NCBI RefSeq assembly: GCF_038594945.1
Contig: NZ_JBCFYD010000001.1
Span: 620,001 to 684,000, forward strand
DNA: 64,000 nucleotides
Reading direction: 5' to 3'
Source of the DNA: Fodinibius sp. Rm-B-1B1-1
GTDB taxonomy: Bacteria > Bacteroidota > Rhodothermia > Balneolales > Balneolaceae
Part shown: positions 1 to 64,000 of the stretch, one piece after another
Position numbering within the stretch: position 1 is the stretch's first letter
Layout: every line of letters starts with the position of its first letter
Made by a program: the position numbers and the translations under genes
Notes under the pieces: generated by a model
What the model was told of the DNA's origin: nothing
Database searches by the model: none
The model's input: the letters and a program-made list of their open reading frames with translations, nothing else

Positions 1-19
1 TTCTCTCCAGACATTCTTC

Positions 20-307
20 TTACCTCAACACATCCTGCAACGATTTATCCCGCTCAATAACGGCTTTGGCAAAAGGGCAAAGGGGAATTACTTTCAGCTC
101 ATTGTCTCGAGCATAATTAATAGCATACTCCACCAATTCTTTCCCGACTCCTTCTCCCTTTAGTGAATCAGAAACCTCGGTATGATCAATAATAATTTGC
201 GTATCACCAGCTTTAGAGTACGTAATTTCTGCCTGCACTTTCCCATCATGTTCAATAAAAAACTTGCCTTTGGATTCTCCGGAAGTATGCTGAATATTCA
301 TTTTCAT
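20..307 (-). CDS. Small GNAT acetyltransferase, YjdJ/NATD1 type
   Basis: A 95-residue single-domain protein of the short GCN5-related N-acetyltransferase family (Pfam GNAT subfamily typified by YjdJ and human NATD1). The acetyl-CoA phosphate-binding segment is visible as KGEGVGKELVEYA around residues 50-62, followed by the usual C-terminal IPLCPFA stretch. Such proteins probably acetylate a small molecule or protein amine; the substrate is unknown. It is encoded alone and divergently from the oxidoreductase gene that begins at 499. The start is the first ATG; a second Met lies two codons in. The family call is firm and the function is open. Confidence 0.8.
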   Translation of the reverse strand: MKMNIQHTSGESKGKFFIEHDGKVQAEITYSKAGDTQIIIDHTEVSDSLKGEGVGKELVEYAINYARDNELKVIPLCPFAKAVIERDKSLQDVLR

Positions 308-498
308 CGGGCTTAATATTTACCAAAAAGTTTACGTACCAGATAGTAACCAACAATAGATTGAATTCACAATCAAACCTCTTTCAAGCAGATATTCTTG
401 ACATATATCAATCCTATTTTATGAGTTATATCAATGGTGATGGTCGCGCCAATCAGTACATTTAGCATAACAAATTTCGACAAGCAAAAACCATCACC

Positions 499-1053
499 AT
501 GCCAGTAACTAAACAATCCATCGGCTTTATCGGAGCCACCAGCAACATAGGTTTATCCCTTGCCCAAGGCGTAGCGCATGGAAATTACCGGTTATTACTT
601 TTTGGTCGTGATTCTGATGAAATCGAGCCCATAGCCAAAAAGATTCGAGGCAACACCCCAAATGCTGATATTGCCATTCTGGAATGTGCCCACGAATGTA
701 GCTGGGAAGCCGATGTTATTATACTCGACGTTTCAGATAATAAGCTTGACGAGGTACTACCTAACATTCGTGACGTAGCTACTCAAAAGATTGTCGTTCA
801 ATTATCCAGCAATCCCCGAAGGGAGATGGAGAACAGAACACATATCATAGAAAAAATTCACAGGGAACTGCCCCATTCTAAAATAATTCACCTTGGGCCA
901 ACCGAACTCCTTGACAGTATAAATGAGTCTAAAAAATCGGGTAGTCTTTTTATTTCCGGGGATGATAACGAAGCCGTACAGACCGTTTCAGAAATCATTG
1001 AAACAGCCGGTTTCCACCCCTTTGTTAAAAATAATATCAAAGAAGAAATCTAA
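499..1053 (+). CDS. NAD(P)-binding Rossmann protein, F420-reductase-like
   Basis: A 184-residue protein with an N-terminal dinucleotide-binding motif GFIGATSNIG (residues 9-18) and alternating beta/alpha segments typical of NADP-dependent reductases in the coenzyme F420-dependent oxidoreductase family. It lacks a recognisable separate catalytic domain, so it is close to a bare Rossmann fold. It is the first gene of a plus-strand group with an NmrA-type oxidoreductase 31 bp downstream and a YceI protein after that. The substrate is unknown. The fold is clear and the family assignment is moderate. Confidence 0.65.
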   Translation: MPVTKQSIGFIGATSNIGLSLAQGVAHGNYRLLLFGRDSDEIEPIAKKIRGNTPNADIAILECAHECSWEADVIILDVSDNKLDEVLPNIRDVATQKIVVQLSSNPRREMENRTHIIEKIHRELPHSKIIHLGPTELLDSINESKKSGSLFISGDDNEAVQTVSEIIETAGFHPFVKNNIKEEI

Positions 1054-1084
1054 CTACTATATAACTTATTAAAATCCATTTATT

Positions 1085-1939
1085 ATGATACTTGTAACCG
1101 GAGCTAACGGACATTTAGGTTCACAAACGATTGACTTTTTACTGGATAACAACCCCGATACCGACATTGCGGGACTTGTCCGCAGTGAAGAAAAGGGAGC
1201 AGAACTAAAAGAGAAGGGGGTTGAGCTGCGTATCGGTGACTATACCGATTATTCCTCCATATCCAAAGCCCTAAAAGGCGTTGATACGTTATTGCTTATA
1301 TCATCCAGCTCGATGGAAGGGCGCACCCAGCAACACAATAATGTGATTAAAGCAGCCAAAGAAGCCGGTGTATCACAGTTGTTTTACACCAGTATGGTGC
1401 AAGCTGACAAAAAATTAAGTCCCCTCGTGCTTGATCACGCTAAAACAGAAGAACAGATTAAAAAATCCGGCATCCCCTATAGTATTTTTCGACATACCTT
1501 TTATACGGAATTTCTTCCCCTGTTTTTGGGTAATGCCATGGAAACCGGGCAGTGGTTTTTTCCATCCGACGGAGAAAAAATCAACCTGGCTTATCGCAGC
1601 GAAATGGCAGAAGCATTAGCTAATGGACTCGTAGATCCCCAAAAACACAAAGATAAGATTTACGAAATCACTTCCGCCAAAGCGTATTCGCTTGATGAAC
1701 TTGCGGATATGCTGAGCGAAGCATCCGGCCAAGAAATTACCTATACCGATATTTCGATTTCGGAGTTTGAACAAAATCTGGAGAAAGCCGGCCTACCTGA
1801 AGAACAAATTGCTATGAGCGTAGTGACGGCAACGACTTTTGTGAACGGTGGACTCAATTTCACTTTTGATGACATGAAGCAACTGCTGGGACGAACGCCT
1901 ACCGGGGTTGACCAATTTATTGAAGACTTTACCAACTAA
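1085..1939 (+). CDS. NmrA/SDR-type NAD(P)H:quinone oxidoreductase (QorB-like)
   Basis: 284 residues of the atypical short-chain dehydrogenase type that includes NmrA and E. coli QorB (YtfG). The N-terminus carries the nucleotide motif ILVTGANGHLGSQTIDFLL (residues 2-20). The phrases TLLLISSSS and FYTSMVQAD, plus the segment around IPYSIFRHTFYTEFLP, match the QorB-like family. It probably reduces quinones or similar electrophiles with NAD(P)H in the cytoplasm. It sits between the Rossmann protein (31 bp upstream) and a YceI protein (18 bp downstream), so the three are likely co-transcribed in a redox/detoxification unit. Confidence 0.75.
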   Translation: MILVTGANGHLGSQTIDFLLDNNPDTDIAGLVRSEEKGAELKEKGVELRIGDYTDYSSISKALKGVDTLLLISSSSMEGRTQQHNNVIKAAKEAGVSQLFYTSMVQADKKLSPLVLDHAKTEEQIKKSGIPYSIFRHTFYTEFLPLFLGNAMETGQWFFPSDGEKINLAYRSEMAEALANGLVDPQKHKDKIYEITSAKAYSLDELADMLSEASGQEITYTDISISEFEQNLEKAGLPEEQIAMSVVTATTFVNGGLNFTFDDMKQLLGRTPTGVDQFIEDFTN

Positions 1940-1957
1940 TCATAACTCACGATTAAC

Positions 1958-2551
1958 ATGAATACCAAACAGATGAAAAAACTAATACTTTCATTATCTA
2001 TTATTCTTTTGCCCCTCAGCATTTTTGCCCAGGATACCTGGGTTGAAGATCCGGCGCACTCCAAGCTCGGCTTTACCGTTACCCACCTGGGTATTGCTGA
2101 CGTGCCCGGCCATTTTGGGGATTACGATGTCACTATTAAAGCATCGGAAGAGGATTTCAGCGATGCAGAGGTTGAACTAACCGTACAAACCACTTCGATT
2201 GAAACACGTGTTCAAAAGCGCAACAATCACCTCCGGAGTGCCGACTTTTTCAATGTGGAAAAGTATCCTGCCATGACGTTTAAAAGCACGGATATCAAAA
2301 AAGTTGCAGATGGTAAATACGAACTTACCGGCAACTTGAGTCTACACGGAGCTACCAACGAAGTTACGGTAACAATGGTGCATCGCGGTACTATTGCCAA
2401 CGAAATGACGGACGGTAATCCCAAAGCCGGCATACAAATTACAGGTACTATTGATCGGTCTGAATTTGATCTTGGTAACGGATTTCCCCCGCCCATGATC
2501 AGCAATGACGTACGTATTAAAGCTGACGGTGAGTTTATCCAAAAGAACTAA
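1958..2551 (+). CDS. YceI-family periplasmic lipocalin-like protein
   Basis: 197 residues with a Sec signal peptide (hydrophobic run after KK, probable cleavage after IFA at residue 24) and a YceI domain. Visible landmarks are the start WVEDPAHSKLGFTVTHLGI, the middle RNNHLRSADFFNVEKYP and the end of the barrel DVRIKADGEF. YceI proteins form an extended lipocalin-like barrel that binds isoprenoids or other long amphiphiles in the periplasm. Met6 (codon at 1973) gives a more typical signal peptide and may be the true start. A 10-bp hairpin follows the stop. The small-molecule ligand cannot be read from the sequence. Confidence 0.88.
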   Translation: MNTKQMKKLILSLSIILLPLSIFAQDTWVEDPAHSKLGFTVTHLGIADVPGHFGDYDVTIKASEEDFSDAEVELTVQTTSIETRVQKRNNHLRSADFFNVEKYPAMTFKSTDIKKVADGKYELTGNLSLHGATNEVTVTMVHRGTIANEMTDGNPKAGIQITGTIDRSEFDLGNGFPPPMISNDVRIKADGEFIQKN

Positions 2552-2569
2552 CCTCTTTTGGTGATGCAT

Positions 2570-2593
2570 GAGATCCCGACTTTTCGGGATCTC
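2570..2593. terminator. Hairpin after the yceI-like gene
   Basis: A perfect 10-bp stem, GAGATCCCGA (2570-2579) pairing with TCGGGATCTC (2584-2593) around a 4-nt loop CTTT. It lies 18 bp past the yceI-like stop codon. No T-run follows on either strand, so it may stabilise a 3' end or be a small dispersed hairpin rather than a classical intrinsic terminator. Confidence 0.5.
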
Positions 2594-2701
2594 GTAGATT
2601 ATCAACAAATATTGCGCACCTTCAAAAAATGGCTATCAGAACGGATTACCACTACTAAAGATGCTGAAACAAGTTTAGCTTGACACTGAATCTAAAATAT
2701 T

Positions 2702-3196
2702 ATGAGTAACGATTATACTACGCCGGCCGAGACACGCATCGGACACGTGCATTTAAAAGTTTCTGATTTGGATAGGGCATTGGGATTTTACCGTGATCTG
2801 CTTGGCTTTGAACTTACTACCATGTATGGCGAAAATGCTGCCTTTCTTTCGGCCGGTGGATACCACCATCACATTGGCTTAAATACCTGGCACAGCAAAG
2901 GGGGATCGCCTGCTCCCAAAAGCAGTCCGGGATTATACCATACCGCCATTCTCTATCCCACGCGGAAAGATTTGGCCGAAGCACTACAACGACTTATCGA
3001 TCACGAGTACCCCATCAACGGGGCCAGTGATCACGGCGTATCGGAGGCAATCTATCTGGATGACCCCGACGGTAATGGCGTTGAGCTTTATCGAGACCGC
3101 CCCAGAGAAGAGTGGGAGTTCGATGAGAATGGCTCGGTTAAAATGACAACAAAGCCCCTAAATCTGGATAACCTTTTACAAGAACTTAACAACTAA
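2702..3196 (+). CDS. VOC-family (glyoxalase/extradiol dioxygenase fold) protein
   Basis: 164 residues of the vicinal-oxygen-chelate superfamily. The opening IGHVHLKVSDLDRALGFYRD is the canonical first beta-alpha-beta unit with its metal-ligand His, and the later segments HHHIGLNTW and DPDGNGVELYRDRP supply the second half of the metal site. The layout resembles the N-terminal module of CatE-like catechol 2,3-dioxygenases, but only one VOC domain (two modules) is present, so a small lyase or resistance function is equally possible. It is transcribed in the same direction as the genes before and after it. The family is certain and the reaction is not. Confidence 0.8.
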   Translation: MSNDYTTPAETRIGHVHLKVSDLDRALGFYRDLLGFELTTMYGENAAFLSAGGYHHHIGLNTWHSKGGSPAPKSSPGLYHTAILYPTRKDLAEALQRLIDHEYPINGASDHGVSEAIYLDDPDGNGVELYRDRPREEWEFDENGSVKMTTKPLNLDNLLQELNN

Positions 3197-3241
3197 CAAC
3201 AATCACTAACCTTAACTAACGATTAGATTTATCTTTTCTTA

Positions 3242-3607
3242 ATGAAAAAACTGAACATACTTTATTGGATAACAACCGGAATTTTTAGTGCCATGATGCT
3301 TTTTAGCGGGATCATGTATTTTGTGAATCCCGATATGGCCCAAACTTTCGATCACCTCGGCTTTCCCGATTATTTTCGCATTGAGCTTGGAATTGCAAAA
3401 ATTGCAGGAGTAATCCTTCTGCTTATTCCCACTGCAAAACGACTTAAAGAATGGGTTTATGCCGGCTTTACCATCAACATGATTTCTGCGGCTATTGCTC
3501 ATGCCTCAACTGGCGATCCATTCTCCGCTATTCTTACCCCCATTGCCTTGTTTGGTGTATTGGCTGTTTCTTATGTAAGTCGATATAAGCTGAACCAAGT
3601 GAATTAG
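3242..3607 (+). CDS. DoxX-family membrane protein
   Basis: 121 residues with four predicted membrane helices and the DoxX-like pattern (first helix followed by SGIMYFVNPDMAQTFDHLGFPDYFRIELGIAKIAGVILLL). DoxX-like proteins are small integral membrane proteins, some linked to thiosulfate oxidation or to redox stress complexes. It is the last plus-strand gene before a strong bidirectional terminator and completes the run of redox-related small genes from 499. Specific function is unknown. Confidence 0.8.
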   Translation: MKKLNILYWITTGIFSAMMLFSGIMYFVNPDMAQTFDHLGFPDYFRIELGIAKIAGVILLLIPTAKRLKEWVYAGFTINMISAAIAHASTGDPFSAILTPIALFGVLAVSYVSRYKLNQVN

Positions 3608-3655
3608 CACTCTTATTTGTCAACATTGTTACCCCTCAAGGTAGCATGTGCAAAC

Positions 3656-3692
3656 AAAAAAGGCCGCCGGATAATCCGGTCGGCCTTTTTTA
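3656..3692. terminator. Bidirectional intrinsic terminator
   Basis: Arms AGGCCGCCGG (3661-3670) and CCGGTCGGCCT (3676-3686, one bulged T) enclose the loop ATAAT, with an A-run on the left and a T-run on the right. It sits between the convergent doxX-like gene and the oxidoreductase gene ending at 3715, and can serve both. Confidence 0.88.
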
Positions 3693-3714
3693 TTCTATCA
3701 AATCGCCACTTATT

Positions 3715-4677
3715 TTAGGGCGTAATTACTGTTTTTCCTCTGGAATGCAACGATTCAATTTCTTGCAGCGCACTATCCACCTCATTAAGATCAAAGGTTT
3801 TGGAAACCGGTACACTAATTTTGCCCTCATCAGTCAACTCTTGGATATGTTTCAACTGCTTGGCATTAGGCTCAACAAATACATACCGAAAGTCAATATC
3901 ATCAGGAATATCTGGATTTCGGTTGGTAATCGATATTAACTGTCCGCCACTTTTTAGGCTCCCTATGGATTGTTTCAGTGAGTCACCGCGAGAACAGTGA
4001 AAAATAAAGTCAATGCCATCAGGTGCAATCTCATTAACCACCTCACCAACATCACCGGCACTGTAATCAATAGTCTTGTCGGCACCAAGCTGTTTCATGT
4101 AATCCTGATTATCTTCACCTGCTACACCAATAACCGTCGCTCCAACCGTCTTAGCCAGCTGAATACCCATCGTACCAACACCACCTGATCCACCTAAGAT
4201 CAGCAGGGTATCATTTTCTTGAAGGTTTCCAAACTGGAACAAAGACTGATACGCCGTTAATCCCACTAATGGAATCCCTCCAGACGCTTCCATTGAAACC
4301 TGTTGGGGGCGTTCCGCAAGATAACTTTCCGGAATAGCCACATACTCAGCAAACGTTCCGTGTTGAACAGTAGGCCGTCGCGCATAAGCATACACTTCAT
4401 CGCCTTCCTCAAAACGTCGCGCGGCATAGCTACATTCTTCGACAACACCGGCCATATCCCAACCGGGAATAGCAGGAAATTGGGCAGGAATTACTTCATT
4501 CAACATACCACGAGCAACAGCTGCATCCACCGGATTGACCCCGGCTGCCTCCACCCGAACGAGTACTTCTCCTTCTCCCGGCTCGGGTGTTTTTAGCGTT
4601 CCCGTTTGAATATTATCCAGTTCTCCAAATTCTTCAAAATATGATGCGTTCATTAATAACCTCGAAATACTTTTCAT
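3715..4677 (-). CDS. NADPH-dependent MDR oxidoreductase (quinone reductase-like)
   Basis: 320 residues of the medium-chain dehydrogenase/reductase superfamily without catalytic zinc. The N-terminal GroES-like domain shows GEVLVRVEAAGVNPVDAAVARG, and the Rossmann domain carries the nucleotide motif LGGSGGVGTMGIQLAK. This matches quinone oxidoreductase-like, zinc-independent enzymes that reduce quinones or enones with NADPH. Most homologues begin with a segment like MNASYFEEFG, so Met9 (ATG at 4651-4653) is a more likely start than the first ATG. It is convergent with the DoxX gene. Confidence 0.82.
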   Translation of the reverse strand: MKSISRLLMNASYFEEFGELDNIQTGTLKTPEPGEGEVLVRVEAAGVNPVDAAVARGMLNEVIPAQFPAIPGWDMAGVVEECSYAARRFEEGDEVYAYARRPTVQHGTFAEYVAIPESYLAERPQQVSMEASGGIPLVGLTAYQSLFQFGNLQENDTLLILGGSGGVGTMGIQLAKTVGATVIGVAGEDNQDYMKQLGADKTIDYSAGDVGEVVNEIAPDGIDFIFHCSRGDSLKQSIGSLKSGGQLISITNRNPDIPDDIDFRYVFVEPNAKQLKHIQELTDEGKISVPVSKTFDLNEVDSALQEIESLHSRGKTVITP

Positions 4678-4774
4678 TTTGTATTAAGGCTATTAAAACG
4701 TCTATTTCTGGAAACGCGTTTCAACAAAAGCGGAGATGATTATATCACTTAGTATTCGTACTTGCCGAAACCTC

Positions 4775-5986
4775 CTATGCCGTCTTGCTATACTCTGCAT
4801 GTTGACTAAAGGTAATCGTAAAAGTTGTTCCCTCTCCATCTGATTCAAATCCGTAATCTCCGTTAAGCTGAGTACTTAAGGTTTTAATCAACCGCATTCC
4901 CAACGAATTTTTCTTTTCATCAACATCCTCTGGTAGTCCTTTCCCATTATCCTTAACCACTAATTCTACCTTGTCACCCAATCTCTCCAAGCCGATAGTA
5001 ATCGTTCCCGGCTGCTGATCTTCAAAAGCATACTTTAGTGCATTGGTAACCAGTTCATTTACAATGAGCGAACAGGGTAGAGTGCGCTCAAAATCCATAT
5101 ATATTTCATCACAATGTGTTTTCAGCTCAATCTGACCATTTGGCCGCATTGTTTCAATTAAATCTTCGGCAAGTTTTTCCAGATTTTCTCCTAATGCTAT
5201 ATTGCCAAAATTATCCGACTGATACAGATGCTGATGAATCCCTGCAATAGTTTTAATGCGTGTTGCACTGTCCTGCAATTTTTCGGTCACAACCGGATCA
5301 TCTTCTTGAAGCCACTGCAACTGTAACATACCCGCTACCACAGCAAGATTGTTTTTTACCCGGTGGTGAATCTCATCCAAAATAACCTGATTCGACTCCA
5401 GCATTTCTTCGATCTCCTGCTTTTCAATTTCGTGCTCTGTTATATTTTGATTCGTTCCAATGGTAAGAACTGGCTGTCCCTCTTCCTGGATATGAACAGC
5501 ATGAGCCTCAACAAACTTTATCTTTCCATCAGGAAAAAGAAGCCGGTATGTAGTGTGGTATTCGGAATTATTTTCCAGCGACTGCTGAAACTTCTTTCGT
5601 ACTTTATCACGGTCTTCGGGATGAATACGTTCGGTAAAGATAGCATCAGATGGAACAATTTCGTCGGGTTCATATCCCCATATTCGAAATGTTTCATCTG
5701 ACCATATCAGCTCATTATTCTTCATATCATGCTCCCAAAGTCCGATATCAGCAAACTTTTGCGATAGATCAGTCCATGTTTGTAATTTATTGAAAGCACT
5801 TTTTGTGGTCTCAAGTTGTTCCACAAGCTCTTTTCGAACTTCTTCGGTCATTGGCTCATCGTTTTGCAAAGTCTGAATCGTATTGTCGAGCTTTTCCCCT
5901 ATTACTTGTTGTATCTTTCTCATTTTTCCTAAAGCAATTTTATTGTTGAATGGATTTTTCATTTGCGCACTATCAAATGCACACAA
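4775..5986 (-). CDS. Cytoplasmic PAS sensor kinase, HisKA_2 type
   Basis: 403 residues without membrane segments. After a coiled N-terminal region there is one PAS domain (about residues 76-190, with the PAC-like end LTIGTNQNITEHEIEKQEIE). A HisKA_2 dimerisation/phosphoacceptor helix follows (EIHHRVKNNLAVVAGMLQLQ, acceptor His near 207-208), then an HATPase_c domain (N-box NELVTNALKYAF, G-box DNGKGLPED). These kinases often answer to light, redox or general stress. No response regulator is adjacent. An alternative ATG at 5921-5923 (Met22) has AGGA a few bases upstream and may be the real start. It is divergent from lexA. Confidence 0.88.
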   Translation of the reverse strand: MCAFDSAQMKNPFNNKIALGKMRKIQQVIGEKLDNTIQTLQNDEPMTEEVRKELVEQLETTKSAFNKLQTWTDLSQKFADIGLWEHDMKNNELIWSDETFRIWGYEPDEIVPSDAIFTERIHPEDRDKVRKKFQQSLENNSEYHTTYRLLFPDGKIKFVEAHAVHIQEEGQPVLTIGTNQNITEHEIEKQEIEEMLESNQVILDEIHHRVKNNLAVVAGMLQLQWLQEDDPVVTEKLQDSATRIKTIAGIHQHLYQSDNFGNIALGENLEKLAEDLIETMRPNGQIELKTHCDEIYMDFERTLPCSLIVNELVTNALKYAFEDQQPGTITIGLERLGDKVELVVKDNGKGLPEDVDEKKNSLGMRLIKTLSTQLNGDYGFESDGEGTTFTITFSQHAEYSKTA

Positions 5987-6140
5987 ATTGTGAATTCCTT
6001 TTAACCACTTTCGTTACTACAACAAACATGCCAACAATTTATCCTCCCATATCTCTCGTTGATCACTCCACTAATGAACTGCTCTTTTTATCTCTGCCCA
6101 CCTTCTCTTCGTGGTTAACACCAAAACCTTAGCTATAAAA

Positions 6141-6176
6141 TTTATATATGTAATTTTATATGTAAATTATTATACT
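6141..6176 (+). promoter_or_regulatory. Tandem candidate LexA operator and -10 region of lexA
   Basis: The 9-mer TATATGTAA occurs twice, at 6145-6153 and 6157-6165, exactly 12 bp apart. Each copy lies in an imperfect palindrome (TTATATATGTAA and TTTATATGTAAA). A TATACT -10-like hexamer follows at 6171-6176, only 8 bp before the lexA ATG, so the transcript may be leaderless. The same core is found upstream of the Cho-like nuclease gene (19856-19865). The operator role is inference; the repeat is seen directly. Confidence 0.45.
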
Positions 6177-6184
6177 CTTGCCTT

Positions 6185-6832
6185 ATGAGATCACTGACTA
6201 AAAAACAGACACAACTTTGGGACTACATCATTGATCATATTAAAGATCATGACCAGTTCCCGACCTTTGCCAATATTCAAGACGAATTCGGATACGCCTC
6301 TCCCAATAGCGTAACCCAGCAGATTAACTCCCTGGTACAAAAAAATTATCTGCAGAAAGTGGATTGGGGTAAATATGTCATTCATCCCTCTAAACGCAAA
6401 CAAATACCGGGTATCGATCCCGGCATCCCTGTAAAAGGACGTATTGCAGCCGGGGGCATGCATCAAGCTATTAGCGAAAATCTCGGGCACCTTCCGGTCG
6501 AAATACATCCCGCCAAATCAGATCACTACTTTGCCCTTATCGTAGATGGCGACAGTATGATCGATGCCGATATCAGTGATGGTGACTACATTATTATCGA
6601 CCCACGTGAACCCCGGGACGGCGAAATTGGAGCTATCTTATACAATGGAGAAACCACCCTAAAAACCATCCGTAAGAAAAAAGACCGTATAGTTCTTCAG
6701 CCCGAAAATCCGGACTACGACCCCATTCATATTACTCCTGACGAATGGGAAGAGGTTCAGGTATTTGGTACCCTGGTGGGAAAGGCCTGGAAAAAGAATG
6801 GCAACTGGGGATTAATATTTCGAACGGGGTAA
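6185..6832 (+). CDS. lexA: LexA repressor / autoprotease
   Basis: 215 residues with an N-terminal winged-helix DNA-binding domain (about 1-70) and a C-terminal S24 peptidase domain. The self-cleavage site is the Ala89-Gly90 bond in GRIAAGG. The catalytic dyad is Ser124 (DGDSM) and Lys160 (TTLKTIR), all in canonical positions, so RecA-stimulated cleavage and SOS derepression are expected. The recognition helix region (SPNSVTQQINSLVQKN) differs from the E. coli type, in line with a non-canonical operator. The start ATG sits directly after a -10-like element. It ends 7 bp from the convergent GbsR-like gene. Confidence 0.93.
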   Translation: MRSLTKKQTQLWDYIIDHIKDHDQFPTFANIQDEFGYASPNSVTQQINSLVQKNYLQKVDWGKYVIHPSKRKQIPGIDPGIPVKGRIAAGGMHQAISENLGHLPVEIHPAKSDHYFALIVDGDSMIDADISDGDYIIIDPREPRDGEIGAILYNGETTLKTIRKKKDRIVLQPENPDYDPIHITPDEWEEVQVFGTLVGKAWKKNGNWGLIFRTG

Positions 6833-6839
6833 AGCGGGC

Positions 6840-7325
6840 TTAGCCTTCACAACTCTTTTTGTACGCCTCTATGGATTCGGGAAAATGATCGGTAACAAAC
6901 TCATAAAAGTCGTGCATCTCACTTAACCGGCCAACATCGTCCTCTCCCTCAGCTTTCAGTAGTTCAATATATTTTGCTGAAATATTGCGCAATTCACTCA
7001 TAATCTCAATCTGTCGTTCCATCACCTTGCACCAGGCATGATCAACCAGCTTAAAATAGGTCTGCCGTTCGCCCGGCATCCGAACCTTTTCAATAAATCC
7101 AGCCTGCAAAAGCAATCGTGTCATATTACTGATAGAAGCCTTACTTACATTCAAGTGTTCTACCAAGTCATTGAATGATTGCGCCTCAGGCTTACAAACA
7201 TGCAGCCAAGCCAAAATTTGTCCGCTGATACGAGAATGCCCTTGCTCCTCAAAAATAAGGCTCGCTTCATCTACAAACGCTTTCTTTTCCTTGTACAATT
7301 TGTCATCCAATTCTAATTCTGCCAT
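6840..7325 (-). CDS. GbsR/MarR-family transcriptional regulator (operon 3' gene)
   Basis: 161 residues with a MarR-like winged helix: ISGQILAWLHVCKPEAQSFNDLVEHLNVSKASISNMTRLLLQAGFIEKV is the helix-turn-helix plus wing, and a C-terminal helical dimerisation tail follows. This matches the GbsR branch, which regulates transport, osmolyte or efflux functions in other bacteria. It is the last gene of the minus-strand operon that starts at 14205, 22 bp after the metallophosphoesterase gene, so it probably regulates that operon. The ligand is unknown. A second, longer GbsR-like protein is encoded at 60263. Confidence 0.8.
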   Translation of the reverse strand: MAELELDDKLYKEKKAFVDEASLIFEEQGHSRISGQILAWLHVCKPEAQSFNDLVEHLNVSKASISNMTRLLLQAGFIEKVRMPGERQTYFKLVDHAWCKVMERQIEIMSELRNISAKYIELLKAEGEDDVGRLSEMHDFYEFVTDHFPESIEAYKKSCEG

Positions 7326-7347
7326 TACCCTAACCTCGAAATTTATA

Positions 7348-8502
7348 TTATTTAGCTACTGGAATATTCTTCGGCTGAACACTCACTTGTTGTTCAAAAA
7401 GCCGATTACCCTTTTCATTCCAAAATTCTACCCAAATACTGTTTTTATAATAATGCAATACCCCAAAACCTTTTTGCTGGATACCAAAGTTGGGAGACTC
7501 CGGTGTTCGTACATAACTGCTAACCGATGCTGATCCACTGACGATATAATATTGGTTACGTCGCTTATCCCCAAAAGTAATATATTGCAGGTTGTGATCA
7601 TGTCCTGAGGCATAAATGAGGGGATCTCGCTCCATAAAAACGGACGCTAATTGCGCTTTAAATTTACCATAATTCCCTGAGCTAATATCCTGTGCCGTAC
7701 CTACAAGATTGCGATACAATACATATAGGGATCCTCCTACTGGTGGAACTAAATGTGTTTTTAGCGGAAATTTACCGCCATTCGTTCCATTCGAGTATAT
7801 TGGATGATGCCCTGCTACCAGCACCTGATCAACCTCCTCATCCGTCACTGCTGCACGCAATTTTTGGATCGCCTGCTTGCTCGATGCCTCAAAAGCACTA
7901 TCGGTTTCAGCGCCCGGTTTTTTATGGGGATGCAACCACCACTGCGTATCCAACACAACAATAGATAAGTTCAACTTTTCGTTACCCGCTTTTACCACGG
8001 CCGGACCTGGTTGCCCATTATCCGGGAGAAACACATTACCTCGATTTAGTGACTCTTCTACAAAACGTTCTTGTCGTTGAAGATATTCCAAGCCCTCTCG
8101 GCTGCTTGATTTCCAGTCGTGATTTCCGGCCAAAAACACAACTTGTCCCGCATAATTTTCTACCGTTTTAAACTGTGCCTGCAAAAACATTTCCGATTCT
8201 GTCCGTCTCCGGTGACCTTCTGGTGGCAAACCATGTGGATACACGTTGTCCCCTAAAAAGATTACCGCACTCTGTTCGCCCGCTTCTTGAAGCTGCTCGC
8301 GCAGAATAGCTAAACTTGGTTCGAGCGGATCGAGTGAAGAATCACCCGCATCCCCTACTAAGAACACAGAATATATTCGTTCACTTTCATCAGGCTGTCT
8401 ACTTTGCTCTACTACAGGCACTTCATCCACCGATGGAGGCTTTGTGGAAACACATCCACCAACAAAAGCCATAACTATAAATATGGATAATAATTTCTTC
8501 AT
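7348..8502 (-). CDS. Lipoprotein metallophosphoesterase (purple acid phosphatase-like)
   Basis: 384 residues with a lipoprotein signal (lipobox VGGC, Cys17) and a calcineurin-like phosphoesterase domain. The metal-site motifs appear in order: FLVGDAGD, FLGDNVYPHG, FLAGNHDWKSS, VAGHHPIYSNG and SGHDHNLQY. It should therefore be a di-metal phosphatase or phosphodiesterase facing the periplasm or cell surface. It is preceded, with a 12-bp gap, by a lipoprotein that looks like an atypical kinase, so dephosphorylation of that kinase's product is one attractive role. Nucleotide or phosphate-ester hydrolysis is the simpler alternative. Confidence 0.85.
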   Translation of the reverse strand: MKKLLSIFIVMAFVGGCVSTKPPSVDEVPVVEQSRQPDESERIYSVFLVGDAGDSSLDPLEPSLAILREQLQEAGEQSAVIFLGDNVYPHGLPPEGHRRRTESEMFLQAQFKTVENYAGQVVFLAGNHDWKSSSREGLEYLQRQERFVEESLNRGNVFLPDNGQPGPAVVKAGNEKLNLSIVVLDTQWWLHPHKKPGAETDSAFEASSKQAIQKLRAAVTDEEVDQVLVAGHHPIYSNGTNGGKFPLKTHLVPPVGGSLYVLYRNLVGTAQDISSGNYGKFKAQLASVFMERDPLIYASGHDHNLQYITFGDKRRNQYYIVSGSASVSSYVRTPESPNFGIQQKGFGVLHYYKNSIWVEFWNEKGNRLFEQQVSVQPKNIPVAK

Positions 8503-8514
8503 TGTTTTGATTTC

Positions 8515-10191
8515 TTATTCTTCACGTTCAATTCCTACTACCCGGCTATTTCCATCTTTCAATTCAATATACACGGTGACCCTTTTATTATTCCCGACAA
8601 GCTCTTTACCAAGCGTTGTTATGTCAAAGTGCAATACATCATCCGTAAAAATGTCTCCGTTGAGCTCTACAATCATTTTCGGCTCGCTAAACGTTTCAAT
8701 GACTGACAGTGAACGATTCTCTGATCTAACCTTTATTTCGTATTGATGATCCGACTCCTCAACAAGTTTGCCATCCACACTCAAATCCCTAAAAGAGAAT
8801 CGAAGCTCATCTCCGTCTACGAAGACCTCAAACTTATCCAGGGGATTAATCTTCGCAAACCAGTAGCGTCCTATTTTATCACGACGTTCCATCAATATTT
8901 GAGCAACATATTCTTCGGCTTTAGGATTAGAGTATTCGCCCGTTGCTACGATGGCTTGTATATCTTCATCTGAAAAACTCATAACCTGTTTAGCTCCCCA
9001 AAACGCATCACGAAGTGTCATATTCTCAAAGGGGGGGAGCGGATGCGTGGGAACCCAACGCCCGGGTTTAAATACATCCGCGCGAAAATAACCCACCGCA
9101 GGATACGGGACTTCCGGCTCAATCTGTTCCCAGGGCATTACATAACCACCCATTGAAAATGCGGATACCAACATATAACGGGGATCAATTAAATAAGCCT
9201 GCCCCTGAATAGGCTGATGAATAGACGTTCCATTTGCTCCCAACGTGTTACCAAAATCCTGCACGTAATGGTCAATATAGCCCTCATCATTATAGACCGC
9301 CATGGTGTTGGCATCGCGCCGGTCGGTGTCATTAAGCCACGAACTAATCACACGCATACCTCGTAACTCACGCCGATGCTCATGCGCTACCCGATCGTTG
9401 GGATCTTCTTTTAGCGTTCCTTCGAAACTCCACGGCCCAAGGGGAATACCATCTACAAATTTACTGGCCAATGCTCGAACTTTTCCATCTTCATTTTGGG
9501 GACGACCTTTAACAATTTCACGATAGTCGTCCATTGTCATAACTCGTTTTTTTCCGTTTTCTTCTACTGTCACACCTTCGCCAATAGTCACTTTATTGGG
9601 ATCAAAATAAGTAATTATGGATTCAGGAACCGTATAGCCCGCAGCGTAGAAAACCTTGGTTGATATTGCATCAGCCGCCGTGGTAAGCTCGGGATAGTCG
9701 TAGCCGTCAAACTTTATGAGATACCGATTTCCGTTTTCATCCTTAATAAAAAATCCAGAATTGGCTCCTTCGAGCTTAGCTTTAAAAATTGTCCATTTCC
9801 CGTCCGTATCAGGAGCCTCGGTACTGGGCCCCGTTGCCAACTCTTCTGGCGACATCTCTTGGTGATAATGCCGATACGTGTACCAGCTCGACTCGGGAAC
9901 CTCATCCAACTTATTGATATTATCGGCCTGACGCTTGTTACTTATTCCCAACCAGCGTCCAACCCGGTTCAGGTTTAACGGCTTTTCAAGCTGATGGAAA
10001 ATAGTATTATCGATGCGATCCCAATACTGGTATTGTGGTTGTTCCGGCGGCATCTCGATATGGGACGTATCAGGATCAAAGGTTTTAATCGCACTCTCGG
10101 CATACGGTTTTGTGGTTGAACATCCCTGCATAGCCCCCCCCGCTACCAACATCACAAGCCAACTAATATATAAGGTAGATCTCTTTATCAT
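8515..10191 (-). CDS. Lipoprotein with atypical (HipA/PI3K/Fam20-like) kinase motifs
   Basis: 558 residues with an N-terminal signal and probable lipidation Cys24 (AMQGC, a relaxed lipobox). I do not recognise a named family. The central region reads like an atypical kinase fold: a glycine-containing strand EGANSGFF (141-148); a strand with a candidate ATP-binding Lys160 (RYLIKFDGYDYPE); a helix and turn ending AAGYTVPE; a hinge-like ASKFVDGIPLGPW; a catalytic-loop-like NDTDRRDAN (287-295, Asp290 and Asn295); and QDFGNTLG (Asp312 as metal-binding DFG Asp). The last 100 residues look like a beta-sandwich. The domain would be periplasmic or surface-exposed. It lies 4 bp after the Omp85 gene and 12 bp before a phosphatase. 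The kinase call is inference. Confidence 0.6.
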   Translation of the reverse strand: MIKRSTLYISWLVMLVAGGAMQGCSTTKPYAESAIKTFDPDTSHIEMPPEQPQYQYWDRIDNTIFHQLEKPLNLNRVGRWLGISNKRQADNINKLDEVPESSWYTYRHYHQEMSPEELATGPSTEAPDTDGKWTIFKAKLEGANSGFFIKDENGNRYLIKFDGYDYPELTTAADAISTKVFYAAGYTVPESIITYFDPNKVTIGEGVTVEENGKKRVMTMDDYREIVKGRPQNEDGKVRALASKFVDGIPLGPWSFEGTLKEDPNDRVAHEHRRELRGMRVISSWLNDTDRRDANTMAVYNDEGYIDHYVQDFGNTLGANGTSIHQPIQGQAYLIDPRYMLVSAFSMGGYVMPWEQIEPEVPYPAVGYFRADVFKPGRWVPTHPLPPFENMTLRDAFWGAKQVMSFSDEDIQAIVATGEYSNPKAEEYVAQILMERRDKIGRYWFAKINPLDKFEVFVDGDELRFSFRDLSVDGKLVEESDHQYEIKVRSENRSLSVIETFSEPKMIVELNGDIFTDDVLHFDITTLGKELVGNNKRVTVYIELKDGNSRVVGIEREE

Positions 10192-10195
10192 TACA

Positions 10196-11470
10196 CTAAA
10201 AATTAGGCGTTATACTAATTATAAATCGCCCACCTTCGTTACTGAATGCAAATTCTGATCGAAAAGCGAGTCCTTGTTGCGAAAGCAGATGAAACCCAAA
10301 CCCATAAGAAGAACGAAAGTCACTTAGTGCAATATCGCTGTATTCAATGAACGGCTGCCCCTGATCGGTAAAAACGACTATATCCATAAAATCCCAGATC
10401 GGGTAACGATATTCGGCTGTCACCAATACCGTACCGTGCCCTCGAAACCGATTACTTGGGAAGCCTCGCAGATCGCGCGTACCCCCAAGGGAGGCTAACT
10501 CATAAAATGGGATATCGGTCGATCCGATATTTTCTTGCTTCCGTAACTGCACTTTTACACCTACCCGGCGTGTTTTGGGCAAAATAGGCACCGGCAAAAA
10601 GTGGTGTACCTCTCCTCGATATTCTAAAAATTTTAGATTGGCGTTTGTAGTTGACTGTGTCCAGCTTGCTCCTGCCTCATACTGCGTCCCACTTACTGTG
10701 CGCTTTTGCCCATTCTTGTAATTAAACGTCCAGTTGCTACCCACCGAAAATAGCTGCGTGTTACCAAGCAGTGAAGAAGGAATCCGCTCATCAAAATCAT
10801 CTTCATAAGTACTCGTTTTAATTGTTCGATCTCGATATCCAAGATTTACCTCAGCGTGCAACCAGCTATTTAATCGCTGGTTATACTGTACATCAATACT
10901 GCCAAATTCACTGGCATAGCTTAAATCTTCATCATTATTATTTTGATAATACGCGCGTTCGGGATCATTTTCGTACCTTACCTCCAAGGACAATATACCT
11001 TCCGGTATCCCTTTTACAGGCATATCATACTGAAGGTCAAACTCATTATATACCTGTGAGCCAAATAAAATCTCTGCCCGGGCTCGGTGATCTTTTAAAA
11101 AAAGGTGATCGTGATAAAGCAATACTCCCGCAGCAAAGCCCTGCTCTCCTCCAATTTCAATCAGTGGCAGGAAGCCATACGGCCCGCGTTTTCCCTCAAA
11201 CCAGTGGGGATATTCATCCTCGGCATATTTTATAGCATATCCTACAGGGCGCGTAACCCAATGCAGAAGATACGAGGGGGATGCCAAAATATGATAGCCA
11301 ATACCTCGTTCCGTTTTATAAGGTTCTTTATTGGGATTTTCATCACCTGCCTTGGAAGTCGTCGTTGATTGCGGAAAAGCACTTAACGGATAAAGTAACC
11401 CCATAGCCAGCAGAAGAATTACCGCCCATTCCTTACCTCTGATCAAATGATATGTACTTAACAAACTCAT
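10196..11470 (-). CDS. POTRA-less Omp85/BamA-type outer-membrane barrel
   Basis: 424 residues with an N-terminal signal sequence and then a 16-strand-like barrel of the Omp85 surface-antigen type. The hallmark is LGGTRDLRGFPSNRFRG, containing the conserved loop-6 RGF motif, followed by alternating strands to an aromatic C-terminus (TPNF). At this length there is room for the barrel but not for POTRA domains, unlike BamA or TamA. It is therefore more likely a dedicated translocation or anchoring barrel than a general assembly factor. Its ATG overlaps the stop of the upstream transporter gene by one base (TAATG), so translation is probably coupled. The substrate is unknown. Confidence 0.82.
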   Translation of the reverse strand: MSLLSTYHLIRGKEWAVILLLAMGLLYPLSAFPQSTTTSKAGDENPNKEPYKTERGIGYHILASPSYLLHWVTRPVGYAIKYAEDEYPHWFEGKRGPYGFLPLIEIGGEQGFAAGVLLYHDHLFLKDHRARAEILFGSQVYNEFDLQYDMPVKGIPEGILSLEVRYENDPERAYYQNNNDEDLSYASEFGSIDVQYNQRLNSWLHAEVNLGYRDRTIKTSTYEDDFDERIPSSLLGNTQLFSVGSNWTFNYKNGQKRTVSGTQYEAGASWTQSTTNANLKFLEYRGEVHHFLPVPILPKTRRVGVKVQLRKQENIGSTDIPFYELASLGGTRDLRGFPSNRFRGHGTVLVTAEYRYPIWDFMDIVVFTDQGQPFIEYSDIALSDFRSSYGFGFHLLSQQGLAFRSEFAFSNEGGRFIISITPNF

Positions 11471-14205
11471 TATCTTTCTGACCTAAGAGGTATTTTTACA
11501 TGATCCGGGCGTTGCTCTTCAGATACTGAAATCTTTGAAAAGCCCTTGTGCTCCAACTCTTCTTCAAGCTCTGGATGGCAGATCTCACGGAAAAAATGCA
11601 TTGCTTTTTCAGCACTATTTATCGAACTATTAAAATTATTATCTGGAATGCGACCCGTATTGTAGGCCTCCAAAATTGGAATCAATACCTTCCGGATATC
11701 CCATGAGATAAGGTTTTCAATAAACTCAATAGCATTAGCTTTCAGGTTTGCATCATTTCCTACAATAGCCTTGTAAGCATTTTCAATATCATTGATATCA
11801 TTATTGAGACTTAGCAGACGAAAAATATTTTCAAAGGTTTGGTCTACCTCGTATTCAAGAATCTCATTCGCATTCTCTGTAAGGGGAACTCTGCTCTTCT
11901 GATGGACTTCGTGTGCTTTTACCAATTTTGAGTATCGACCGATTTCCCTAATCACATTTTGAGAAATGATTTCATCAGATACTCGCAGATCATCCCGTTC
12001 CTTTCGCATACGCACCATGGCTTTAATAACTCCATGACGGATAGGAATAGAACAGAATTTTAAACTCATTTTTAGTATATCCCAAGAATCTTCCGTCACT
12101 GTTTGGGAAAATAACCAAGGTATATACCGGCGCGTGGAATTGGGCAAATAATTATCAACCATGTGGTCGTACATCGTTCCGTAAATACGACTGCCGTATT
12201 TTTTAAGTGCTTTTTCTACTGTTTTGCGATAGATCCCATTTCCCATTAACAACAATAAATCATGAACAAATCGGCGATCCTGCGTCTTCCCAGCACTTTT
12301 GATAGCCTGCTTCACTACTGATGGGTGCTCATTATTGAGCAACTGCTTAATAAAATGAGCTCGGTCATAATTATATACCACTCCCAGAACCTTAGCAGCT
12401 TGTTTACGAAGCTCATGAGCATAATCACCCTCAAATGATAAGGCCTCTCGCAGTAACTCATCCGTTATCAATTCATATTCACTATGCTCTCCATCTTCGG
12501 CAATTAATCCTATAGCAACCGCTCTAATTCGGGCATCTTCGTGGTGCAATCCTACCTCAAGCTTTTCCCTGACCTCTCCTTCATAAAACTGATATACATA
12601 TCGCAGGGCCTCAATTCGTACATCAGGATTATCGTCATACACCAATTCAATGACCTCATCTACAAAATCCCCCCTTCCTTTCCGGCGAAGCATCTCCAAC
12701 AGTTTTATTCGCACTTTACTATCGGGATGATGAACATGGTCTACCAACAGATCCGAATTTACCTGTACATCTTTGCTCATTATCGCTTCGAATGCCCAAA
12801 GAATATCCTCTTCGTGATCACTTTTGAGAAGTTCCCTTATTGTTTCTGCGGATGTTTTTTCGGGCACCCTTTTCGACTTATTATGCTTTTCCCATTTGCG
12901 ACCAATTTTTCTTTTTAGATTATTTCGATAGACATCAATATACGAGTTGCCCGCCATTTTGGCGATAACAACCCAAGCAACCAACAATATGATGACGACA
13001 ACTGAAATGCCCTGAACATTTAAGTTAAGACCAAACGTCAATCCCAGGAGCAGTATTCCCGTTATGCCTTGCGCCCCGTGATCTACAAATAGATCAATAA
13101 ATACTTTGACCCTGTTTTTGAGCTTTCGTGGCAGCGGGACAAACAGAAGTTCGCGGCCCGTACGGTCAATAGAATGCTTGAGCGTTTGATCTATGCCACG
13201 ACTCATAGTACCGGCCACTAATCCCGGTATAAGCAACATACCCCCGGCGCTAATCAACAAGGCCAAAGGCAATAATAACAGAGAACCGGAAACGCCATAT
13301 TTTTTTGTGAATATCGTCCCTATAAATAACTGGATGAGCAACGCTATCAGGCTAACCCGGCCGTAAAACTTTCCCATAAAACTGGTTAAAGCCGCTTCGG
13401 TTGTAAAAGCAGCCTCGGCCACCGTTTTAAACTGGTAGTCAATCAGTGTTGTTACCATCACCGTAACTGCGATAAGAGCCACAATTAACAGCAAATGATT
13501 ATGTGACAAGATCTCTTTCAGCGGATTTACAGACACTGATTCATCAACCTTAGAATAATCCTCTTTGTCTATCTCCAAGGCACCTTTCTTGCTATTATTT
13601 TTCAGAATAACCCACACCATTGGGATCGTTACAATCATCGTAATAGCAGAGATTAACAACAGAGATTCGGGGCGCAATGCCAATTGGTTAATGAATACAG
13701 CTGTTAGCTCTCCACCCGTGAAGCCCCCTGCAATAGCCCCAAGACTTAAAAAGCCAAAAATCTTTTTGGATTGCACTGAGTTAAAAATGGTATTGGCAAA
13801 TAACCAGAACTGGGAGGTGATCAATACGCTGTAAATACTAACCCAGATATAGAAACCGTAATACAGCCAGGCACTACTCATTTCTATGAAGAACCAAATC
13901 ACGATAAGATTAGCAGCTAAAAAAAGCGTTATAGCTGACACGACCCATCCCACAGAGTGCCGCTTGGAAAGACGTGAATAGCCAATAGAAATAGGAATAA
14001 CGGCTATAGCTGTTAACATAAATACAAACGGTAGGTTGTATGCACCCACTTGCTCAAGAAATAGGCTATCACGCACTGGCTTGAGCAAGTACAGCGTATT
14101 AAGCAGTACAAAATTGTACACAAACATTAATAGGGCTTGTGTTTTAATTTCAGGCTCAAGCGTAAAGAGCGCCCTAAAATCCTTCCCGATGTTTCCGATA
14201 CTCAT
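11470..14205 (-). CDS. ATP/ADP-translocase-like transporter fused to HEAT repeats
   Basis: 911 residues. The first ~420 contain about twelve membrane helices of the Npt/TLC nucleotide-transporter (MFS-like) type. The landmark is TLYLLKPVRDSLFLEQVGAYNLPF in the first helices, which resembles the K-x-x-R-D signature of plastid and chlamydial ATP/ADP translocases. From about residue 440 to 830 the protein is soluble and alpha-helical with HEAT-like repeats (for example HPDSKVRIKLLEMLRRKGR, then DDNPDVRIEALRYVYQFYE). It should sit in the inner membrane and move a nucleotide or related anion, with the HEAT part as a cytoplasmic docking platform. It heads the operon with the Omp85 barrel, kinase-like lipoprotein, phosphatase and GbsR regulator. 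Substrate and direction are not proven. Confidence 0.75.
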   Translation of the reverse strand: MSIGNIGKDFRALFTLEPEIKTQALLMFVYNFVLLNTLYLLKPVRDSLFLEQVGAYNLPFVFMLTAIAVIPISIGYSRLSKRHSVGWVVSAITLFLAANLIVIWFFIEMSSAWLYYGFYIWVSIYSVLITSQFWLFANTIFNSVQSKKIFGFLSLGAIAGGFTGGELTAVFINQLALRPESLLLISAITMIVTIPMVWVILKNNSKKGALEIDKEDYSKVDESVSVNPLKEILSHNHLLLIVALIAVTVMVTTLIDYQFKTVAEAAFTTEAALTSFMGKFYGRVSLIALLIQLFIGTIFTKKYGVSGSLLLLPLALLISAGGMLLIPGLVAGTMSRGIDQTLKHSIDRTGRELLFVPLPRKLKNRVKVFIDLFVDHGAQGITGILLLGLTFGLNLNVQGISVVVIILLVAWVVIAKMAGNSYIDVYRNNLKRKIGRKWEKHNKSKRVPEKTSAETIRELLKSDHEEDILWAFEAIMSKDVQVNSDLLVDHVHHPDSKVRIKLLEMLRRKGRGDFVDEVIELVYDDNPDVRIEALRYVYQFYEGEVREKLEVGLHHEDARIRAVAIGLIAEDGEHSEYELITDELLREALSFEGDYAHELRKQAAKVLGVVYNYDRAHFIKQLLNNEHPSVVKQAIKSAGKTQDRRFVHDLLLLMGNGIYRKTVEKALKKYGSRIYGTMYDHMVDNYLPNSTRRYIPWLFSQTVTEDSWDILKMSLKFCSIPIRHGVIKAMVRMRKERDDLRVSDEIISQNVIREIGRYSKLVKAHEVHQKSRVPLTENANEILEYEVDQTFENIFRLLSLNNDINDIENAYKAIVGNDANLKANAIEFIENLISWDIRKVLIPILEAYNTGRIPDNNFNSSINSAEKAMHFFREICHPELEEELEHKGFSKISVSEEQRPDHVKIPLRSER

Positions 14206-14241
14206 ACTGACAATGGAATTCTAAGTTCGTAAAGACCAAAG

Positions 14242-14281
14242 CTATTAACTTTGTTTATAAAACACTAAACAAAGTTAATAG
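14242..14281. promoter_or_regulatory. Perfect 16-bp inverted repeat upstream of the transporter operon
   Basis: Left arm CTATTAACTTTGTTTA (14242-14257) and right arm TAAACAAAGTTAATAG (14266-14281) match perfectly around an 8-nt spacer. The element lies 37 bp upstream of the first ATG of the operon (14205). With no T-run and an AT-rich stem it looks more like an operator for a dimeric regulator, possibly the operon's own GbsR protein, than a terminator. The regulator assignment is inference. Confidence 0.5.
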
Positions 14282-14324
14282 TATTCCTTTATACTGTTGT
14301 TTTGTATTACCTATCAGCATAATA

Positions 14325-14355
14325 AAAGCCCTACCCGTATATCAGGTAAGGCTTT
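14325..14355 (-). terminator. Terminator after the acetyl-CoA hydrolase/transferase gene
   Basis: Arms AAAGCCCTACC (14325-14335) and GGTAAGGCTTT (14345-14355) pair with one mismatch around a 9-nt loop. On the minus strand the stem ends in TTTT followed by ATT. It lies 34 bp past the stop of the gene ending at 14389. Confidence 0.65.
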
Positions 14356-14388
14356 ACAAAAACTTGAGCAACGGTATTTAGGATATTA

Positions 14389-15678
14389 TCAGATATGGTT
14401 AAAGCGATTTTTAACGGCTTTATTCAACGCTTCGCGATGGTTGGGATGGGCAATACTAATGAGCGCTTTCGCTCGGTCGCGCAGATTTTTGCCATAAAGG
14501 TTTGCCGCCCCATACTCTGTAACTACATAGTGAACATGCGCCCTTGTCGTTACCACTCCGGCGCCCTGCTTGAGATGTGGCACAATTTTACTTTCTCCCT
14601 TATTTGTGGTGGATGGCAGAGCAATGATTGGCTTCCCCCCTGTACTGAGTGACGCGCCTCGTATAAAATCCATTTGCCCACCTACCCCCGAATAATGATA
14701 GGTTCCAATGGAATCCGCACAAACCTGGCCGGTAATATCAACTTCCACTGCACTATTAATAGCTGTTACTTTGGGATTTCGACGGATCACTGCCGTATCA
14801 TTTACATACTCCACATCAAGCATGGCAATCATGGGATTATCATCCACAAAATCATATAATGCCTGACTTCCCATCACAAAACTGGCTACAATTTTTTCGG
14901 GATGTGTTGCTTTTTCCTTTCCATTAATGACTCCTTTCTCTACCAAGTCCATCACGCCATCCGAAAACATCTCGGTATGGATACCAAGATCTTTATGTCC
15001 ATCAAGTGCATCCAGTACAGCATTAGGAATAGCCCCAATACCCATTTGCAGAGTAGCACCATTTTCTACAAGATCCGCACAATTTTGGCCAATTTTCTTT
15101 TCGATTTCATTGGGTTCAGGAATATTAATCTCGTGCAACGGCTCATCCGATTTTACCAACGCATTAAATCGACTGACGTGAAAAATCCCATCGCCGTGTG
15201 TTCGTGGCATATTAGGATTAATTAACGCAATGGCTCGCTTGGCCTCTTGCAACGCAGCACGAGTAGCATCAACCGAAACTCCCAACGAGCAATACCCGTG
15301 CTTGTCGGGCGGTGAAACTTGGACAAGCGCTATATCAATCGGCATAATGTTTTGACGAAATAATCCGGGCACTTCACTTAAAAAAATGGGCAGATAATCA
15401 GCGCTCCCTTCATTAACTGCCTTCCGAACATTTGCTCCTACAAATAGTGCATCAGTATGAAACGTATCACTATATTCTGGTTTCACATAAGGCGCTTTTC
15501 CCTCTGTATGCAAATGTACAATGTTAATATCCTCGAGTTCAGGAGCGCGGGCCGTCATTGCATTAATCAGCGGTTGCGGAGCCGCAGCTACACTATGAAT
15601 AAAAACACGATCTCCTGAATTGATGAGTTCTACTGCTTCTTCAGCAGTGGTAAATTTGTCTTGATAGGACATAAACAA
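14389..15678 (-). CDS. Acetyl-CoA hydrolase/CoA-transferase family protein
   Basis: 429 residues of the Cat1/4-hydroxybutyrate CoA-transferase family. Recognisable segments are LQMGIGAIPNAVLDAL, HTEMFSDGVMDLVEKG and the CoA-site region SGVGGQMDFIRGASLSTGGKPIIAL near the C-terminus. The catalytic Glu should be the one in HTEMFSDG. Members transfer CoA between acetate and other short acids or hydrolyse acetyl-CoA. The gene is monocistronic with its own terminator. Proximity to KAS III and, further on, methylmalonyl-CoA mutase fits a short-chain acyl-CoA region. The first ATG encodes MFMS; the ATG two codons later is also possible. Confidence 0.88.
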   Translation of the reverse strand: MFMSYQDKFTTAEEAVELINSGDRVFIHSVAAAPQPLINAMTARAPELEDINIVHLHTEGKAPYVKPEYSDTFHTDALFVGANVRKAVNEGSADYLPIFLSEVPGLFRQNIMPIDIALVQVSPPDKHGYCSLGVSVDATRAALQEAKRAIALINPNMPRTHGDGIFHVSRFNALVKSDEPLHEINIPEPNEIEKKIGQNCADLVENGATLQMGIGAIPNAVLDALDGHKDLGIHTEMFSDGVMDLVEKGVINGKEKATHPEKIVASFVMGSQALYDFVDDNPMIAMLDVEYVNDTAVIRRNPKVTAINSAVEVDITGQVCADSIGTYHYSGVGGQMDFIRGASLSTGGKPIIALPSTTNKGESKIVPHLKQGAGVVTTRAHVHYVVTEYGAANLYGKNLRDRAKALISIAHPNHREALNKAVKNRFNHI

Positions 15679-15974
15679 AAATATTAAACGTTAACAGGTT
15701 TCGATTCAGCTGACGGTTCGGGGGTATAGCATAACAACTAAAATCCTTTGATAAAAAATCAGTTTAGTTTATGAGAAATAGTTAAATGCATCACATTAAC
15801 ATTGGATTATGTTGTGATGGAAATAAATAAAAGATAAATTTGTACGTAATTCATTCTCTTAGCTCAAAAGTATCCTGATACTTGTTTTCTTTGTTGCAGT
15901 TCAACAAAATTATCAGCACCATGCGAGTTCAATAATACAACAACATATTAACTACTTATCTATTCTAAAGTATT

Positions 15975-17057
15975 ATGGCTTATACCTTCCGCTCTGTTGT
16001 AACTGGCACCGGATCTTATATTCCATCAAAAAAAGTTACAAACGCTGACTTTCTGGATCGCACGTTTTTAAATGCCGATGGTTCTCCTTTTGACAAAACG
16101 AACGAGGAAATCATTCAGAAGTTTGAAGAAATTACCGGTATTAAAGAACGGCGCTATGCCGCTGACGATATGCTGGCTTCCGACATGGGAGCAATTGCAG
16201 GAGAAAAAGCCCTTGATGATGCTGGCCTTAATCGCGAAGAGCTTGACTACATTATTGTAGCTCACAACTTTGGCGATGTCCGTGCCGACAACCCCGTCAC
16301 CGATATGGTGCCAAGTCTTGCTTCGCGTGTGAAACAAAGTCTGAAGATAAAGAACCCAAACTGCGTAGCTTATGATCTTCCTTTTGGATGTCCGGGTTGG
16401 ACACAGGGAATCATCCAATCAAACTATTACCTGCAAAGTGGAGACGCCTCGAACTGCCTGGTTATCGGCACCGAGACCCTTTCGCGCATTTGTGACCCCA
16501 ATGACCGAGACAGTATGATTTATGCCGATGGGGCGGGAGCTACTATTTTAGAAGCTCGAGAAACAGATGATAATATCGGCATTTTGAGTCATGCTGCCCG
16601 AACCGATGCTAAGGAAGAAGCCTACTTTTTGCGGATGGAACCACCTTTTGATTCCACATCGGCCGATGCCCCTCTTTACATGCATATGGACGGACGAAAG
16701 CTCTATCAATATGCGCTAACTCATGTACCAGATCTCGTTAAGATGGGCCTGAACAAAGCTGGACTCAAATTTGATGACGTAGATAAAGTGCTTATTCATC
16801 AGGCAAATGCTAAGATGGACGCAGCTATTTTAAAACGACTGGGGAAGTTGTATGAAAAAGAGAATATATCAGAAAATATTATGCCCATGACAATTTCGTG
16901 GCTCGGCAATACCTCAGTCGCCACGGTACCCACCATGCTTGATCTTATTCTCCGTGGACAAATGGATAATCATCACATAGGTTCCGGCGATACCATCATT
17001 TTAGCATCTGTTGGTGCGGGGATGAATATCAACGCTGTGGTTTACAAAGCCCCTTAG
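15975..17057 (+). CDS. 3-oxoacyl-ACP synthase III-like (KAS III) enzyme
   Basis: 360 residues of the FabH/KAS III thiolase-fold family. The Cys-His-Asn triad is visible as Cys139 in DLPFGCPGWTQG, His in VLIHQANAKM (about 274) and Asn in WLGNTSVATVPT (about 313). The surrounding Cys motif (FGCPG) differs from the AACAGF of housekeeping FabH and the protein is about 40 residues longer, which suggests a specialised acyl-CoA or acyl-ACP condensing role rather than essential fatty-acid initiation. It stands alone with about 300 bp of AT-rich upstream DNA. No other fatty-acid or pigment genes are adjacent. Confidence 0.85.
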   Translation: MAYTFRSVVTGTGSYIPSKKVTNADFLDRTFLNADGSPFDKTNEEIIQKFEEITGIKERRYAADDMLASDMGAIAGEKALDDAGLNREELDYIIVAHNFGDVRADNPVTDMVPSLASRVKQSLKIKNPNCVAYDLPFGCPGWTQGIIQSNYYLQSGDASNCLVIGTETLSRICDPNDRDSMIYADGAGATILEARETDDNIGILSHAARTDAKEEAYFLRMEPPFDSTSADAPLYMHMDGRKLYQYALTHVPDLVKMGLNKAGLKFDDVDKVLIHQANAKMDAAILKRLGKLYEKENISENIMPMTISWLGNTSVATVPTMLDLILRGQMDNHHIGSGDTIILASVGAGMNINAVVYKAP

Positions 17058-17115
17058 GCTGACAACTTCAATGATAAGTTTTCGGAACTTTGGGAGCAAG
17101 TCACACTATTTCAAA

Positions 17116-18117
17116 TCACTCATCCGAACCATAGAGTAATTCAATAAAGTCGGACTTCGGCACCGCCCCGAAATACTGCTCTATATTAATAGGCTCAATT
17201 AGATTTTGGATTTCCTCACGGGCATAGCGCGTTCCCTGCAGGTAATCCTCAAGCTGTTCTACAGGCTCCTTGCCAAAGAAATCTCCGTAGATCTTTATAT
17301 TATCGATATGTCCTTCTTCCACATCCAGTCGAAGGTCTATTTCTCCGGCATCAAATCGATGGGTTCGCTGAATATTAAACTTGGGCGACTTGCCAAAATT
17401 CCAATCCCATTGGCCGTATTTCTCATTCTTAAGTTCATGTACTTTCTTCCATTCCTCTTCCGTAAGATGGTATGTTTCGAATTCATCCCGATCTTCATAC
17501 AAACCATCCAGCAATTTTTTGCGGAATGTCGTCGTATCCATGGGCTTATCCAGGAACTCACTAATATTTGCCACACGACTTCGAACAGATTTATGCCCCT
17601 TCGACTCAATCTTACTCATCTTTACATCCAGGGCATTCGTAACCTCATCCAAATTACTATCAAAAAGGAGCGTACCATGGCTGAACATACGATCTACACT
17701 CGAAAACTGGGCATTACCTGATATCTTACGTCCAGCGACCTGAAGATCATTACGTCCACTTAACTCAGCATCAACCCCCATTTTTTTGAGCACGCGAACA
17801 ATAGGCTCTGTGAATTTTTTAAAGTTATTGAGCCTCTTCTTATCGTAATCCGTAATGAAGCTAAAGTTCAGATTTCCCGTATCATGATACACCGCTCCAC
17901 CCCCAGAAATACGGCGCACTACATGAATACCATGCTCCTCAACATATTCGTGATTAATCTCCTCTAACGTATTTTGATTACGCCCAATAATAATAGACGG
18001 CTCATTAATATAGAAGAGAAGGTAATCGTGATCATAATTAAAATTACGGAGCGCATATTCTTCGAGCGCCAAGTTAATATGCGGATCGGTATTCCCTTCG
18101 TTGTGGATAAAGATCAT
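17116..18117 (-). CDS. lplA: Lipoate-protein ligase A
   Basis: 333 residues, close to the usual LplA length. The N-terminal catalytic domain shows EPSIIIGRNQNTLEEIN and the lipoyl-AMP loop RRISGGGAVYHDTGNLNFSF. The C-terminal accessory domain (from about residue 240) is present, so the enzyme should activate free lipoate with ATP and attach it to E2 or GcvH lysines by itself. It lies 98 bp downstream of an Rrf2-type regulator on the same strand, so scavenged lipoate use may be tied to Fe-S status, which would make sense because lipoate synthase is an Fe-S enzyme. That link is inference. Confidence 0.92.
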   Translation of the reverse strand: MIFIHNEGNTDPHINLALEEYALRNFNYDHDYLLFYINEPSIIIGRNQNTLEEINHEYVEEHGIHVVRRISGGGAVYHDTGNLNFSFITDYDKKRLNNFKKFTEPIVRVLKKMGVDAELSGRNDLQVAGRKISGNAQFSSVDRMFSHGTLLFDSNLDEVTNALDVKMSKIESKGHKSVRSRVANISEFLDKPMDTTTFRKKLLDGLYEDRDEFETYHLTEEEWKKVHELKNEKYGQWDWNFGKSPKFNIQRTHRFDAGEIDLRLDVEEGHIDNIKIYGDFFGKEPVEQLEDYLQGTRYAREEIQNLIEPINIEQYFGAVPKSDFIELLYGSDE

Positions 18118-18215
18118 AACAAGAATATAATAACGTGAGCATTTTTTCGGCTCTCATAGTAGCCCAATATTTTGAAAGGAATATGAAGACTACAGAAGAA
18201 ATACCAGCTACAATA

Positions 18216-18668
18216 TTAATCCCAGCGGAACTTTCCATCAGCGGTAATGCGTAAATTACCATCCTTACCATCTGTTACCAACTCTTGCAGTGATGTATCC
18301 GTCAACATTTTTTGGATGGCTTCCCGCGTATCAACCCACTTTTCATGAATAGGACACGGTTTCTCTGACCCACAACCTGGCAAACCCAACGCACATTCTG
18401 TTAGCACATCCATCCCATCAATAGCAGCTACAATTTCCAGCAGAGTCAGATCTCCTGGAGAATGAGCCAGACGTATTCCTCCTTTAGGTCCCTTTCTTGA
18501 TTCCATGAGATCAGCTTTGGTAAGCTGCTGAAGCACTTTTGTTAAAAAGTGATGGGATATGTCTAAATCACTACTAATTTCCTTAATAGAGATATAAGCA
18601 CCACCAGAAACAGCCGCCAAATATACACTGGCTCGCAATCCATAAACACAAGCACTTGACAGTAACAT
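18216..18668 (-). CDS. Rrf2-family regulator with three-Cys Fe-S signature
   Basis: 150 residues with the Rrf2 winged helix (DISHHFLTKVLQQLTKADLMESRKGPKGGIRLA). The three cysteines typical of Fe-S-binding members are Cys92, Cys99 and Cys105, in ECALGLPGCGSEKPCPIHEKW. This pattern is shared with IscR, NsrR and RsrR, so the protein probably senses Fe-S supply, nitric oxide or redox. The nearest same-strand gene downstream is lplA. No suf or isc operon is adjacent, although a sufE gene lies about 4 kb away. The exact signal cannot be assigned. Confidence 0.88.
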   Translation of the reverse strand: MLLSSACVYGLRASVYLAAVSGGAYISIKEISSDLDISHHFLTKVLQQLTKADLMESRKGPKGGIRLAHSPGDLTLLEIVAAIDGMDVLTECALGLPGCGSEKPCPIHEKWVDTREAIQKMLTDTSLQELVTDGKDGNLRITADGKFRWD

Positions 18669-18913
18669 AAATTATTTGATTGTGAAGGGTATTTAATTAT
18701 TTCCTTTTAGTAGCGATCAGTCCAAATTGTTTCTACACCTAATTTACTCTAATAACACTAAACAAAATCACCACAGCCATTAAAAACAATTTAACATTAG
18801 CACCAAAATAGTTTATTAAAAGCCAAAAACAGCTTACCCAAGATAAGATATATTCTGCTGTGCTTGGGGAGGCAATTAGCTATCAGTGATAATGAAATAC
18901 AATAAACATTATA

Positions 18914-19792
18914 CTACATTGCATCTTTTCGGGCAAAAACCCACTCAATGATATAATCATCTAACTTCTCTTGTGGGATTAATGGAGTCCCTAAACCAAG
19001 CTGATCACTAATTTGATAGTTTCGCGAGGAGCAACGCTCAAAAAACCACTTTAAGCTATCCAGATCATCCAATATCATTGAGCCTACGAAGGAATTCAGC
19101 AAATCACGGTCTGTAACATATCTTGTCAATTGTTCTATAAAACTCATATCAATGCCCAATAAAAAGTTGTGAAGGCACGGCCATAGGTCGGTAATGACAG
19201 TATCTTTCTGCTTGAACTGTAGCTCATACTCCATAGGAGTTAGCTTTTTTGTTAACTGGAGAGGCAACTCAAAAACAGATTCAATATTATTTTCGAGCAT
19301 ATATAAAAGTCGAAGAATACTGCCCATCGCTTTTCGTACCAGGCGGTGTCCTTTAAAAGCTCCATATATAAAATCCGATTTGGGATGGTGCATCTGCAAA
19401 CTAAATTGTAGTACCTCTTTTTTTCGATTAATGCCTATAAAATAATAAGTATCGGGCTGTTTTTTAGCGTGATTAAATTCCGGCCGATGGGTACGAATCA
19501 ACTTGTTTTCGAGTAAAAGTGCTTCCTTTTCAGTCTCGCAAATCTCAATATCGATCCCATGCGTCATCCGAATTAAACGGATCATTTTCCGGGATGTCGT
19601 TTCCATTTTAGCACGTCGATAGGTAAACAATCTATTTCTAATATTTTTTGCCTTTCCCACATAAAGCAGCTGCTTTTGACGACCGAACATCTTATACACC
19701 CCAGGGTCTTTAGGAAGCCCTTCAAAAAACGACTTACCTACTCTATCTTCGAGAGGATTATAGTGCTCAAACAACCGCTTCTGATCCGACAT
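18914..19792 (-). CDS. Cho/UvrC-N-type GIY-YIG nuclease
   Basis: 292 residues, very near the 295 of E. coli Cho. The GIY-YIG domain occupies about residues 25-105: GVY (31-33), YVG (44-46), Arg53 in KNIRNRL and the catalytic Glu in EALLLENKLI (about 95). This is the 3'-incision half of UvrC without the RNase-H-like and HhH parts, so it should nick 5' or 3' of a bulky lesion in concert with UvrAB. E. coli cho is SOS-regulated, and a copy of the motif found at the lexA promoter lies 64 bp upstream of this start. It is divergent from the cold-shock gene. Confidence 0.82.
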   Translation of the reverse strand: MSDQKRLFEHYNPLEDRVGKSFFEGLPKDPGVYKMFGRQKQLLYVGKAKNIRNRLFTYRRAKMETTSRKMIRLIRMTHGIDIEICETEKEALLLENKLIRTHRPEFNHAKKQPDTYYFIGINRKKEVLQFSLQMHHPKSDFIYGAFKGHRLVRKAMGSILRLLYMLENNIESVFELPLQLTKKLTPMEYELQFKQKDTVITDLWPCLHNFLLGIDMSFIEQLTRYVTDRDLLNSFVGSMILDDLDSLKWFFERCSSRNYQISDQLGLGTPLIPQEKLDDYIIEWVFARKDAM

Positions 19793-19855
19793 TTAAAACA
19801 AATACTCCTTTTTAAAAGTGTTTCAATTAAAATAGTCAAAATTTGATGACAAAAT

Positions 19856-19865
19856 TTTACATATA
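19856..19865. promoter_or_regulatory. Candidate LexA box upstream of the Cho-like nuclease
   Basis: TTTACATATA is the reverse complement of TATATGTAAA, the core repeated at the lexA promoter. It lies 64 bp before the nuclease ATG and 118 bp before the cold-shock ATG. A single 9-10 bp AT-rich match is weak by itself; its placement by a DNA-repair gene is what makes it worth noting. Confidence 0.3.
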
Positions 19866-19982
19866 GTAGGTAATCCACAAAAAATATACTATACTTAGGC
19901 TCTTAAGCGCCGTTTATTGCGTTAGCAAGGCGTTATTAAACATTTAAGTAGCACAAGAAGTAAAAATTTTCGGAGATTTATC

Positions 19983-20192
19983 ATGGCAGAACGTGAAGTA
20001 GGAACTGTTAAATGGTTTCATAACGGCAAAGGTTATGGATTCATAACCAGAGAAGAAGGCGAAGACATTTTCGTGCATTTCAGTGAAATTGAAATGGAAG
20101 GCTATAAAAAATTAGAAGAAGGCCAAGAGGTGGAATTCACTGTTGCTGAAGGCGAAAAAGGCCTACAAGCGCAAGAGGTGATCCCACTCTAA
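19983..20192 (+). CDS. CspA-family cold-shock protein
   Basis: 69 residues forming a single OB-fold cold-shock domain with both RNA-binding motifs: KGYGFI (RNP1) and DIFVHF (RNP2). It binds single-stranded RNA and DNA and melts mRNA structure. A recognisable GGAG lies before the ATG, which is unusual in this window. About 190 bp separate it from the divergent nuclease gene, enough for a promoter and a structured leader; arms CGCC and GGCG flank a short loop near 19910-19934. A strong terminator follows, so it is a monocistronic unit. Confidence 0.95.
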
Positions 20193-20220
20193 GGATCAAA
20201 TTTCTTATATCATTATTTAG

Positions 20221-20250
20221 AAGCGTCACTTTCAAGGGTGGCGCTTTTTT
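20221..20250 (+). terminator. Intrinsic terminator of the cold-shock gene
   Basis: Arms AAGCGTCAC (20221-20229) and GTGGCGCTT (20238-20246) pair with one G-U, loop of 8 nt, followed by a long T-run to 20250 and beyond. Confidence 0.9.
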
Positions 20251-20306
20251 ATTTTTATGATATCTTTATAAAACAGAGTAGGGAATGACCACAAAACTAA
20301 TTCATT

Positions 20307-20516
20307 ATGGAAAATCATACCTATAAAAAGATAGAGCTAACTGGTACTTCTGACGAATCTTTCGAAGTAGCTATAGAGAATGCAATACAAAAAGCTTCGA
20401 AAACAGTAGACGATATGCGTTGGTTCGAAGTTATCGAAACGCGCGGCAGTATCGAAAACGGACATGTTGCACAATGGCAGGCGGTAATAAAAGTGGGCTT
20501 TACCCTCAAAGAATGA
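20307..20516 (+). CDS. Dodecin (flavin-binding small protein)
   Basis: 69 residues matching the dodecin family in full: YKKIELTGTSDESFEVAIENAIQKASKTVDDMRWFEVIE and the terminal AQWQAVIKVGFTL. The Trp of MRWFEV is the conserved residue that stacks on the flavin isoalloxazine rings in dodecamers. Dodecins store or buffer riboflavin-type flavins (or CoA in some species) and quench their photochemistry. The gene stands alone between the cold-shock unit and the convergent hybrid kinase, whose stop codon is one base away. Confidence 0.93.
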   Translation: MENHTYKKIELTGTSDESFEVAIENAIQKASKTVDDMRWFEVIETRGSIENGHVAQWQAVIKVGFTLKE

Positions 20517-20517
20517 T

Positions 20518-22353
20518 CTACTGCTTGTCCAAAATGTAATACTCCAGCTTTTTCTGAAGTTCTGGCGGATTAAAGGGCTTGGTTAGATAGTCGTTCATAC
20601 CCGAAGCAAATACTTTTTCTTTAACCTCTTTTAAGGCTGCAGCCGTGAGAGCTACTATTGGCACATCAGCCTTATATTTACTTTTGAGCTGTCGGATGTT
20701 ACGCGTAGCCTCGTAGCCATCCATCTCCGGCATTTGTAAATCCATTAGCACCATATTGATAGCCGAATTCTCTTCCATTTTCTGAACAGCCTCAACACCA
20801 TTTTCAGCAAGGACTACTTCGATATCCCATTTTTCCAAAAAGCGTATCATTACTTTTTGATTTATGGCATTATCCTCAACAACCATTACCGTAGCACCAC
20901 TTAGTGAATTCGACATATTGTTATCAATAGTCTGATGTGCACTTTTTTCTTCGGTTGCTTCTTCTTTTTTAAAAGGCATAGTCACCCAAAACGTACTACC
21001 TTGTCCCTTTTCACTATTCAAATCTATAACGCCCCCCTGCAGCTCTATAAGCTTTTTGCTGATGGTCAGCCCTAATCCCGTTCCACCAAATACCCGTGAC
21101 GTTTCACGTTTTTCCTGGGTAAAACTATCAAAAATTGCTTCCTGCTTTTCTTCTGATATTCCAATACCCGTATCAACAATTGCAAGCTGAATGGTAAGAT
21201 CCTCTCCCTTATGTTCCTCAAGTGATACGACTAACCCAACACTGCCCTCTTCGGTAAATTTTACCGCATTGCTAACAAGATTATTCAAAATTTGAGTTAA
21301 CCGATTGGGATCTCCTACAATAGTTTTCGGAATATTTTCATCCAAATCCAGGTACAACGACACATCCTTCTTTTCTGCCGTAAACCGGAAGCTCTCTAAT
21401 ACCCCATTTAGCAAATGCTCCAAGTTAAATGGTACTGACTCAAACTCGATACGTCCCGACTCTATTTTTGAGAAATCGAGAACGTCATTAATGAGTGAAA
21501 GAAGCGTTTTGGCAGAAAAATCTAAAATTTCGAGCTGTTCTAATTGATCTTCTCGCGGGTTATCTTTCACGAGCAAATTCGTCATCCCAATAATAGCATT
21601 CATTGGCGTGCGAATTTCGTGACTCATCGTGGATAAAAACTCGGACTTCGCTTTTGATCCCTCTTCAACCTTCGCTTTTGCTTCTTCCAGTTCTTGGACA
21701 TTAGCTTCGAGCTGTTCTTTCTTTTCTACAAGTTCTTTATTCAGAGACTGCGTTTTTTTCAGTAATTTCTTTGTCTCTTCTTCGGCCAACTCTTTCGATT
21801 CCGAAAACTTGTTGAACGTCATCCACGTTGTGATAAACGCCGCTCCCAAAATGCTCCACTTTATAATTACCCCTTCATCAGCCGTCAGGAAGATCCGATC
21901 AAAAATCACATAGTCGAGAATCAGGTAGCAAGCTACAGCCATACCAATGCCGATATTTCGCAACGTCTGGTGTTCTTTATCAAATAACAGGATCGCCAGT
22001 CCACAAGCTGGAAGGTAAAAAGCCTGGATGAACATCTCTTTGCCAAAAACCGAGCTCAATATCAAAATACTGATATTAATATAGGCCAAGAGCAAAAACT
22101 TGGAGGTGTTTTCATATCCCTTTCTCGCTAACAGGGGAATCAGCATGAAGGCCATACTAATACTGGCAAAAAACCAAGACAGCGAAATGGATTCATTCAG
22201 GAAGAAGGCAACCAGAAATAAAAGACCAGCAGCAGCAAGCGAAAACGACACATTGTGTAACACAATAATGCCTGTTTTATTGATCTGTTCTATTCTGTTT
22301 TGAACCAGATCTTTTGCAAAAGCGAGTTTTTTTAAACCTGTAAGTGAATACAT
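20518..22353 (-). CDS. Membrane hybrid histidine kinase with receiver domain
   Basis: 611 residues. About six hydrophobic segments fill residues 28-182 with no sizeable periplasmic domain. A coiled-coil linker (185-235) is followed by HisKA ([20 protein letters not shown], acceptor His245), HATPase_c (N-box [18 protein letters not shown]-boxes DTGIGIS and [10 protein letters not shown]) and a C-terminal receiver domain (VVEDNAINQ, phospho-Asp in [10 protein letters not shown]). The signal is probably sensed in or at the membrane. No output or Hpt partner is encoded nearby, so it is an orphan hybrid kinase. It is upstream of nothing on its strand except the dodecin intergenic end. Confidence 0.92.
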
Positions 22354-22457
22354 TTGGTGTAATAGCTATTATTTGTGATCACAAGCCAACATGTATCACT
22401 TAATTAAAAGAAAATAGGCGTATAATGATATTAAAACTCACTAATAAAAACAGCACT

Positions 22458-22901
22458 TTACGCTTCGGCTTGTTTCTTTTTCATTTTTGTCTTATAAGCC
22501 ATCGCATAAATTTTCATCTGCTTAACCATTGAAGCCAATCCATTTGACCGAGTTGGAGACAAGTGTTGCTCCATGCCAATTTTTTTGATAAAAACCGGAT
22601 CGGTATTGATGATCGTTTCGGGTGGTTGCCCTGAATAAAAACGAACCATCAGCGCCACTAACCCTTTGGTAATAGCCGCATCGCTGTCCGCTTCAAAAAT
22701 CACGTTTCCATCTTCCAAATAGGTATGCAGCCATACTTGAGATTGACAACCCCGAACAAGATTATCCTCTATTTTATGCTCTTCATCCAACGGATCAAGG
22801 TTACGGCCCTGCTTAATGATATGCTTATATCGCTCTGTCCAATCACTTAATGCTTGGAATTCATCAATAATTTTTTGCTGAACTTCGTGGATATCGGCCA
22901 T
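22458..22901 (-). CDS. sufE: SufE sulfur-acceptor protein
   Basis: 147 residues of the SufE family: the N-terminal DEFQALSDWTERYKHIIKQGRNL and the sulfur-accepting Cys52 in LVRGCQSQVWLHT are diagnostic. SufE takes persulfide sulfur from the cysteine desulfurase SufS and passes it to the SufBCD scaffold for Fe-S cluster assembly in the cytoplasm. No suf operon is adjacent here. The neighbour upstream on the same strand is a multi-PAS protein with a 61-bp gap, and the hybrid kinase lies 104 bp downstream; neither has an obvious functional link. Confidence 0.93.
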   Translation of the reverse strand: MADIHEVQQKIIDEFQALSDWTERYKHIIKQGRNLDPLDEEHKIEDNLVRGCQSQVWLHTYLEDGNVIFEADSDAAITKGLVALMVRFYSGQPPETIINTDPVFIKKIGMEQHLSPTRSNGLASMVKQMKIYAMAYKTKMKKKQAEA

Positions 22902-22962
22902 AACCTGTTTTATTGATTATTTACAACATCTCAAAATACAAAGATCTAACGAGAAGTTAAGA

Positions 22963-24228
22963 TCATACTTTTGTTTTTTCATACGCCGGATCAACCGAAA
23001 CAGCACAACTTATCGAAACAACATCCTTACTTTCCTGATCCCATTGGGGCTTACCATAATCTAAAACTTCAACATATTGGCCTTGCTTATTTTTAAGACG
23101 ATATTTGCAGGTAGATTCTTCACCCTCAAACACTTTCTGAAGATGATTTTCAAAAGCTTCAACATCATCGGCATGGACAAAATTAGCCACATCTCCTTTT
23201 CCTACGACCGCATCTGCCGAAAGACCGGTAACTTCGGAAAATTCCTCAGACACCGTCTTAAAAACCGGCCTTCCATCTTGTAATTCAACCACATAATTAA
23301 ACTCAGAGGCCCGCTGTACTACGCGGCTAAAATCTTTATTTCTCTTTTTTAACGTATCCATAATACGCTTTTTGAGGGATATGTTTTCAACCTCAGCTCG
23401 AATAAGTTTTTGATCCTTCAGGTCCAAAATTGATGTCGTTCCCTTCACCTGAATAGGAAATCCATTCTTATGATTAATAATCCCCTTAAACTCCTCATCG
23501 TTGAAATAGGCATCTTCGTCTTCCTTATCAAACCGACCTTTGATGGATTTCATATACTTGTCCGGAAGCAAATCCCAAATCTTAATCTGCTTTAACTCAT
23601 CCTTGCTATAACCTACTAACTCGCGAAAAGCCTTATTGGCCATCACGATGTTACCCTGCACATCAACGTCAACAACCGTTCGCTGCGATTCTTCCCGTAG
23701 TCCATCGAACTCTACTTTCTGATCAACCAAGTACTCTTCAGCTCGCTTTCGCTCGGTTATGTCATGCTGATAGGAAACCCAATGCGTGATATTCCCATCC
23801 TTGTCAGTTAACGGATGTATATCCCACTGGTTAACAAACTCCGTTCCATCCTTACGGTAATTTACGGCCTGCCCAAAAAACGACTGCCCCTCCTTAAGCC
23901 GTCGTTTCAAGTTATCCAACACTTCGCGATCTGTTTTAGGGCCCTGCAAAATACGAGGCGTTTTGCCAATAACCTCTTCTTTGGAATAGCCAGTCATCTC
24001 GCAAAACCCATCGTTAACATATACAATTCTCGGACCCGGCTTTTCGAGAGAGAGTTCTGTTACGAGTATGGAATCGTAGTCACTTCGAACTGCTGACTCA
24101 AGCAAATTTAATCTTTTCTCCAATTCTTCCGCTTCATCAACAACATCCTGTACAAAGGCTTTTACCTTTTTAAAAGATTGTTCGTCCTTGCACCACTGTT
24201 TAAGTGCGCTGATATCCAATGATTCCAT
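22963..24228 (-). CDS. Multi-PAS protein with a Cys-less LOV-like domain
   Basis: 421 soluble residues with three PAS units (about 45-165, 170-290 and 295-410) and no kinase, cyclase or DNA-binding output. The first unit closely follows the LOV pattern: GKTPRILQGPKTD stands where LOV proteins have GRNCRFLQG, so the photoactive Cys is Pro91. Yet several flavin-contact positions are retained (Gln95, Asn123 in NYRKDG, Asn133 in FVNQ, Gln154). It may bind flavin without adduct chemistry or be an ordinary PAS_9-type sensor. The likely role is a signalling adaptor for a partner kinase such as the adjacent orphan kinase. Confidence 0.8.
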   Translation of the reverse strand: MESLDISALKQWCKDEQSFKKVKAFVQDVVDEAEELEKRLNLLESAVRSDYDSILVTELSLEKPGPRIVYVNDGFCEMTGYSKEEVIGKTPRILQGPKTDREVLDNLKRRLKEGQSFFGQAVNYRKDGTEFVNQWDIHPLTDKDGNITHWVSYQHDITERKRAEEYLVDQKVEFDGLREESQRTVVDVDVQGNIVMANKAFRELVGYSKDELKQIKIWDLLPDKYMKSIKGRFDKEDEDAYFNDEEFKGIINHKNGFPIQVKGTTSILDLKDQKLIRAEVENISLKKRIMDTLKKRNKDFSRVVQRASEFNYVVELQDGRPVFKTVSEEFSEVTGLSADAVVGKGDVANFVHADDVEAFENHLQKVFEGEESTCKYRLKNKQGQYVEVLDYGKPQWDQESKDVVSISCAVSVDPAYEKTKV

Positions 24229-24419
24229 ACTAAAAATATTACTTAACCTTAGTTAATAGATGATAATGGGCATTTTAATGCCAACCCCTGTTTTAATACT
24301 GTTACTCAACAACAATACAATTCCCAATAATTCCGAAAAATCCCCGATTTATTCTAAAAAATTTTATAAAAACCCCTTTAACATTAAAACAAGTGCATTT
24401 TTTTGCTATAACATTAAAA

Positions 24420-24450
24420 AACCTTAGAAAGCTATTCGCCTTCTAAGGTT
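24420..24450 (-). terminator. Intrinsic terminator of the acyl-CoA dehydrogenase gene
   Basis: Perfect 10-bp arms AACCTTAGAA (24420-24429) and TTCTAAGGTT (24441-24450). On the minus strand the stem runs into TTTTTT (complement of 24415-24420). It lies 24 bp past the stop codon. Confidence 0.88.
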
Positions 24451-24474
24451 CTATTTCATAATCTCAATACGGTT

Positions 24475-25638
24475 TTATTTCAACAATAGTTTGGCAATGG
24501 TATTCAGCTGCATGTTAGAAGTTCCCTCATAGATTTTACCAATCTTTGCATCACGGTAATATTTTTCTACCGGATACTCTTTTACATAACCGTATCCACC
24601 AAACAGATCAACCGCTTGGGAACTTACATCCTCGGCTACTTCTGAGGCATGATACTTTGCCATAGCTGCTTCTTTGAGAAAGTTATCACCATTTTCTTTC
24701 ATTCGGGCGGCATTATACACCAGCAATCGAGCCGTTTCAATATCTGTCGCCATTTTGGCCAACTGGAACTGAACCCCCTGGAAATCAGAAATAGCCTGCC
24801 CAAACTGCTCACGCTCTTTGGTGTACTCCAATGTGGCATCCAACGCGCCCTGAGCAATACCGATCATTTGTGCACCAATACCAATACGTCCCTCGTTGAG
24901 TGTTTCAATAGCAACCTTGTATCCTTTTCCAACTTCCCCCAATACATTCTCTTTGGGGACCTTACAGTCTTCCAGCAAAATTTCGCAAGTTGAACTGGCG
25001 CGGATACCGAGCTTATTTTCTTTTTTCGATACCGAAAATCCCTCAAAATCACGTTCAACAATAAATGCTGTAATCCCTTTGTATCCCGCATCACGGTCAA
25101 CCGTTGCAAATACCAGAAAGATATCAGCCTCATTGGCATTAGTAATCCACATTTTGGAGCCATTCAACACATAGTAATCACCCTCTTCTTTAGCCGATGT
25201 TTTCAGTGCAAAGGCGTCACTACCGGAACCAGCCTCTGACAAACAATACGCCCCTACCTTTTCAGTAGCCAGCTGTGGCAGATACTTTTCTTTAACCTCT
25301 TTACTTCCAAAATTTAGAAAAGCATTGTTAACGAGCGTGTTCTGCACATCCATAAACACCCCGGCCGAAGCATCAACACGTGAAATCTGTTCAATAGCTA
25401 CGATTGACATAAAAAACGATCCGCCACCCCCGCCGTATGTTTCTGGGATTTCGATGCCCATCAGCCCCATATCAAAAAACTCCTGTACTAAATCAGGATC
25501 CAGCTTCGCCTGCTCATCCATCTCATGCACTTTTGGCTTGATGGCACTCTCCGCGAAATCCCGCGCCGCATCCTGCAACATTTTTTCATCTTCAGTTAAT
25601 TTCGTTAATGCGGGCATCTGTTGATCTATATTATCCAT
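24475..25638 (-). CDS. Acyl-CoA dehydrogenase, short/branched-chain type
   Basis: 387 residues of the FAD-dependent acyl-CoA dehydrogenase family. Clear landmarks are YCLSEAGSGSDAFALKT (FAD/substrate site), GDYYVLNGSKMWITNA, KLGIRASSTCEILLEDC and the catalytic Glu in KIYEGTSNMQLNTIAK near the C-terminus. The sequence runs very close to mammalian ACADSB, so 2-methylbutyryl-CoA, isobutyryl-CoA or butyryl-CoA are likely substrates. It delivers electrons to ETF. It is divergent from mutA, 171 bp away, which fits a joint role in valine and isoleucine breakdown toward propionyl-CoA. Confidence 0.92.
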   Translation of the reverse strand: MDNIDQQMPALTKLTEDEKMLQDAARDFAESAIKPKVHEMDEQAKLDPDLVQEFFDMGLMGIEIPETYGGGGGSFFMSIVAIEQISRVDASAGVFMDVQNTLVNNAFLNFGSKEVKEKYLPQLATEKVGAYCLSEAGSGSDAFALKTSAKEEGDYYVLNGSKMWITNANEADIFLVFATVDRDAGYKGITAFIVERDFEGFSVSKKENKLGIRASSTCEILLEDCKVPKENVLGEVGKGYKVAIETLNEGRIGIGAQMIGIAQGALDATLEYTKEREQFGQAISDFQGVQFQLAKMATDIETARLLVYNAARMKENGDNFLKEAAMAKYHASEVAEDVSSQAVDLFGGYGYVKEYPVEKYYRDAKIGKIYEGTSNMQLNTIAKLLLK

Positions 25639-25667
25639 GGATATAGCCTTTAAAAATTCAGTCGGTT

Positions 25668-25711
25668 CAAAATTTCGGTCGTAATATAGGGATTCGTTTC
25701 CAAAATTTCGG
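25668..25711. promoter_or_regulatory. Direct repeat in the acyl-CoA dehydrogenase / mutA intergenic region
   Basis: The 11-mer CAAAATTTCGG occurs at 25668-25678 and again at 25701-25711, 33 bp apart (about three helical turns), with similar flanks. It lies between the divergent starts at 25638 and 25810, so it could bind one regulator controlling both. The regulator is unknown. Confidence 0.35.
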
Positions 25712-25809
25712 CCCTAAATTGAAACCGGTTACATCATGCCAACGAACATTAGTAAAGTAATCACAACCTCATTATTTTCAAGAGCTATAACCAAGACGAA
25801 ATTTGTATT

Positions 25810-27837
25810 ATGAGCAACTCTGATTCCACCACGCTATCTCTTTTTGAAGAATTCCCACCCGTTTCCACAGACGAATGGGAAGAAGTTATTAAACAAGATT
25901 TAAAAGGTGCCAACTATAAAGAAAAACTTCGCTGGCAAACAGGCGAAGGCATCGAACCGCTTCCTTTTTATCGCCGGCAAGATCTATCGGATGTTGACCG
26001 AACTGATCCCATCCCCAAAAGATACGCCGATGACAATGCGAACGATTGGGAAGTCCGAACCCCGGTTTTTGCTAATAACATAACTGGGGCAAATGAAAGA
26101 GCACGTGATATCCTTCAACGAGGTGCACAAGCTTTGTCATTTAAACTGCGTGTACGTAGAACAGAAGGAGCACTTGGTGGAGATCTTTCAGGCCTGCCGA
26201 TCCAAAACCAACATGATTTTTCTGCTCTCCTTGATGATATACTCCTGGAGGAAACGACCCTTCATTTTGATGCGGCACTTGCCTCACCAACCCCACTGGC
26301 CATGCTTTGGAATGAGGCACAAACCCAAAACCTCGATTCCCAACAAGTATGGGCCACTTTTAGTTACGATCCGTTCATATATTTATTGGAACATGGACAA
26401 TATCCTAAAGGTAGAGAAGCCATATCTCAAGATATTCAGCAGTTAGCACAATTTTCATCACAGCAACTGCCGGGCGTTCGCCCCCTTTCTATAGATGCTC
26501 GTTTTTATCACAACAGTGGGGCTACCATCGTGCAAGAGTTAGGATATGCGATGGCTTCAGCATCGGAGTATTTGGCGTTATTAACAGAGGCCGACCTACC
26601 ACTGAATAAAGCAGCAGATACCCTCAACTTTAATTTTTCCATAGGCTCAAATTACTTTCTGGAAATTGCCAAATTTCGAGCAGCCCGGCTCCTTTGGAAA
26701 AATCTGGTTGAAGCTTACGATGGGGATGCCGATCAACAGCAAGCATATATTCACGGCGAAACCTCTCGCTGGAATAAAACACTTTACGATCCCTATACCA
26801 ATATGCTTCGCACATCTACCGAGGGGATGTCGGCTGCTATAGCAGGATGTGACTCCCTGACCATTTTACCGTTCGATGAGCACTTTCGTCAGCCGGATGA
26901 TTTTTCACAGCGTATTGCCCGAAATCAGCAGCTTATTCTGCGAGAGGAATCATATCTTAATAAAGTTGAAGACCCGGCGGCCGGCTCCTATTACATTGAA
27001 CAACTAACAAATCAGATTGCAGAACAGGCCTGGAATATTTTCAAAGAAATAGAAAAAGAGGGCGGATTATTTGAGGCTATCGAAAACGGGACTGTACAGT
27101 CAGCCATTCAGCAATCGCAAAAGCAGCGCGACCAATCTATTGCCAAACGGGGACGTACGTTTGTAGGTACAAACCAGTACACGAATCCTGATGACAACAT
27201 GCGTGATGAGATTAGCAAAACCGGACAAACGGTGGCACTGCACAAATCAGAAGAAATTAATATTGAAAGTGATTCCGAAAACCTTGTAAAATATCTGGCT
27301 GACGCCTTTTCGCAGCAAGCTAATATTGCGGATGTTATTGCCAAACTTTTCGACTATGGTCGTCAGCAATATCGAACCGTGTCACCTTACCGTGGAGCCC
27401 AGGCTTTTGAAGAGCTTCGCCTGGCCACCGAGAATCACAAATCAACGCCCAAAGTCCTCAACCTACCATTGGGCAACAAATCATGGCGTAAAGGACGGGC
27501 AACATTCTCAGCTAATTTCTTCGGCTGTGCCGGTTATAATATCGAAGATCCCATTGGTTTCGAAGATGTGAATAAAGCCCTGGAAGCCATTAAAAATGAG
27601 CAGCCTGATATTGCCGTTATTTGCAGCTCGGACAAGGAATACAAAGAGCTCGTTCCTGCCATTTGTGATGGCATAAACCAGTTAGATCAGCAACCAATTA
27701 TTGTGCTTGCAGGCTATCCCAAAGAAGATATTGAAAGCTATAAAAAAGCCGGCGTTGATGAGTTCATTTATGCAAAATGCAATGTGCTGAAAACACTAAC
27801 TCGCTTTCAACAAAAATTGAACATAATTGAGAATTAA
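25810..27837 (+). CDS. mutA: Methylmalonyl-CoA mutase, small (beta) subunit
   Basis: 675 residues matching the catalytically inactive partner subunit of the heterodimeric mutase. The TIM-barrel part (to about 480) has the family segments LSIDARFYHNSGATIVQELGYAMA and DPAAGSYYIEQLTNQIAEQAW. The C-terminal Rossmann-like part (from about 560) lacks the DxHxxG cobalamin motif, having FFGCAGYN instead, as is normal for MutA. It pairs with the mutB product encoded 104 bp downstream to convert (R)-methylmalonyl-CoA to succinyl-CoA. The intergenic gap is filled by a dispersed hairpin repeat. Confidence 0.95.
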   Translation: MSNSDSTTLSLFEEFPPVSTDEWEEVIKQDLKGANYKEKLRWQTGEGIEPLPFYRRQDLSDVDRTDPIPKRYADDNANDWEVRTPVFANNITGANERARDILQRGAQALSFKLRVRRTEGALGGDLSGLPIQNQHDFSALLDDILLEETTLHFDAALASPTPLAMLWNEAQTQNLDSQQVWATFSYDPFIYLLEHGQYPKGREAISQDIQQLAQFSSQQLPGVRPLSIDARFYHNSGATIVQELGYAMASASEYLALLTEADLPLNKAADTLNFNFSIGSNYFLEIAKFRAARLLWKNLVEAYDGDADQQQAYIHGETSRWNKTLYDPYTNMLRTSTEGMSAAIAGCDSLTILPFDEHFRQPDDFSQRIARNQQLILREESYLNKVEDPAAGSYYIEQLTNQIAEQAWNIFKEIEKEGGLFEAIENGTVQSAIQQSQKQRDQSIAKRGRTFVGTNQYTNPDDNMRDEISKTGQTVALHKSEEINIESDSENLVKYLADAFSQQANIADVIAKLFDYGRQQYRTVSPYRGAQAFEELRLATENHKSTPKVLNLPLGNKSWRKGRATFSANFFGCAGYNIEDPIGFEDVNKALEAIKNEQPDIAVICSSDKEYKELVPAICDGINQLDQQPIIVLAGYPKEDIESYKKAGVDEFIYAKCNVLKTLTRFQQKLNIIEN

Positions 27838-27843
27838 AAAACA

Positions 27844-27924
27844 TGTCATGCCGAACTTGTTTCGGCATCTGTTACGAACAACTTTATACAGATTGATAGA
27901 TCCTGAAACAAGTTCAGGATGACA
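27844..27924. repeat. Dispersed hairpin repeat, copy 1 (between mutA and mutB)
   Basis: An 81-bp element running from TGTCATGCCGAACTTGTTTC to ACAAGTTCAGGATGACA. Its two ends are inverted copies of a TGTCAT..CTGAACTTGTTTCAG unit, each with an internal mini-hairpin. Three more copies occur at 31292, 32318 and 34154. Similar elements are common in Bacteroidota and some other genomes. It occupies almost the whole mutA-mutB gap and will be transcribed. Confidence 0.85.
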
Positions 27925-27941
27925 TAAAAGTAAATTGAATT

Positions 27942-30071
27942 ATGAGACCTGATTTTTCTGACATAGAGTTCGACTCGTCACTGTCTACTAATTCCAAGAC
28001 AAATGGTGAAACGTGGAATACCGCTGAAGAAATTCCAGTTAAGCCACAGTTTACGAAGGCAGACATCGAAGATTTAGAACACCTCGACTATGCCGCTGGT
28101 ATCCCGCCCTACCTGCGCGGACCGTATTCCACCATGTATACCTTTCGTCCATGGACGATTCGACAATATGCCGGATTTTCAACAGCAGAGGAATCCAACG
28201 AATTTTATCGCAAGGCGCTGGCGCAAGGACAAAAAGGCCTTTCCGTTGCTTTTGACCTTGCCACACACCGTGGCTACGACTCTGATCATCCGCGGGTATC
28301 CGGTGATGTCGGTAAAGCGGGCGTTGCCATTGATTCCATCCTGGACATGAAAGTACTTTTCGACCAGATTCCCCTTGACGAGATGTCGGTATCGATGACC
28401 ATGAATGGAGCCGTCATTCCGATTATGGCATTTTATATTGTCACAGCTGAGGAACAAGGCGCATCCAAAGATGAGCTGGCGGGCACCATCCAAAACGACA
28501 TCCTCAAAGAATTTATGGTGCGTAATACCTATATCTATCCCCCCAAGCCGTCAATGCGCATCATTGGTGATATCTTTGAATACACCTCCCAACACATGCC
28601 TAAATTCAATTCTATTTCAGTTTCAGGCTATCATATGCAAGAGGCCGGGGCAACCTGTGATATTGAGTTGGCCTACACCTTGGCTGATGGACTCGAATAT
28701 CTGCGAACAGGCATTGACGCCGGGCTTGACGTCGATGATTTTGCCCCTCGTATTTCCTTTTTCTGGGCTATCGGGATGAATCACTTTATGGAAATTGCTA
28801 AGATGCGGGCCGCCCGTATGCTCTGGGCTAAGCTGGTCAAACGCTTTGATCCCCAAAACCCCAAGTCAATGTCCCTGCGTACGCACAGTCAAACATCGGG
28901 ATGGAGCCTAACAAAGCAAGATCCTTATAATAATGTGGCGCGAACAACAATTGAAGCCATGGCCGCAGCACTGGGGCACACACAATCACTGCATACCAAT
29001 GCACTGGATGAAGCTATAGCCCTGCCGACCGACTTTTCGGCTCGTATTGCACGCAACACGCAAATCTACCTGCAAGAAGAAACGGGTATTACCAAAGCTG
29101 TTGACCCGTGGGCAGGTTCGCATTATGTAGAGTACTTGACCGACCGCATTGCGCGGCGTGCCTGGGAACTCATTGAGGAAGTTGAAGAGTTAGGCGGAAT
29201 GGCCAAAGCGATAGAAACCGGTGTTCCCAAAATGCGGATCGAAGAAGCAGCGGCCAAAAAACAAGCCCGCATCGATTCTGGTAAAGAAACCATTGTAGGG
29301 GTTAATAAATATCAGCTTGACAAAGAAGAGCCGATTGATATTCTTGAGGTTGATAATGAAAAAGTCCGAAAGGCACAGTTGGACCGGCTCGAAAAACTTC
29401 GCAACCAACGCAATGAAGAGGAAGTTCGGTCGGCTCTTAACAAGATTACGAAAGTTGCTGAATCCGGCGATGGGAATTTGTTACAAGCAGCCGTAGAAGC
29501 TGCTCGAAAACGGGCCACACTCGGCGAAATATCCGATGCGATGGAGAAAGAGTTCGGACGATATACCGCAACCGTAAGATCAGTATCAGGCGTGTATTCT
29601 TCAGAAATAGATAAAGACGAAAACTTTAAAAAGGCTCAGCAGCTGGCCGATAAGTTTGCCCAGCTGGCCGGACGACGCCCGCGTATCATGGTCGCCAAAA
29701 TGGGGCAGGACGGTCACGACCGTGGTGCCAAAGTAATTTCGACCAGCTTTGCCGATCTCGGCTTCGATGTCGATATCGGTCCGCTGTTCCAGACGCCTGA
29801 GGAAGCTGCCCGTCAAGCCGCTGAAAATGACGTACATATTTTAGGGGTTTCGAGCCTGGCCGGAGGACATAAAACGCTGGTGCCCCAAGTGCTGGATGAA
29901 CTTGAACGTCTGGGACGAGATGATATCATGGTGATTGTGGGGGGCGTCGTTCCTGAACAGGATTATGAATTTCTCTATGATAAGGGGGTCGTTGGCATTT
30001 TTGGTCCGGGAACCGTTATTTCACTGGCTGCCCAACAGATCTTGGAGATACTTATCGATTCGCAGAAATAA
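27942..30071 (+). CDS. mutB: Methylmalonyl-CoA mutase, large (alpha, catalytic) subunit
   Basis: 709 residues, the usual length. The substrate-barrel part carries [22 protein letters not shown] (61-80), whose Tyr in RQYAGFS is expected to contact the radical intermediate. The C-terminal cobalamin domain has Asp590-x-His592-x-x-Gly595 in [13 protein letters not shown], with the base-off His ligand. It catalyses the adenosylcobalamin-dependent rearrangement of methylmalonyl-CoA to succinyl-CoA with MutA. MeaB follows 60 bp downstream. No cobalamin riboswitch is visible in front of the operon. Confidence 0.97.
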
Positions 30072-30085
30072 TTCATTCTCATTAA

Positions 30086-30114
30086 ACCCTGCAGGTTTTG
30101 AAAACCTGCAGGGT
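30086..30114. repeat. Perfect palindromic hairpin between mutB and meaB
   Basis: ACCCTGCAGGTTTT (30086-30099) and AAAACCTGCAGGGT (30101-30114) form a 14-bp perfect inverted repeat around a single G. No T-run follows, so it is more likely a REP-like dispersed palindrome (similar ones are frequent in Bacteroidota) than a terminator. It lies 15 bp after the mutB stop and 17 bp before the meaB start, so it may lower meaB expression. Confidence 0.75.
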
Positions 30115-30131
30115 GTTAACCATCGTAAAAT

Positions 30132-31223
30132 TTGCCTGACAAAAACAAAAATAACGACTCTTCTCTTTCGGTAAATGAGGGCGTGGAGCAAAATAACGCT
30201 ATCAACACTAAGGGGCTGGAGCGTTTTAAAAATAGCCGTTCCTCGCTTTCGCTGGATGAGTATGTCGAGGGTATTAAATCAGGCGATCGTACTATTCTAA
30301 GCCGAGCGATTACACTCATCGAAAGTACCAAGACTGAGCATCGTGAAACTGCACAAGATATCATCGAAGCCTGCCTGCCCGAAACTGGTGATTCTATTCG
30401 TATTGGTATTACCGGCGTACCGGGCGTCGGCAAAAGTACATTTATTGAATCTTTGGGCAATTATATTATTGATCAGGGTAGTAAATTGGCCGTTCTGGCT
30501 ATTGATCCCAGCAGCACACGTACCAAGGGCAGTATTCTGGGCGATAAAACGCGCATGGAAACGCTGGCCAACAGTAATCAAGCATTTATTCGCCCATCAC
30601 CCACGGGCGGTTCACTCGGCGGTGTAGCTCGCAAAACGCGCGAAACGATTTATCTCTGTGAAGCAGCTGGCTATGATACTATTTTTATTGAAACCGTTGG
30701 TGTAGGCCAGTCTGAAACGGCCGTACATTCTATGGTGGATTTCTTTTTGCTATTGATGTTGGCCGGAGCAGGCGATGAGCTACAGGGTATTAAGCGAGGT
30801 ATTATGGAGATGGCGGATGCTATTGCCATTAATAAGGTTGATGAGGCAACCGAAAAAGCAGTCAGTCAAGCGGTACGTGAATACAAAAATGCGCTTCATT
30901 TATATCCAGAAACAAAATCGGGGTGGAGCCCAAAGGTTACAACCTGTTCAGCGTTAACGGAAAAAGGTATCCCTGATATCTGGGAAATGATCCAGAAGTA
31001 CATGCAGCTGACCAAGAAGAACGGTTATTTTCAGGACAACAGAAATCGTCAGGCTAAACACTGGATGTATGACACTATTTCGAATCGCCTGACGGAACAT
31101 TTCTATAATAACCCTGCTGTTAAGAAGGAACAGCAAGAAATTGAGCAAGAAGTCTTAAATGGAAAGATGAGCTCGTTTAAGGCCGCACAGCAATTGTTGG
31201 ATCTTTATTTTGAGTCGCTGTAA
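30132..31223 (+). CDS. meaB: MeaB, G-protein chaperone of methylmalonyl-CoA mutase
   Basis: 363 residues of the MeaB/ArgK GTPase family. The P-loop is GVPGVGKST (95-103). Other landmarks are AIDPSSTRTKGSILGDKTRM, FIETVGVGQSE (switch region) and the guanine-specificity motif NKVD. It gates cobalamin transfer into the mutase and protects or reactivates the enzyme using GTP. The start is a TTG at 30132: an in-frame TAA lies six bases upstream and no ATG occurs in the first 100 codons of the conserved region, so a non-ATG start is required (GTG at codon 18 is the alternative). It is the third gene of the mut operon. Confidence 0.94.
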   Translation: MPDKNKNNDSSLSVNEGVEQNNAINTKGLERFKNSRSSLSLDEYVEGIKSGDRTILSRAITLIESTKTEHRETAQDIIEACLPETGDSIRIGITGVPGVGKSTFIESLGNYIIDQGSKLAVLAIDPSSTRTKGSILGDKTRMETLANSNQAFIRPSPTGGSLGGVARKTRETIYLCEAAGYDTIFIETVGVGQSETAVHSMVDFFLLLMLAGAGDELQGIKRGIMEMADAIAINKVDEATEKAVSQAVREYKNALHLYPETKSGWSPKVTTCSALTEKGIPDIWEMIQKYMQLTKKNGYFQDNRNRQAKHWMYDTISNRLTEHFYNNPAVKKEQQEIEQEVLNGKMSSFKAAQQLLDLYFESL

Positions 31224-31291
31224 ATAATCGTTTATTCGTTACGCAGCAGGGAAAGAAGCTGTCGAAAAACCTTATCAAAACAGTAGTTGGG

Positions 31292-31320
31292 CATCATTCT
31301 GAACTTATTGCAGGATGACA
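31292..31320. repeat. Dispersed hairpin repeat, copy 2 (short form)
   Basis: A shortened single-arm version, CATCATTCTGAACTTATTGC to CAGGATGACA, of the element seen complete at 27844, 32318 and 34154. It lies between the convergent meaB and cdaA genes, where it may also help transcription end. Confidence 0.65.
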
Positions 31321-31362
31321 CATATTTTGATGGAGCTTTCTATTAAATAAAAGCTTCAAATA

Positions 31363-32181
31363 TCAACTCAGCTTAAGTTCGCTCTGCCCCGAGGAAAAGG
31401 CAACATCTTCATCATCGATATCCTGTTCGCCAAGGGCTTCCTGCATCTCGCTGCGAAGTTTCTGGATGGTCAATCCACTGGTAAGTGAACCGTTTTGGGC
31501 AACGGAGATACGACCTGTTTCTTCGGATACGACCACCACAAATACATTATTCGTTTCGGTTATTCCTACGGCGGCACGGTGACGCGTTCCAAATACAGAG
31601 GAGATATTTTGGTTCTGCGAGATAGGCAAATAGCAACTTGCTGCTACAATACGATTATTACGGATCACGATGGCACCGTCGTGCAGTGGCGTATTTTTGT
31701 TGAAGATTGTTTTGAGGAGCTCACTATTTACTTTGGCATCCAGCTTTACCCCTACGTCGACTAAGTCTTGCAGCGTTGAAGTGCGCGCAAATACAATTAA
31801 CGCACCGGTTTTGGTATGCGCCATATCACGTACGGCATCGACGACTTCATCGATAATGGTATCGGAGTTGGAGCGCACGAAAAAGCGGTCGAGATTTGTA
31901 TTCTGTCCCAGGCTATAGAGCAACTTTCGAATTTCGGGCTGAAAAATGATGAATACTGCTAAGATCCCCACATCCAAAATACCGCGAAGTATAAAGTTGA
32001 TGGTGGTGAGCCCGAGTGCGCTGACGGCTGCGTTGACGATGATGATGAATACGAGTCCCAAGGCGGCCTGGATGGCAAAGGTGCCACGAATCCACCGGTA
32101 CAGGTAAAATAGTACCATGGTGATGATCAGGACTTCGATGAAGTCTCTGATGCCGAATTCAAGGAAGCCAATGGGAATCAA
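31363..32181 (-). CDS. cdaA: Diadenylate cyclase CdaA (c-di-AMP synthase)
   Basis: 272 residues: three membrane helices within residues 1-85 and then a DAC (DisA_N) domain. The two catalytic motifs are intact: Asp-Gly-Ala at 168-170 (LHDGAIVIRNN) and the RHR motif in GTRHRAAVG (198-206). It makes c-di-AMP from two ATP at the inner membrane. In Firmicutes this second messenger controls potassium, osmolyte and cell-wall balance, and a similar osmotic role is likely here. It lies downstream of folP, as in many Bacteroidota, but here 255 bp away with a repeat element in between. Confidence 0.94.
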   Translation of the reverse strand: MIPIGFLEFGIRDFIEVLIITMVLFYLYRWIRGTFAIQAALGLVFIIIVNAAVSALGLTTINFILRGILDVGILAVFIIFQPEIRKLLYSLGQNTNLDRFFVRSNSDTIIDEVVDAVRDMAHTKTGALIVFARTSTLQDLVDVGVKLDAKVNSELLKTIFNKNTPLHDGAIVIRNNRIVAASCYLPISQNQNISSVFGTRHRAAVGITETNNVFVVVVSEETGRISVAQNGSLTSGLTIQKLRSEMQEALGEQDIDDEDVAFSSGQSELKLS

Positions 32182-32317
32182 TGGGGTACCTCGTTTTACT
32201 GAATATTGTTTAAGGGAATATAACTATAATTTGGGGAAGTTTTAGGTTGGGATTTGGCAGGCCATAAAATTGTAGATCGCCTTACCTCAACGCTATTCTT
32301 ATAAAACTGCAAACTCG

Positions 32318-32394
32318 TGTCATTCTGAACTTGTTTCAGAATCCCTCCTCTCTAATAGTATTTGTACAGATCCTGAAATGAATTCAGGATGACA
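32318..32394. repeat. Dispersed hairpin repeat, copy 3 (between folP and cdaA)
   Basis: A 77-bp copy from TGTCATTCTGAACTTGTTTC to GAATTCAGGATGACA, with the same two-ended inverted structure as the copies at 27844 and 34154. It lies in the gap between folP and cdaA, on the presumed polycistronic transcript. Confidence 0.85.
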
Positions 32395-32436
32395 CACAGC
32401 CTGATACCTTTCACAGCAGAGCTACGTAACGAGAGA

Positions 32437-33297
32437 TTATTCTACAGACCGAATAGCGTTAAAAACCTGCAGGGAATCGTGGGCTTCTTTAACGTCGTGC
32501 ACCCGAATAATGTTGGCGCCGTTGATCATAGCGTGGTAATGGGCGACCACAGTGCCGGTAAGCCGATCATCAGTGGGGCGATCGTTCAGTATTTGTCCAA
32601 TCATTGATTTACGTGATGCTCCCACTAAAATGGGGTGTCCAAGTTCCTGGAATTCGTTGAGGTCAGCGATTAGTCTGAGGTTATGCTCCAAGGTTTTACC
32701 AAAGCCAATACCGGGATCAATAATGATATTCTCCAACCCTTTTTCTTTGGATTGGCTGATCCCTTCTCGCAGAAACTGCTTAATATCTTGCACGACATCC
32801 TCATAGCTGGGATCTTCCTGCATATTTTGGGGATCGCCCTGCGCATGCATCATCACATACCCGGCGTTATACTGCACGCATAGATCTGCAAAGCGGGGCT
32901 CCTTTTGGAGCCCACTTACATCATTCACAAAATGGGTACCCAATTTCAGGGCTTCCTCAGCCACACGATACTTCGTTGTATCAATAGAAAAAAACGTATC
33001 GGGGAATTGGGGTATCGCTTTTTCAAGGATGGGCAGTACGCGGTCGAGCTCTTGCTGTTCGGTAACAGGATCGGAGCCAGGCCGTGTTGATTCACCTCCA
33101 ATATCAATAATATGGGCACCCTGTGAAACCATCAGCCCAATACGTCCCAAGGCTGAGTCAACTTCGTTATATTCGCCGCCGTCGGAAAAAGAGTCGGGGG
33201 TTGCGTTGAGAATCCCCATTATTTTGGGGGAGGAAAGATCGAGCGTTTTATCTCGAATAGAAAGGCTTTGATTCTTTGAAATATTCGTGTTCATCAA
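32437..33297 (-). CDS. folP: Dihydropteroate synthase
   Basis: 286 residues of the DHPS TIM barrel. Diagnostic segments are IMGILNATPDSFSDGGEYN (27-45), AHIIDIGGESTRPGSDPVTE (61-80) and IIDPGIGFGKTLEHNLRLI. It condenses 6-hydroxymethyl-dihydropterin diphosphate with p-aminobenzoate in folate synthesis and is the sulfonamide target. It lies 76 bp downstream of the ferredoxin gene and upstream of cdaA on the same strand. MM at the start gives two adjacent ATG candidates. Confidence 0.95.
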   Translation of the reverse strand: MMNTNISKNQSLSIRDKTLDLSSPKIMGILNATPDSFSDGGEYNEVDSALGRIGLMVSQGAHIIDIGGESTRPGSDPVTEQQELDRVLPILEKAIPQFPDTFFSIDTTKYRVAEEALKLGTHFVNDVSGLQKEPRFADLCVQYNAGYVMMHAQGDPQNMQEDPSYEDVVQDIKQFLREGISQSKEKGLENIIIDPGIGFGKTLEHNLRLIADLNEFQELGHPILVGASRKSMIGQILNDRPTDDRLTGTVVAHYHAMINGANIIRVHDVKEAHDSLQVFNAIRSVE

Positions 33298-33373
33298 ATT
33301 TGCAGATGTGATTAGATAACTGAGTGATTAGGTCATTCCCTTAATTCCTCAATTACCTAATCACGTACAACAG

Positions 33374-33712
33374 TTAGTCCCAGCTTTCTTGAAGATGATC
33401 CAATTTATCTTCAACCTCAGCCCACTCATCAGCATCCGGCAGATCTTCTTTGGTTTGATTGATGATATGATCGGCCCACTCTTCGGCTAATCGTTCGTTA
33501 AGATCAATATAATGCTCCCATTCCATAGGTACTTCATCATCGGGATAGATAGCCTCTACCGGACATTCAGCTACACAAGCATCACAATCGATACATTCCA
33601 GTGGATCAATGGTGAGGAAATTGGGCCCTTCCCGAAAGGCATCAACTGGACAAACGGCCGCACAGTTGGTGTATTTACAATTGATGCACGGTTCTGTTAC
33701 TACGTATGCCAT
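33374..33712 (-). CDS. fdxA: 7Fe ferredoxin (3Fe-4S + 4Fe-4S)
   Basis: 112 residues. Cysteines at 9, 12, 17, 21 and 40, 43, 46, 50 reproduce, offset by one, the arrangement of Azotobacter vinelandii ferredoxin I. The expected ligands are Cys9, 17 and 50 for the 3Fe-4S cluster and Cys21, 40, 43 and 46 for the 4Fe-4S cluster. After the cluster domain there is a 50-residue acidic helical tail (EWADHIINQTKEDLPDADEW) typical of FdxA. It is a low-potential cytoplasmic electron carrier. It is the first gene of the fdxA-folP-cdaA strand group, and the structured 33.84-34.04 kb region lies directly upstream. Confidence 0.93.
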   Translation of the reverse strand: MAYVVTEPCINCKYTNCAAVCPVDAFREGPNFLTIDPLECIDCDACVAECPVEAIYPDDEVPMEWEHYIDLNERLAEEWADHIINQTKEDLPDADEWAEVEDKLDHLQESWD

Positions 33713-33860
33713 TGGATTTCAAAAATTCTTTGGTGTTTACAAAATTGGACTAAATATCACGGCTTCTGGGGATAGATGCAACGTTTTATGCCTACTAAAA
33801 TTAATTTAGATGGACTCTTAATTTTGGGTTTTTATGTACAAACGCTACTCAATCCATATA

Positions 33861-33895
33861 TAGTACTAAGTACAATGTGTTTGTCCTTAGTACTA
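33861..33895. repeat. 10-bp perfect inverted repeat
   Basis: TAGTACTAAG (33861-33870) and CTTAGTACTA (33886-33895) are perfect complements around a 15-nt spacer. It lies about 150 bp upstream of the ferredoxin ATG and immediately before the 22-bp array. It may be a regulator site or part of an RNA structure. Confidence 0.7.
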
Positions 33896-33904
33896 CAAGG
33901 AGTC

Positions 33905-33977
33905 TGAGCAGACTACTCAAGCCCCTTGAGCAACCTACTCAAACAGTTTGAGCCTACTGCTCGAGATTCTTGAGCAG
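33905..33977. repeat. Tandem array, 22-bp period, of TTGAG/CTCAA hairpin units
   Basis: TGAG recurs at 33905, 33927, 33949 and 33971, exactly 22 bp apart. CTCAA (CTCGA in the third unit) recurs at 33916, 33938 and 33960 with the same period. There are three full imperfect units and a partial fourth. Each unit contains its own small inverted repeat; the middle one is CTCAAAC-A-GTTTGAG. Another CTACTCAA lies at 33845. The array resembles iterons or a multi-site operator. Function is unknown. Confidence 0.75.
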
Positions 33978-33993
33978 TAAATTACGTTACGGA

Positions 33994-34039
33994 TATGATG
34001 TACAGGGCAAAAATAACCCTTATACACCTGTACATCATA
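33994..34039. repeat. 13-bp perfect inverted repeat
   Basis: TATGATGTACAGG (33994-34006) and CCTGTACATCATA (34027-34039) match perfectly around a 20-nt spacer that contains a smaller AGGG..CCCT pair. It could be an operator, or the base of a hairpin in a short transcript. Confidence 0.75.
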
Positions 34040-34153
34040 CCATTTAGCCGTGTGCCATTTTTCATCTGACCCTCTTTTGATTTCTCCCTACTATGCAGGC
34101 AAAACAACTTTTTGATTGTAAATCAATTTATGAGGTCTTTGCAAAACCCAACA

Positions 34154-34234
34154 TGTCATCCTGAATTTATTTCAGGATCTATACTTTCGTACTAAAATGG
34201 TCTTTTCAGATTCTGAAACAAGTTCAGAATGACA
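34154..34234. repeat. Dispersed hairpin repeat, copy 4
   Basis: An 81-bp copy from TGTCATCCTGAATTTATTTC to ACAAGTTCAGAATGACA, the same length as copy 1. Its two inverted ends each contain a mini-hairpin. It lies 83 bp past the stop of the phosphodiesterase gene. Confidence 0.85.
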
Positions 34235-34316
34235 CAAAATCATAGTTTTTCTGCCCCCATCCCCGATGGGTCGGGGCAGGCTTTGTTCTTCCCCTCCGAG
34301 CAAACGGTGAGGATCA

Positions 34317-35543
34317 TTATTTTAATAATACCTTTACGCTATCCAGTGAGCCATCGTTTGGGGCAGGCTCGGTACCCATCAAGTGATTAATGAGCTCATA
34401 GATGTGGATATTCTGAAAGTTCCCAACCTTTTCACCTTGCTTGAATGCTGGTCCATGGGCGATAAAGAACGCCTGCATGGCTTTTTCGTTGTTGTCATAA
34501 CCGTGGGTCGCACGCGGCAACGATTCTACAAAATCTTCTTGGTAATCCTCATCTAAAATGGTATATCCCAAATCAGCGACCATAATAATATCCTCGACCC
34601 GACGATGATTTTTAAGGTGATAACGCTCGGGTAAATCTTCTTTTTTGTATACGCGGTAGTTTTCTTCAGCAGATTTAAGCATCTGATAAACCTCTTCTTG
34701 TTTTCCCTCTTTGGGCTGAATACCCGTCATGGGCCCCCAGTTTACACGCTCGGTATTATCCATATCAATAATTTCATCCAGACGAATGAGCTTATCTGCT
34801 GACAAATCAACCATGCCGTGATCGGAAACAATGATAATATTGGTATTAGTCCACAGCCCTTTCTCCTTCATCTGTTCTTTAAGATAGCCCATGAGATTGT
34901 CAGCACGCTTGATGGCCTGTTTTACCGAGTCGGAATCGGTACCATAGCGATGTCCCTTGGAATCGACATCACTATAATAGAGGGTGGCAAAGTCAACGGT
35001 CTCATCTCCTGCATTGGCCATCCATTTCATAACGGTATCTATACGTGCTTTGCCGGGCATATCGCCATCATAGGTTTTCCAGTGCGTGGGGCGCATCCCT
35101 TGAATATCGGCCTCGGACCCCACCCAAAACATCGTACCCGTTTTGAGCCCCTGCTTTTCGAGGGTATTCCAGATGGGTTCCCCCTCGTACCATTTACCAT
35201 CTTCTACAGCTTCGCGATCGCGAATGCGATACCACTCTTCCCACTTGGGATCATACATGGTGTTATTAACAAAGCCATTATTTTCGGGATATAAGCCTGT
35301 GGCTATGGCATAGTGATTGGGAAAGGTTTTACTGGGGAAGACGGGAATGAGCCCCTCTGCCTGCACGCCGTTTGTAACCAGTGCATCAAAATTAGGGGTG
35401 TCTGTTTTTTCTAAATAATTGTGACCAAAGCCGTCAAAAGAAACTAACAGTGTTTTCGGGGGATGGGTTTGTTGCTCGCTATTACAGCTGGCCAACCCTA
35501 TTACGACGGATAATAGTATGATTAAAAAAGTACTACGGTTCAT
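34317..35543 (-). CDS. Lipoprotein nucleotide pyrophosphatase/phosphodiesterase (NPP family)
   Basis: 408 residues with a lipoprotein signal (lipobox GLASC, Cys20) and an alkaline-phosphatase-superfamily NPP domain. The first zinc ligand is Asp37 in LLVSFDGFGHNYL; the nucleophile is Thr73 in FPSKTFPNHYAIATGLYP. Later metal ligands appear in YYSDVDSKGHRYG, VSDHGMVDL and RATHGYDN. Bacterial NPPs hydrolyse nucleotide phosphodiesters or pyrophosphates outside the cytoplasm. It is transcribed in the same direction as the TonB receptor 170 bp upstream, but a strong terminator lies between them. Confidence 0.93.
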   Translation of the reverse strand: MNRSTFLIILLSVVIGLASCNSEQQTHPPKTLLVSFDGFGHNYLEKTDTPNFDALVTNGVQAEGLIPVFPSKTFPNHYAIATGLYPENNGFVNNTMYDPKWEEWYRIRDREAVEDGKWYEGEPIWNTLEKQGLKTGTMFWVGSEADIQGMRPTHWKTYDGDMPGKARIDTVMKWMANAGDETVDFATLYYSDVDSKGHRYGTDSDSVKQAIKRADNLMGYLKEQMKEKGLWTNTNIIIVSDHGMVDLSADKLIRLDEIIDMDNTERVNWGPMTGIQPKEGKQEEVYQMLKSAEENYRVYKKEDLPERYHLKNHRRVEDIIMVADLGYTILDEDYQEDFVESLPRATHGYDNNEKAMQAFFIAHGPAFKQGEKVGNFQNIHIYELINHLMGTEPAPNDGSLDSVKVLLK

Positions 35544-35650
35544 TATCTTAATAATTCAATTTTAAAGTTCACGCAAAGCCACGAAGGCGCAAAGATATTA
35601 TTTTAATCGTGCGATTACAGCCTTGTTTTGTGAAATAATTTAAAATAAAA

Positions 35651-35676
35651 AAGGGCAGCCCGATTGGGCTGCCCTT
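35651..35676. terminator. Intrinsic terminator after the TonB receptor gene
   Basis: Perfect 11-bp arms AAGGGCAGCCC (35651-35661) and GGGCTGCCCTT (35666-35676), loop GATT. The minus strand runs into a T-run (A-run at 35645-35652). It lies 38 bp past the receptor stop. Confidence 0.92.
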
Positions 35677-35713
35677 TTGAAAATTAGCTTTTATTCAAAG
35701 CTTTAATAGATAC

Positions 35714-38437
35714 TTAGAATTCATATGATAGGGACACATTCCAAGTTCGTCCAAATCCGTACCATACTAAATTACGGTTATGAATACCTTTCCAAGTCTC
35801 ATCACCAGAAGATGCGTGATAATTGGTTTCAGATTCAGCAATGTATGTAACATCAAATAGATTATTCACATTAACCCGTGCTGAAGCTGACTGTCCAAAC
35901 AGATCGAAACGATAGGTTGCTCCTAAATCCGTCAAACCATAAGAAGGTAATTTTAAAGCTCCCTCATTATCTTGATCTGCAAAGGCTTCATCTACGATGC
36001 TAAAATCAGCATATAAATTATCTACGTGCCGATAGCTTGCATCTACGCTAAGATCACCAATACGATAATCCGCGCCAATCTGTCCAACAAATTGTGCAGC
36101 ATCGCCCACCTTTACACCATCAGCATAAAGCGTGGTAGTACCAACTGGATTTCGATCATCATCAAACAGTTCAGCAGTAAAATTATTCGTGTACTTCCAA
36201 TCACCTACTGATAGCATTCCGTCTAATGTTAAATTTTCCATTGGACGTACGGTGGTTTCAACCTCAATACCGTTGTGGAGTTGATCCACATCAAGAAGTT
36301 GTGCAGAACCACCGTCTTGAGTAACGGGGTAGCTCTCTTCAATAAATCGATTACCCCAAGAAGTGGAGTATAGATTCACGTTTAAGTCTACAATATGAGA
36401 GGTATACCCATAACCTAACTCAATTGACATAATTTCTTCATTTTGCAGTTCCGGATTAATTTCATTCTGGAACCGTGGGAAAACAGCATCGAAAAGTGGC
36501 TGCCGCGAAATGTATCCGGCATTAGCAAACACGTTATGATGGTCATTAATATTAAAGTTTGCTCCACCTTTTACATAACCTCCGAGAACATTCTTTTCCT
36601 CAGAAAGCGCAGCATTAGGTTGATCAAAGAAATCCTCTCGTTGATATCCTTGATTGGACAAACCACCCTGGATAACAGCCGAGAATTGACCACCATCATA
36701 TTCAACCATCCCGTTAAGACCCTGCCAGTCAACATAACCGATGTTGTAGTAATCGACCTTCGGACCGGTCAGCCCTGTGTCCTGAAATGGGGACGCTTTG
36801 ATGGTATTATCGGGCTCAATAATTTGACCCATCGAGTTTGCATTACCTGTAGAAAAATAGCTATCTAATCCTAACATATCATTCATCGCACGATAGTGAT
36901 AGCCGGTGTAATCTCGAAGATCTACACCCAACGAGAATGTAAACTTATCCACCTCAGCTTCCAATTTGGAAATTGCTCCAAACCAGTTATGGGAATTCAT
37001 AGAAGCTCGGCGAACCAGTACCGCATTATTTACATTATCACTATTGTAACCGTTTGAGCCAATTAACTGTCCATTGTATGCACTGGGTGATCCTGTATAA
37101 CCGGAAGTAGTAGACCGATTAATTTCCACAATACGATCAAAGTTTATCGTACCATCGGAATTCCGTGCGCCATCCCCATCTTCTAAGTAATGTTCAGTAA
37201 GGTCTTCCTGGTACTGTCCTCCTCCAAAGGGATGAAGATCAGTTTCTGAGTTAAAGTAAAACTGTCCTCGTGGTCCAGTACCGCCACCACGTCCGGCAGA
37301 ACCATATAGCGAAGTAGCGAGTGAAACATTTTCACTGATTTCCCAATCCCAGTTTAACGTTGCAAGGGGTTTATTGTAAAAATTACGTCTCATATTATAT
37401 TCATCCCCATTTAGCGTACCTCCGTTGGTATTCCAACGTGGATCAATTCCTTCATCACCAAAATTTTGATAATCTCGAATGGACACATTCGCACGACGCT
37501 GGTGGTGCCACTGCCCCGCTCCGAGAACAGATAAGTTGAAAGAATGACTGTCATTTGGCTTATAACCTAATGCACCAAAATAGGTCCAGCCAGCACCACT
37601 GGTATTATCTACATAACCATTTCCTTGCCAGTAACTCAACAGAAAAGAAGCCGACCAGCCATTTTCTCCCAAACCAGTATTATATGAGGCTGCAGTTTTT
37701 GTATAACCATCATTACCTACCATTTGTGATACAGAACCACCCTGCTCTTGCTCAGCCGTTTTTGTGAAAATCGAAACGGTTCCACCTACAGACGGTACGG
37801 CAAGGTTCGATGCTCCTAAACCGCGCTGAATCTGAATACCGGATGCAACATCCGTCAAGCCTTGCCAGTTAGACCAGTAAACCCAGCCATTTTCCATATC
37901 GTTGACAGGCTGTCCATTGATCAGGAATGCGGTATTACTTTGGTCAAATCCTCGCAAGGAAATGCGGGAATCTCCATATCCCCCCCCTTGCTTCGTTGCA
38001 TAAGCTCCGGGAGTATCATTCATAATCTCCGGAAATTCTTGATTACCAACTTCCTCAGAAATCTCCTGTGGCGTGATGGTAGTTACCGCAACGGGTGTTT
38101 CCCGTTCTCGAGCAATATCAATAGTGCGGCTTGATACCACTATTTCGCCCAAGGCTTTTTTATCTGGTTGAAGGAATATCTCAATACCTTCTTCTGCAGT
38201 AACTTCTTTTTCTTTATAACCGACAAATGATATAACTAATATATCACCTTCGTCAGCATTAATTGTGAAAGTACCATCAGTACCTGTAGACGTTCCTGTC
38301 TGGGTACCTTTTATAATAACATTAGCTCCTGGTAGTGGTTGATTCGTTCCTGCCTCAAATACAGTACCACTGATTTGAGCAGTCGTCATCAACGGAAATA
38401 CTACCAGAGCAATAAATAAAAGTCCGTAGCGTTTCAT
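35714..38437 (-). CDS. TonB-dependent outer-membrane receptor with N-terminal regulatory-like domain
   Basis: 907 residues. The signal peptide ends near Ala20. A carboxypeptidase-regulatory-like beta-sandwich (about 21-105) starts ISGTVFEAGTNQPLPGANVIIKG in its first strand. Next comes a TonB plug (about 115-230, with RISLRGFDQSNTAFLINGQPVND and GLGASNLAVPSVGGTVSIFT) and a 22-strand barrel ending in the aromatic NVSLSYEF. It imports a large scarce ligand using the TonB-ExbBD motor. There is no SusD partner, so a polysaccharide SusCD pair is unlikely; the substrate is unknown. The 614 bp upstream hold no gene. Confidence 0.93.
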   Translation of the reverse strand: MKRYGLLFIALVVFPLMTTAQISGTVFEAGTNQPLPGANVIIKGTQTGTSTGTDGTFTINADEGDILVISFVGYKEKEVTAEEGIEIFLQPDKKALGEIVVSSRTIDIARERETPVAVTTITPQEISEEVGNQEFPEIMNDTPGAYATKQGGGYGDSRISLRGFDQSNTAFLINGQPVNDMENGWVYWSNWQGLTDVASGIQIQRGLGASNLAVPSVGGTVSIFTKTAEQEQGGSVSQMVGNDGYTKTAASYNTGLGENGWSASFLLSYWQGNGYVDNTSGAGWTYFGALGYKPNDSHSFNLSVLGAGQWHHQRRANVSIRDYQNFGDEGIDPRWNTNGGTLNGDEYNMRRNFYNKPLATLNWDWEISENVSLATSLYGSAGRGGGTGPRGQFYFNSETDLHPFGGGQYQEDLTEHYLEDGDGARNSDGTINFDRIVEINRSTTSGYTGSPSAYNGQLIGSNGYNSDNVNNAVLVRRASMNSHNWFGAISKLEAEVDKFTFSLGVDLRDYTGYHYRAMNDMLGLDSYFSTGNANSMGQIIEPDNTIKASPFQDTGLTGPKVDYYNIGYVDWQGLNGMVEYDGGQFSAVIQGGLSNQGYQREDFFDQPNAALSEEKNVLGGYVKGGANFNINDHHNVFANAGYISRQPLFDAVFPRFQNEINPELQNEEIMSIELGYGYTSHIVDLNVNLYSTSWGNRFIEESYPVTQDGGSAQLLDVDQLHNGIEVETTVRPMENLTLDGMLSVGDWKYTNNFTAELFDDDRNPVGTTTLYADGVKVGDAAQFVGQIGADYRIGDLSVDASYRHVDNLYADFSIVDEAFADQDNEGALKLPSYGLTDLGATYRFDLFGQSASARVNVNNLFDVTYIAESETNYHASSGDETWKGIHNRNLVWYGFGRTWNVSLSYEF

Positions 38438-39051
38438 AATCGATAGATATGTTTTGATTAGTGATTAGGATTGTGCCCTTTAAAGCACATTAGCAAAGTA
38501 AGATAAACCCGATGAGAACATTTAAGCCAACTGGCTCAAGGGGGCTCTCAAGCGGTGCTTAATATAAAAAACTTAAGCAACTTATTATACTTTGCTCTGA
38601 TGAATCTGATTATAGCAATGCTAAGATTAGCATACTGTTAAGTCTTCATTGCAATGATATTAAAAACCGCCGCTCATCCTCTTTAAACCACAGGACCAGT
38701 ATTCAGTCACAATCTGAATTAAAATCCATGTTCGAGTAGCCAGAAACACGAACTAATTTATAAGCCACCTCTGCAAAATCATCCCCACTATATCTTGTTA
38801 CTTTTTGTTAAACAGCCAACCTATACTTGTCCATATTTAAATCAAGATCCTAAACTACATTCCGAATAACAGCTGCCGAACTTAGTAAAGTCTTCTTATA
38901 ATTAATCTATTACCAAATTTTATACCTTCCTTCTTTACCGTTGACGTGCTATCTTCCATTTCTATTTTATATGGAACTTTCTATACGATATCCTTTTTAA
39001 GTACACCTTGTAGAAACATTACAAAATAAATTTCAAATAATTATTTCATCT
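38438..39051. other. 614-bp gene-free divergent regulatory region
   Basis: The gap separates the divergent starts of the TonB receptor and a small outer-membrane protein. I see a cluster of related GCTTAA/GCTCAA-type words at 38522-38578, a small palindrome ATGCTAA-GA-TTAGCAT (38618-38633) and a weak hairpin ATTCAG..CTGAAT (38701-38719). There is no convincing riboswitch, tRNA or small gene. The part after about 38750 is AT-rich and probably holds the promoter of the gene at 39052. Confidence 0.6.
38522..38578. promoter_or_regulatory. Cluster of CTTAAGC/GCTCAA-like words upstream of the TonB receptor
   Basis: TTAAGC (38522-38527), GCTCAAG (38534-38540), CTCAAG (within 38544-38552), GCTTAA (38557-38562) and CTTAAGC (38572-38578) lie within 57 bp, about 85-140 bp before the receptor ATG. 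They suggest several binding sites of one regulator. The words resemble the CTCAA/TTGAG units at 33.9 kb, but the match is loose. Confidence 0.3.
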
Positions 39052-39525
39052 ATGAAAAAACTGTTCATAATACCACTAATGGCAATGTTCCTGGCGTTAA
39101 CACTAAACAATGTCAGCCATGCCCAAGATAACAACAAGACATTGGGAGTTGGCTTTATGGTAGGGGAACCGACCGGCCTTACGTTAAAATCATGGACGGG
39201 CGGTGGTAACGCTATCGATGTTGGTGTAGCATGGTCGTTTGGTCGTTATGAGGCCATGACTGTACAAGCCGATTACCTATGGCACAATTATGATATATTC
39301 AGTGACGTAGAGGAAGGCAGCTTACCTCTTTATTACGGTATCGGTGGCCGTTTGGTACTGGGAGAAAATGACTCTTATATCGGTGCCCGTGTACCGGTGG
39401 GACTCAATTACTTGTTTGAAGATGCTCCGGTAGGGCTCTTTATCGAAGCTGCCCCTATCCTCAACATTGCCCCATCCACCGACTTTGACATCGATGGTAC
39501 CTTGGGAGCACGCTTCTACTTCTGA
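39052..39525 (+). CDS. Small outer-membrane beta-barrel protein
   Basis: 157 residues with a clear signal peptide (cleavage probably after SHA at residue 24) and then a run of short amphipathic strands (TLGVGFMVGEPTGLTLKSW, NAIDVGVAWSFGRYEAMTVQADYLW and so on) ending in the aromatic GARFYF. This is the usual make-up of an eight-stranded barrel. I do not recognise a named family, although GEPTGLTLKSW recurs in small uncharacterised Bacteroidota outer-membrane proteins. It has its own strong terminator and no functional neighbours. Confidence 0.75.
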   Translation: MKKLFIIPLMAMFLALTLNNVSHAQDNNKTLGVGFMVGEPTGLTLKSWTGGGNAIDVGVAWSFGRYEAMTVQADYLWHNYDIFSDVEEGSLPLYYGIGGRLVLGENDSYIGARVPVGLNYLFEDAPVGLFIEAAPILNIAPSTDFDIDGTLGARFYF

Positions 39526-39551
39526 TAACTAATTTTGGGCAAAAACATTTT

Positions 39552-39586
39552 AAAGGGATACATCTACCTTGGATGTATCCCTTTTT
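39552..39586 (+). terminator. Intrinsic terminator of the small barrel gene
   Basis: Perfect 13-bp arms AAAGGGATACATC (39552-39564) and GATGTATCCCTTT (39572-39584) followed by TTT. It lies 26 bp past the stop. Confidence 0.93.
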
Positions 39587-39971
39587 ATTTATCTCCCAGA
39601 ACTACACTTTGTCATTTCGAACATACGTGAGAAATCCTTACTTGTCAGATTACGACCAATTCCAGTAATACAATGTTGCGGATTGAATAATCTTCCTGCT
39701 ACAAAACAGGCATCAAAACTATTACACATACATAGTTTTAAAAAGTTGCTCAAGATTTAATGAACTGTTGCGCATGATTTGGGGGAAAAGAGGAATTTAG
39801 GGAGATTGGTTATATAAATTCATAATTCATCCATTATGCACAAAAGATCAATCCTTCTAACTTCCTTCCGCAGGCGCACGACCTATTCTCCAGGGAGGAG
39901 ATTTTTTAATTATGAGCCTGATGGGATAAGAGATTATACCTATTAAACGAATATATGCTAAGTCCAATTTC
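39587..39971. other. Gene-free stretch of about 385 bp
   Basis: It lies between the terminator of the small barrel gene and the end of the convergent MBL-hydrolase gene. Short open frames here are not gene-like in composition and have no recognisable family. I see no repeat or RNA gene in it. Confidence 0.5.
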
Positions 39972-40841
39972 CTACAGGAAAATCTGGTATCCCTCTTTGG
40001 CCAATCCAATCTCTTTAAAAACAGAGCCGAACTTGTCTTGTAAATGATCATCCAGAGCACTAAGCTGGCTGTCATCAGAGTCAGGGTCGTGATGGGTAAT
40101 AAATAATCGTTTAATATCGAGCTTCCTGCCAAGTGCAACCACATCCTCCCAGGCCGAATGCCCCCAACCACGCTTTTCTTCGTAAGAACTACGATTATAC
40201 TGGCCATCATGAATTAACAGGTCAACCCCCTCTAAAAATTCTTCCAACTCTTCTTGATAGGCCGACTGGCGATTATCTCCAACTATCAGTTCATTATCAG
40301 GACAAAAAACGATCTGTTTTCCATTGATATAAACCTTATAAATTGCCGTTTCCACCGTATGGTTGGCCATCATAAAATCAATATCATAACCTTCATATGA
40401 TTTCCGCTCCTGAGGTTGGGTAATATACTCCAGATTAGCATCTATCATATCTAACGTCACCGGAAAAAACGTTTTTGTCAGATGCCCATCCAATATATCC
40501 TTGCATCCGCCTTCCACACCTTGGTCAGGCATATGAATAGCAAAATGATTTTTAGAACCATAGATCGGCTTAAAAAAAGGGAAGCCCTGGATATGATCCC
40601 AATGCGGATGGGTGATAAAAATACGTCCCCGTATCTGACCTGGCTGATCGATAACACTATTCCCGAGATTACGAATGCCGGTGCCACTGTCTAAAATAAG
40701 CATATCATCCGTGCCCGGAACATCAACTTCTAAGCAAGTAGTGTTGCCGCCGTACTCCATATTTTCCTTATTGGCACAGGGGGTAGAACCTCGAACTCCC
40801 CAAAAAGTGACAACAACCTCTCGTTTATGTGTACTCATCAA
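39972..40841 (-). CDS. MBL-fold metallo-hydrolase
   Basis: 289 residues of the metallo-beta-lactamase fold. The opening VVTFWGVRGSTPCANKENM and ENMEYGGNTTCLEVDVPG are typical of a PhnP/cyclic-phosphodiesterase-like group, and the metal motif is THPHWDHIQGFPFF, with further ligands in LIHDGQYNRSSY and FITHHDPDSDD. Members hydrolyse phosphodiesters, often cyclic nucleotides, but the substrate cannot be fixed here. MM gives two adjacent start codons. It is transcribed in the same direction as the DUF349 gene upstream, 124 bp apart. Confidence 0.85.
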   Translation of the reverse strand: MMSTHKREVVVTFWGVRGSTPCANKENMEYGGNTTCLEVDVPGTDDMLILDSGTGIRNLGNSVIDQPGQIRGRIFITHPHWDHIQGFPFFKPIYGSKNHFAIHMPDQGVEGGCKDILDGHLTKTFFPVTLDMIDANLEYITQPQERKSYEGYDIDFMMANHTVETAIYKVYINGKQIVFCPDNELIVGDNRQSAYQEELEEFLEGVDLLIHDGQYNRSSYEEKRGWGHSAWEDVVALGRKLDIKRLFITHHDPDSDDSQLSALDDHLQDKFGSVFKEIGLAKEGYQIFL

Positions 40842-40965
40842 CCCGATTTTTATGAATATTTAGCCATCTATAACTCTCATAAACCCCATCATCTTACCAA
40901 CATTTTAAACTCTCTCTCCTGATTATTAGCCAATAATAGCAGAACAAACCGAAATAGCAAACCTG

Positions 40966-43221
40966 CTATTCGTCGCCTGCCTCTTCGCGGATCTGATCCA
41001 TTTTCTCAGTAATAGAATCCATCTTTCCCTTCTTATTTTCCAACTTCTGCTCGACCTTATCTATCTTATTTTGAACTTCATCAAGCAAGCTATTTCCCCC
41101 ACTTGAAGGTTTAAAATAGGTCTTCTTCTCTTTGTATTGCAGTACTTCTTTTTCTAACTGTTTGGCTTCCTTTTTAACCTTGTTGTACTCTTTACGCAGC
41201 TTTTGAATCTTACTTCTGTCATCTGGATCCAGGTCTGCCTTCGCGAGTTCTTGGTCAAACTTATCTCCGGATTTTGCCGCTCGCATGCGATCATAAATCA
41301 CATCACAAGCTTCGCGATACTGCTTCCACATCTTGTTTTTATACTTGATGGGGACATATCCCGCATTTTTAAACTCTTCCTGCAATCCTTTAGCAATATC
41401 TACTGCTTTAATGGGATCATCATGCTTACCCAATTCACGCAGCTTTTCCAGTATCTCTCGCTTTTTCTCAAGGTTCTCTTTGCGTTCCTCTTTAACCTCC
41501 TTAAAGTGTTCGCGGCGGCGGTCATAAAACTCATCCATCGCCCCCTTAAACTTTTTCCATATCTCTTCGGACTTTCCACGAGGCACGGGACCTATCTTTT
41601 TCCACCGGTCCATAAAGCTCTGCATCTGGGAGTGTCCCTTCTCAAAATCGTCGGTATGCTTTACTTCGTTCGCCTTATCAATGAGTTCAAGCTTCTGCTG
41701 GTAGTGCTCCTCTTCCTGCTCCTCAATCTTTTCCTGATTGTTGGCCTTTTTCTCATTAAAAGCATCCGTAGCCGATTTAAAACGCGACCAAAGCTTATCT
41801 TCGGCTCGCTGTGGTAGGTTTCCAACCTTTTTCCAACGCCGGTGAAGCTTATTAATTTTACGGGCAGCCGTCGCTAAATCATGTTCCTCAAGCAGGTTTT
41901 CAGCCTCTTCAATAATTTTTTCCTTCTTGTGCGTAAAGCTATCAACCTTGCTCTGGTGGTCGGGATCATACTTATATTTGCGATCATAATACTCATCCTG
42001 CGCACTCTTATAACGATCCCACACTTCGTTTGATTTCTCTTTTGGTACCCGACCAATCTTCTTCCACTGCTTGGTCAGATCATCAAACTTCTCATCAATC
42101 TCATCCCAATTTTCTGTTTCATGAGTCATGGACTCAGCAACATTCTCCATCTTCTCAAGCACAGCCAGCTTCAGCATCAGGTTGTCCTCTTCCTTCTGAC
42201 GCTTTTGTACCAATCGATCAACCTTATGATCATTAAAAGTATCAAGGAGCTCTTCGAATCGCTCATCTAATCCCTCTCCTTTTCCGCTGGGCAAAGGGCC
42301 AACACTATTCCATTGTCCCTTCATCTGGCTTACTCTGCGCGTAGCCGTCCACGTCTCATTAGAAACAATACCCTCAAACTCTTTGAGAAGCTCTTTCTTG
42401 GTCTCGAGGTTTTCCTGCTTCTTCTTTTCAAGCTCAGCATAATGCTGCTCCTTGCGCTCTTCGAACGCATCCACAACATCATTAAATTTTTTATAAAGAT
42501 CCTTTACTTCATCGGTATCCGTATCAGGTCCCTCGGCCCAGCGATGGCTCAAATTATCAAGCTCAACCGATACATACGACCAGTCTTCCTGTTTGGCTAA
42601 ATCCTTTGCCTTATCCAGGATTTCCCGATAATAATCTATGGGATTTTCTTCCGAAGCCTCATCATCAGATTGTTCCTCATCAGCAACTTCCTGCTGATCT
42701 TCCTCATCCTGCTCAGCCTCAGCTACGTCTTCTTCGGTATCCTCGTCAGTAGCTGTATCTACTTCTTCTGTTTTAGTCTCCGAAGCCTCTGGCGCAGGAG
42801 ATCCTTCATCAGGCTCATCATCCGTTTCATTCTCATCACTCTGTTTAGCCTCTGAAACCTCAGATTCAGAAGAATCTTCTTCCGGCAAGGTCTTCTTCTT
42901 TTCATTAATTTGATCTAAGAGAGCCGAAAAATCACCTACAGCATTCGTCGTTTTAACCTTTTCTTCAAGCATTTCCAGCTTATCAGCATCCAGCGCATCA
43001 TCAGTAAGCATTTCTCCAATCTTTTCTGAGAGCTCTTCAAAAGCACGTTTCAATGCCGAAAGCTTTTCCTCAAGATCATCGGCACTAACCTCGCACAGCT
43101 TCCGACGATCAATGGGTCCTTGTTCCTTAAGGAAAAGCTCATCATCTGGAGTTAAAATTACGTATTCATCCTCATACACATGTTGGGATGTCTCTTTGTT
43201 ATCTTCCATAGTAGTCTTCAC
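40966..43221 (-). CDS. DUF349 repeat protein, acidic coiled-coil
   Basis: 751 residues. The first ~200 are low-complexity and strongly acidic (runs of E, D, S). From about 205 to 650 there are at least five DUF349 helical repeats, each with the pattern W..IGPVP.GK.E..W..F, for example RWKKIGPVPRGKSEEIWKKF and QWKKIGRVPKEKSNEVWDRY. The C-terminus is coiled-coil. DUF349 proteins are widespread in Bacteroidota and of uncertain function; some are linked to ribosome or stress biology. The strong acidity may also reflect a salt-adapted cytoplasm. Nothing about its neighbours specifies a role. Confidence 0.88.
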   Translation of the reverse strand: MKTTMEDNKETSQHVYEDEYVILTPDDELFLKEQGPIDRRKLCEVSADDLEEKLSALKRAFEELSEKIGEMLTDDALDADKLEMLEEKVKTTNAVGDFSALLDQINEKKKTLPEEDSSESEVSEAKQSDENETDDEPDEGSPAPEASETKTEEVDTATDEDTEEDVAEAEQDEEDQQEVADEEQSDDEASEENPIDYYREILDKAKDLAKQEDWSYVSVELDNLSHRWAEGPDTDTDEVKDLYKKFNDVVDAFEERKEQHYAELEKKKQENLETKKELLKEFEGIVSNETWTATRRVSQMKGQWNSVGPLPSGKGEGLDERFEELLDTFNDHKVDRLVQKRQKEEDNLMLKLAVLEKMENVAESMTHETENWDEIDEKFDDLTKQWKKIGRVPKEKSNEVWDRYKSAQDEYYDRKYKYDPDHQSKVDSFTHKKEKIIEEAENLLEEHDLATAARKINKLHRRWKKVGNLPQRAEDKLWSRFKSATDAFNEKKANNQEKIEEQEEEHYQQKLELIDKANEVKHTDDFEKGHSQMQSFMDRWKKIGPVPRGKSEEIWKKFKGAMDEFYDRRREHFKEVKEERKENLEKKREILEKLRELGKHDDPIKAVDIAKGLQEEFKNAGYVPIKYKNKMWKQYREACDVIYDRMRAAKSGDKFDQELAKADLDPDDRSKIQKLRKEYNKVKKEAKQLEKEVLQYKEKKTYFKPSSGGNSLLDEVQNKIDKVEQKLENKKGKMDSITEKMDQIREEAGDE

Positions 43222-43352
43222 AGATACCTCTATTATAACGCTTGGTGATTCAAATTTCGCTTCTAAACTCTCAGCTGCCTTAGAGTTTAACTAAGATAAT
43301 ATTTCTGTGGAACTTATTACAATCCATCTGGGATATCAAAACATTGCCCCAT

Positions 43353-43383
43353 AAAAAAAGCCGACCCAAACTGGATCGGCCTT
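43353..43383 (-). terminator. Terminator after the MscS-like gene
   Basis: AAGCCGACCCA (43358-43368) pairs imperfectly with TGGATCGGCCTT (from 43372). The minus strand runs into a seven-base T-run (A-run 43353-43359). It lies 33 bp past the stop. Confidence 0.8.
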
Positions 43384-43415
43384 CCTCTTATCCCCATTAT
43401 TTGGGATAATAACAT

Positions 43416-44237
43416 CTAATTTTCGTTATGGATATACACATCATGAGAAGGATAGGGGAAGTTGATTCCCTCTTCATCAAAGCGTTCTTTAATACGTTTA
43501 GTAAGGTCAAACTTTAAAGACCAATACTCTTCTTTGGTCACCCAAGGACGTACAATTAGATTGACCGAACTACCACCTAACTCCGAAACGGCAATTTGTG
43601 GAGCGGGATCATCTAAAATACGATCATCCTCACCAAGCACCTTCTTAATCGTTTCCATAGCATGGTCGATATTGTCGTCATACCCAAAACCGATTACCAA
43701 ATCCAGGCGACGAATATCATTCTCTGACATATTCTTAATATTTGTACCCCATACATTTGAGTTGGGCAATATCATAGCCACATTATCGAACGTATTCATC
43801 TTGGTAGTAACAAGACCAATTTCTTTTACCGTGCCCGAAACTCCGGCAATATCGACAGAATCTCCCACATTAAATGGACGCATAACCAACAGCATCACCC
43901 CGGCAGCAACATCCGCAAGCGTACCCTGCCAGGCCAAGCCGATAGCCAAACCGGCTGCACCAAGAACCGCTACTAAACTGGCCGTTTGAATACCGACCAT
44001 ATTTAATACGAAAATAACAACAACGGTCAGACCAAGGATCTTGGTTATTTTAGCTAACAAAGGGGTAAGCGTAGCATCTACAGTTTCAGATTTTTCGGCC
44101 TGCCTGCGCACCTTTTTGCTTAGCCAGCCAGCTACACTCCACCCAACAATCAGCACAAAAATAGCAGCTAAAACCTTAAGCCCATACTGAACTAATATTG
44201 GCACAATACTTTCTACAATTGAATTAATATCTTCCAT
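43416..44237 (-). CDS. MscS-family mechanosensitive channel
   Basis: 273 residues, close to E. coli MscS (286). Three membrane helices are present, and the pore helix LVAVLGAAGLAIGLAWQGTLADVAAGVML shows the Gly/Ala packing pattern. The beta domain begins RPFNVGDSVDIAGVSGTVKEIGL and the C-terminal alpha/beta part ends FPYPSHDVYIHN. It opens under membrane tension to release solutes on hypo-osmotic shock. It is the last of a minus-strand group with a coiled-coil protein and Dps, each with its own terminator, suggesting a stress-related neighbourhood. Confidence 0.94.
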   Translation of the reverse strand: MEDINSIVESIVPILVQYGLKVLAAIFVLIVGWSVAGWLSKKVRRQAEKSETVDATLTPLLAKITKILGLTVVVIFVLNMVGIQTASLVAVLGAAGLAIGLAWQGTLADVAAGVMLLVMRPFNVGDSVDIAGVSGTVKEIGLVTTKMNTFDNVAMILPNSNVWGTNIKNMSENDIRRLDLVIGFGYDDNIDHAMETIKKVLGEDDRILDDPAPQIAVSELGGSSVNLIVRPWVTKEEYWSLKFDLTKRIKERFDEEGINFPYPSHDVYIHNEN

Positions 44238-44276
44238 ACCCGATCTCTTTAACTATTAGTTTTTATTCAAAAAAAG

Positions 44277-44300
44277 AAGGCAGCCCTAACAGGCTGCCTT
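44277..44300 (-). terminator. Terminator after the 96-residue coiled-coil gene
   Basis: Perfect 9-bp arms AAGGCAGCC (44277-44285) and GGCTGCCTT (44292-44300), loop of 6 nt. The minus strand continues into a T-rich run (A-run at 44269-44275). It lies 24 bp past the stop. Confidence 0.9.
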
Positions 44301-44323
44301 ACATTATATTAATAAATCACTAA

Positions 44324-44614
44324 TTATTCTTTTACGATCTCACGAATTTCGGAAAAGCCTTTTTTAACATCCGCCCAAAGCTTCTCACTATCCGCCTTTA
44401 TGTCCTCAAAAACATCATCACTTGAATCTTTAATTTTATCAAGCTTCGTACGCAAACGAGCTCGCTTTTCTTTTAGCTCTTCCATACGCTTGTCGAGTTT
44501 CGCTTTCAGATCCTGAGATTCATTGTTAATACGATCTTGCAGCTTATCGATTTGTGTATTCCACTCGCGTAACTGCTTCTCTAACTTATCAATGTACTCT
44601 TCTCGTTTAGCCAT
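44324..44614 (-). CDS. Small coiled-coil stress-type protein
   Basis: 96 residues, almost entirely a charged alpha-helical coiled coil with regular heptads (YIDKLEKQLREWNTQIDKLQ, then KLDKRMEELKEKRARLRTKL). The amphipathic tail DIKADSEKLWADVKKGFSEI resembles the end of YtxH-like and Sll1863-like stress proteins. There is no signal peptide or membrane segment. It probably self-associates. It lies between an MscS channel and Dps, which hints at osmotic or starvation stress, but no function is established. Confidence 0.75.
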   Translation of the reverse strand: MAKREEYIDKLEKQLREWNTQIDKLQDRINNESQDLKAKLDKRMEELKEKRARLRTKLDKIKDSSDDVFEDIKADSEKLWADVKKGFSEIREIVKE

Positions 44615-44651
44615 AATAATGTTGTTTTAATTTGAGAATTAACGTCCTTAG

Positions 44652-45149
44652 TTATTCTAAGTGACTTCGCAGCATCCATGCTGTTTTGGAATGGACATGC
44701 AAACGTTCTGTTAACAGATCTACCGTTGCCTCATCTTCAGCTGCGTTAGCAGGCTCAAGTGCTTCGCGGGCCGTACGCAATACTTGTTCATTGCCAATTG
44801 CTAAACGGCGCACCATCTCCATTGCATCAGGTTCATCCTGTTTTTCATCAATAGATGTAAGCTCGTTAAACTCCTTAAAAGTACCTGGTGCCCGATATCC
44901 GAGCGCACGAATGCGCTCAGCAATTTCATCAATAGCATCAGCCAATTCGGTGTATTGTCCTTCAAACTGTTCGTGCAACGAATGAAACAACTCTCCCGTC
45001 ACATTCCAATGATAGTTATGTGTTTTTAAATATAGCATGTATGAGTCTGCCAATACCTTTGAAAGAGCATCAGCAATTTTCTCCCGATTATCTTCACTTA
45101 TTCCAATATTTATATCCATAGCTTTTTCACTCTTAATTGCGGTCCTCAT
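44652..45149 (-). CDS. dps: Dps-family DNA-binding ferritin-like protein
   Basis: 165 residues as given; Met11 (ATG at 45117-45119, MDINIGIS) is the likelier start and gives 155. The ferroxidase-site helices are LKTHNYHWNVTGELFHSLHEQFEGQY and ADAIDEIAERIRALG, with the conserved inter-subunit His, Asp and Glu positions. The final helix has VHSKTAWMLRSHL. Dps dodecamers oxidise Fe(II) with hydrogen peroxide, store ferric mineral and in some species compact DNA. No Lys-rich DNA-binding tail is obvious. Confidence 0.92.
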   Translation of the reverse strand: MRTAIKSEKAMDINIGISEDNREKIADALSKVLADSYMLYLKTHNYHWNVTGELFHSLHEQFEGQYTELADAIDEIAERIRALGYRAPGTFKEFNELTSIDEKQDEPDAMEMVRRLAIGNEQVLRTAREALEPANAAEDEATVDLLTERLHVHSKTAWMLRSHLE

Positions 45150-45351
45150 AATTGAACACCTTATTAATACTTTTTAATTACTGTTTATGTTTCCAGTAAC
45201 AAAAACAACGGAAATAATTACATACATCCGTTAAAACCATCATATATCCACTACAGAAAAAAGGGCGTAATCATTCCACCAAACCGATAGAGGGTTTTTA
45301 TAAACAAGATAGGTATTTCTTTACACAGAAGGGACTTACATCATCGATAAT

Positions 45352-45380
45352 AAAAAAGGGAGAGCTATTCGTAGCTCTCC
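45352..45380 (-). terminator. Terminator with TTCG loop after a small lipoprotein gene
   Basis: Perfect 9-bp arms GGAGAGCTA (45359-45367) and TAGCTCTCC (45372-45380) around TTCG. The minus strand continues into six Ts (A-run 45352-45357). It lies 49 bp past the stop of the gene ending at 45429. Confidence 0.9.
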
Positions 45381-45428
45381 ATAATTATAAGACAAGAACT
45401 TTTGGAGTAAAGAATCGAAAACTCAATT

Positions 45429-45776
45429 CTACTCCACGAGTATATTTTTTATTTGATCACTTTCGGGATCTTCGGAAGTCCAGAAATAAATTATAACTGT
45501 ATCACCCGCTTCATATTCCATTACCTCTGAAAGAGAAACAAGCTTTGTATCTCCCGACTGAATCCTGTTTTCATCCTGCGACCGAGGCTCCCAATTTATT
45601 TTAGCCGCCATATCCTGTTCAACAACAAAATAGTAAATATCTGCAACTGAATTATTATGAAGTTGAAGTTGCTCATCACTTATCTCAGCCTCAACTTCTT
45701 GCATGCTGGTATTTACGGGCTGATCTGAACAGCCAAATACGAGAGCACTGACAATAAAAATTACAAGGAACCGCAT
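45429..45776 (-). CDS. Small lipoprotein of unknown function
   Basis: 115 residues with a short signal and lipobox VFGC (Cys16). The mature part is acidic with several beta strands (SVADIYYFVVEQ, ENRIQSGDTKLVSLSEVM, GDTVIIYFWTSED) and may form a small sandwich. I do not recognise a family. It is a single-gene unit with its own TTCG-loop terminator, between Dps and an RluA synthase. Confidence 0.7.
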   Translation of the reverse strand: MRFLVIFIVSALVFGCSDQPVNTSMQEVEAEISDEQLQLHNNSVADIYYFVVEQDMAAKINWEPRSQDENRIQSGDTKLVSLSEVMEYEAGDTVIIYFWTSEDPESDQIKNILVE

Positions 45777-45847
45777 AGTGACGAAATTAATTAAAATTTA
45801 TTTATATATACACAAGCTTGCTCACTCATGCAAGCAAGATAATATAG

Positions 45848-46558
45848 CTAATCCGAATGCGCTTCCTTCTTCCAGCGAAACTTGTCAATAAGCCGCATTA
45901 TATCAGCCGGAATCTTCGCCTCAAACTGTACCTCTTTACCATGCCGCGGATGCTTAAACGCTAACTTCCACGCATGGAGCGCCTGCCGGTTTATCAACGG
46001 CTCTCCCTCTTCTTCGGGCGCATAATGCTGGTCGCCCACCAGTTGATGTCCGATTTCCTCAAACTGCACGCGAATCTGATTCTTCAATCCCGTATCCAGC
46101 TGTACTTCCACCAGCGTATTTTCCCAAAATCGCTCCTTCACCTTATACGAAAGACGCGCCGGCGTAGCCCCCTCCTCATCAGGGTCCACCACAATATTGC
46201 GAAATCCATCCTTAATCAGCTTAAGGTGATGCTCAAGTACTCCCTCATCCTGTTCCACGATACCACGCACAACAGCCAGGTACGTACGCTTCGGCTCATG
46301 ATTGCGAAATTTACTCACCAAATCATTATAGGCACGCTCATTTTTAGCAAACGCCATCAACCCACTCGTATAGCGATCAATCCGATGCACCACGCCCACC
46401 CGAACACCATGCTTCGCCAGATGGTCAGCCACCAGGTCAAATAAATTTTTGGCATTACTATTGGGGATAGGCACCGCAAGCAATCCGGCCGGCTTGTCGA
46501 CAATAATAATATCCTTATCCTGCTTAACAATATAGAAAGGTCGCTTCTTTGCCATCAC
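45848..46558 (-). CDS. RluA-family pseudouridine synthase
   Basis: 236 residues, a catalytic domain without an S4 domain. The active-site motif is VVHRIDRYTSGLMAFAKN with the nucleophilic Asp, and the second motif is LDTGLKNQIRVQFEEIGHQLVGDQHY. It isomerises uridine to pseudouridine in rRNA or tRNA; length and lack of S4 suggest an RluC/RluA- or TruC-like target that cannot be fixed by sequence alone. It lies 36 bp downstream of a small hypothetical gene on the same strand. Confidence 0.92.
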   Translation of the reverse strand: MMAKKRPFYIVKQDKDIIIVDKPAGLLAVPIPNSNAKNLFDLVADHLAKHGVRVGVVHRIDRYTSGLMAFAKNERAYNDLVSKFRNHEPKRTYLAVVRGIVEQDEGVLEHHLKLIKDGFRNIVVDPDEEGATPARLSYKVKERFWENTLVEVQLDTGLKNQIRVQFEEIGHQLVGDQHYAPEEEGEPLINRQALHAWKLAFKHPRHGKEVQFEAKIPADIMRLIDKFRWKKEAHSD

Positions 46559-46594
46559 AAACCGCGCCGAATATGCTTATTACCATTCAACCAA

Positions 46595-46945
46595 CTACGA
46601 TTCAACACCGTGTACTTCCTTCAAAATAGCTTCCGCTTCCGAATCATTCTTCTGCATCACACGGTGCTGTAAGTTCGTGACAATCTCCTGCTCGGCCTTA
46701 TCAAACGCCATATCACGAGCCTCTTGCTCAGTACCGGTGCGCAAGATCGTATACACATCATCTGCGCGAATAATGCTATACAACTTATCCTCATTAAAAG
46801 CGTGCGAACGCAGCTCTTCATATTCCTTAAACAATTCAGGAAACTCATCACTGCTTTCCGCCCGATCAATAATTTCTACATCCTCGGGACCCTCAGCGCT
46901 CAACGGAGTTTTACAGAGATAAAAAAACTTGTGCTTGTAATTCAT
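46595..46945 (-). CDS. Hypothetical 116-residue protein
   Basis: No family recognised. It has no signal or membrane segment, is acidic and mostly helical (FPELFKEYEELRSHAFNED, EQEARDMAFDKAEQEIVTNL). Two overlapping shadow frames on the opposite strand have no protein-like features, while this one has normal composition and sits 36 bp upstream of the pseudouridine synthase on the same strand. It is probably a genuine gene of local lineage range. Confidence 0.6.
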   Translation of the reverse strand: MNYKHKFFYLCKTPLSAEGPEDVEIIDRAESSDEFPELFKEYEELRSHAFNEDKLYSIIRADDVYTILRTGTEQEARDMAFDKAEQEIVTNLQHRVMQKNDSEAEAILKEVHGVES

Positions 46946-47065
46946 AATCCAAAATCTTAGTCAATTTTAATACCAATAATATTCAAACCGCTTTAATGTA
47001 AGAAAAAATCTTCGCACCTTCGTAATCACTCACTCCAAAAATTTTATTCCCACATACGTACCACC

Positions 47066-49240
47066 ATGGCCCATCCCGAAAACCCCTCCACGCTTTTCAA
47101 CTATCTCCTCATTGCCGGCCTATTGGTTTTCTGGGGATGTTCCTCACCAGCCCCCGTCCAGGAATCGCATTCCAACAATACACCAATCAGCGATGCAACC
47201 AAAAGTGCCAAAAAAACCTCGGACCTTTCCCCCGGCGAAGGCCTCTGGCTGGTATCGCAGCTCACCGATACCCTTTATGCCGAACTCCAATCAAAAGGAC
47301 TGGACATTCCGGCCGATACCATTTACAACACTAATAACTCATCCCTAAGCAACACCGTAGTAAATATCTCTATTGATGACAACAGTCGGGGAACGGGCGC
47401 CCTTGTCTCAAACCGCGGACTCATTCTCACCAATTATCGTACCGCCATCGAAGGTATCGCCAGACAGAGCTCCGTCGATGAAAATCACCTTCAAAACGGA
47501 TTTTTAGCTGGAAACAGAGAACAAGAAATCCCACTACCCAACTATAGCATCCAAGTTCTATTAGCACAAAAAGAAATCACAGAATCTATTAACAAAGAGT
47601 TGGCCGACACGCTCACCTACCGCGAAAAGAAAAAGCGAACGCAACAGATACAAAACCAGCTCATTACACAGCACCAATCCAAACAAAAAGATATCACCGT
47701 AACAGTCGATGAAGTTTGGGGCGGTAATCGTTATATCATATCGGTATATAAAAAAATTGATGATGTTCGTCTTGTTCACAGTCCCCAAAAGTCAGATGTA
47801 TTCCCCGCCCAGAACTCTTTCAACCAATCATGGCCCAGTCGGGCAGCCGACTACACCTTTTTGCGAGCCTATACCGCACCCAGCGGTCAAAGTCGAACCT
47901 ATGACCAATCAAACGTCCCTTTTACCCCCGACCGTCATTTAGAAATTGATACTTCTAATATGAACAAAGGCGACTATGTCACAACGCTGGGTTATCCCGG
48001 AAAAACTCAGCGACAAGAAAGTAGTTATGCTGGCGCATTTTATCGCGACCACCGCAACCCTATCCTCATAAACAGCTACGAGGCAATTTTAGATGCTGCC
48101 CAAAAATCAGTCCAAAATAACCCTGCAACAGCTATTGCTAACGCACCACAACGAATGTCTGCCACTCAAAACCTAACCTACTTTCGGCAATTACAGCACA
48201 GCATAAAAAGTGACAGTATTCCATCGCAAAAAGCTGATATTGAGCAACAATTTTCGGAATGGATCAAAAAAGATTCGCTCAGAAATATCACCTACAGACG
48301 AGTTTTGCCGCAACTTAAACAGGCGTACAACATCGCCTCCCAAAATGGAAGCCTGCTATTCGCTCTTGTTAATACATTCAACAATAGTAAAATCATGCAG
48401 ATAGCCGGGCTCTACAACTCCTATTATAAACATATCAGTGACACGACCAATCCGGCACTTAGTAATGCTGACAAGCAGCAACTTCTCAAAAAGCATAACG
48501 CTATGCTTAATGGCATCGATGTAAAATCCCAAAAACAATTTCTGGGCGATATGCTGTACCTGTTATCTTCCCTGCCCGAAGGTAACGTACCCTTTCACTT
48601 GCTTGAACTATTTGGAACTCTGAAAAACGACACGCTCAAACAGGAAATTGAATCTTATCTTACCGAGCAACAAAATAGATCTCTGGTATTTAACCCAAGT
48701 TATGCCCAATCACTATTACAATCGCCAACCGATTCGGTTTTAGACCATCCCAAAGATGCTCTTGTAACTCTTTATCAAGAATTACTGGACAGTTATCAAT
48801 TTAGCCGACAAAACTACTCGCAGCATGTACCCTATCTCCAACCTGCCCAAGAGCGTTATGTTGAAGGCCTGCAAGCCTTTCAACACAATATTTTCCCCTA
48901 TCCCGATGCCAATGGTACGCTTCGCCTAACGTTGGGACAAGTTGACGGTTACCGCACTCGTGATGGTAAAATGCACGCTGCATTTACACAATCAAAAGGT
49001 AAAACAATAAACTTTTTAACCACCAATGATATTACCGGTGGTGCTTACGGAAGTCCCGTACTAAATAACGAAGGCAAAATAATGGGGATAACCTCGTATA
49101 GAACAACTGCAGGAATAGGAAGCGACTTTTTATTTGATTCGAAACGGCATCGAACCATAAATGTAAGTATAGACCACATTATAAATCAGATGTCGGAATT
49201 TTCAGGCAGCCATAAATTGTTAAAGGAAATGCAATTTTAG
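47066..49240 (+). CDS. S46 dipeptidyl-peptidase homologue with lost catalytic residues
   Basis: 724 residues, the normal length of DPP7/DPP11. The signal contains Cys25 (FWGC), so it may be a lipoprotein. The S46 framework is clear: SRGTGALVSNRGLILTN, VRLVHSPQKSDVFPAQNSF, DYVTTLGYPGKTQRQES and TNDITGGAYGSPVLNNEG. However, the TNHHC catalytic-His motif reads TNYRT (Tyr124, Arg125), and the GGNSGSPV nucleophile motif reads GGAYGSPV (Tyr661 in place of Ser). Only the Asp of the triad (in AADYTFLR) seems retained. It is most likely a non-catalytic S46 pseudopeptidase, perhaps a peptide-binding or assembly factor. It precedes two anion transporters on the same strand. Confidence 0.85.
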   Translation: MAHPENPSTLFNYLLIAGLLVFWGCSSPAPVQESHSNNTPISDATKSAKKTSDLSPGEGLWLVSQLTDTLYAELQSKGLDIPADTIYNTNNSSLSNTVVNISIDDNSRGTGALVSNRGLILTNYRTAIEGIARQSSVDENHLQNGFLAGNREQEIPLPNYSIQVLLAQKEITESINKELADTLTYREKKKRTQQIQNQLITQHQSKQKDITVTVDEVWGGNRYIISVYKKIDDVRLVHSPQKSDVFPAQNSFNQSWPSRAADYTFLRAYTAPSGQSRTYDQSNVPFTPDRHLEIDTSNMNKGDYVTTLGYPGKTQRQESSYAGAFYRDHRNPILINSYEAILDAAQKSVQNNPATAIANAPQRMSATQNLTYFRQLQHSIKSDSIPSQKADIEQQFSEWIKKDSLRNITYRRVLPQLKQAYNIASQNGSLLFALVNTFNNSKIMQIAGLYNSYYKHISDTTNPALSNADKQQLLKKHNAMLNGIDVKSQKQFLGDMLYLLSSLPEGNVPFHLLELFGTLKNDTLKQEIESYLTEQQNRSLVFNPSYAQSLLQSPTDSVLDHPKDALVTLYQELLDSYQFSRQNYSQHVPYLQPAQERYVEGLQAFQHNIFPYPDANGTLRLTLGQVDGYRTRDGKMHAAFTQSKGKTINFLTTNDITGGAYGSPVLNNEGKIMGITSYRTTAGIGSDFLFDSKRHRTINVSIDHIINQMSEFSGSHKLLKEMQF

Positions 49241-49279
49241 GAAGTAGGTGAAATCTGAGAACTAAAAATATGATCGAAC

Positions 49280-51064
49280 ATGTCATTCGAAATTATTTTT
49301 GTTTTTGCTCTTCTTGCCTTAGCCCTCTTTTTATTTGCCACCGATTATGTCTCATTTGATGTTGCGTCTATTATTTTACTCGTGTGCCTGCTAATAAGTG
49401 GGATACTAACACCTCAGGAAGGGTTTTCAGGCGTCAGCAATCCAGCTACCATCACTATTGCAGCGATGTTTGTAATTAGCGAGGCATTACGCCGTACGGG
49501 TTTACTAAACCGAGCAGGCAATTTCTTCTGCAACAAGATGGAAGATAATTTCTGGCCCTGGTTATTTGTGATGCTGCTATTTGTAAGCTTTGCATCGTCG
49601 TTCATGAATAACACGGCCGTAATCATGATTTTTATTCCCGTAATGATTGATATTGCCAGCCGTATCGGTCTTAGTCCCTCAAAATTACTGATGCCGCTTT
49701 CATTTGCAGGCATCCTGGGCGGTATTAATACGCTAATTGGTACCTCTACCAATTTATTGGTTAGCTCAATTGTTGAAGATCGCGGCAGCACAGCCTTCAG
49801 TATGTTTGATTTTCTCCCAATGGGTTTGATCTTCCTGGCTGCCGGATTTATCTACATGTTTACTTACGGTATTAATGCAATTCCATCGCGCCGGGAAAAA
49901 GAAAAGGAAGAACTAACTTCAGAGTTTGAAATGAATGAGTATTTGACCGACCTCATTGTAAAACCAAGCTCCAACCTGATCGGTCAAATTCTTGATGCTG
50001 AAAAACTAACTGAAGAACTTGATCTGGATGTTCTTCGAATATTTAAATCAGAACATGACTCCTCAGCCCAGCGAAATGAGGTCAAAATCCAAGCCAATGA
50101 TGTGCTTCGAATTCGTGGTAGTGCCGATGAAATTGATAAGTTACTACGACGTGAGGATCTGGCACTTCGCCCCTCACATCAATGGGTAGATACCGACCTT
50201 CAACACGGACGAGACGCACTCGTAGAAGCCGCTATAGCACCAGAATCAGCTCTTGACAAACGAAAATTGGCTGATATTGATTTTGGCAAACGTTTCGGTG
50301 CAGTCCCGATGGCCATACGCCATCACGGCAAACTAAAACAGGAAAAACTGGGTGAGGTTCAGCTAAGTGGGGGAGATTCCATTCTGCTAAGTCTAAGCAA
50401 AGAGCGCATACAGGATGTAAGTAACGATCCCAGCTTTGTTATTACTTCCGAGCTCGACGTCATGCGTCCACGCACCAATAAAATTCCTATCGTATTAACA
50501 ATTTTGTCGTTAGTTGTGGGTATTGCTGCATTGGGTATTGCCCCTATTTCTGTTACTGCGCCAGCGGGCGTTGTAGGTCTTCTGGTAACAGGATCTCTTT
50601 CAACCGAAGAAGCCTACACTGCCATCAACTGGAAAATTATCATGTTACTTGTTGGTGTTCTTCCGCTCGGTACTGCTATCGATAAAACGGGAGCCGGTGC
50701 CATGATCGCCGAAGGTATGATTACAATGCTCAATGATTTTGGCCCTGTAGTACTTCTTTCCGGCTTTTATGTGCTCACCACCTTACTAACATCCATCATT
50801 ACTACGAACGCTTCGGTCGCGTTGCTGGCTCCTATTGCTTATGAAGTTGCCAGCCAAGTTGGTATTAATCCAGAACCCCTGGTTTTAACAGTTAGTTATG
50901 CTGCACTACTCACATTTATCACCCCCTTTGGACATCATGCAAATGCTCTTGTTTTTGGTTCAGGACATTATCAATTTACTGACTTCACAAAAATCGGTTT
51001 ACCACTTAATATCATATTCTGGATATTAGCTACAATATTCATCCCTGTGTTTTGGTCATTTTGA
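49280..51064 (+). CDS. SLC13-type anion permease with two TrkA_C domains
   Basis: 594 residues with an N-terminal half and a C-terminal half of membrane helices that carry the SLC13/ArsB-like motifs FASSFMNNTAVIMIFIPV and INTLIGTSTNLLVSSI, and the paired TLLTSIITTNASVALLAPI near the end. Between the halves (about 215-385) are two RCK_C/TrkA_C-like cytoplasmic domains. This domain order is typical of sulfate or other divalent-anion permeases of the SLC13 group. It lies 39 bp after the pseudo-S46 gene and 3 bp before a SulP gene. Sulfate is a reasonable substrate, not a proven one. Confidence 0.88.
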   Translation: MSFEIIFVFALLALALFLFATDYVSFDVASIILLVCLLISGILTPQEGFSGVSNPATITIAAMFVISEALRRTGLLNRAGNFFCNKMEDNFWPWLFVMLLFVSFASSFMNNTAVIMIFIPVMIDIASRIGLSPSKLLMPLSFAGILGGINTLIGTSTNLLVSSIVEDRGSTAFSMFDFLPMGLIFLAAGFIYMFTYGINAIPSRREKEKEELTSEFEMNEYLTDLIVKPSSNLIGQILDAEKLTEELDLDVLRIFKSEHDSSAQRNEVKIQANDVLRIRGSADEIDKLLRREDLALRPSHQWVDTDLQHGRDALVEAAIAPESALDKRKLADIDFGKRFGAVPMAIRHHGKLKQEKLGEVQLSGGDSILLSLSKERIQDVSNDPSFVITSELDVMRPRTNKIPIVLTILSLVVGIAALGIAPISVTAPAGVVGLLVTGSLSTEEAYTAINWKIIMLLVGVLPLGTAIDKTGAGAMIAEGMITMLNDFGPVVLLSGFYVLTTLLTSIITTNASVALLAPIAYEVASQVGINPEPLVLTVSYAALLTFITPFGHHANALVFGSGHYQFTDFTKIGLPLNIIFWILATIFIPVFWSF

Positions 51065-51067
51065 TTT

Positions 51068-52801
51068 ATGGAAGACTGGCTACGAAAAACGTTTAAAATT
51101 TCGGAATGGTTGCCCAATTATAACGGGCAAAAACTTAGCGGCGACTTAACGGCCGGCTTAACAACCGGTGTTATGTTTATTCCACAAGGAATGGCCTATG
51201 CCGTAATTGCGGGCGTACCTCCCATCTACGGACTATATGCTGGCGTTATTCCTTTGCTTATTTATCCGCTCTTTGGGACATCAAAAAACCTGTCTGTAGG
51301 GCCCGTTGCAATTGATATGCTGATTGTTGCTGCAGGCGTTGGCCTTATCGCCGAACCCAATACCGACCGGTATATTAAACTCACGATTTTACTTGCTATG
51401 ATGGCCGGCGGGTTGCAACTCCTCATGGGTTCAATGCGTCTGGGATCGGTGCTCAACATATTTTCGCGACCGGTAATTGCCGGGTTTACCCTTGCGGCTC
51501 CGCTCATTATTGCTTTTAGCCAGCTTAATAACCTACTGGGTATCGAACTTACCCAAACTCAATATATCATTGTTATCATCGAAGAATTTATCTGGCAATT
51601 CGATGATATCCATACCCAGACATTTTTGTGGGGAATAACTGCTATTGTTGTAATGGGGATTGTTAGATATTGGAAACCAATTTTTCCTATTTCTGTTGTT
51701 ATCGTAGCTTTCAGCCTTGTTTTATCGTGGTTTACAGGAGCAGCCCAAACCGGAATCCAGGTTGTTGGTGATATTCCCACAGGACTACCCTCATTTTCGA
51801 TGCCCGATATCAACTTCAACAATATGCGCGAATTGCTACCGACGGCCCTAACATTGGCGCTGGTACAATTTATGAGCGTAGCTTCACTGGGACAAACATT
51901 TGCCAAACGCCATAATTACATTATTGACGCTAATCATGAATTAGTAGCCATTGGCGCCTCAAATTTCTTTGGCAGCTTCTTCAAATCTATTCCCATATCA
52001 GGGAGCTTTTCACGATCGGCTGCGTCGGAACAGGCAAATGTCCAAACTCCCTTGGCTAACATTATTACGTCTGGTGTTATTATTACCACGCTGTTACTAC
52101 TTACTCCTATTTTCTATTATTTGCCGATGCCTATCCTGGCAGCAATCATTATTGTAGCCTCTCTTAATCTTATTGATATCGGTGAGTTTAAACTTCTTTA
52201 CCGCACGAAACCCAGCGAAGGCCTGATTGCTATTTTTACAGCTGGTTGTACGTTATTAATTGGTATTCAGGAAGGCATTCTGCTCGGAGTTGTCGCCTCT
52301 ATGATTCACATGTTCTATAAATACAGTCGCCCAAATGTAGCTGAACTGGGCATTATTCCAGGTACACGCCTCTTTAAAAACCTGGAGCGTAATCCCGAAG
52401 CTAAACCCATCGACGGACTTATGATTCTCCGCGTGGATGCTTCTTTTTCATTTGTAAATGCCGATTTTTTCCGTGATTACATCATAGAAAAGAGCCGAGA
52501 ACGCAACCAGTCAACCCATTACGTTATCATTGATGGAAGCACAATTAATACCCTCGACACAACAGCTGTAGATAAAATAAAATCGATGGTGGGCACGCTC
52601 AAAAACTGGAATATCGAACTTTATATTGCCGGACTTAAAGGCCCCGTACGTGATGTAGTAAGTAAATCAGGGCTACGCGAATTTTTGGGCGATGACCATT
52701 TTTATCGGGATCCCCATGAAGCTGTTTCACATATCTTAGAGAAAATTGATCAAAAAGATGAGAGCTCGCGTCTGGCCGATTATAAAGATGTAACGGGTTA
52801 A
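51068..52801 (+). CDS. SulP/SLC26 anion transporter with STAS domain
   Basis: 577 residues. The SulP membrane domain begins with GDLTAGLTTGVMFIPQGMAYA and carries GLYAGVIPLLIYPLFGTSKNLSVGPVA and the SFSRSAASEQANVQTPLA segment. The STAS domain covers about residues 435-555 (VIIDGSTINTLDTTAVDKIKSM). SLC26 proteins move sulfate, bicarbonate, chloride or dicarboxylates. Its immediate coupling to an SLC13-type gene (3-bp gap) suggests complementary handling of one anion such as sulfate. The stop overlaps the convergent sixA-like gene by 4 bp. Confidence 0.93.
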   Translation: MEDWLRKTFKISEWLPNYNGQKLSGDLTAGLTTGVMFIPQGMAYAVIAGVPPIYGLYAGVIPLLIYPLFGTSKNLSVGPVAIDMLIVAAGVGLIAEPNTDRYIKLTILLAMMAGGLQLLMGSMRLGSVLNIFSRPVIAGFTLAAPLIIAFSQLNNLLGIELTQTQYIIVIIEEFIWQFDDIHTQTFLWGITAIVVMGIVRYWKPIFPISVVIVAFSLVLSWFTGAAQTGIQVVGDIPTGLPSFSMPDINFNNMRELLPTALTLALVQFMSVASLGQTFAKRHNYIIDANHELVAIGASNFFGSFFKSIPISGSFSRSAASEQANVQTPLANIITSGVIITTLLLLTPIFYYLPMPILAAIIIVASLNLIDIGEFKLLYRTKPSEGLIAIFTAGCTLLIGIQEGILLGVVASMIHMFYKYSRPNVAELGIIPGTRLFKNLERNPEAKPIDGLMILRVDASFSFVNADFFRDYIIEKSRERNQSTHYVIIDGSTINTLDTTAVDKIKSMVGTLKNWNIELYIAGLKGPVRDVVSKSGLREFLGDDHFYRDPHEAVSHILEKIDQKDESSRLADYKDVTG

Positions 52802-53313
52802 TAGTTGAACTTCCTCAATAAGTCGGGGGTCACCATCCAACGAAAACGCGCCGTGCCCGGCTTAATCTGATTCCATTCTATAGCCGGATGTTCTATACAA
52901 ACTAATCCTCCTTGGGGCATGCGTGCCAAATAAGCCCCTTCCCCGTTACAAAGCAAAGAAACCGTTTCTTCCAATAAAGGATTATGACCTACAACCATGA
53001 TCTGATCGGTTTCCTCAGGCGCCGAATGGATTACTCCAAAATAATCTCGTGCTCCACCGTAATACAAATCATCGCACCAGTTTACAAGCTGCTTGTCTAT
53101 ATCAGCAACCTCAACAATGTGGCGAATAGTTTGACGAGCACGCTCGGCTGGAGAACATTGAATATAGGCTGGAATAGATTCAACCTGCTTTAAAAACGAT
53201 CCGACTTGGCAAGCATCTGTGCGCCCAACCTTTGTTAGTATACGATCGATATCCTTTTCGGCAGACCCTGCATGAGAAGCCTTCGCGTGACGTAATAGCA
53301 AAATTGTTTTCAT
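52798..53313 (-). CDS. SixA-like phosphohistidine phosphatase
   Basis: 171 residues of the histidine phosphatase superfamily. The catalytic motif is LLLRHAKASHAG with His9; the second His appears in IMVVGHNPLLEETVSLL. Length and sequence suit SixA, which removes phosphate from phosphohistidines of histidine-kinase phosphotransfer or PTS proteins. No PTS gene is adjacent. It ends in a 4-bp tail-to-tail overlap with the SulP gene. Confidence 0.86.
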   Translation of the reverse strand: MKTILLLRHAKASHAGSAEKDIDRILTKVGRTDACQVGSFLKQVESIPAYIQCSPAERARQTIRHIVEVADIDKQLVNWCDDLYYGGARDYFGVIHSAPEETDQIMVVGHNPLLEETVSLLCNGEGAYLARMPQGGLVCIEHPAIEWNQIKPGTARFRWMVTPDLLRKFNY

Positions 53314-53408
53314 GTATACTGTACTTCAAATGATAATTGTACTTATCAAAACCTCGTTCCGTAGCCCTGCTGCGAAACACCAATCTGCTGCAACTAATTC
53401 AGTAATAT

Positions 53409-54722
53409 TTACGCTTTGGCAGGCTCATTTATTTTAAGAATATGTTTAGGTGCAAAATAGGTGAGCGTAGCCCCGCGAGCCAGCATAAAGAGCGTCATCC
53501 CCAACCAAAGTGCGTGATTTCCCAAATAGTGTACGCCAATAGCATAGGTAGGTAAAAACACGACAAGTGTTGCCACAATCATCGAATCGCGCATAGGCCC
53601 CGTAGCCGTTGCTCCAATAAAAACGCCATCCCAAATATACGAGAAACTGCTTACCGTTGGCCCGGCTACCGTCCATAAAAAGTATAACATAGCCGTATCA
53701 ATCACATCCTGTTGGTCGGTAAAAATCCCCAGGATATGTACATCAAAAATACCGTAAACCAGCGATGCCGTCACGCCAATGCCCGTCCCCCAGATAAAAC
53801 AATATTTGACGGCCAACCGCACTCTTTTTTGTTGATTGGATCCCGTATAGCGCCCGATCAAACTCTCGGCGGCATAAGCAAAGCCGTCCGTCCCATATGA
53901 GACGATCATCCAAAGCTGCAACAAGATGGAGTTGGCAGCCAACACCACATCCCCAAACTCTGCCGATTTTGCCGTAAAAAAGGAGAAGGTAAAAATAAGA
54001 CAGAGGGTTCGAATAAAAATATCGCGATTTACCGAAAAGAATTTCTTGATCGCTTTTACCTCTAATAAAAGATTGTGCACGTATCCGCTTAGCCAACCAC
54101 GATATTTGTAAACCAACAAAACAACAGCAAGCGTTATACCCGCATATCGTGCAATGAGCGTACCCATTGCTACGCCATCGACTGTCATCCCCATACCATA
54201 TACAAAAAGTACATCCAGACCGATATTGAGACTATTTAAAAATACCGTGACAATCATCGGGTAACGAGCATTTTGCATCCCCAAAAACCAACCGTTGATA
54301 GCATAAAGTGATAAGGTAGCTGGTGCAGTAAAAATACGAATCTCAAAATAGATACGAGTATACCGTTCTACTTCTGGAGATGCTTCGATGAGCCAAAAAC
54401 TAAGATCAGCAATCCATTTCTGGAGCAACACAATCAAAACCCCAAAAATAATAGCCACAGTCAGCGCGCGGGCCAGGGTCATTATGCTGTCGGTTTCATT
54501 CTTTTCTCCAAACGCCTGCGCGGTAAGTCCGGTTGTGCCCATGCGCAGAAATCCGAATCCCCAAAAGATAAAGTTGAAGATCATACTTCCCACAGCAATA
54601 GCACCAAGGTAGTACGCTTCTTCGAGGTGACCAACCAGGGCCGTATCTACCGCACCCAGCAGGGGCACCGATAGATTACTAATAATGTTCGGGATCGCCA
54701 GATTTAGAATTTTCCGATTCAA
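53409..54722 (-). CDS. MATE-family efflux transporter
   Basis: 437 residues with twelve membrane helices and the MATE layout (IPNIISNLSVPLLGAVDTALVGHL in the first helices, FLRMGTTGLTAQAFGEKNET between helices). It is in the DinF-like branch by general appearance and should expel cationic compounds in exchange for sodium or protons. It lies 17 bp downstream of an MgtC-like gene, so the two are probably co-transcribed. Confidence 0.9.
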   Translation of the reverse strand: MNRKILNLAIPNIISNLSVPLLGAVDTALVGHLEEAYYLGAIAVGSMIFNFIFWGFGFLRMGTTGLTAQAFGEKNETDSIMTLARALTVAIIFGVLIVLLQKWIADLSFWLIEASPEVERYTRIYFEIRIFTAPATLSLYAINGWFLGMQNARYPMIVTVFLNSLNIGLDVLFVYGMGMTVDGVAMGTLIARYAGITLAVVLLVYKYRGWLSGYVHNLLLEVKAIKKFFSVNRDIFIRTLCLIFTFSFFTAKSAEFGDVVLAANSILLQLWMIVSYGTDGFAYAAESLIGRYTGSNQQKRVRLAVKYCFIWGTGIGVTASLVYGIFDVHILGIFTDQQDVIDTAMLYFLWTVAGPTVSSFSYIWDGVFIGATATGPMRDSMIVATLVVFLPTYAIGVHYLGNHALWLGMTLFMLARGATLTYFAPKHILKINEPAKA

Positions 54723-54739
54723 CGGATTTGGAAACTGCT

Positions 54740-55231
54740 TTAATCGTTGGATTTTTCGTCGTAGATACGGTTGCGCAACCGTTTAACAAAGCGCTCAATA
54801 TAACCTAATCCAAACAGAATTACGATGGCGATAATCGTTAGAATGGCAGCTAATATATATTGCTTTAGCGCTACCGTAATACCGATGGCCGCCGCAAATA
54901 GGATGGAGGCTGCAGTTGTTAGTCCCTCTACCGTTTCGTCTTTATTGCGAAAAATAATAGTACCCGCTCCCAAGAAGCTGATACCAGTAATAATAGCCTC
55001 CATAATTCGGATAGGGTCAGCCTGTATAGCTTCTACAGCTGCTCCGCTGCTATAGTTTGAAATCATAATTTCTCCCAGCACTACCAACAGTGATGAAGCA
55101 CCAGCCACTAAAATATGGGTACGCAGCCCCGCAGGCTTTTGAGCAAGTTCCCGCTCCAACCCCATAAGGCTGCCCAAAAACATAGCATAAATGACGGTTC
55201 CAGTAGGGATCCAAATAGCATCAAATTCCAT
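54740..55231 (-). CDS. MgtC/SapB-family inner-membrane protein
   Basis: 163 residues with four to five membrane helices. The MgtC core is recognisable: FLGSLMGLERELAQKPAGLRTHILVAGASSLL, followed by RIMEAIITGISFLGAGTIIF and the helix starting VEGLTTAASILFAAAIGI. It lacks the C-terminal ACT-like domain of Salmonella MgtC. Roles include adaptation to low magnesium and inhibition of the F-type ATP synthase; in environmental bacteria the role is less clear. It is the first gene of a two-gene unit with the MATE transporter and diverges from the TPMT gene. Confidence 0.9.
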   Translation of the reverse strand: MEFDAIWIPTGTVIYAMFLGSLMGLERELAQKPAGLRTHILVAGASSLLVVLGEIMISNYSSGAAVEAIQADPIRIMEAIITGISFLGAGTIIFRNKDETVEGLTTAASILFAAAIGITVALKQYILAAILTIIAIVILFGLGYIERFVKRLRNRIYDEKSND

Positions 55232-55296
55232 GGTGATGATCGTTTATTTTCTTATTACTATAGGTTCTAAAAAATCTGAGACAAATCCCATTTTTC

Positions 55297-55965
55297 ATGG
55301 AAATTAGTTACTGGCAAAGTCGATGGCGCAAAGACAATACCGGCTGGCACATGGATATGGTATATCCGCCGTTACCAAAACTCTGGAAACGACTTAATAT
55401 TAAATCAGAAAGCCGGATTTTAGTTCCCCTTTGCGGGAAAAGTCTCGACTTGCATTGGCTTGCCGAACACAGCCAAAAGGTTATCGGCGTTGATGTATCC
55501 CACAAAGCGTTACATACCGTTATGGAAAAATATCCCGAAACGTTTTCCCAAACATCCAGCCATAATTTTACGGTCTATAAGTCCAGTTCGCTCGAACTGT
55601 GGGAAGGCGACTTCATGAAGCTTCCTACCAAAGAAATTACTCCTATTGATCTGGTTTATGACAAAGCATCGATTATTGCCTTACCGCCTAAAATGCGACC
55701 ACAATACGCCCAAAAGATCCTTGACCTCTGCGGCAATACTACTCGTATTTTGCTCCAAACTTTTGAATATATCCAGGAAGAAATGAACGGCCCGCCTTTT
55801 TCGGTAGATGAAAAAGAGCTTCAAAAGTTGTTTGGCCATAACTTTAGATTACAACTCATGCACGAACAATCGAAACTCGAAGAGCTCGAACCCTTCCAAC
55901 AACGAGGGCTCTCTTCATATCTAACAGAGCAAGTTTTTTATCTTACACCACTAAATAGGGATTAA
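55297..55965 (+). CDS. tpm: Thiopurine S-methyltransferase-type SAM methyltransferase
   Basis: 222 residues of the TPMT family, close to the bacterial length of about 217. The start EISYWQSRWRKDNTGWHMD and the SAM motif LVPLCGKSLDLHWLAEHSQKV are diagnostic, followed by IDLVYDKASIIALPPKMR. Bacterial TPMTs methylate selenium and tellurium compounds or thiols and can confer tellurite resistance. It is a single gene, divergent from mgtC-like and 136 bp before the next plus-strand gene. Confidence 0.92.
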   Translation: MEISYWQSRWRKDNTGWHMDMVYPPLPKLWKRLNIKSESRILVPLCGKSLDLHWLAEHSQKVIGVDVSHKALHTVMEKYPETFSQTSSHNFTVYKSSSLELWEGDFMKLPTKEITPIDLVYDKASIIALPPKMRPQYAQKILDLCGNTTRILLQTFEYIQEEMNGPPFSVDEKELQKLFGHNFRLQLMHEQSKLEELEPFQQRGLSSYLTEQVFYLTPLNRD

Positions 55966-56101
55966 TAACAAGATTTAAAGGCCGCTTTCAACTTTTTTTA
56001 CATTTTACTGATTTTTGACTTGAAGTTGCATATCAACAAGTCGGCATGTATTTTCAAAGTCTTATTTTGAAAAACCACCTTAATAACATTAGTATCTGGA
56101 C

Positions 56102-56581
56102 ATGGATATTGAAAAGCGTAATAGAATATTAAGCATTGTACTGGGAATTATTATCATAGGTTTGGGATATTACCTGTACCACTCTATTGTAGCTCCCTAC
56201 CAAGAAGTTGTTGAACGCGAGCAAATGACCGAAAAGGTTCGCTATCAGATGGGACTTGTTCGTGATGCATTGGTGCAGTATGAACAAGACATGGATGAAT
56301 TTCCCCCTACCGAGGGTGGACTTGACACTCTTGTTACCTACCTAAAAACGGATTCTGCAATGGTAGCGCAAGGTGATTCTCTTTTTGCTCCAATGGAATC
56401 CAACAAATCATATAATCCGGATTCATTGGTTTATTCTCCTCGACCTCCACACAAGAAATTTGAGTATACGTTAAACGACACGTTGCGTCCTAATATTTAT
56501 CTTCTGGAAGATCCTGACACGGACGATCGTATTGGATCACTCGAAAACACAACAGAGCTTAACGCCGCCAGTTGGGAATAA
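56102..56581 (+). CDS. Membrane-anchored GspG-like protein
   Basis: 159 residues: one N-terminal membrane helix (10-30), then a helix and a small globular part. The phrase VRDALVQYEQDMDEFPPTEG and the following LDTLVTYLK resemble the YRLDNGRYPTTEQGLxALV signature of type II secretion major pseudopilins (GspG). Unlike a true pseudopilin there is no prepilin-peptidase site before the helix, the start is MDIEKRN and no other gsp gene is near. It may be a relic, a fixed-anchor homologue, or a lineage gene. It lies 6 bp before the DUF3822-like gene. Confidence 0.55.
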   Translation: MDIEKRNRILSIVLGIIIIGLGYYLYHSIVAPYQEVVEREQMTEKVRYQMGLVRDALVQYEQDMDEFPPTEGGLDTLVTYLKTDSAMVAQGDSLFAPMESNKSYNPDSLVYSPRPPHKKFEYTLNDTLRPNIYLLEDPDTDDRIGSLENTTELNAASWE

Positions 56582-56587
56582 TAAAAG

Positions 56588-57451
56588 ATGGAGGAACAGC
56601 ATCCTTGTTTAGGTCTTTGCTTCTTTGACAATCAGCTTTTCTATGCTGTCAATGAACCAGATAATCCATCAAAAATAGCACATATAGGATGCTATGATTT
56701 CAATTTCGATATTACCGAAACGCTGCTTGGAAATTCCGAGCAGCATTTTCGGGGTATCAAACAAACCATAGAACAATTTCGGGAAGAATTTGGCATTAAA
56801 CATGTACGGATTCTTTCCCTACCTACCCAAGAGTGCTGGACATCCGTCCCTAAAATCGTATATGACGATTCGGATGAGCGCGAAAAGCACATCAATATTT
56901 TAATGAGCGGCACTGAACGTAAACACGTACAGCCAACATGGTATTCGCTCAGCAATCAGGATTACAAATTTCTACTGCTTCGCAACAATAAGCAGTTGGA
57001 CGGTTTACAATCTTTAGCCGGCCACACTTCTACAACCGATTTGATAAGTGATTTTGAAATTGGACTACGTTGGATTCAGCATGCCAATCCGGGCGGATCG
57101 TTTATGACTATATGCTGCTATAATAACTGTATCTCTATATCTTCATTTATCCTCGGGAAACTACGTAGTGCCACATACATTCCGTATGATGAGATTCAAG
57201 ACCTACCCTACCTTTGGCTGCAACGTACAAAAGACCTGAACTGGATGGATGGGCTGCACGAAAAGATTTATGTCTATGGCCAGCATGCCCTGGATGTCAT
57301 CGAAATTTTAGAACCGTTTTGGGATGATGCAGGAAAAGTATCCAAAATGGATACCCTTGATAAAATTCAGATCGAGGCTGAAGAACAAACTTATGGATTT
57401 AGCTTAGAGTCGGCATTTCCAGCCATTATGCTGGCACTCAATTACAATTAG
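56588..57451 (+). CDS. DUF3822-like protein
   Basis: 287 residues with no signal or membrane segment. The order with rsmD and coaD directly downstream matches the Bacteroidota DUF3822 family, which has an actin-like/ASKHA-type appearance (two lobes with short strands, such as LCFFDNQLFYAVNE at the start and KIYVYGQHALDVIEIL later). Function is unknown. It follows the GspG-like gene by 6 bp and precedes rsmD by about 80 bp, so it probably belongs to the same transcript. Family assignment rests partly on gene order. Confidence 0.65.
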   Translation: MEEQHPCLGLCFFDNQLFYAVNEPDNPSKIAHIGCYDFNFDITETLLGNSEQHFRGIKQTIEQFREEFGIKHVRILSLPTQECWTSVPKIVYDDSDEREKHINILMSGTERKHVQPTWYSLSNQDYKFLLLRNNKQLDGLQSLAGHTSTTDLISDFEIGLRWIQHANPGGSFMTICCYNNCISISSFILGKLRSATYIPYDEIQDLPYLWLQRTKDLNWMDGLHEKIYVYGQHALDVIEILEPFWDDAGKVSKMDTLDKIQIEAEEQTYGFSLESAFPAIMLALNYN

Positions 57452-57533
57452 GCTTTTGGGTTACCCGCATGCGGATAATTTTGTACTTTCCCTCTTAACT
57501 CATTGATCCCAACACAAAAACCTTGCAAGCCGA

Positions 57534-58088
57534 ATGCGAATTATCACCGGCACCCTTAAGGGGCGACAGATAAACATCCCACAAACCCTGAACGTGCGTC
57601 CTACTTCCGCACGGACCAAGGAGGGGCTCTTTTCCATTTTGGATGCGCGGAAATACATTCGTGAAGCTAATATTTTGGATCTGTTTGCCGGCTCCGGGAA
57701 CTTGGGGTATGAGGCTATTTCGCGCGGGGCATCAAAAGTGTTATTTGTGGATAGCGACCGCCGAAACATCAGGCATATCGAAAGTGTGGGACGCGAATTT
57801 GATGTCAGTGACCAAATAAGAACGGCTACCTCACCGGTAGAACGATTTCTGGAAGGCATGCCGCTGCCATACGATATTATTTTCTCTGATCCCCCTTATG
57901 ACTACGAACATATGCACGAAATGATCGAAAAAATTACGTCTGAGGGTTGGCTGGCCGAAGGGGGATGGCTTATCTTAGAACACGATAAACGACACAATTT
58001 TACTGATCATCCACACTGTGTTTACTACAAGGAATATGGACGCACACACGTAAGTATTTTTGTTGCTGAAGCTGGCATTGAATTCTAA
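57534..58088 (+). CDS. rsmD: 16S rRNA (guanine966-N2)-methyltransferase
   Basis: 184 residues, the usual RsmD length. It begins MRIITGTLKGRQINIP, has the SAM-binding motif LDLFAGSGNLGYEAISRGA and the catalytic motif SDPPYDYEH (DPPY). It N2-methylates G966 of 16S rRNA in the small-subunit assembly intermediate. It lies 14 bp before coaD, an arrangement conserved across many bacteria. Confidence 0.96.
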   Translation: MRIITGTLKGRQINIPQTLNVRPTSARTKEGLFSILDARKYIREANILDLFAGSGNLGYEAISRGASKVLFVDSDRRNIRHIESVGREFDVSDQIRTATSPVERFLEGMPLPYDIIFSDPPYDYEHMHEMIEKITSEGWLAEGGWLILEHDKRHNFTDHPHCVYYKEYGRTHVSIFVAEAGIEF

Positions 58089-58102
58089 CTCATTTTATAC
58101 CT

Positions 58103-58603
58103 ATGGAAACGTTGGCACTGTATCCGGGTTCATTTGATCCCATCACATATGGACATCTCGACATTTTAGAACGAGCCACCGAATTATTTGATGAGGTCAT
58201 CATCACCATTGCCGTAAACAATAAAAAGGATACGGTGTTTAGCGGTGATGAGCGGGAGACGTTAATTGCAGAATGCCTCGAAGGCAAAGAATGGGCCAAT
58301 CAAGTTGAGATTCAACAATTTACGGGACTGCTGGTTGATTTTGCCAAAGAACGTAACGCCCAGACACTGGTACGCGGGGTGCGACAAGTCTCCGATTTTG
58401 AATACGAATTTCGCATGGCACTCACCAACCGCCGGCTGGCTCCCGATGTGGATACTGTTTTTCTGATGCCTAATGAACAGCTCACCTTTATTTCGGCTTC
58501 ATTAGTAAGAGAAATTGCCTATTGGGGCGGCGACCTGTCATCATTTGTCCCCGAACATGTAGCAAAAGCCCTGCACGAAAAATTCAAGGACAAAGAAAAA
58601 TAA
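58103..58603 (+). CDS. coaD: Phosphopantetheine adenylyltransferase
   Basis: 166 residues, a single-domain nucleotidyltransferase. The HxGH-type motif is in YPGSFDPITYGHLDILERA, and the ATP site includes the segment NEQLTFISASLVREIAYWGG. It transfers AMP from ATP to 4'-phosphopantetheine in the penultimate step of coenzyme A synthesis. It is the last gene of the rsmD-coaD group. CoA supply fits the acyl-CoA enzymes elsewhere in the window but is a general need. Confidence 0.97.
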   Translation: METLALYPGSFDPITYGHLDILERATELFDEVIITIAVNNKKDTVFSGDERETLIAECLEGKEWANQVEIQQFTGLLVDFAKERNAQTLVRGVRQVSDFEYEFRMALTNRRLAPDVDTVFLMPNEQLTFISASLVREIAYWGGDLSSFVPEHVAKALHEKFKDKEK

Positions 58604-58631
58604 CCGCCGGTTACTATACCTGGAGAGTTGA

Positions 58632-58669
58632 GTGCTTCTATATCCTCATAGAAATAGAGCACGTTTTTT
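58632..58669 (+). terminator. Probable terminator after coaD
   Basis: GTGC (58632-58635) with TTCTAT (58636-58641) pairs with ATAGAA (58648-58653) and GCAC (58659-58662), with a 5-nt bulge, and TTTTTT follows (58664-58669). The bulge lowers confidence. Confidence 0.45.
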
Positions 58670-58720
58670 GCTATTTTTAGTACTTAAAAAATTGACTCCA
58701 AGTAACCGATCCAAAGCGTT

Positions 58721-59914
58721 ATGATCTCCAAACGAGCGCAATCTGTTTCTCCCTCCGAAACTCTGGCTATATCTGCAAAAGCAAAAGAATTAACACGGCA
58801 AGGCAAATCGGTAGTATCACTCAGCGCCGGCGAACCTGATTTCAAAACACCGCAACACATTTGCGATGCGGCCATAAAAGCGATTAATGATGGCTTTCAT
58901 GGTTATACGATGAATACCGGCACTCCCGGCCTCCGCGAAAGTATCTCCAATAAACTACAACGGGATAATCAGCTCGATTACAATCCATCACAAATTGTAT
59001 GTACGAACGGTGCCAAGCAGGCACTTGGGTTTAGCATGCTGGCTATGATTGATGAAGGGGACGAAGTTATTATTCCCACCCCATATTGGGTTTCATACCC
59101 ACAGATGGTGAATGTTGCAGGTGGCACACCCGTAACAGTTCGGACCTCCTTTGAAAACAATTACCGCATCACGCCAGAGCAACTTGAAGATACCATTACA
59201 GATAACACCAAGGCCATCATGCTCTGTTCCCCTTCTAATCCCACGGGCACCTGCTACTCCGCTGATGAACTAAAAGCATTGGCCGATGTATTGGTAAATT
59301 ATCCACAGGTAAATATTATTTCAGATGAAATTTATGAGTATATCGTTTTTGAGGATCAACATGTCGGTATCCTAAATGTAGCACCCGAACTTAAAGATCG
59401 CACCGTACTTATCAATGGGTTTTCTAAAGGATTTGCAATGACCGGTTGGCGATTGGGATATCTGGCTGCACCCCAATCTTTTGCTGATGCTGCAGCAAAG
59501 ATTCAAAGCCAAGAAACTTCAGCACCATCCAGCATTTCTCAAAAAGCGGGGGAAGCCGCTTACCGTGGCAACCTTGAAGCCGTACATACCATGCGGGATG
59601 CTTTTAAAGAACGCCGCAACTTTGTCGTTGATGCATTATCAAATATTGAAGGCGTTAAATGCTTTAAGCCCTCCGGTGCATTCTATGTCTTTCCAGATAT
59701 TTCTCACTATCTCGGCACAACATCCTCAAATGGTACAAGTGTCGAATCAAGCACCGATCTATGCATGTACCTGATTGAAGAACATGGTCTTGCTGCCGTT
59801 CCCGGTGATGCTTTTGGGGAACCCAATGGTATGCGCTTAAGTTATGCTTCTTCGATGGAAGATTTAGAAGAAGCTATTAAGCGACTGCAGAAAGGACTCC
59901 AAAACTTGTCATAA
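58721..59914 (+). CDS. Class I/II PLP aminotransferase (aspartate aminotransferase type)
   Basis: 397 residues of the AspAT I-beta-like group. The pyridoxal lysine is in LINGFSKGFAMTGWRLGY, and other family motifs are SLSAGEPDFKTPQHI, CSPSNPTGTCYSADEL, and the substrate-carboxylate Arg in GMRLSYASSMEDLEEA. It probably transfers amino groups between aspartate or a related acid and 2-oxoglutarate in the cytoplasm. The first ATG at 58721 gives MISKRAQSVSPSETLAI, the usual start. It begins a plus-strand group with fmdB-like, gbsR-like and yraN. Confidence 0.93.
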   Translation: MISKRAQSVSPSETLAISAKAKELTRQGKSVVSLSAGEPDFKTPQHICDAAIKAINDGFHGYTMNTGTPGLRESISNKLQRDNQLDYNPSQIVCTNGAKQALGFSMLAMIDEGDEVIIPTPYWVSYPQMVNVAGGTPVTVRTSFENNYRITPEQLEDTITDNTKAIMLCSPSNPTGTCYSADELKALADVLVNYPQVNIISDEIYEYIVFEDQHVGILNVAPELKDRTVLINGFSKGFAMTGWRLGYLAAPQSFADAAAKIQSQETSAPSSISQKAGEAAYRGNLEAVHTMRDAFKERRNFVVDALSNIEGVKCFKPSGAFYVFPDISHYLGTTSSNGTSVESSTDLCMYLIEEHGLAAVPGDAFGEPNGMRLSYASSMEDLEEAIKRLQKGLQNLS

Positions 59915-60001
59915 TACTGCAAATTTGTACAAACGAACGAGTTTGGCACATTTTATGCTATTATTCGATGCTATCAGAACAACATAAATTTATCGCAATC
60001 T

Positions 60002-60259
60002 ATGCCAACATATAAGTATAAACGAGAAGACGGAACCACATTTGAAGTACGACAAAGTATCAATGATGATGCCCTTGAAGAATGTCCCGAGACTGGACAA
60101 AAAGTAAAACGCGTGATCAGTGGTGGCGGAGGAGTCGTCTACAAAGGAGACGGTTTTTATGTCACAGATTATAAGAATAAAGAGAATGGCTCCAAGGGTT
60201 CTTCCAATGGATCTGCACAATCAGCAAAAGCTTCTTCAGAATCCAGCGAAAACAACTAA
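60002..60259 (+). CDS. FmdB-family protein with degenerate zinc ribbon
   Basis: 85 residues. The layout (MPTYKYKREDGTTFEVRQSIN, then ECPETGQKVKRVISGGGGV and a disordered Ser/Lys/Asn-rich tail) matches the FmdB/putative regulatory protein family. In typical members the first half has CxxC (YECxxCG) and the second CPxCG. Here only one Cys remains (ECPETG), so zinc binding by the four-Cys ribbon is lost. It may still have a structural role. It lies 87 bp after the aminotransferase and 3 bp before the GbsR-like gene. Confidence 0.7.
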   Translation: MPTYKYKREDGTTFEVRQSINDDALEECPETGQKVKRVISGGGGVVYKGDGFYVTDYKNKENGSKGSSNGSAQSAKASSESSENN

Positions 60260-60262
60260 GTT

Positions 60263-60859
60263 TTGAGCACCAATCACTCCCAAACGCATGACGAAGCTTT
60301 AGAGCAATTTATATTGCTTTGGGGGGAAATGGCATCGGCCTGGGGCATCAACAAGACAATGGCCCAAATTCATGCACTGCTTTATGCCGAAGCTGATCCA
60401 CTGGATACGGATGCCATTATGGATCAGCTCGATATTAGCCGGGGCAATGCCAATATGAATCTACGGAACTTGTTGCAGTGGCAACTCATCCACAAGGTTC
60501 ATTTTAAAGGCAACCGCAAAGATTTCTACACCGCCGAAAAGGATGTGTGGACAATCGTATCAACGATTATCAGGGAACGTCAACAGCGTGAAGTGGCACC
60601 CATTCGTCAAAATTTAAACAAGACTCTCGACCTTTTTGAAGATCGGGAATCACTTTCTGATGAAGAGGAAACCTTCCGGGAACGCATTGAAAAGTTTACT
60701 GAGTTTCTGGAGATGTTTGAACGCTTTACAGAAGCCCTGCTGCCTTATATTAATAAAAAGAACCTTAAATTTTTGAAGCATCTGGTGAAACTGGCTGAAA
60801 TGAAGCATACCATCACCGGATCTAAACCCGATAGTAATCCACCGGCCCATCATGAGTAA
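60263..60859 (+). CDS. GbsR/MarR-family transcriptional regulator
   Basis: 198 residues with a MarR-like winged helix (KTMAQIHALLYAEADPLDTDAIMDQLDISRGNANMNLRNLLQWQLIHK) and a long C-terminal helix used in dimerisation. It belongs to the GbsR branch, often linked to compatible-solute uptake or synthesis. The start is TTG at 60263 (STNHSQTHDEALEQF); an ATG at codon 23 would lose conserved N-terminal residues. It overlaps yraN by 8 bp. No osmolyte genes are adjacent, so the target is unclear. It is longer than, and distinct from, the GbsR-like protein at 6840. Confidence 0.8.
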   Translation: MSTNHSQTHDEALEQFILLWGEMASAWGINKTMAQIHALLYAEADPLDTDAIMDQLDISRGNANMNLRNLLQWQLIHKVHFKGNRKDFYTAEKDVWTIVSTIIRERQQREVAPIRQNLNKTLDLFEDRESLSDEEETFRERIEKFTEFLEMFERFTEALLPYINKKNLKFLKHLVKLAEMKHTITGSKPDSNPPAHHE

Positions 60860-61226
60860 TAAAACCACCCGAGAAATTGGTGATGACGGCGAAGAGCTTG
60901 CCGTAGCTTACCTCGAATCCAAGGGCTATACTATTTTAGAGCGAAACTACCATTTTGAACGCGCCGAAGTAGATATTGTCGCCTATGACAACGAGGCCTT
61001 TATCATTTTTGTAGAGGTGAAAATGCGATCGACTAATCGTTTTGGTGAGCCGGAAGAATTTATTGATGATGCAAAAATCAATAACGTTTATAAAGCGGCC
61101 GAGGCTTGGCTGTATGAACGAAAAATGGATGGTGCTCCTGTTCGTTTTGATGTGATATCCATTCTGCAAAACAATAATGAAGCACCTGATATCAAACACT
61201 TTGAAGATGCATTCACGCAGCGTTAA
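60852..61226 (+). CDS. YraN-family (UPF0102) endonuclease-like protein
   Basis: 124 residues of the Holliday-junction-resolvase-like YraN family: GDDGEELAVAYLESKGYTILERNY followed by AEVDIVAYDNEAFIIFVEVKMRS, which carries the D..EVK nuclease-type core. Family members are widespread but uncharacterised. The start overlaps the previous gene by 8 bp, so translation is probably coupled. Confidence 0.92.
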   Translation: MSNKTTREIGDDGEELAVAYLESKGYTILERNYHFERAEVDIVAYDNEAFIIFVEVKMRSTNRFGEPEEFIDDAKINNVYKAAEAWLYERKMDGAPVRFDVISILQNNNEAPDIKHFEDAFTQR

Positions 61227-61248
61227 TTCGGGTTACAGGCACATATGA

Positions 61249-62526
61249 TTAACTTTTCTGATCGGTATTTCCAAAAAGAGACTTCCTGATATCTCTAAGT
61301 TTCTCCAGTTTTTCTGATATCCCTTCCCCGTTTAAAAATTGCTTTCGTTTCTTTTTTTCTCCCACCATTGATCTCAGCAAATCCCGTGCTCTCACAAAGA
61401 GTCGCGCCGTTATCAAACTTGTGATAATGTAACCCAGCGTCCATGGCCAACTTAGTCCACCGATAATAAAAATAGAGCCTATCAGCAGATAATAAACAGG
61501 GAGCAGCAGACCTACCAAAAATTTTACAGACGACTCAAAAGCCTCATCCTCCAGGTAGCTATCCACCAGCCAACGAACCAACAAATTTGGCAATGCATTA
61601 TTTACCAGCGAAAAGCCATAAAGTGGACTTAGTAGCAAGTCTTTGAGATTAGCTCTCGGCGGATTAACAAGCTCTTTTATGCTAATACCATGCTGTTCAG
61701 CCTTTTCCAACAACTGTTGCGATTCATCCACCAATTCCCCGTTTAACTGCTGCTTAATCTCCGATACCCGCACATTAACCTTATCAGGATTTATCAGTAT
61801 CGAGCGATCTGGCTCCAACTCATCCAACAATAACTGGTACAGCGCATAATGTTGTTTATTGGGAACATGAAGCGTCAGCTCTTTCAATCGCGCAGCCATA
61901 TCAACCTTCAACTTCGTAGCAGCCTCACGTTCATCCTCATGGAAATCATCTCGATATCGCACCGATGGTACCGCCTCTCCAAACTTGATGTGAACCGGGC
62001 GCTGTGACTTTCGATGATCACCATAGTTGATGCCCACCGGTACAATTTGCAGATCCAACTCCCAATTATATTTTTCCTCGGCGCCAAAAACAATCCGTGT
62101 AAATCCTTTGCTCAACGGACGTACCCGTCGCACCATTTCATGGCTGGCCTCGGCAAATACCAGCACTGCATCCTTTTGATACAGGCGATCAAAACAATCG
62201 GAAAATATCTCATTATTTCGGCGAATCGTCCCAAAGCCATCTCGAGCCCGATAGACTGGTAGCATATTCAACGAGTAGAAAAAACGATCTAAAACGGGAT
62301 TTCCAAAAGCTTCAGCCCGGGTTAAAAAATGAACAAAATGCTTGGTGTTGTTGACCACGTGCAGGGCATCCAAAAACGAATTTTGATGGTTAGCAACAAA
62401 AAGCACCGGTTTATGTTCAGGAATGTACTGCCGACCCGTCACCTGAATATCAGAATAAAAAAGATTCAGGGCCGGACGCATGACCCCATACCGAAAAAAT
62501 TGATACCACAAATAGTTTTTACGCAT
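61249..62526 (-). CDS. PlsC-like lysophospholipid acyltransferase
   Basis: 425 residues with an N-terminal acyltransferase domain and a C-terminal membrane part. The catalytic His-x4-Asp motif is in VANHQNSFLDALHVV, with later family motifs in VYRARDGFGTIRRN and VFAEASHEMVRRVRPLSKG. Two to four membrane helices follow after residue 300. It probably acylates lyso-phosphatidic acid or a related lipid in the inner membrane. Its ATG overlaps the 3' end of the upstream transporter gene by 8 bp, so the two form an operon. Confidence 0.88.
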   Translation of the reverse strand: MRKNYLWYQFFRYGVMRPALNLFYSDIQVTGRQYIPEHKPVLFVANHQNSFLDALHVVNNTKHFVHFLTRAEAFGNPVLDRFFYSLNMLPVYRARDGFGTIRRNNEIFSDCFDRLYQKDAVLVFAEASHEMVRRVRPLSKGFTRIVFGAEEKYNWELDLQIVPVGINYGDHRKSQRPVHIKFGEAVPSVRYRDDFHEDEREAATKLKVDMAARLKELTLHVPNKQHYALYQLLLDELEPDRSILINPDKVNVRVSEIKQQLNGELVDESQQLLEKAEQHGISIKELVNPPRANLKDLLLSPLYGFSLVNNALPNLLVRWLVDSYLEDEAFESSVKFLVGLLLPVYYLLIGSIFIIGGLSWPWTLGYIITSLITARLFVRARDLLRSMVGEKKKRKQFLNGEGISEKLEKLRDIRKSLFGNTDQKS

Positions 62527-63445
62527 TGCTAAACACCTGTCGTAATGCTGATTTCCCTATCGACCAGTACCACCCTATGCCTAAGCCCGTAACAATGTGC
62601 CAGATTCCCCACCAGGCCGCTACGAGAGCCATACCGCCGAGCCCATCAAAAAAGTTAAAAATGAGTAGCAATCCCAAGCCCGAATTCTGGATACCCGTTT
62701 CGATAGCAATCGATTTTCGATCCTTTTGCGGAAGGCCAAATACCGAAGCTAACCCATACCCACCTACAAGGGCAAAAGCATTATGAAAAAAGACCAAGCC
62801 GATCACAAGATGCACATAACTCAAAAAGTTTTCGTAATTCATCGCAAAAGCTACCAACACAAATCCCGCAAAAAAGATGATTCCAAAACCCTTAATCCAT
62901 CCGGATATTTTTTGAGCTAATTCCTCCTTTTGATGCCTCACAACCATCCCTAAAACTAGCGGTAACCCTAATATCAAACCAATAATTTTGAAAACCTCCC
63001 AAAGATTGATATGAATATCTCTCAAAATAAAACTGGTGGGTTCATATAAACTGGCCCAGAGCGTAAAGTTAAAGGGCGTCATTACAATTGCTGTAGTCGT
63101 AGCAATAGCAGTCATACTCACCGAAAGCGCTGCATTTCCCTTCGCGAGCAAGGAGAAAAAGTTAGACACATTCCCCCCTGGGCAAGCCGCTACCATAAAC
63201 ATCCCCAATGCCATACTGGGATGTGGTTCAAAAAAAACAACAAGCATATAGGTAATAACCGGTAGTAATAAAAACTGTGAAACGACTCCTATAATCGTAG
63301 ATTTAGGATCCCTGGCAATACGTTTAAAGCTCCCCACCGTAAGCTCCAGGGCCACCCCAAACATGATAACGGCCAGTGAAATATTCATCACTAACAAACC
63401 GCTGTCATCCAAATTTAACCGAAGGGCATCAATAGATTCACCCAT
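62519..63445 (-). CDS. Bile acid:sodium symporter family (BASS/SBF) transporter
   Basis: 308 residues with about ten membrane helices. The BASS signature is MVAACPGGNVSNFFSLLAKGNAALSVSMTAIAT. A second landmark is FALVGGYGLASVFGLPQKDRKSIAIETGIQNSGLGLLLIF. Bacterial members carry pantoate, 2-keto acids or similar organic acids with sodium, so an actual bile-acid role is not implied. It precedes the acyltransferase gene, overlapping it by 8 bp. Confidence 0.92.
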   Translation of the reverse strand: MGESIDALRLNLDDSGLLVMNISLAVIMFGVALELTVGSFKRIARDPKSTIIGVVSQFLLLPVITYMLVVFFEPHPSMALGMFMVAACPGGNVSNFFSLLAKGNAALSVSMTAIATTTAIVMTPFNFTLWASLYEPTSFILRDIHINLWEVFKIIGLILGLPLVLGMVVRHQKEELAQKISGWIKGFGIIFFAGFVLVAFAMNYENFLSYVHLVIGLVFFHNAFALVGGYGLASVFGLPQKDRKSIAIETGIQNSGLGLLLIFNFFDGLGGMALVAAWWGIWHIVTGLGIGWYWSIGKSALRQVFSNA

Positions 63446-63535
63446 ATATTCACCATTTACAAAAGGTCATTATTATTACTTTGAAAAGTACGCATTTGCT
63501 TCAAAATAAAAGAAAAAGTCACTTCTTTATCCCTT

Positions 63536-64000
63536 TTATTCTACCACAACATTAGGACGCAGCTTTCCCATTGTCGTTGGCCCAATACCTTTGATGTTTT
63601 CCAGCTGATCCACTCCCGAAAAAGAACCATTCCGATCACGGTAGTCGATAATACGTTCCGAATAGGCCGGACCAATTCCCGGCAGCAACTGTATTAACGA
63701 GGCATCTGCCGTATTAATATTTATCGGAAATGCATCCGAAGGCTCTTCACCGTCTGCCAATTCACTCCGCGCCAATTTCTTACCCACTTTTTCGGGATTC
63801 TTCCACATTCCCCTGCTATTATCTCTGGCTTCCCGAGTATATCTTTTGAACGCCCTCACTGAATCGGGATGTTGCGCATAATACTGCTCGTGCTCACCGA
63901 ATCCTTGTTTAAGCAACTGTTTGTTTAAGGATATAATTTTACCCTGCTCGGTCTTAAGCGTCACATACCCTTGAAAGGCTCCATACCCCGAGGCAGGGAT
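63536..64000 (-). CDS. Thermonuclease-like / helix-hairpin-helix protein, 5' truncated by the window
   Basis: The frame is open from the window edge to the stop at 63536. The GTG at 63962-63964 is probably internal, because coding potential continues upstream to base 64000 as YGAFQGYVTLK in the same frame. The N-terminal part visible resembles an SNase (thermonuclease) tail: GYVTLKTEQGKIISLNKQLLKQG followed by YTREARDNSRGMW. A ComEA-type double HhH follows (PININTADASLIQLLPGIGP and SGVDQLENIKGIGPTTMGKL). It could be a DNA-uptake or degradation protein. The true start, and any signal peptide, lie outside the window. Confidence 0.75.
   Translation of the reverse strand: MPASGYGAFQGYVTLKTEQGKIISLNKQLLKQGFGEHEQYYAQHPDSVRAFKRYTREARDNSRGMWKNPEKVGKKLARSELADGEEPSDAFPININTADASLIQLLPGIGPAYSERIIDYRDRNGSFSGVDQLENIKGIGPTTMGKLRPNVVVE

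What the first reader, a model, noticed from the sequence alone, without database searches (positions are those of the whole stretch)
6840..14205. Candidate envelope phosphorylation operon: nucleotide translocase-HEAT, Omp85, kinase-like lipoprotein, phosphatase, GbsR
Five minus-strand genes are joined by a 1-bp overlap and gaps of 4, 12 and 22 bp. In order they encode an ATP/ADP-translocase-like transporter fused to HEAT repeats, a POTRA-less Omp85 barrel, a lipoprotein with kinase-like motifs, a lipoprotein metallophosphoesterase and a GbsR/MarR regulator. The sequence shows the gene order and motifs. Family knowledge says Npt/TLC proteins exchange nucleotides across membranes and that periplasmic ATP is otherwise scarce. 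The inference is that the transporter supplies ATP to an extracytoplasmic kinase whose product is reversed by the phosphatase, with the barrel anchoring or exporting the target. I know of no named system of this composition.
Basis: partly seen in the sequence, partly recalled or inferred. Interest (0 to 1): 0.85.

Follow-up and report, generated by a model that had tools for sequence, protein, structure and literature searches.

The report
ATP-fed kinase of the bacterial envelope
Some bacteria seem to carry a kinase outside the inner membrane together with the membrane carrier that would bring it ATP, which suggests a way to run phosphorylation where ATP is normally scarce.

Summary
Confirmed: five minus-strand genes at the stated places and spacings. 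The third gene belongs to a family absent from Pfam (0 of 40 members). Its central domain models well (pLDDT 91.4) as a protein-kinase-like fold, nearest CtkA, FAM20, CotH, PI4K-II and HipT/HipA. An Omp85 barrel gene precedes it in 44 of 44 full-length copies. Of these, 32 keep all catalytic residues and 28 of them have an NTT gene within 1.9 kb; 12 lost the Lys, alpha-C acid, catalytic Asp and Asn, and none has an NTT in the stretch fetched. Across 195 genomes, 26 of 27 with an intact kinase carry an NTT, 0 of 6 with only degenerate copies, 7 of the other 162. On an rpoB tree both traits change together in 8 of 9 independent contrasts. Best reading: an NTT delivers ATP outside the inner membrane and takes ADP back, for a kinase held at the outer membrane. 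Phosphatase and GbsR-like gene are lineage-specific additions; a palindrome before the operon is a likely operator. Transport direction, kinase activity and substrate are untested.

The parts
11470..14205 (-). NTT-HEAT: nucleotide-translocase (TLC) membrane domain, residues ~20-420, fused to a soluble HEAT-repeat C-terminal half
   Evidence: Pfam TLC 49.6 bits and HEAT_2 60.2 bits; a profile of 25 NTT domains incl. this one hits solved NTTs 9j3n/9j3j at 153/150 bits; no hydrophobic segment after residue 430
10196..11470 (-). OMP: outer-membrane barrel of the Omp85 superfamily with signal-like N-terminus, no POTRA hit
   Evidence: PF01103 55.6 bits over residues 131-409; on the same strand and upstream of KIN in 44 of 44 full-length copies
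8515..10191 (-). KIN: lipoprotein with protein-kinase-like fold; K160, D174, D290, N295, D312 as catalytic set; C-terminal fibronectin-III-like domain 448-547
   Evidence: models (whole; domain, pLDDT 91.4, pTM 0.91); fold matches; motif table
7348..8502 (-). MPE: lipoprotein metallophosphoesterase, motifs GDAGD, GDNVYP, GNHD, GHHP, GHDHN (purple-acid-phosphatase-like, recalled)
   Evidence: PF00149 31.6 bits; weak hits to GAP50 and TRAP structures (4.4e-5 to 0.0067); motifs
6840..7325 (-). GBSR: MarR-type winged-helix regulator, last gene of the operon
   Evidence: PF01047 28.9 bits
14242..14281 (.). Palindrome (perfect 16-base arms, centre 8 bases), 36 bases before the NTT-HEAT start; probable operator
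   Evidence: same place in L009 and L010 with diverged flanks; exact match once in each of G000, G081, G151, none in 6 other genus members searched

Best explanation
This is an ATP-delivery and phosphorylation unit of the cell envelope. The NTT carriers (here one fused to HEAT repeats; in 15 of 28 linked loci a stand-alone NTT is present, with or without the fusion) exchange cytoplasmic ATP for the ADP formed outside the inner membrane. The exported lipoprotein KIN, of the protein-kinase-like superfamily and held at or passed through the Omp85 barrel encoded just upstream, uses that ATP to phosphorylate an unknown envelope or surface substrate. In this lineage a metallophosphoesterase lipoprotein removes phosphate (from the product or from spent nucleotides), and a GbsR-like regulator acting at one palindrome switches the operon. 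Shown by computation: gene set and linkage, kinase fold and residues, export signals, NTT homology, joint gain/loss of intact kinase and NTT, the conserved palindrome. Inferred: ATP as cargo, direction of exchange, activity, OMP role, substrate, regulator binding.
For: Kinase fold: VIA Z 15.4 (230 aligned, 3.9 A) to CtkA, 13.1 to FAM20C, 12.7 to CotH, 12.4 to PI4KII-alpha, 11-12 to HipT, 9.9-10.7 to HipA (a second look at Foldseek's top 1000 only). K160, E/D174, D290, N295, D312 in 32 of 32 intact copies. In 12 of 12 degenerate copies K160, the acid at 174, D290 and N295 are all lost while D263, D266, R273, R274, W285 and H308 stay: the nucleotide site decayed, not the whole protein. NTT near KIN: 28 of 32 intact, 0 of 12 degenerate. 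Genomes: 26 of 27, 0 of 6, 7 of 162 (Fisher 7e-25, not corrected for kinship). rpoB tree of 29: 8 of 9 independent contrasts same way, 0 opposite, p 0.0078. In L020 and L022 (Acidobacteria) the stand-alone NTT start overlaps the KIN stop by a few bases.
Against: The 12 degenerate copies are one clade, so the copy-level contrast is one event; L092 lies on a 4-kb contig where an NTT could not be seen. L019 and L071 carry intact KIN without an NTT nearby despite long flanks; L071's genome has only a different NTT-HEAT elsewhere. One of 9 contrasts shows NTT without KIN (G217). In the window's NTT-HEAT a serine stands where the solved NTTs have an acidic residue. NTTs outside the main clade can carry NAD or failed to transport nucleotides (PMC5381601). 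No activity, location or substrate is measured. MPE and GbsR are not conserved with the core.
Confidence: 0.68

Rival explanations
1. Nucleotide scavenging: the barrel and NTT take up extracellular nucleotides, MPE trims them, and KIN has a separate or salvage-related role.
For: NTTs characterised in intracellular parasites import nucleotides (PMC5381601); MPE could be a nucleotidase (family only).
Against: MPE is near KIN in only 7 loci; NTT presence tracks an intact kinase site, which scavenging does not need.
Confidence: 0.12
2. The NTT carries or senses another metabolite (NAD, another nucleotide) and KIN uses that ligand, for instance as an AMPylating or other transferase with the kinase fold.
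For: NTT-HEAT proteins are uncharacterised and one NTT moves NAD (PMC5381601); kinase-like folds with other chemistries are known (recalled); the window's NTT-HEAT lacks one acidic position.
Against: The full kinase set including the Asp at the DFG place is kept in 32 of 32 intact copies; three of four charged NTT positions are kept.
Confidence: 0.13
3. The genes are only a co-inherited cluster with unrelated functions.
For: KIN-NTT clusters are patchy among close genomes and may move as a block, which by itself would make them change together.
Against: Partners stay the same under different gene orders and strands, and in two phyla; the degenerate KIN-OMP pair persists without NTTs, so OMP-KIN and NTT can separate.
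Confidence: 0.07

Closest known systems
NTT-HEAT and NTT-HEAT-cNBD fusion proteins (Major, Embley and Williams 2017, PMC5381601)
   Same: Same domain order; a cNMP-binding gene follows NTT-HEAT in L063 (Pfam) and a like-sized, similar one in L098 (sequence), as they describe
   Different: In parts 1-3 of 4 that I read they report no kinase, Omp85 or phosphatase partner and call the function unknown
Secreted protein-kinase-like enzymes FAM20C / CotH
   Same: Fold (Z 12.3-13.1); FAM20C acts in the secretory pathway (recalled); CotH-Fam20C likeness stated in PMC12189002 (passages)
   Different: 8-11% identity in the fold alignment; KIN has its own carrier and barrel genes; no Pfam family
HipA / HipT / CtkA bacterial kinases
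   Same: Nearest folds (CtkA Z 15.4)
   Different: KIN has a signal sequence with lipobox and sits beside an outer-membrane barrel gene; HipA/HipT act in the cytoplasm (recalled)
Plastid and parasite ATP/ADP carriers (Arabidopsis NTT1 9j3j, Chlamydia 9j3n)
   Same: Homologous membrane domain (profile 150-153 bits)
   Different: There the cell or organelle takes ATP in; here the proposed direction is outward, for an enzyme
Tartrate-resistant (purple) acid phosphatase
   Same: Motif set (recalled) and weak sequence hits
   Different: Lipoprotein; in relatives fused to an Omp85 barrel (L098, L017)

Membership tests
Protein-kinase-like superfamily (KIN) | Two-lobed kinase fold | tested here: met
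   Model pLDDT 91.4; best Z 15.4, and the 50 rows shown are, by title or by my recall of the entry, members of this superfamily
Protein-kinase-like superfamily (KIN) | Beta-3 Lys with alpha-C acid; catalytic Asp with Asn five residues on; metal-binding Asp (motif layout recalled) | tested here: met
   K160, D174, D290, N295, D312; 32 of 32 intact copies, in the expected order of strands and helices
Protein-kinase-like superfamily (KIN) | Phosphotransfer from ATP | not testable with these tools
   needs an assay
NTT / TLC transporter | TLC profile over cut-off | tested here: met
   49.6 bits, cut-off 21
NTT / TLC transporter | Four charged residues held essential in Arabidopsis NTT1 (K, E, E, K; recalled) | tested here: inconclusive
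   Window NTT-HEAT: R45, S123, D256, K367; stand-alone NTTs of the class (15 rows, read by eye): K, D, D, K (alignments)
NTT / TLC transporter | Nucleotide exchange | not testable with these tools
   needs a transport assay
Omp85 superfamily (OMP) | C-terminal barrel profile over cut-off | tested here: met
   PF01103 55.6 bits, cut-off 24
BamA/TamA type of Omp85 (considered, not filed) | N-terminal POTRA domains | tested here: not met
   no POTRA hit at E up to 1
Metallophosphoesterase (MPE) | Metallophos profile over cut-off and metal motifs | tested here: met
   31.6 bits, cut-off 21.5; motifs
GbsR-type MarR regulator | Winged helix of the MarR type | tested here: met
   PF01047 28.9 bits, cut-off 24.6
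GbsR-type MarR regulator | Membership in the choline/betaine regulator group | tested here: inconclusive
   only a weak CudC hit, 16.7 bits against a cut-off of 218

The most novel reading that the evidence does not exclude
Apparently free-living bacteria run a dedicated ATP/ADP exchange line across the inner membrane to power a surface phosphorylation system: a FAM20/CotH-like lipoprotein kinase reaches the outer face through its own Omp85 barrel, and in some lineages a purple-acid-phosphatase-like lipoprotein reverses the marks, a bacterial parallel to animal secretory phosphorylation. The NTT-HEAT family found widely in bacteria would then be, at least in part, ATP exporters for extracytoplasmic enzymes.
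Probability: 0.35. Interest if true: 0.92.

Novelty: categorically new. Interest (0 to 1): 0.82.

Why it matters
How ATP gets from the cytosol to the periplasm is called unresolved in a review (PMC7432876, passages), and the function of NTT-HEAT proteins is called unknown (PMC5381601). A kinase family whose intact form comes and goes with NTTs makes both questions testable: it names a carrier, a consumer and natural comparisons between close genomes (G147 against G195, G305 against G313).

Tried and rejected
Searches of KIN against solved structures by sequence gave only designed armadillo-repeat chains at 0.014 or weaker and nothing by profile; Pfam and NCBIfam at E up to 1, Pfam for 40 relatives at 0.01 and PADLOC gave nothing for KIN. 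PADLOC gave only weak hits to HEAT and HTH parts of the neighbours, so a known defence system is not indicated. KIN has no match in plasmids. A sample of the window's phylum found KIN in 13 of 394 genomes, none outside the window's class; an earlier single-sequence search found 5 of 198. The genome-collection search was one pattern-based scan giving 9 loci, so other phyla are not excluded. Seven NTT-bearing genomes lack KIN: no KIN, OMP or MPE match lies in the stretches fetched (L101, L143-L148; L145 and L146 are short contigs), and 6 of these 7 NTTs score 117-263 against the NTT profile, G217's 416; the complete KIN-linked ones score 304 or more. Foldseek also listed cytokine-receptor and other fibronectin-like chains, which match the C-terminal domain. 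A first rpoB tree held wrong frames for some rows and was replaced. My note gives 33 intact copies with 29 near an NTT; recounted over full-length copies it is 32 and 28. Set aside: L089 (KIN split in two frames, NTTs nearby), L095 (cut by the contig end), G201/L096 (marginal, judged not KIN). Among the 28, L066 shows only the HEAT end of the gene and L072 a cut NTT, both at contig ends, and L011's stand-alone NTT is split in two frames. L021 and L067 lack an NTT on short contigs. Of 30 genomes given to the rpoB search G081 gave none and was dropped; the 30 were chosen by me (all 17 KIN-bearing sampled genomes of one family, the 12 sampled members of the window's genus, G249), not at random, and members of that family without KIN were not included. 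In one search the control (pattern read backwards) also gave one match in G000 at up to 2 mismatches and none in the other 8. Literature: searches listed no paper whose title or shown abstract joins NTTs with a periplasmic kinase or Omp85; some listings were capped (20 of 3,821, 15 of 123) and the library holds open-licence papers only.
Full report
What is there. I call them NTT-HEAT, OMP, KIN, MPE and GBSR. Pfam supports four: TLC plus HEAT_2, Omp85 without POTRA, Metallophos, MarR; KIN hits nothing, and neither do any of 40 relatives at E up to 0.01. KIN, MPE and OMP begin with a hydrophobic signal-like stretch; KIN and MPE have a cysteine after it. A simple pattern finds such a lipobox in 19 of 27 intact KIN copies of the window's class and misses at least L017 and L063, where the alignment shows one (L063 being L016 there). 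The five Acidobacteria copies show no lipobox.

KIN is a kinase-like protein. A first model of the whole protein was moderate (pLDDT 72.6). The domain 96-448 with a 40-row alignment gave pLDDT 91.4 and pTM 0.91. Foldseek's best match is CtkA at 2.3e-5. The structural aligner, which re-ranks Foldseek's top 1000, gives CtkA Z 15.4 over 230 residues at 3.9 A, FAM20C 13.1, CotH 12.7, PI4KII-alpha 12.4, HipT 11-12, HipA 9.9-10.7 and VPS34 about 8; the 50 rows shown are, by title or by my recall of the entry, members of this superfamily. The expected elements come in order: strand ending in K160, helix with the acid at 174, helix 274-286, loop with D290 and N295, two strands, D312. Residues 448-547 resemble fibronectin III domains (Z about 9, about 90 residues). 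A shared fold does not prove activity.

The neighbourhood is conserved. Relatives came from a phylum sample, a genome collection and a class sample searched with a profile. OMP is upstream of KIN on the same strand in 44 of 44 full-length copies (in L092 OMP is cut by the contig end). Of 28 loci with intact KIN and an NTT, 13 show both a stand-alone NTT (about 450 residues) and an NTT-HEAT, 2 a stand-alone NTT alone, and 13 an NTT-HEAT alone, two of these cut at contig ends. In L020 and L022, from records titled Acidobacteria, the stand-alone NTT start overlaps the KIN stop by 4 and 7 bases, and an NTT-HEAT converges on it; L023 is arranged likewise. MPE occurs near KIN in 7 loci and GBSR in 4. 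MPE fused to an Omp85 barrel lies next to NTTs, away from KIN, in L097, L098 and L100.

The natural experiment. Full-length KIN copies fall into two classes. In 32 all five catalytic positions are kept. In 12, K160, the acid at 174, D290 and N295 are all replaced, and D312 in 4 of the 12, while D263, D266, R273, R274, W285 and H308 are kept in 12 of 12. An NTT lies within 1.9 kb of 28 of 32 intact copies and in the fetched stretch of 0 of 12 degenerate copies. The intact exceptions are L019 and L071, with long flanks, and L021 and L067 on short contigs; among the degenerate, L092 is on a 4-kb contig and says nothing. The degenerate copies form one clade (100/100), so this contrast is a single event.

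Genome level. Of 195 class genomes, 34 matched the KIN profile and 33 matched TLC (0 of 14 control genomes). Setting G201 aside as a marginal partial match, 27 have an intact copy (counting G278, split in two frames, and G334, of which only the first half is seen) and 6 have only a degenerate one. TLC is present in 26 of 27, 0 of 6, and 7 of the remaining 162. The exception G294 has KIN on a 5.9-kb contig. Two of the six degenerate-only genomes are 83% complete. The Fisher value 7e-25 (intact against all others) ignores kinship. On an rpoB tree of 29 genomes chosen by me, intact KIN and TLC differ together in 8 of 9 independent pairs and never the opposite way, p 0.0078; the ninth has an NTT without KIN. 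Close pairs such as G195 (both) and G147 (neither), or G313 and G305, show joint gain or loss. Movement of the genes as one block would also give this; what argues for more is the decay of just the nucleotide site in copies without NTTs.

Reading. An enzyme site that needs a nucleotide and a carrier of the nucleotide-translocase family come and go together. Since KIN carries an export signal, the simplest account is that the carrier supplies ATP outside the inner membrane and returns ADP; an exchanger suits a kinase because each turnover makes the counter-substrate. This last step is inference. A review states that it is unclear how ATP passes from cytosol to periplasm in E. coli, which has no ATP/ADP translocase (PMC7432876, passages).

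The NTTs. A profile of 25 NTT domains matches solved Chlamydia and Arabidopsis carriers at 153 and 150 bits. Of four charged positions that I recall as essential in Arabidopsis NTT1, the 15 stand-alone NTTs of the class in the alignment keep all conservatively (K, D, D, K, read by eye) and the window's NTT-HEAT keeps three (R45, D256, K367) but has S123 at the second. The window genome has one TLC match only, so here NTT-HEAT would have to do the work alone. Hydropathy finds 11 segments and none in the HEAT half; with 12, as in the family (recalled), HEAT would be cytoplasmic (inference). Major and colleagues described NTT-HEAT and a following cyclic-nucleotide gene, function unknown (PMC5381601, parts 1-3 of 4); such a gene follows NTT-HEAT in L063.

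Regulation. A palindrome with perfect 16-base arms lies 36 bases before NTT-HEAT. It is kept at about the same place in L009 and L010 although the flanks differ, and a shorter, imperfect form precedes OMP in L011 beside a second GBSR. With up to 2 mismatches allowed it occurs once, exactly, in each of G000, G081 and G151 and in none of 6 other members of the genus; the backward control gave one match in G000. GBSR lies in the operon in the three loci of those genomes; the genomes of the other six were not examined for it beyond G268's locus. This points to a single-target, self-regulating operon; that GBSR binds the site is inferred.

Novelty. Parts belong to known families, KIN being a new one in a known superfamily. 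I found no described system that pairs an NTT with an exported kinase (searches and their limits in Tried and rejected). I therefore rate the arrangement as new in kind, with activity untested.

Noticed in passing
L097:9696-13457, L098:13704-17492, L100:11422-15210, L017:15485-18997: Proteins of about 1170-1260 residues join a metallophosphoesterase to an Omp85 barrel (profiles; Pfam for L098 and L017) and lie beside NTTs or NTT-HEAT.
   Followed up: partly
L022:14872-16488, L020:14902-16536: In Acidobacteria records a gene directly upstream of NTT-HEAT, on its strand, is a Ser/Thr protein kinase in L022 (PF00069, 140 bits); the L020 gene has a like start but was not scanned.
   Followed up: partly
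L089:8151-9855 and L011:5654-7154: KIN in G278 is split into two frames and the stand-alone NTT of the second G081 copy is split too; possible pseudogenes or sequencing errors. Left unjoined.
   Followed up: no
L010 and L011 (G081): One genome holds two diverged copies of the OMP-KIN unit about 9 kb apart, each with its own GbsR-like gene.
   Followed up: partly
window 6185-6832 +: LexA-like repressor gene convergent with the operon, ending 7 bases from it.
   Followed up: no
L101:8598-11438 and L102:8614-11454: A second NTT-HEAT type (946 residues), in G217 and G249, follows a gene of about 320-330 residues and faces two convergent genes of about 420 and 970 residues, with no KIN nearby.
   Followed up: no
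L148:7273-10575: NTT-HEAT-cNMP fusion of 1100 residues in another family of the window's order.
   Followed up: no
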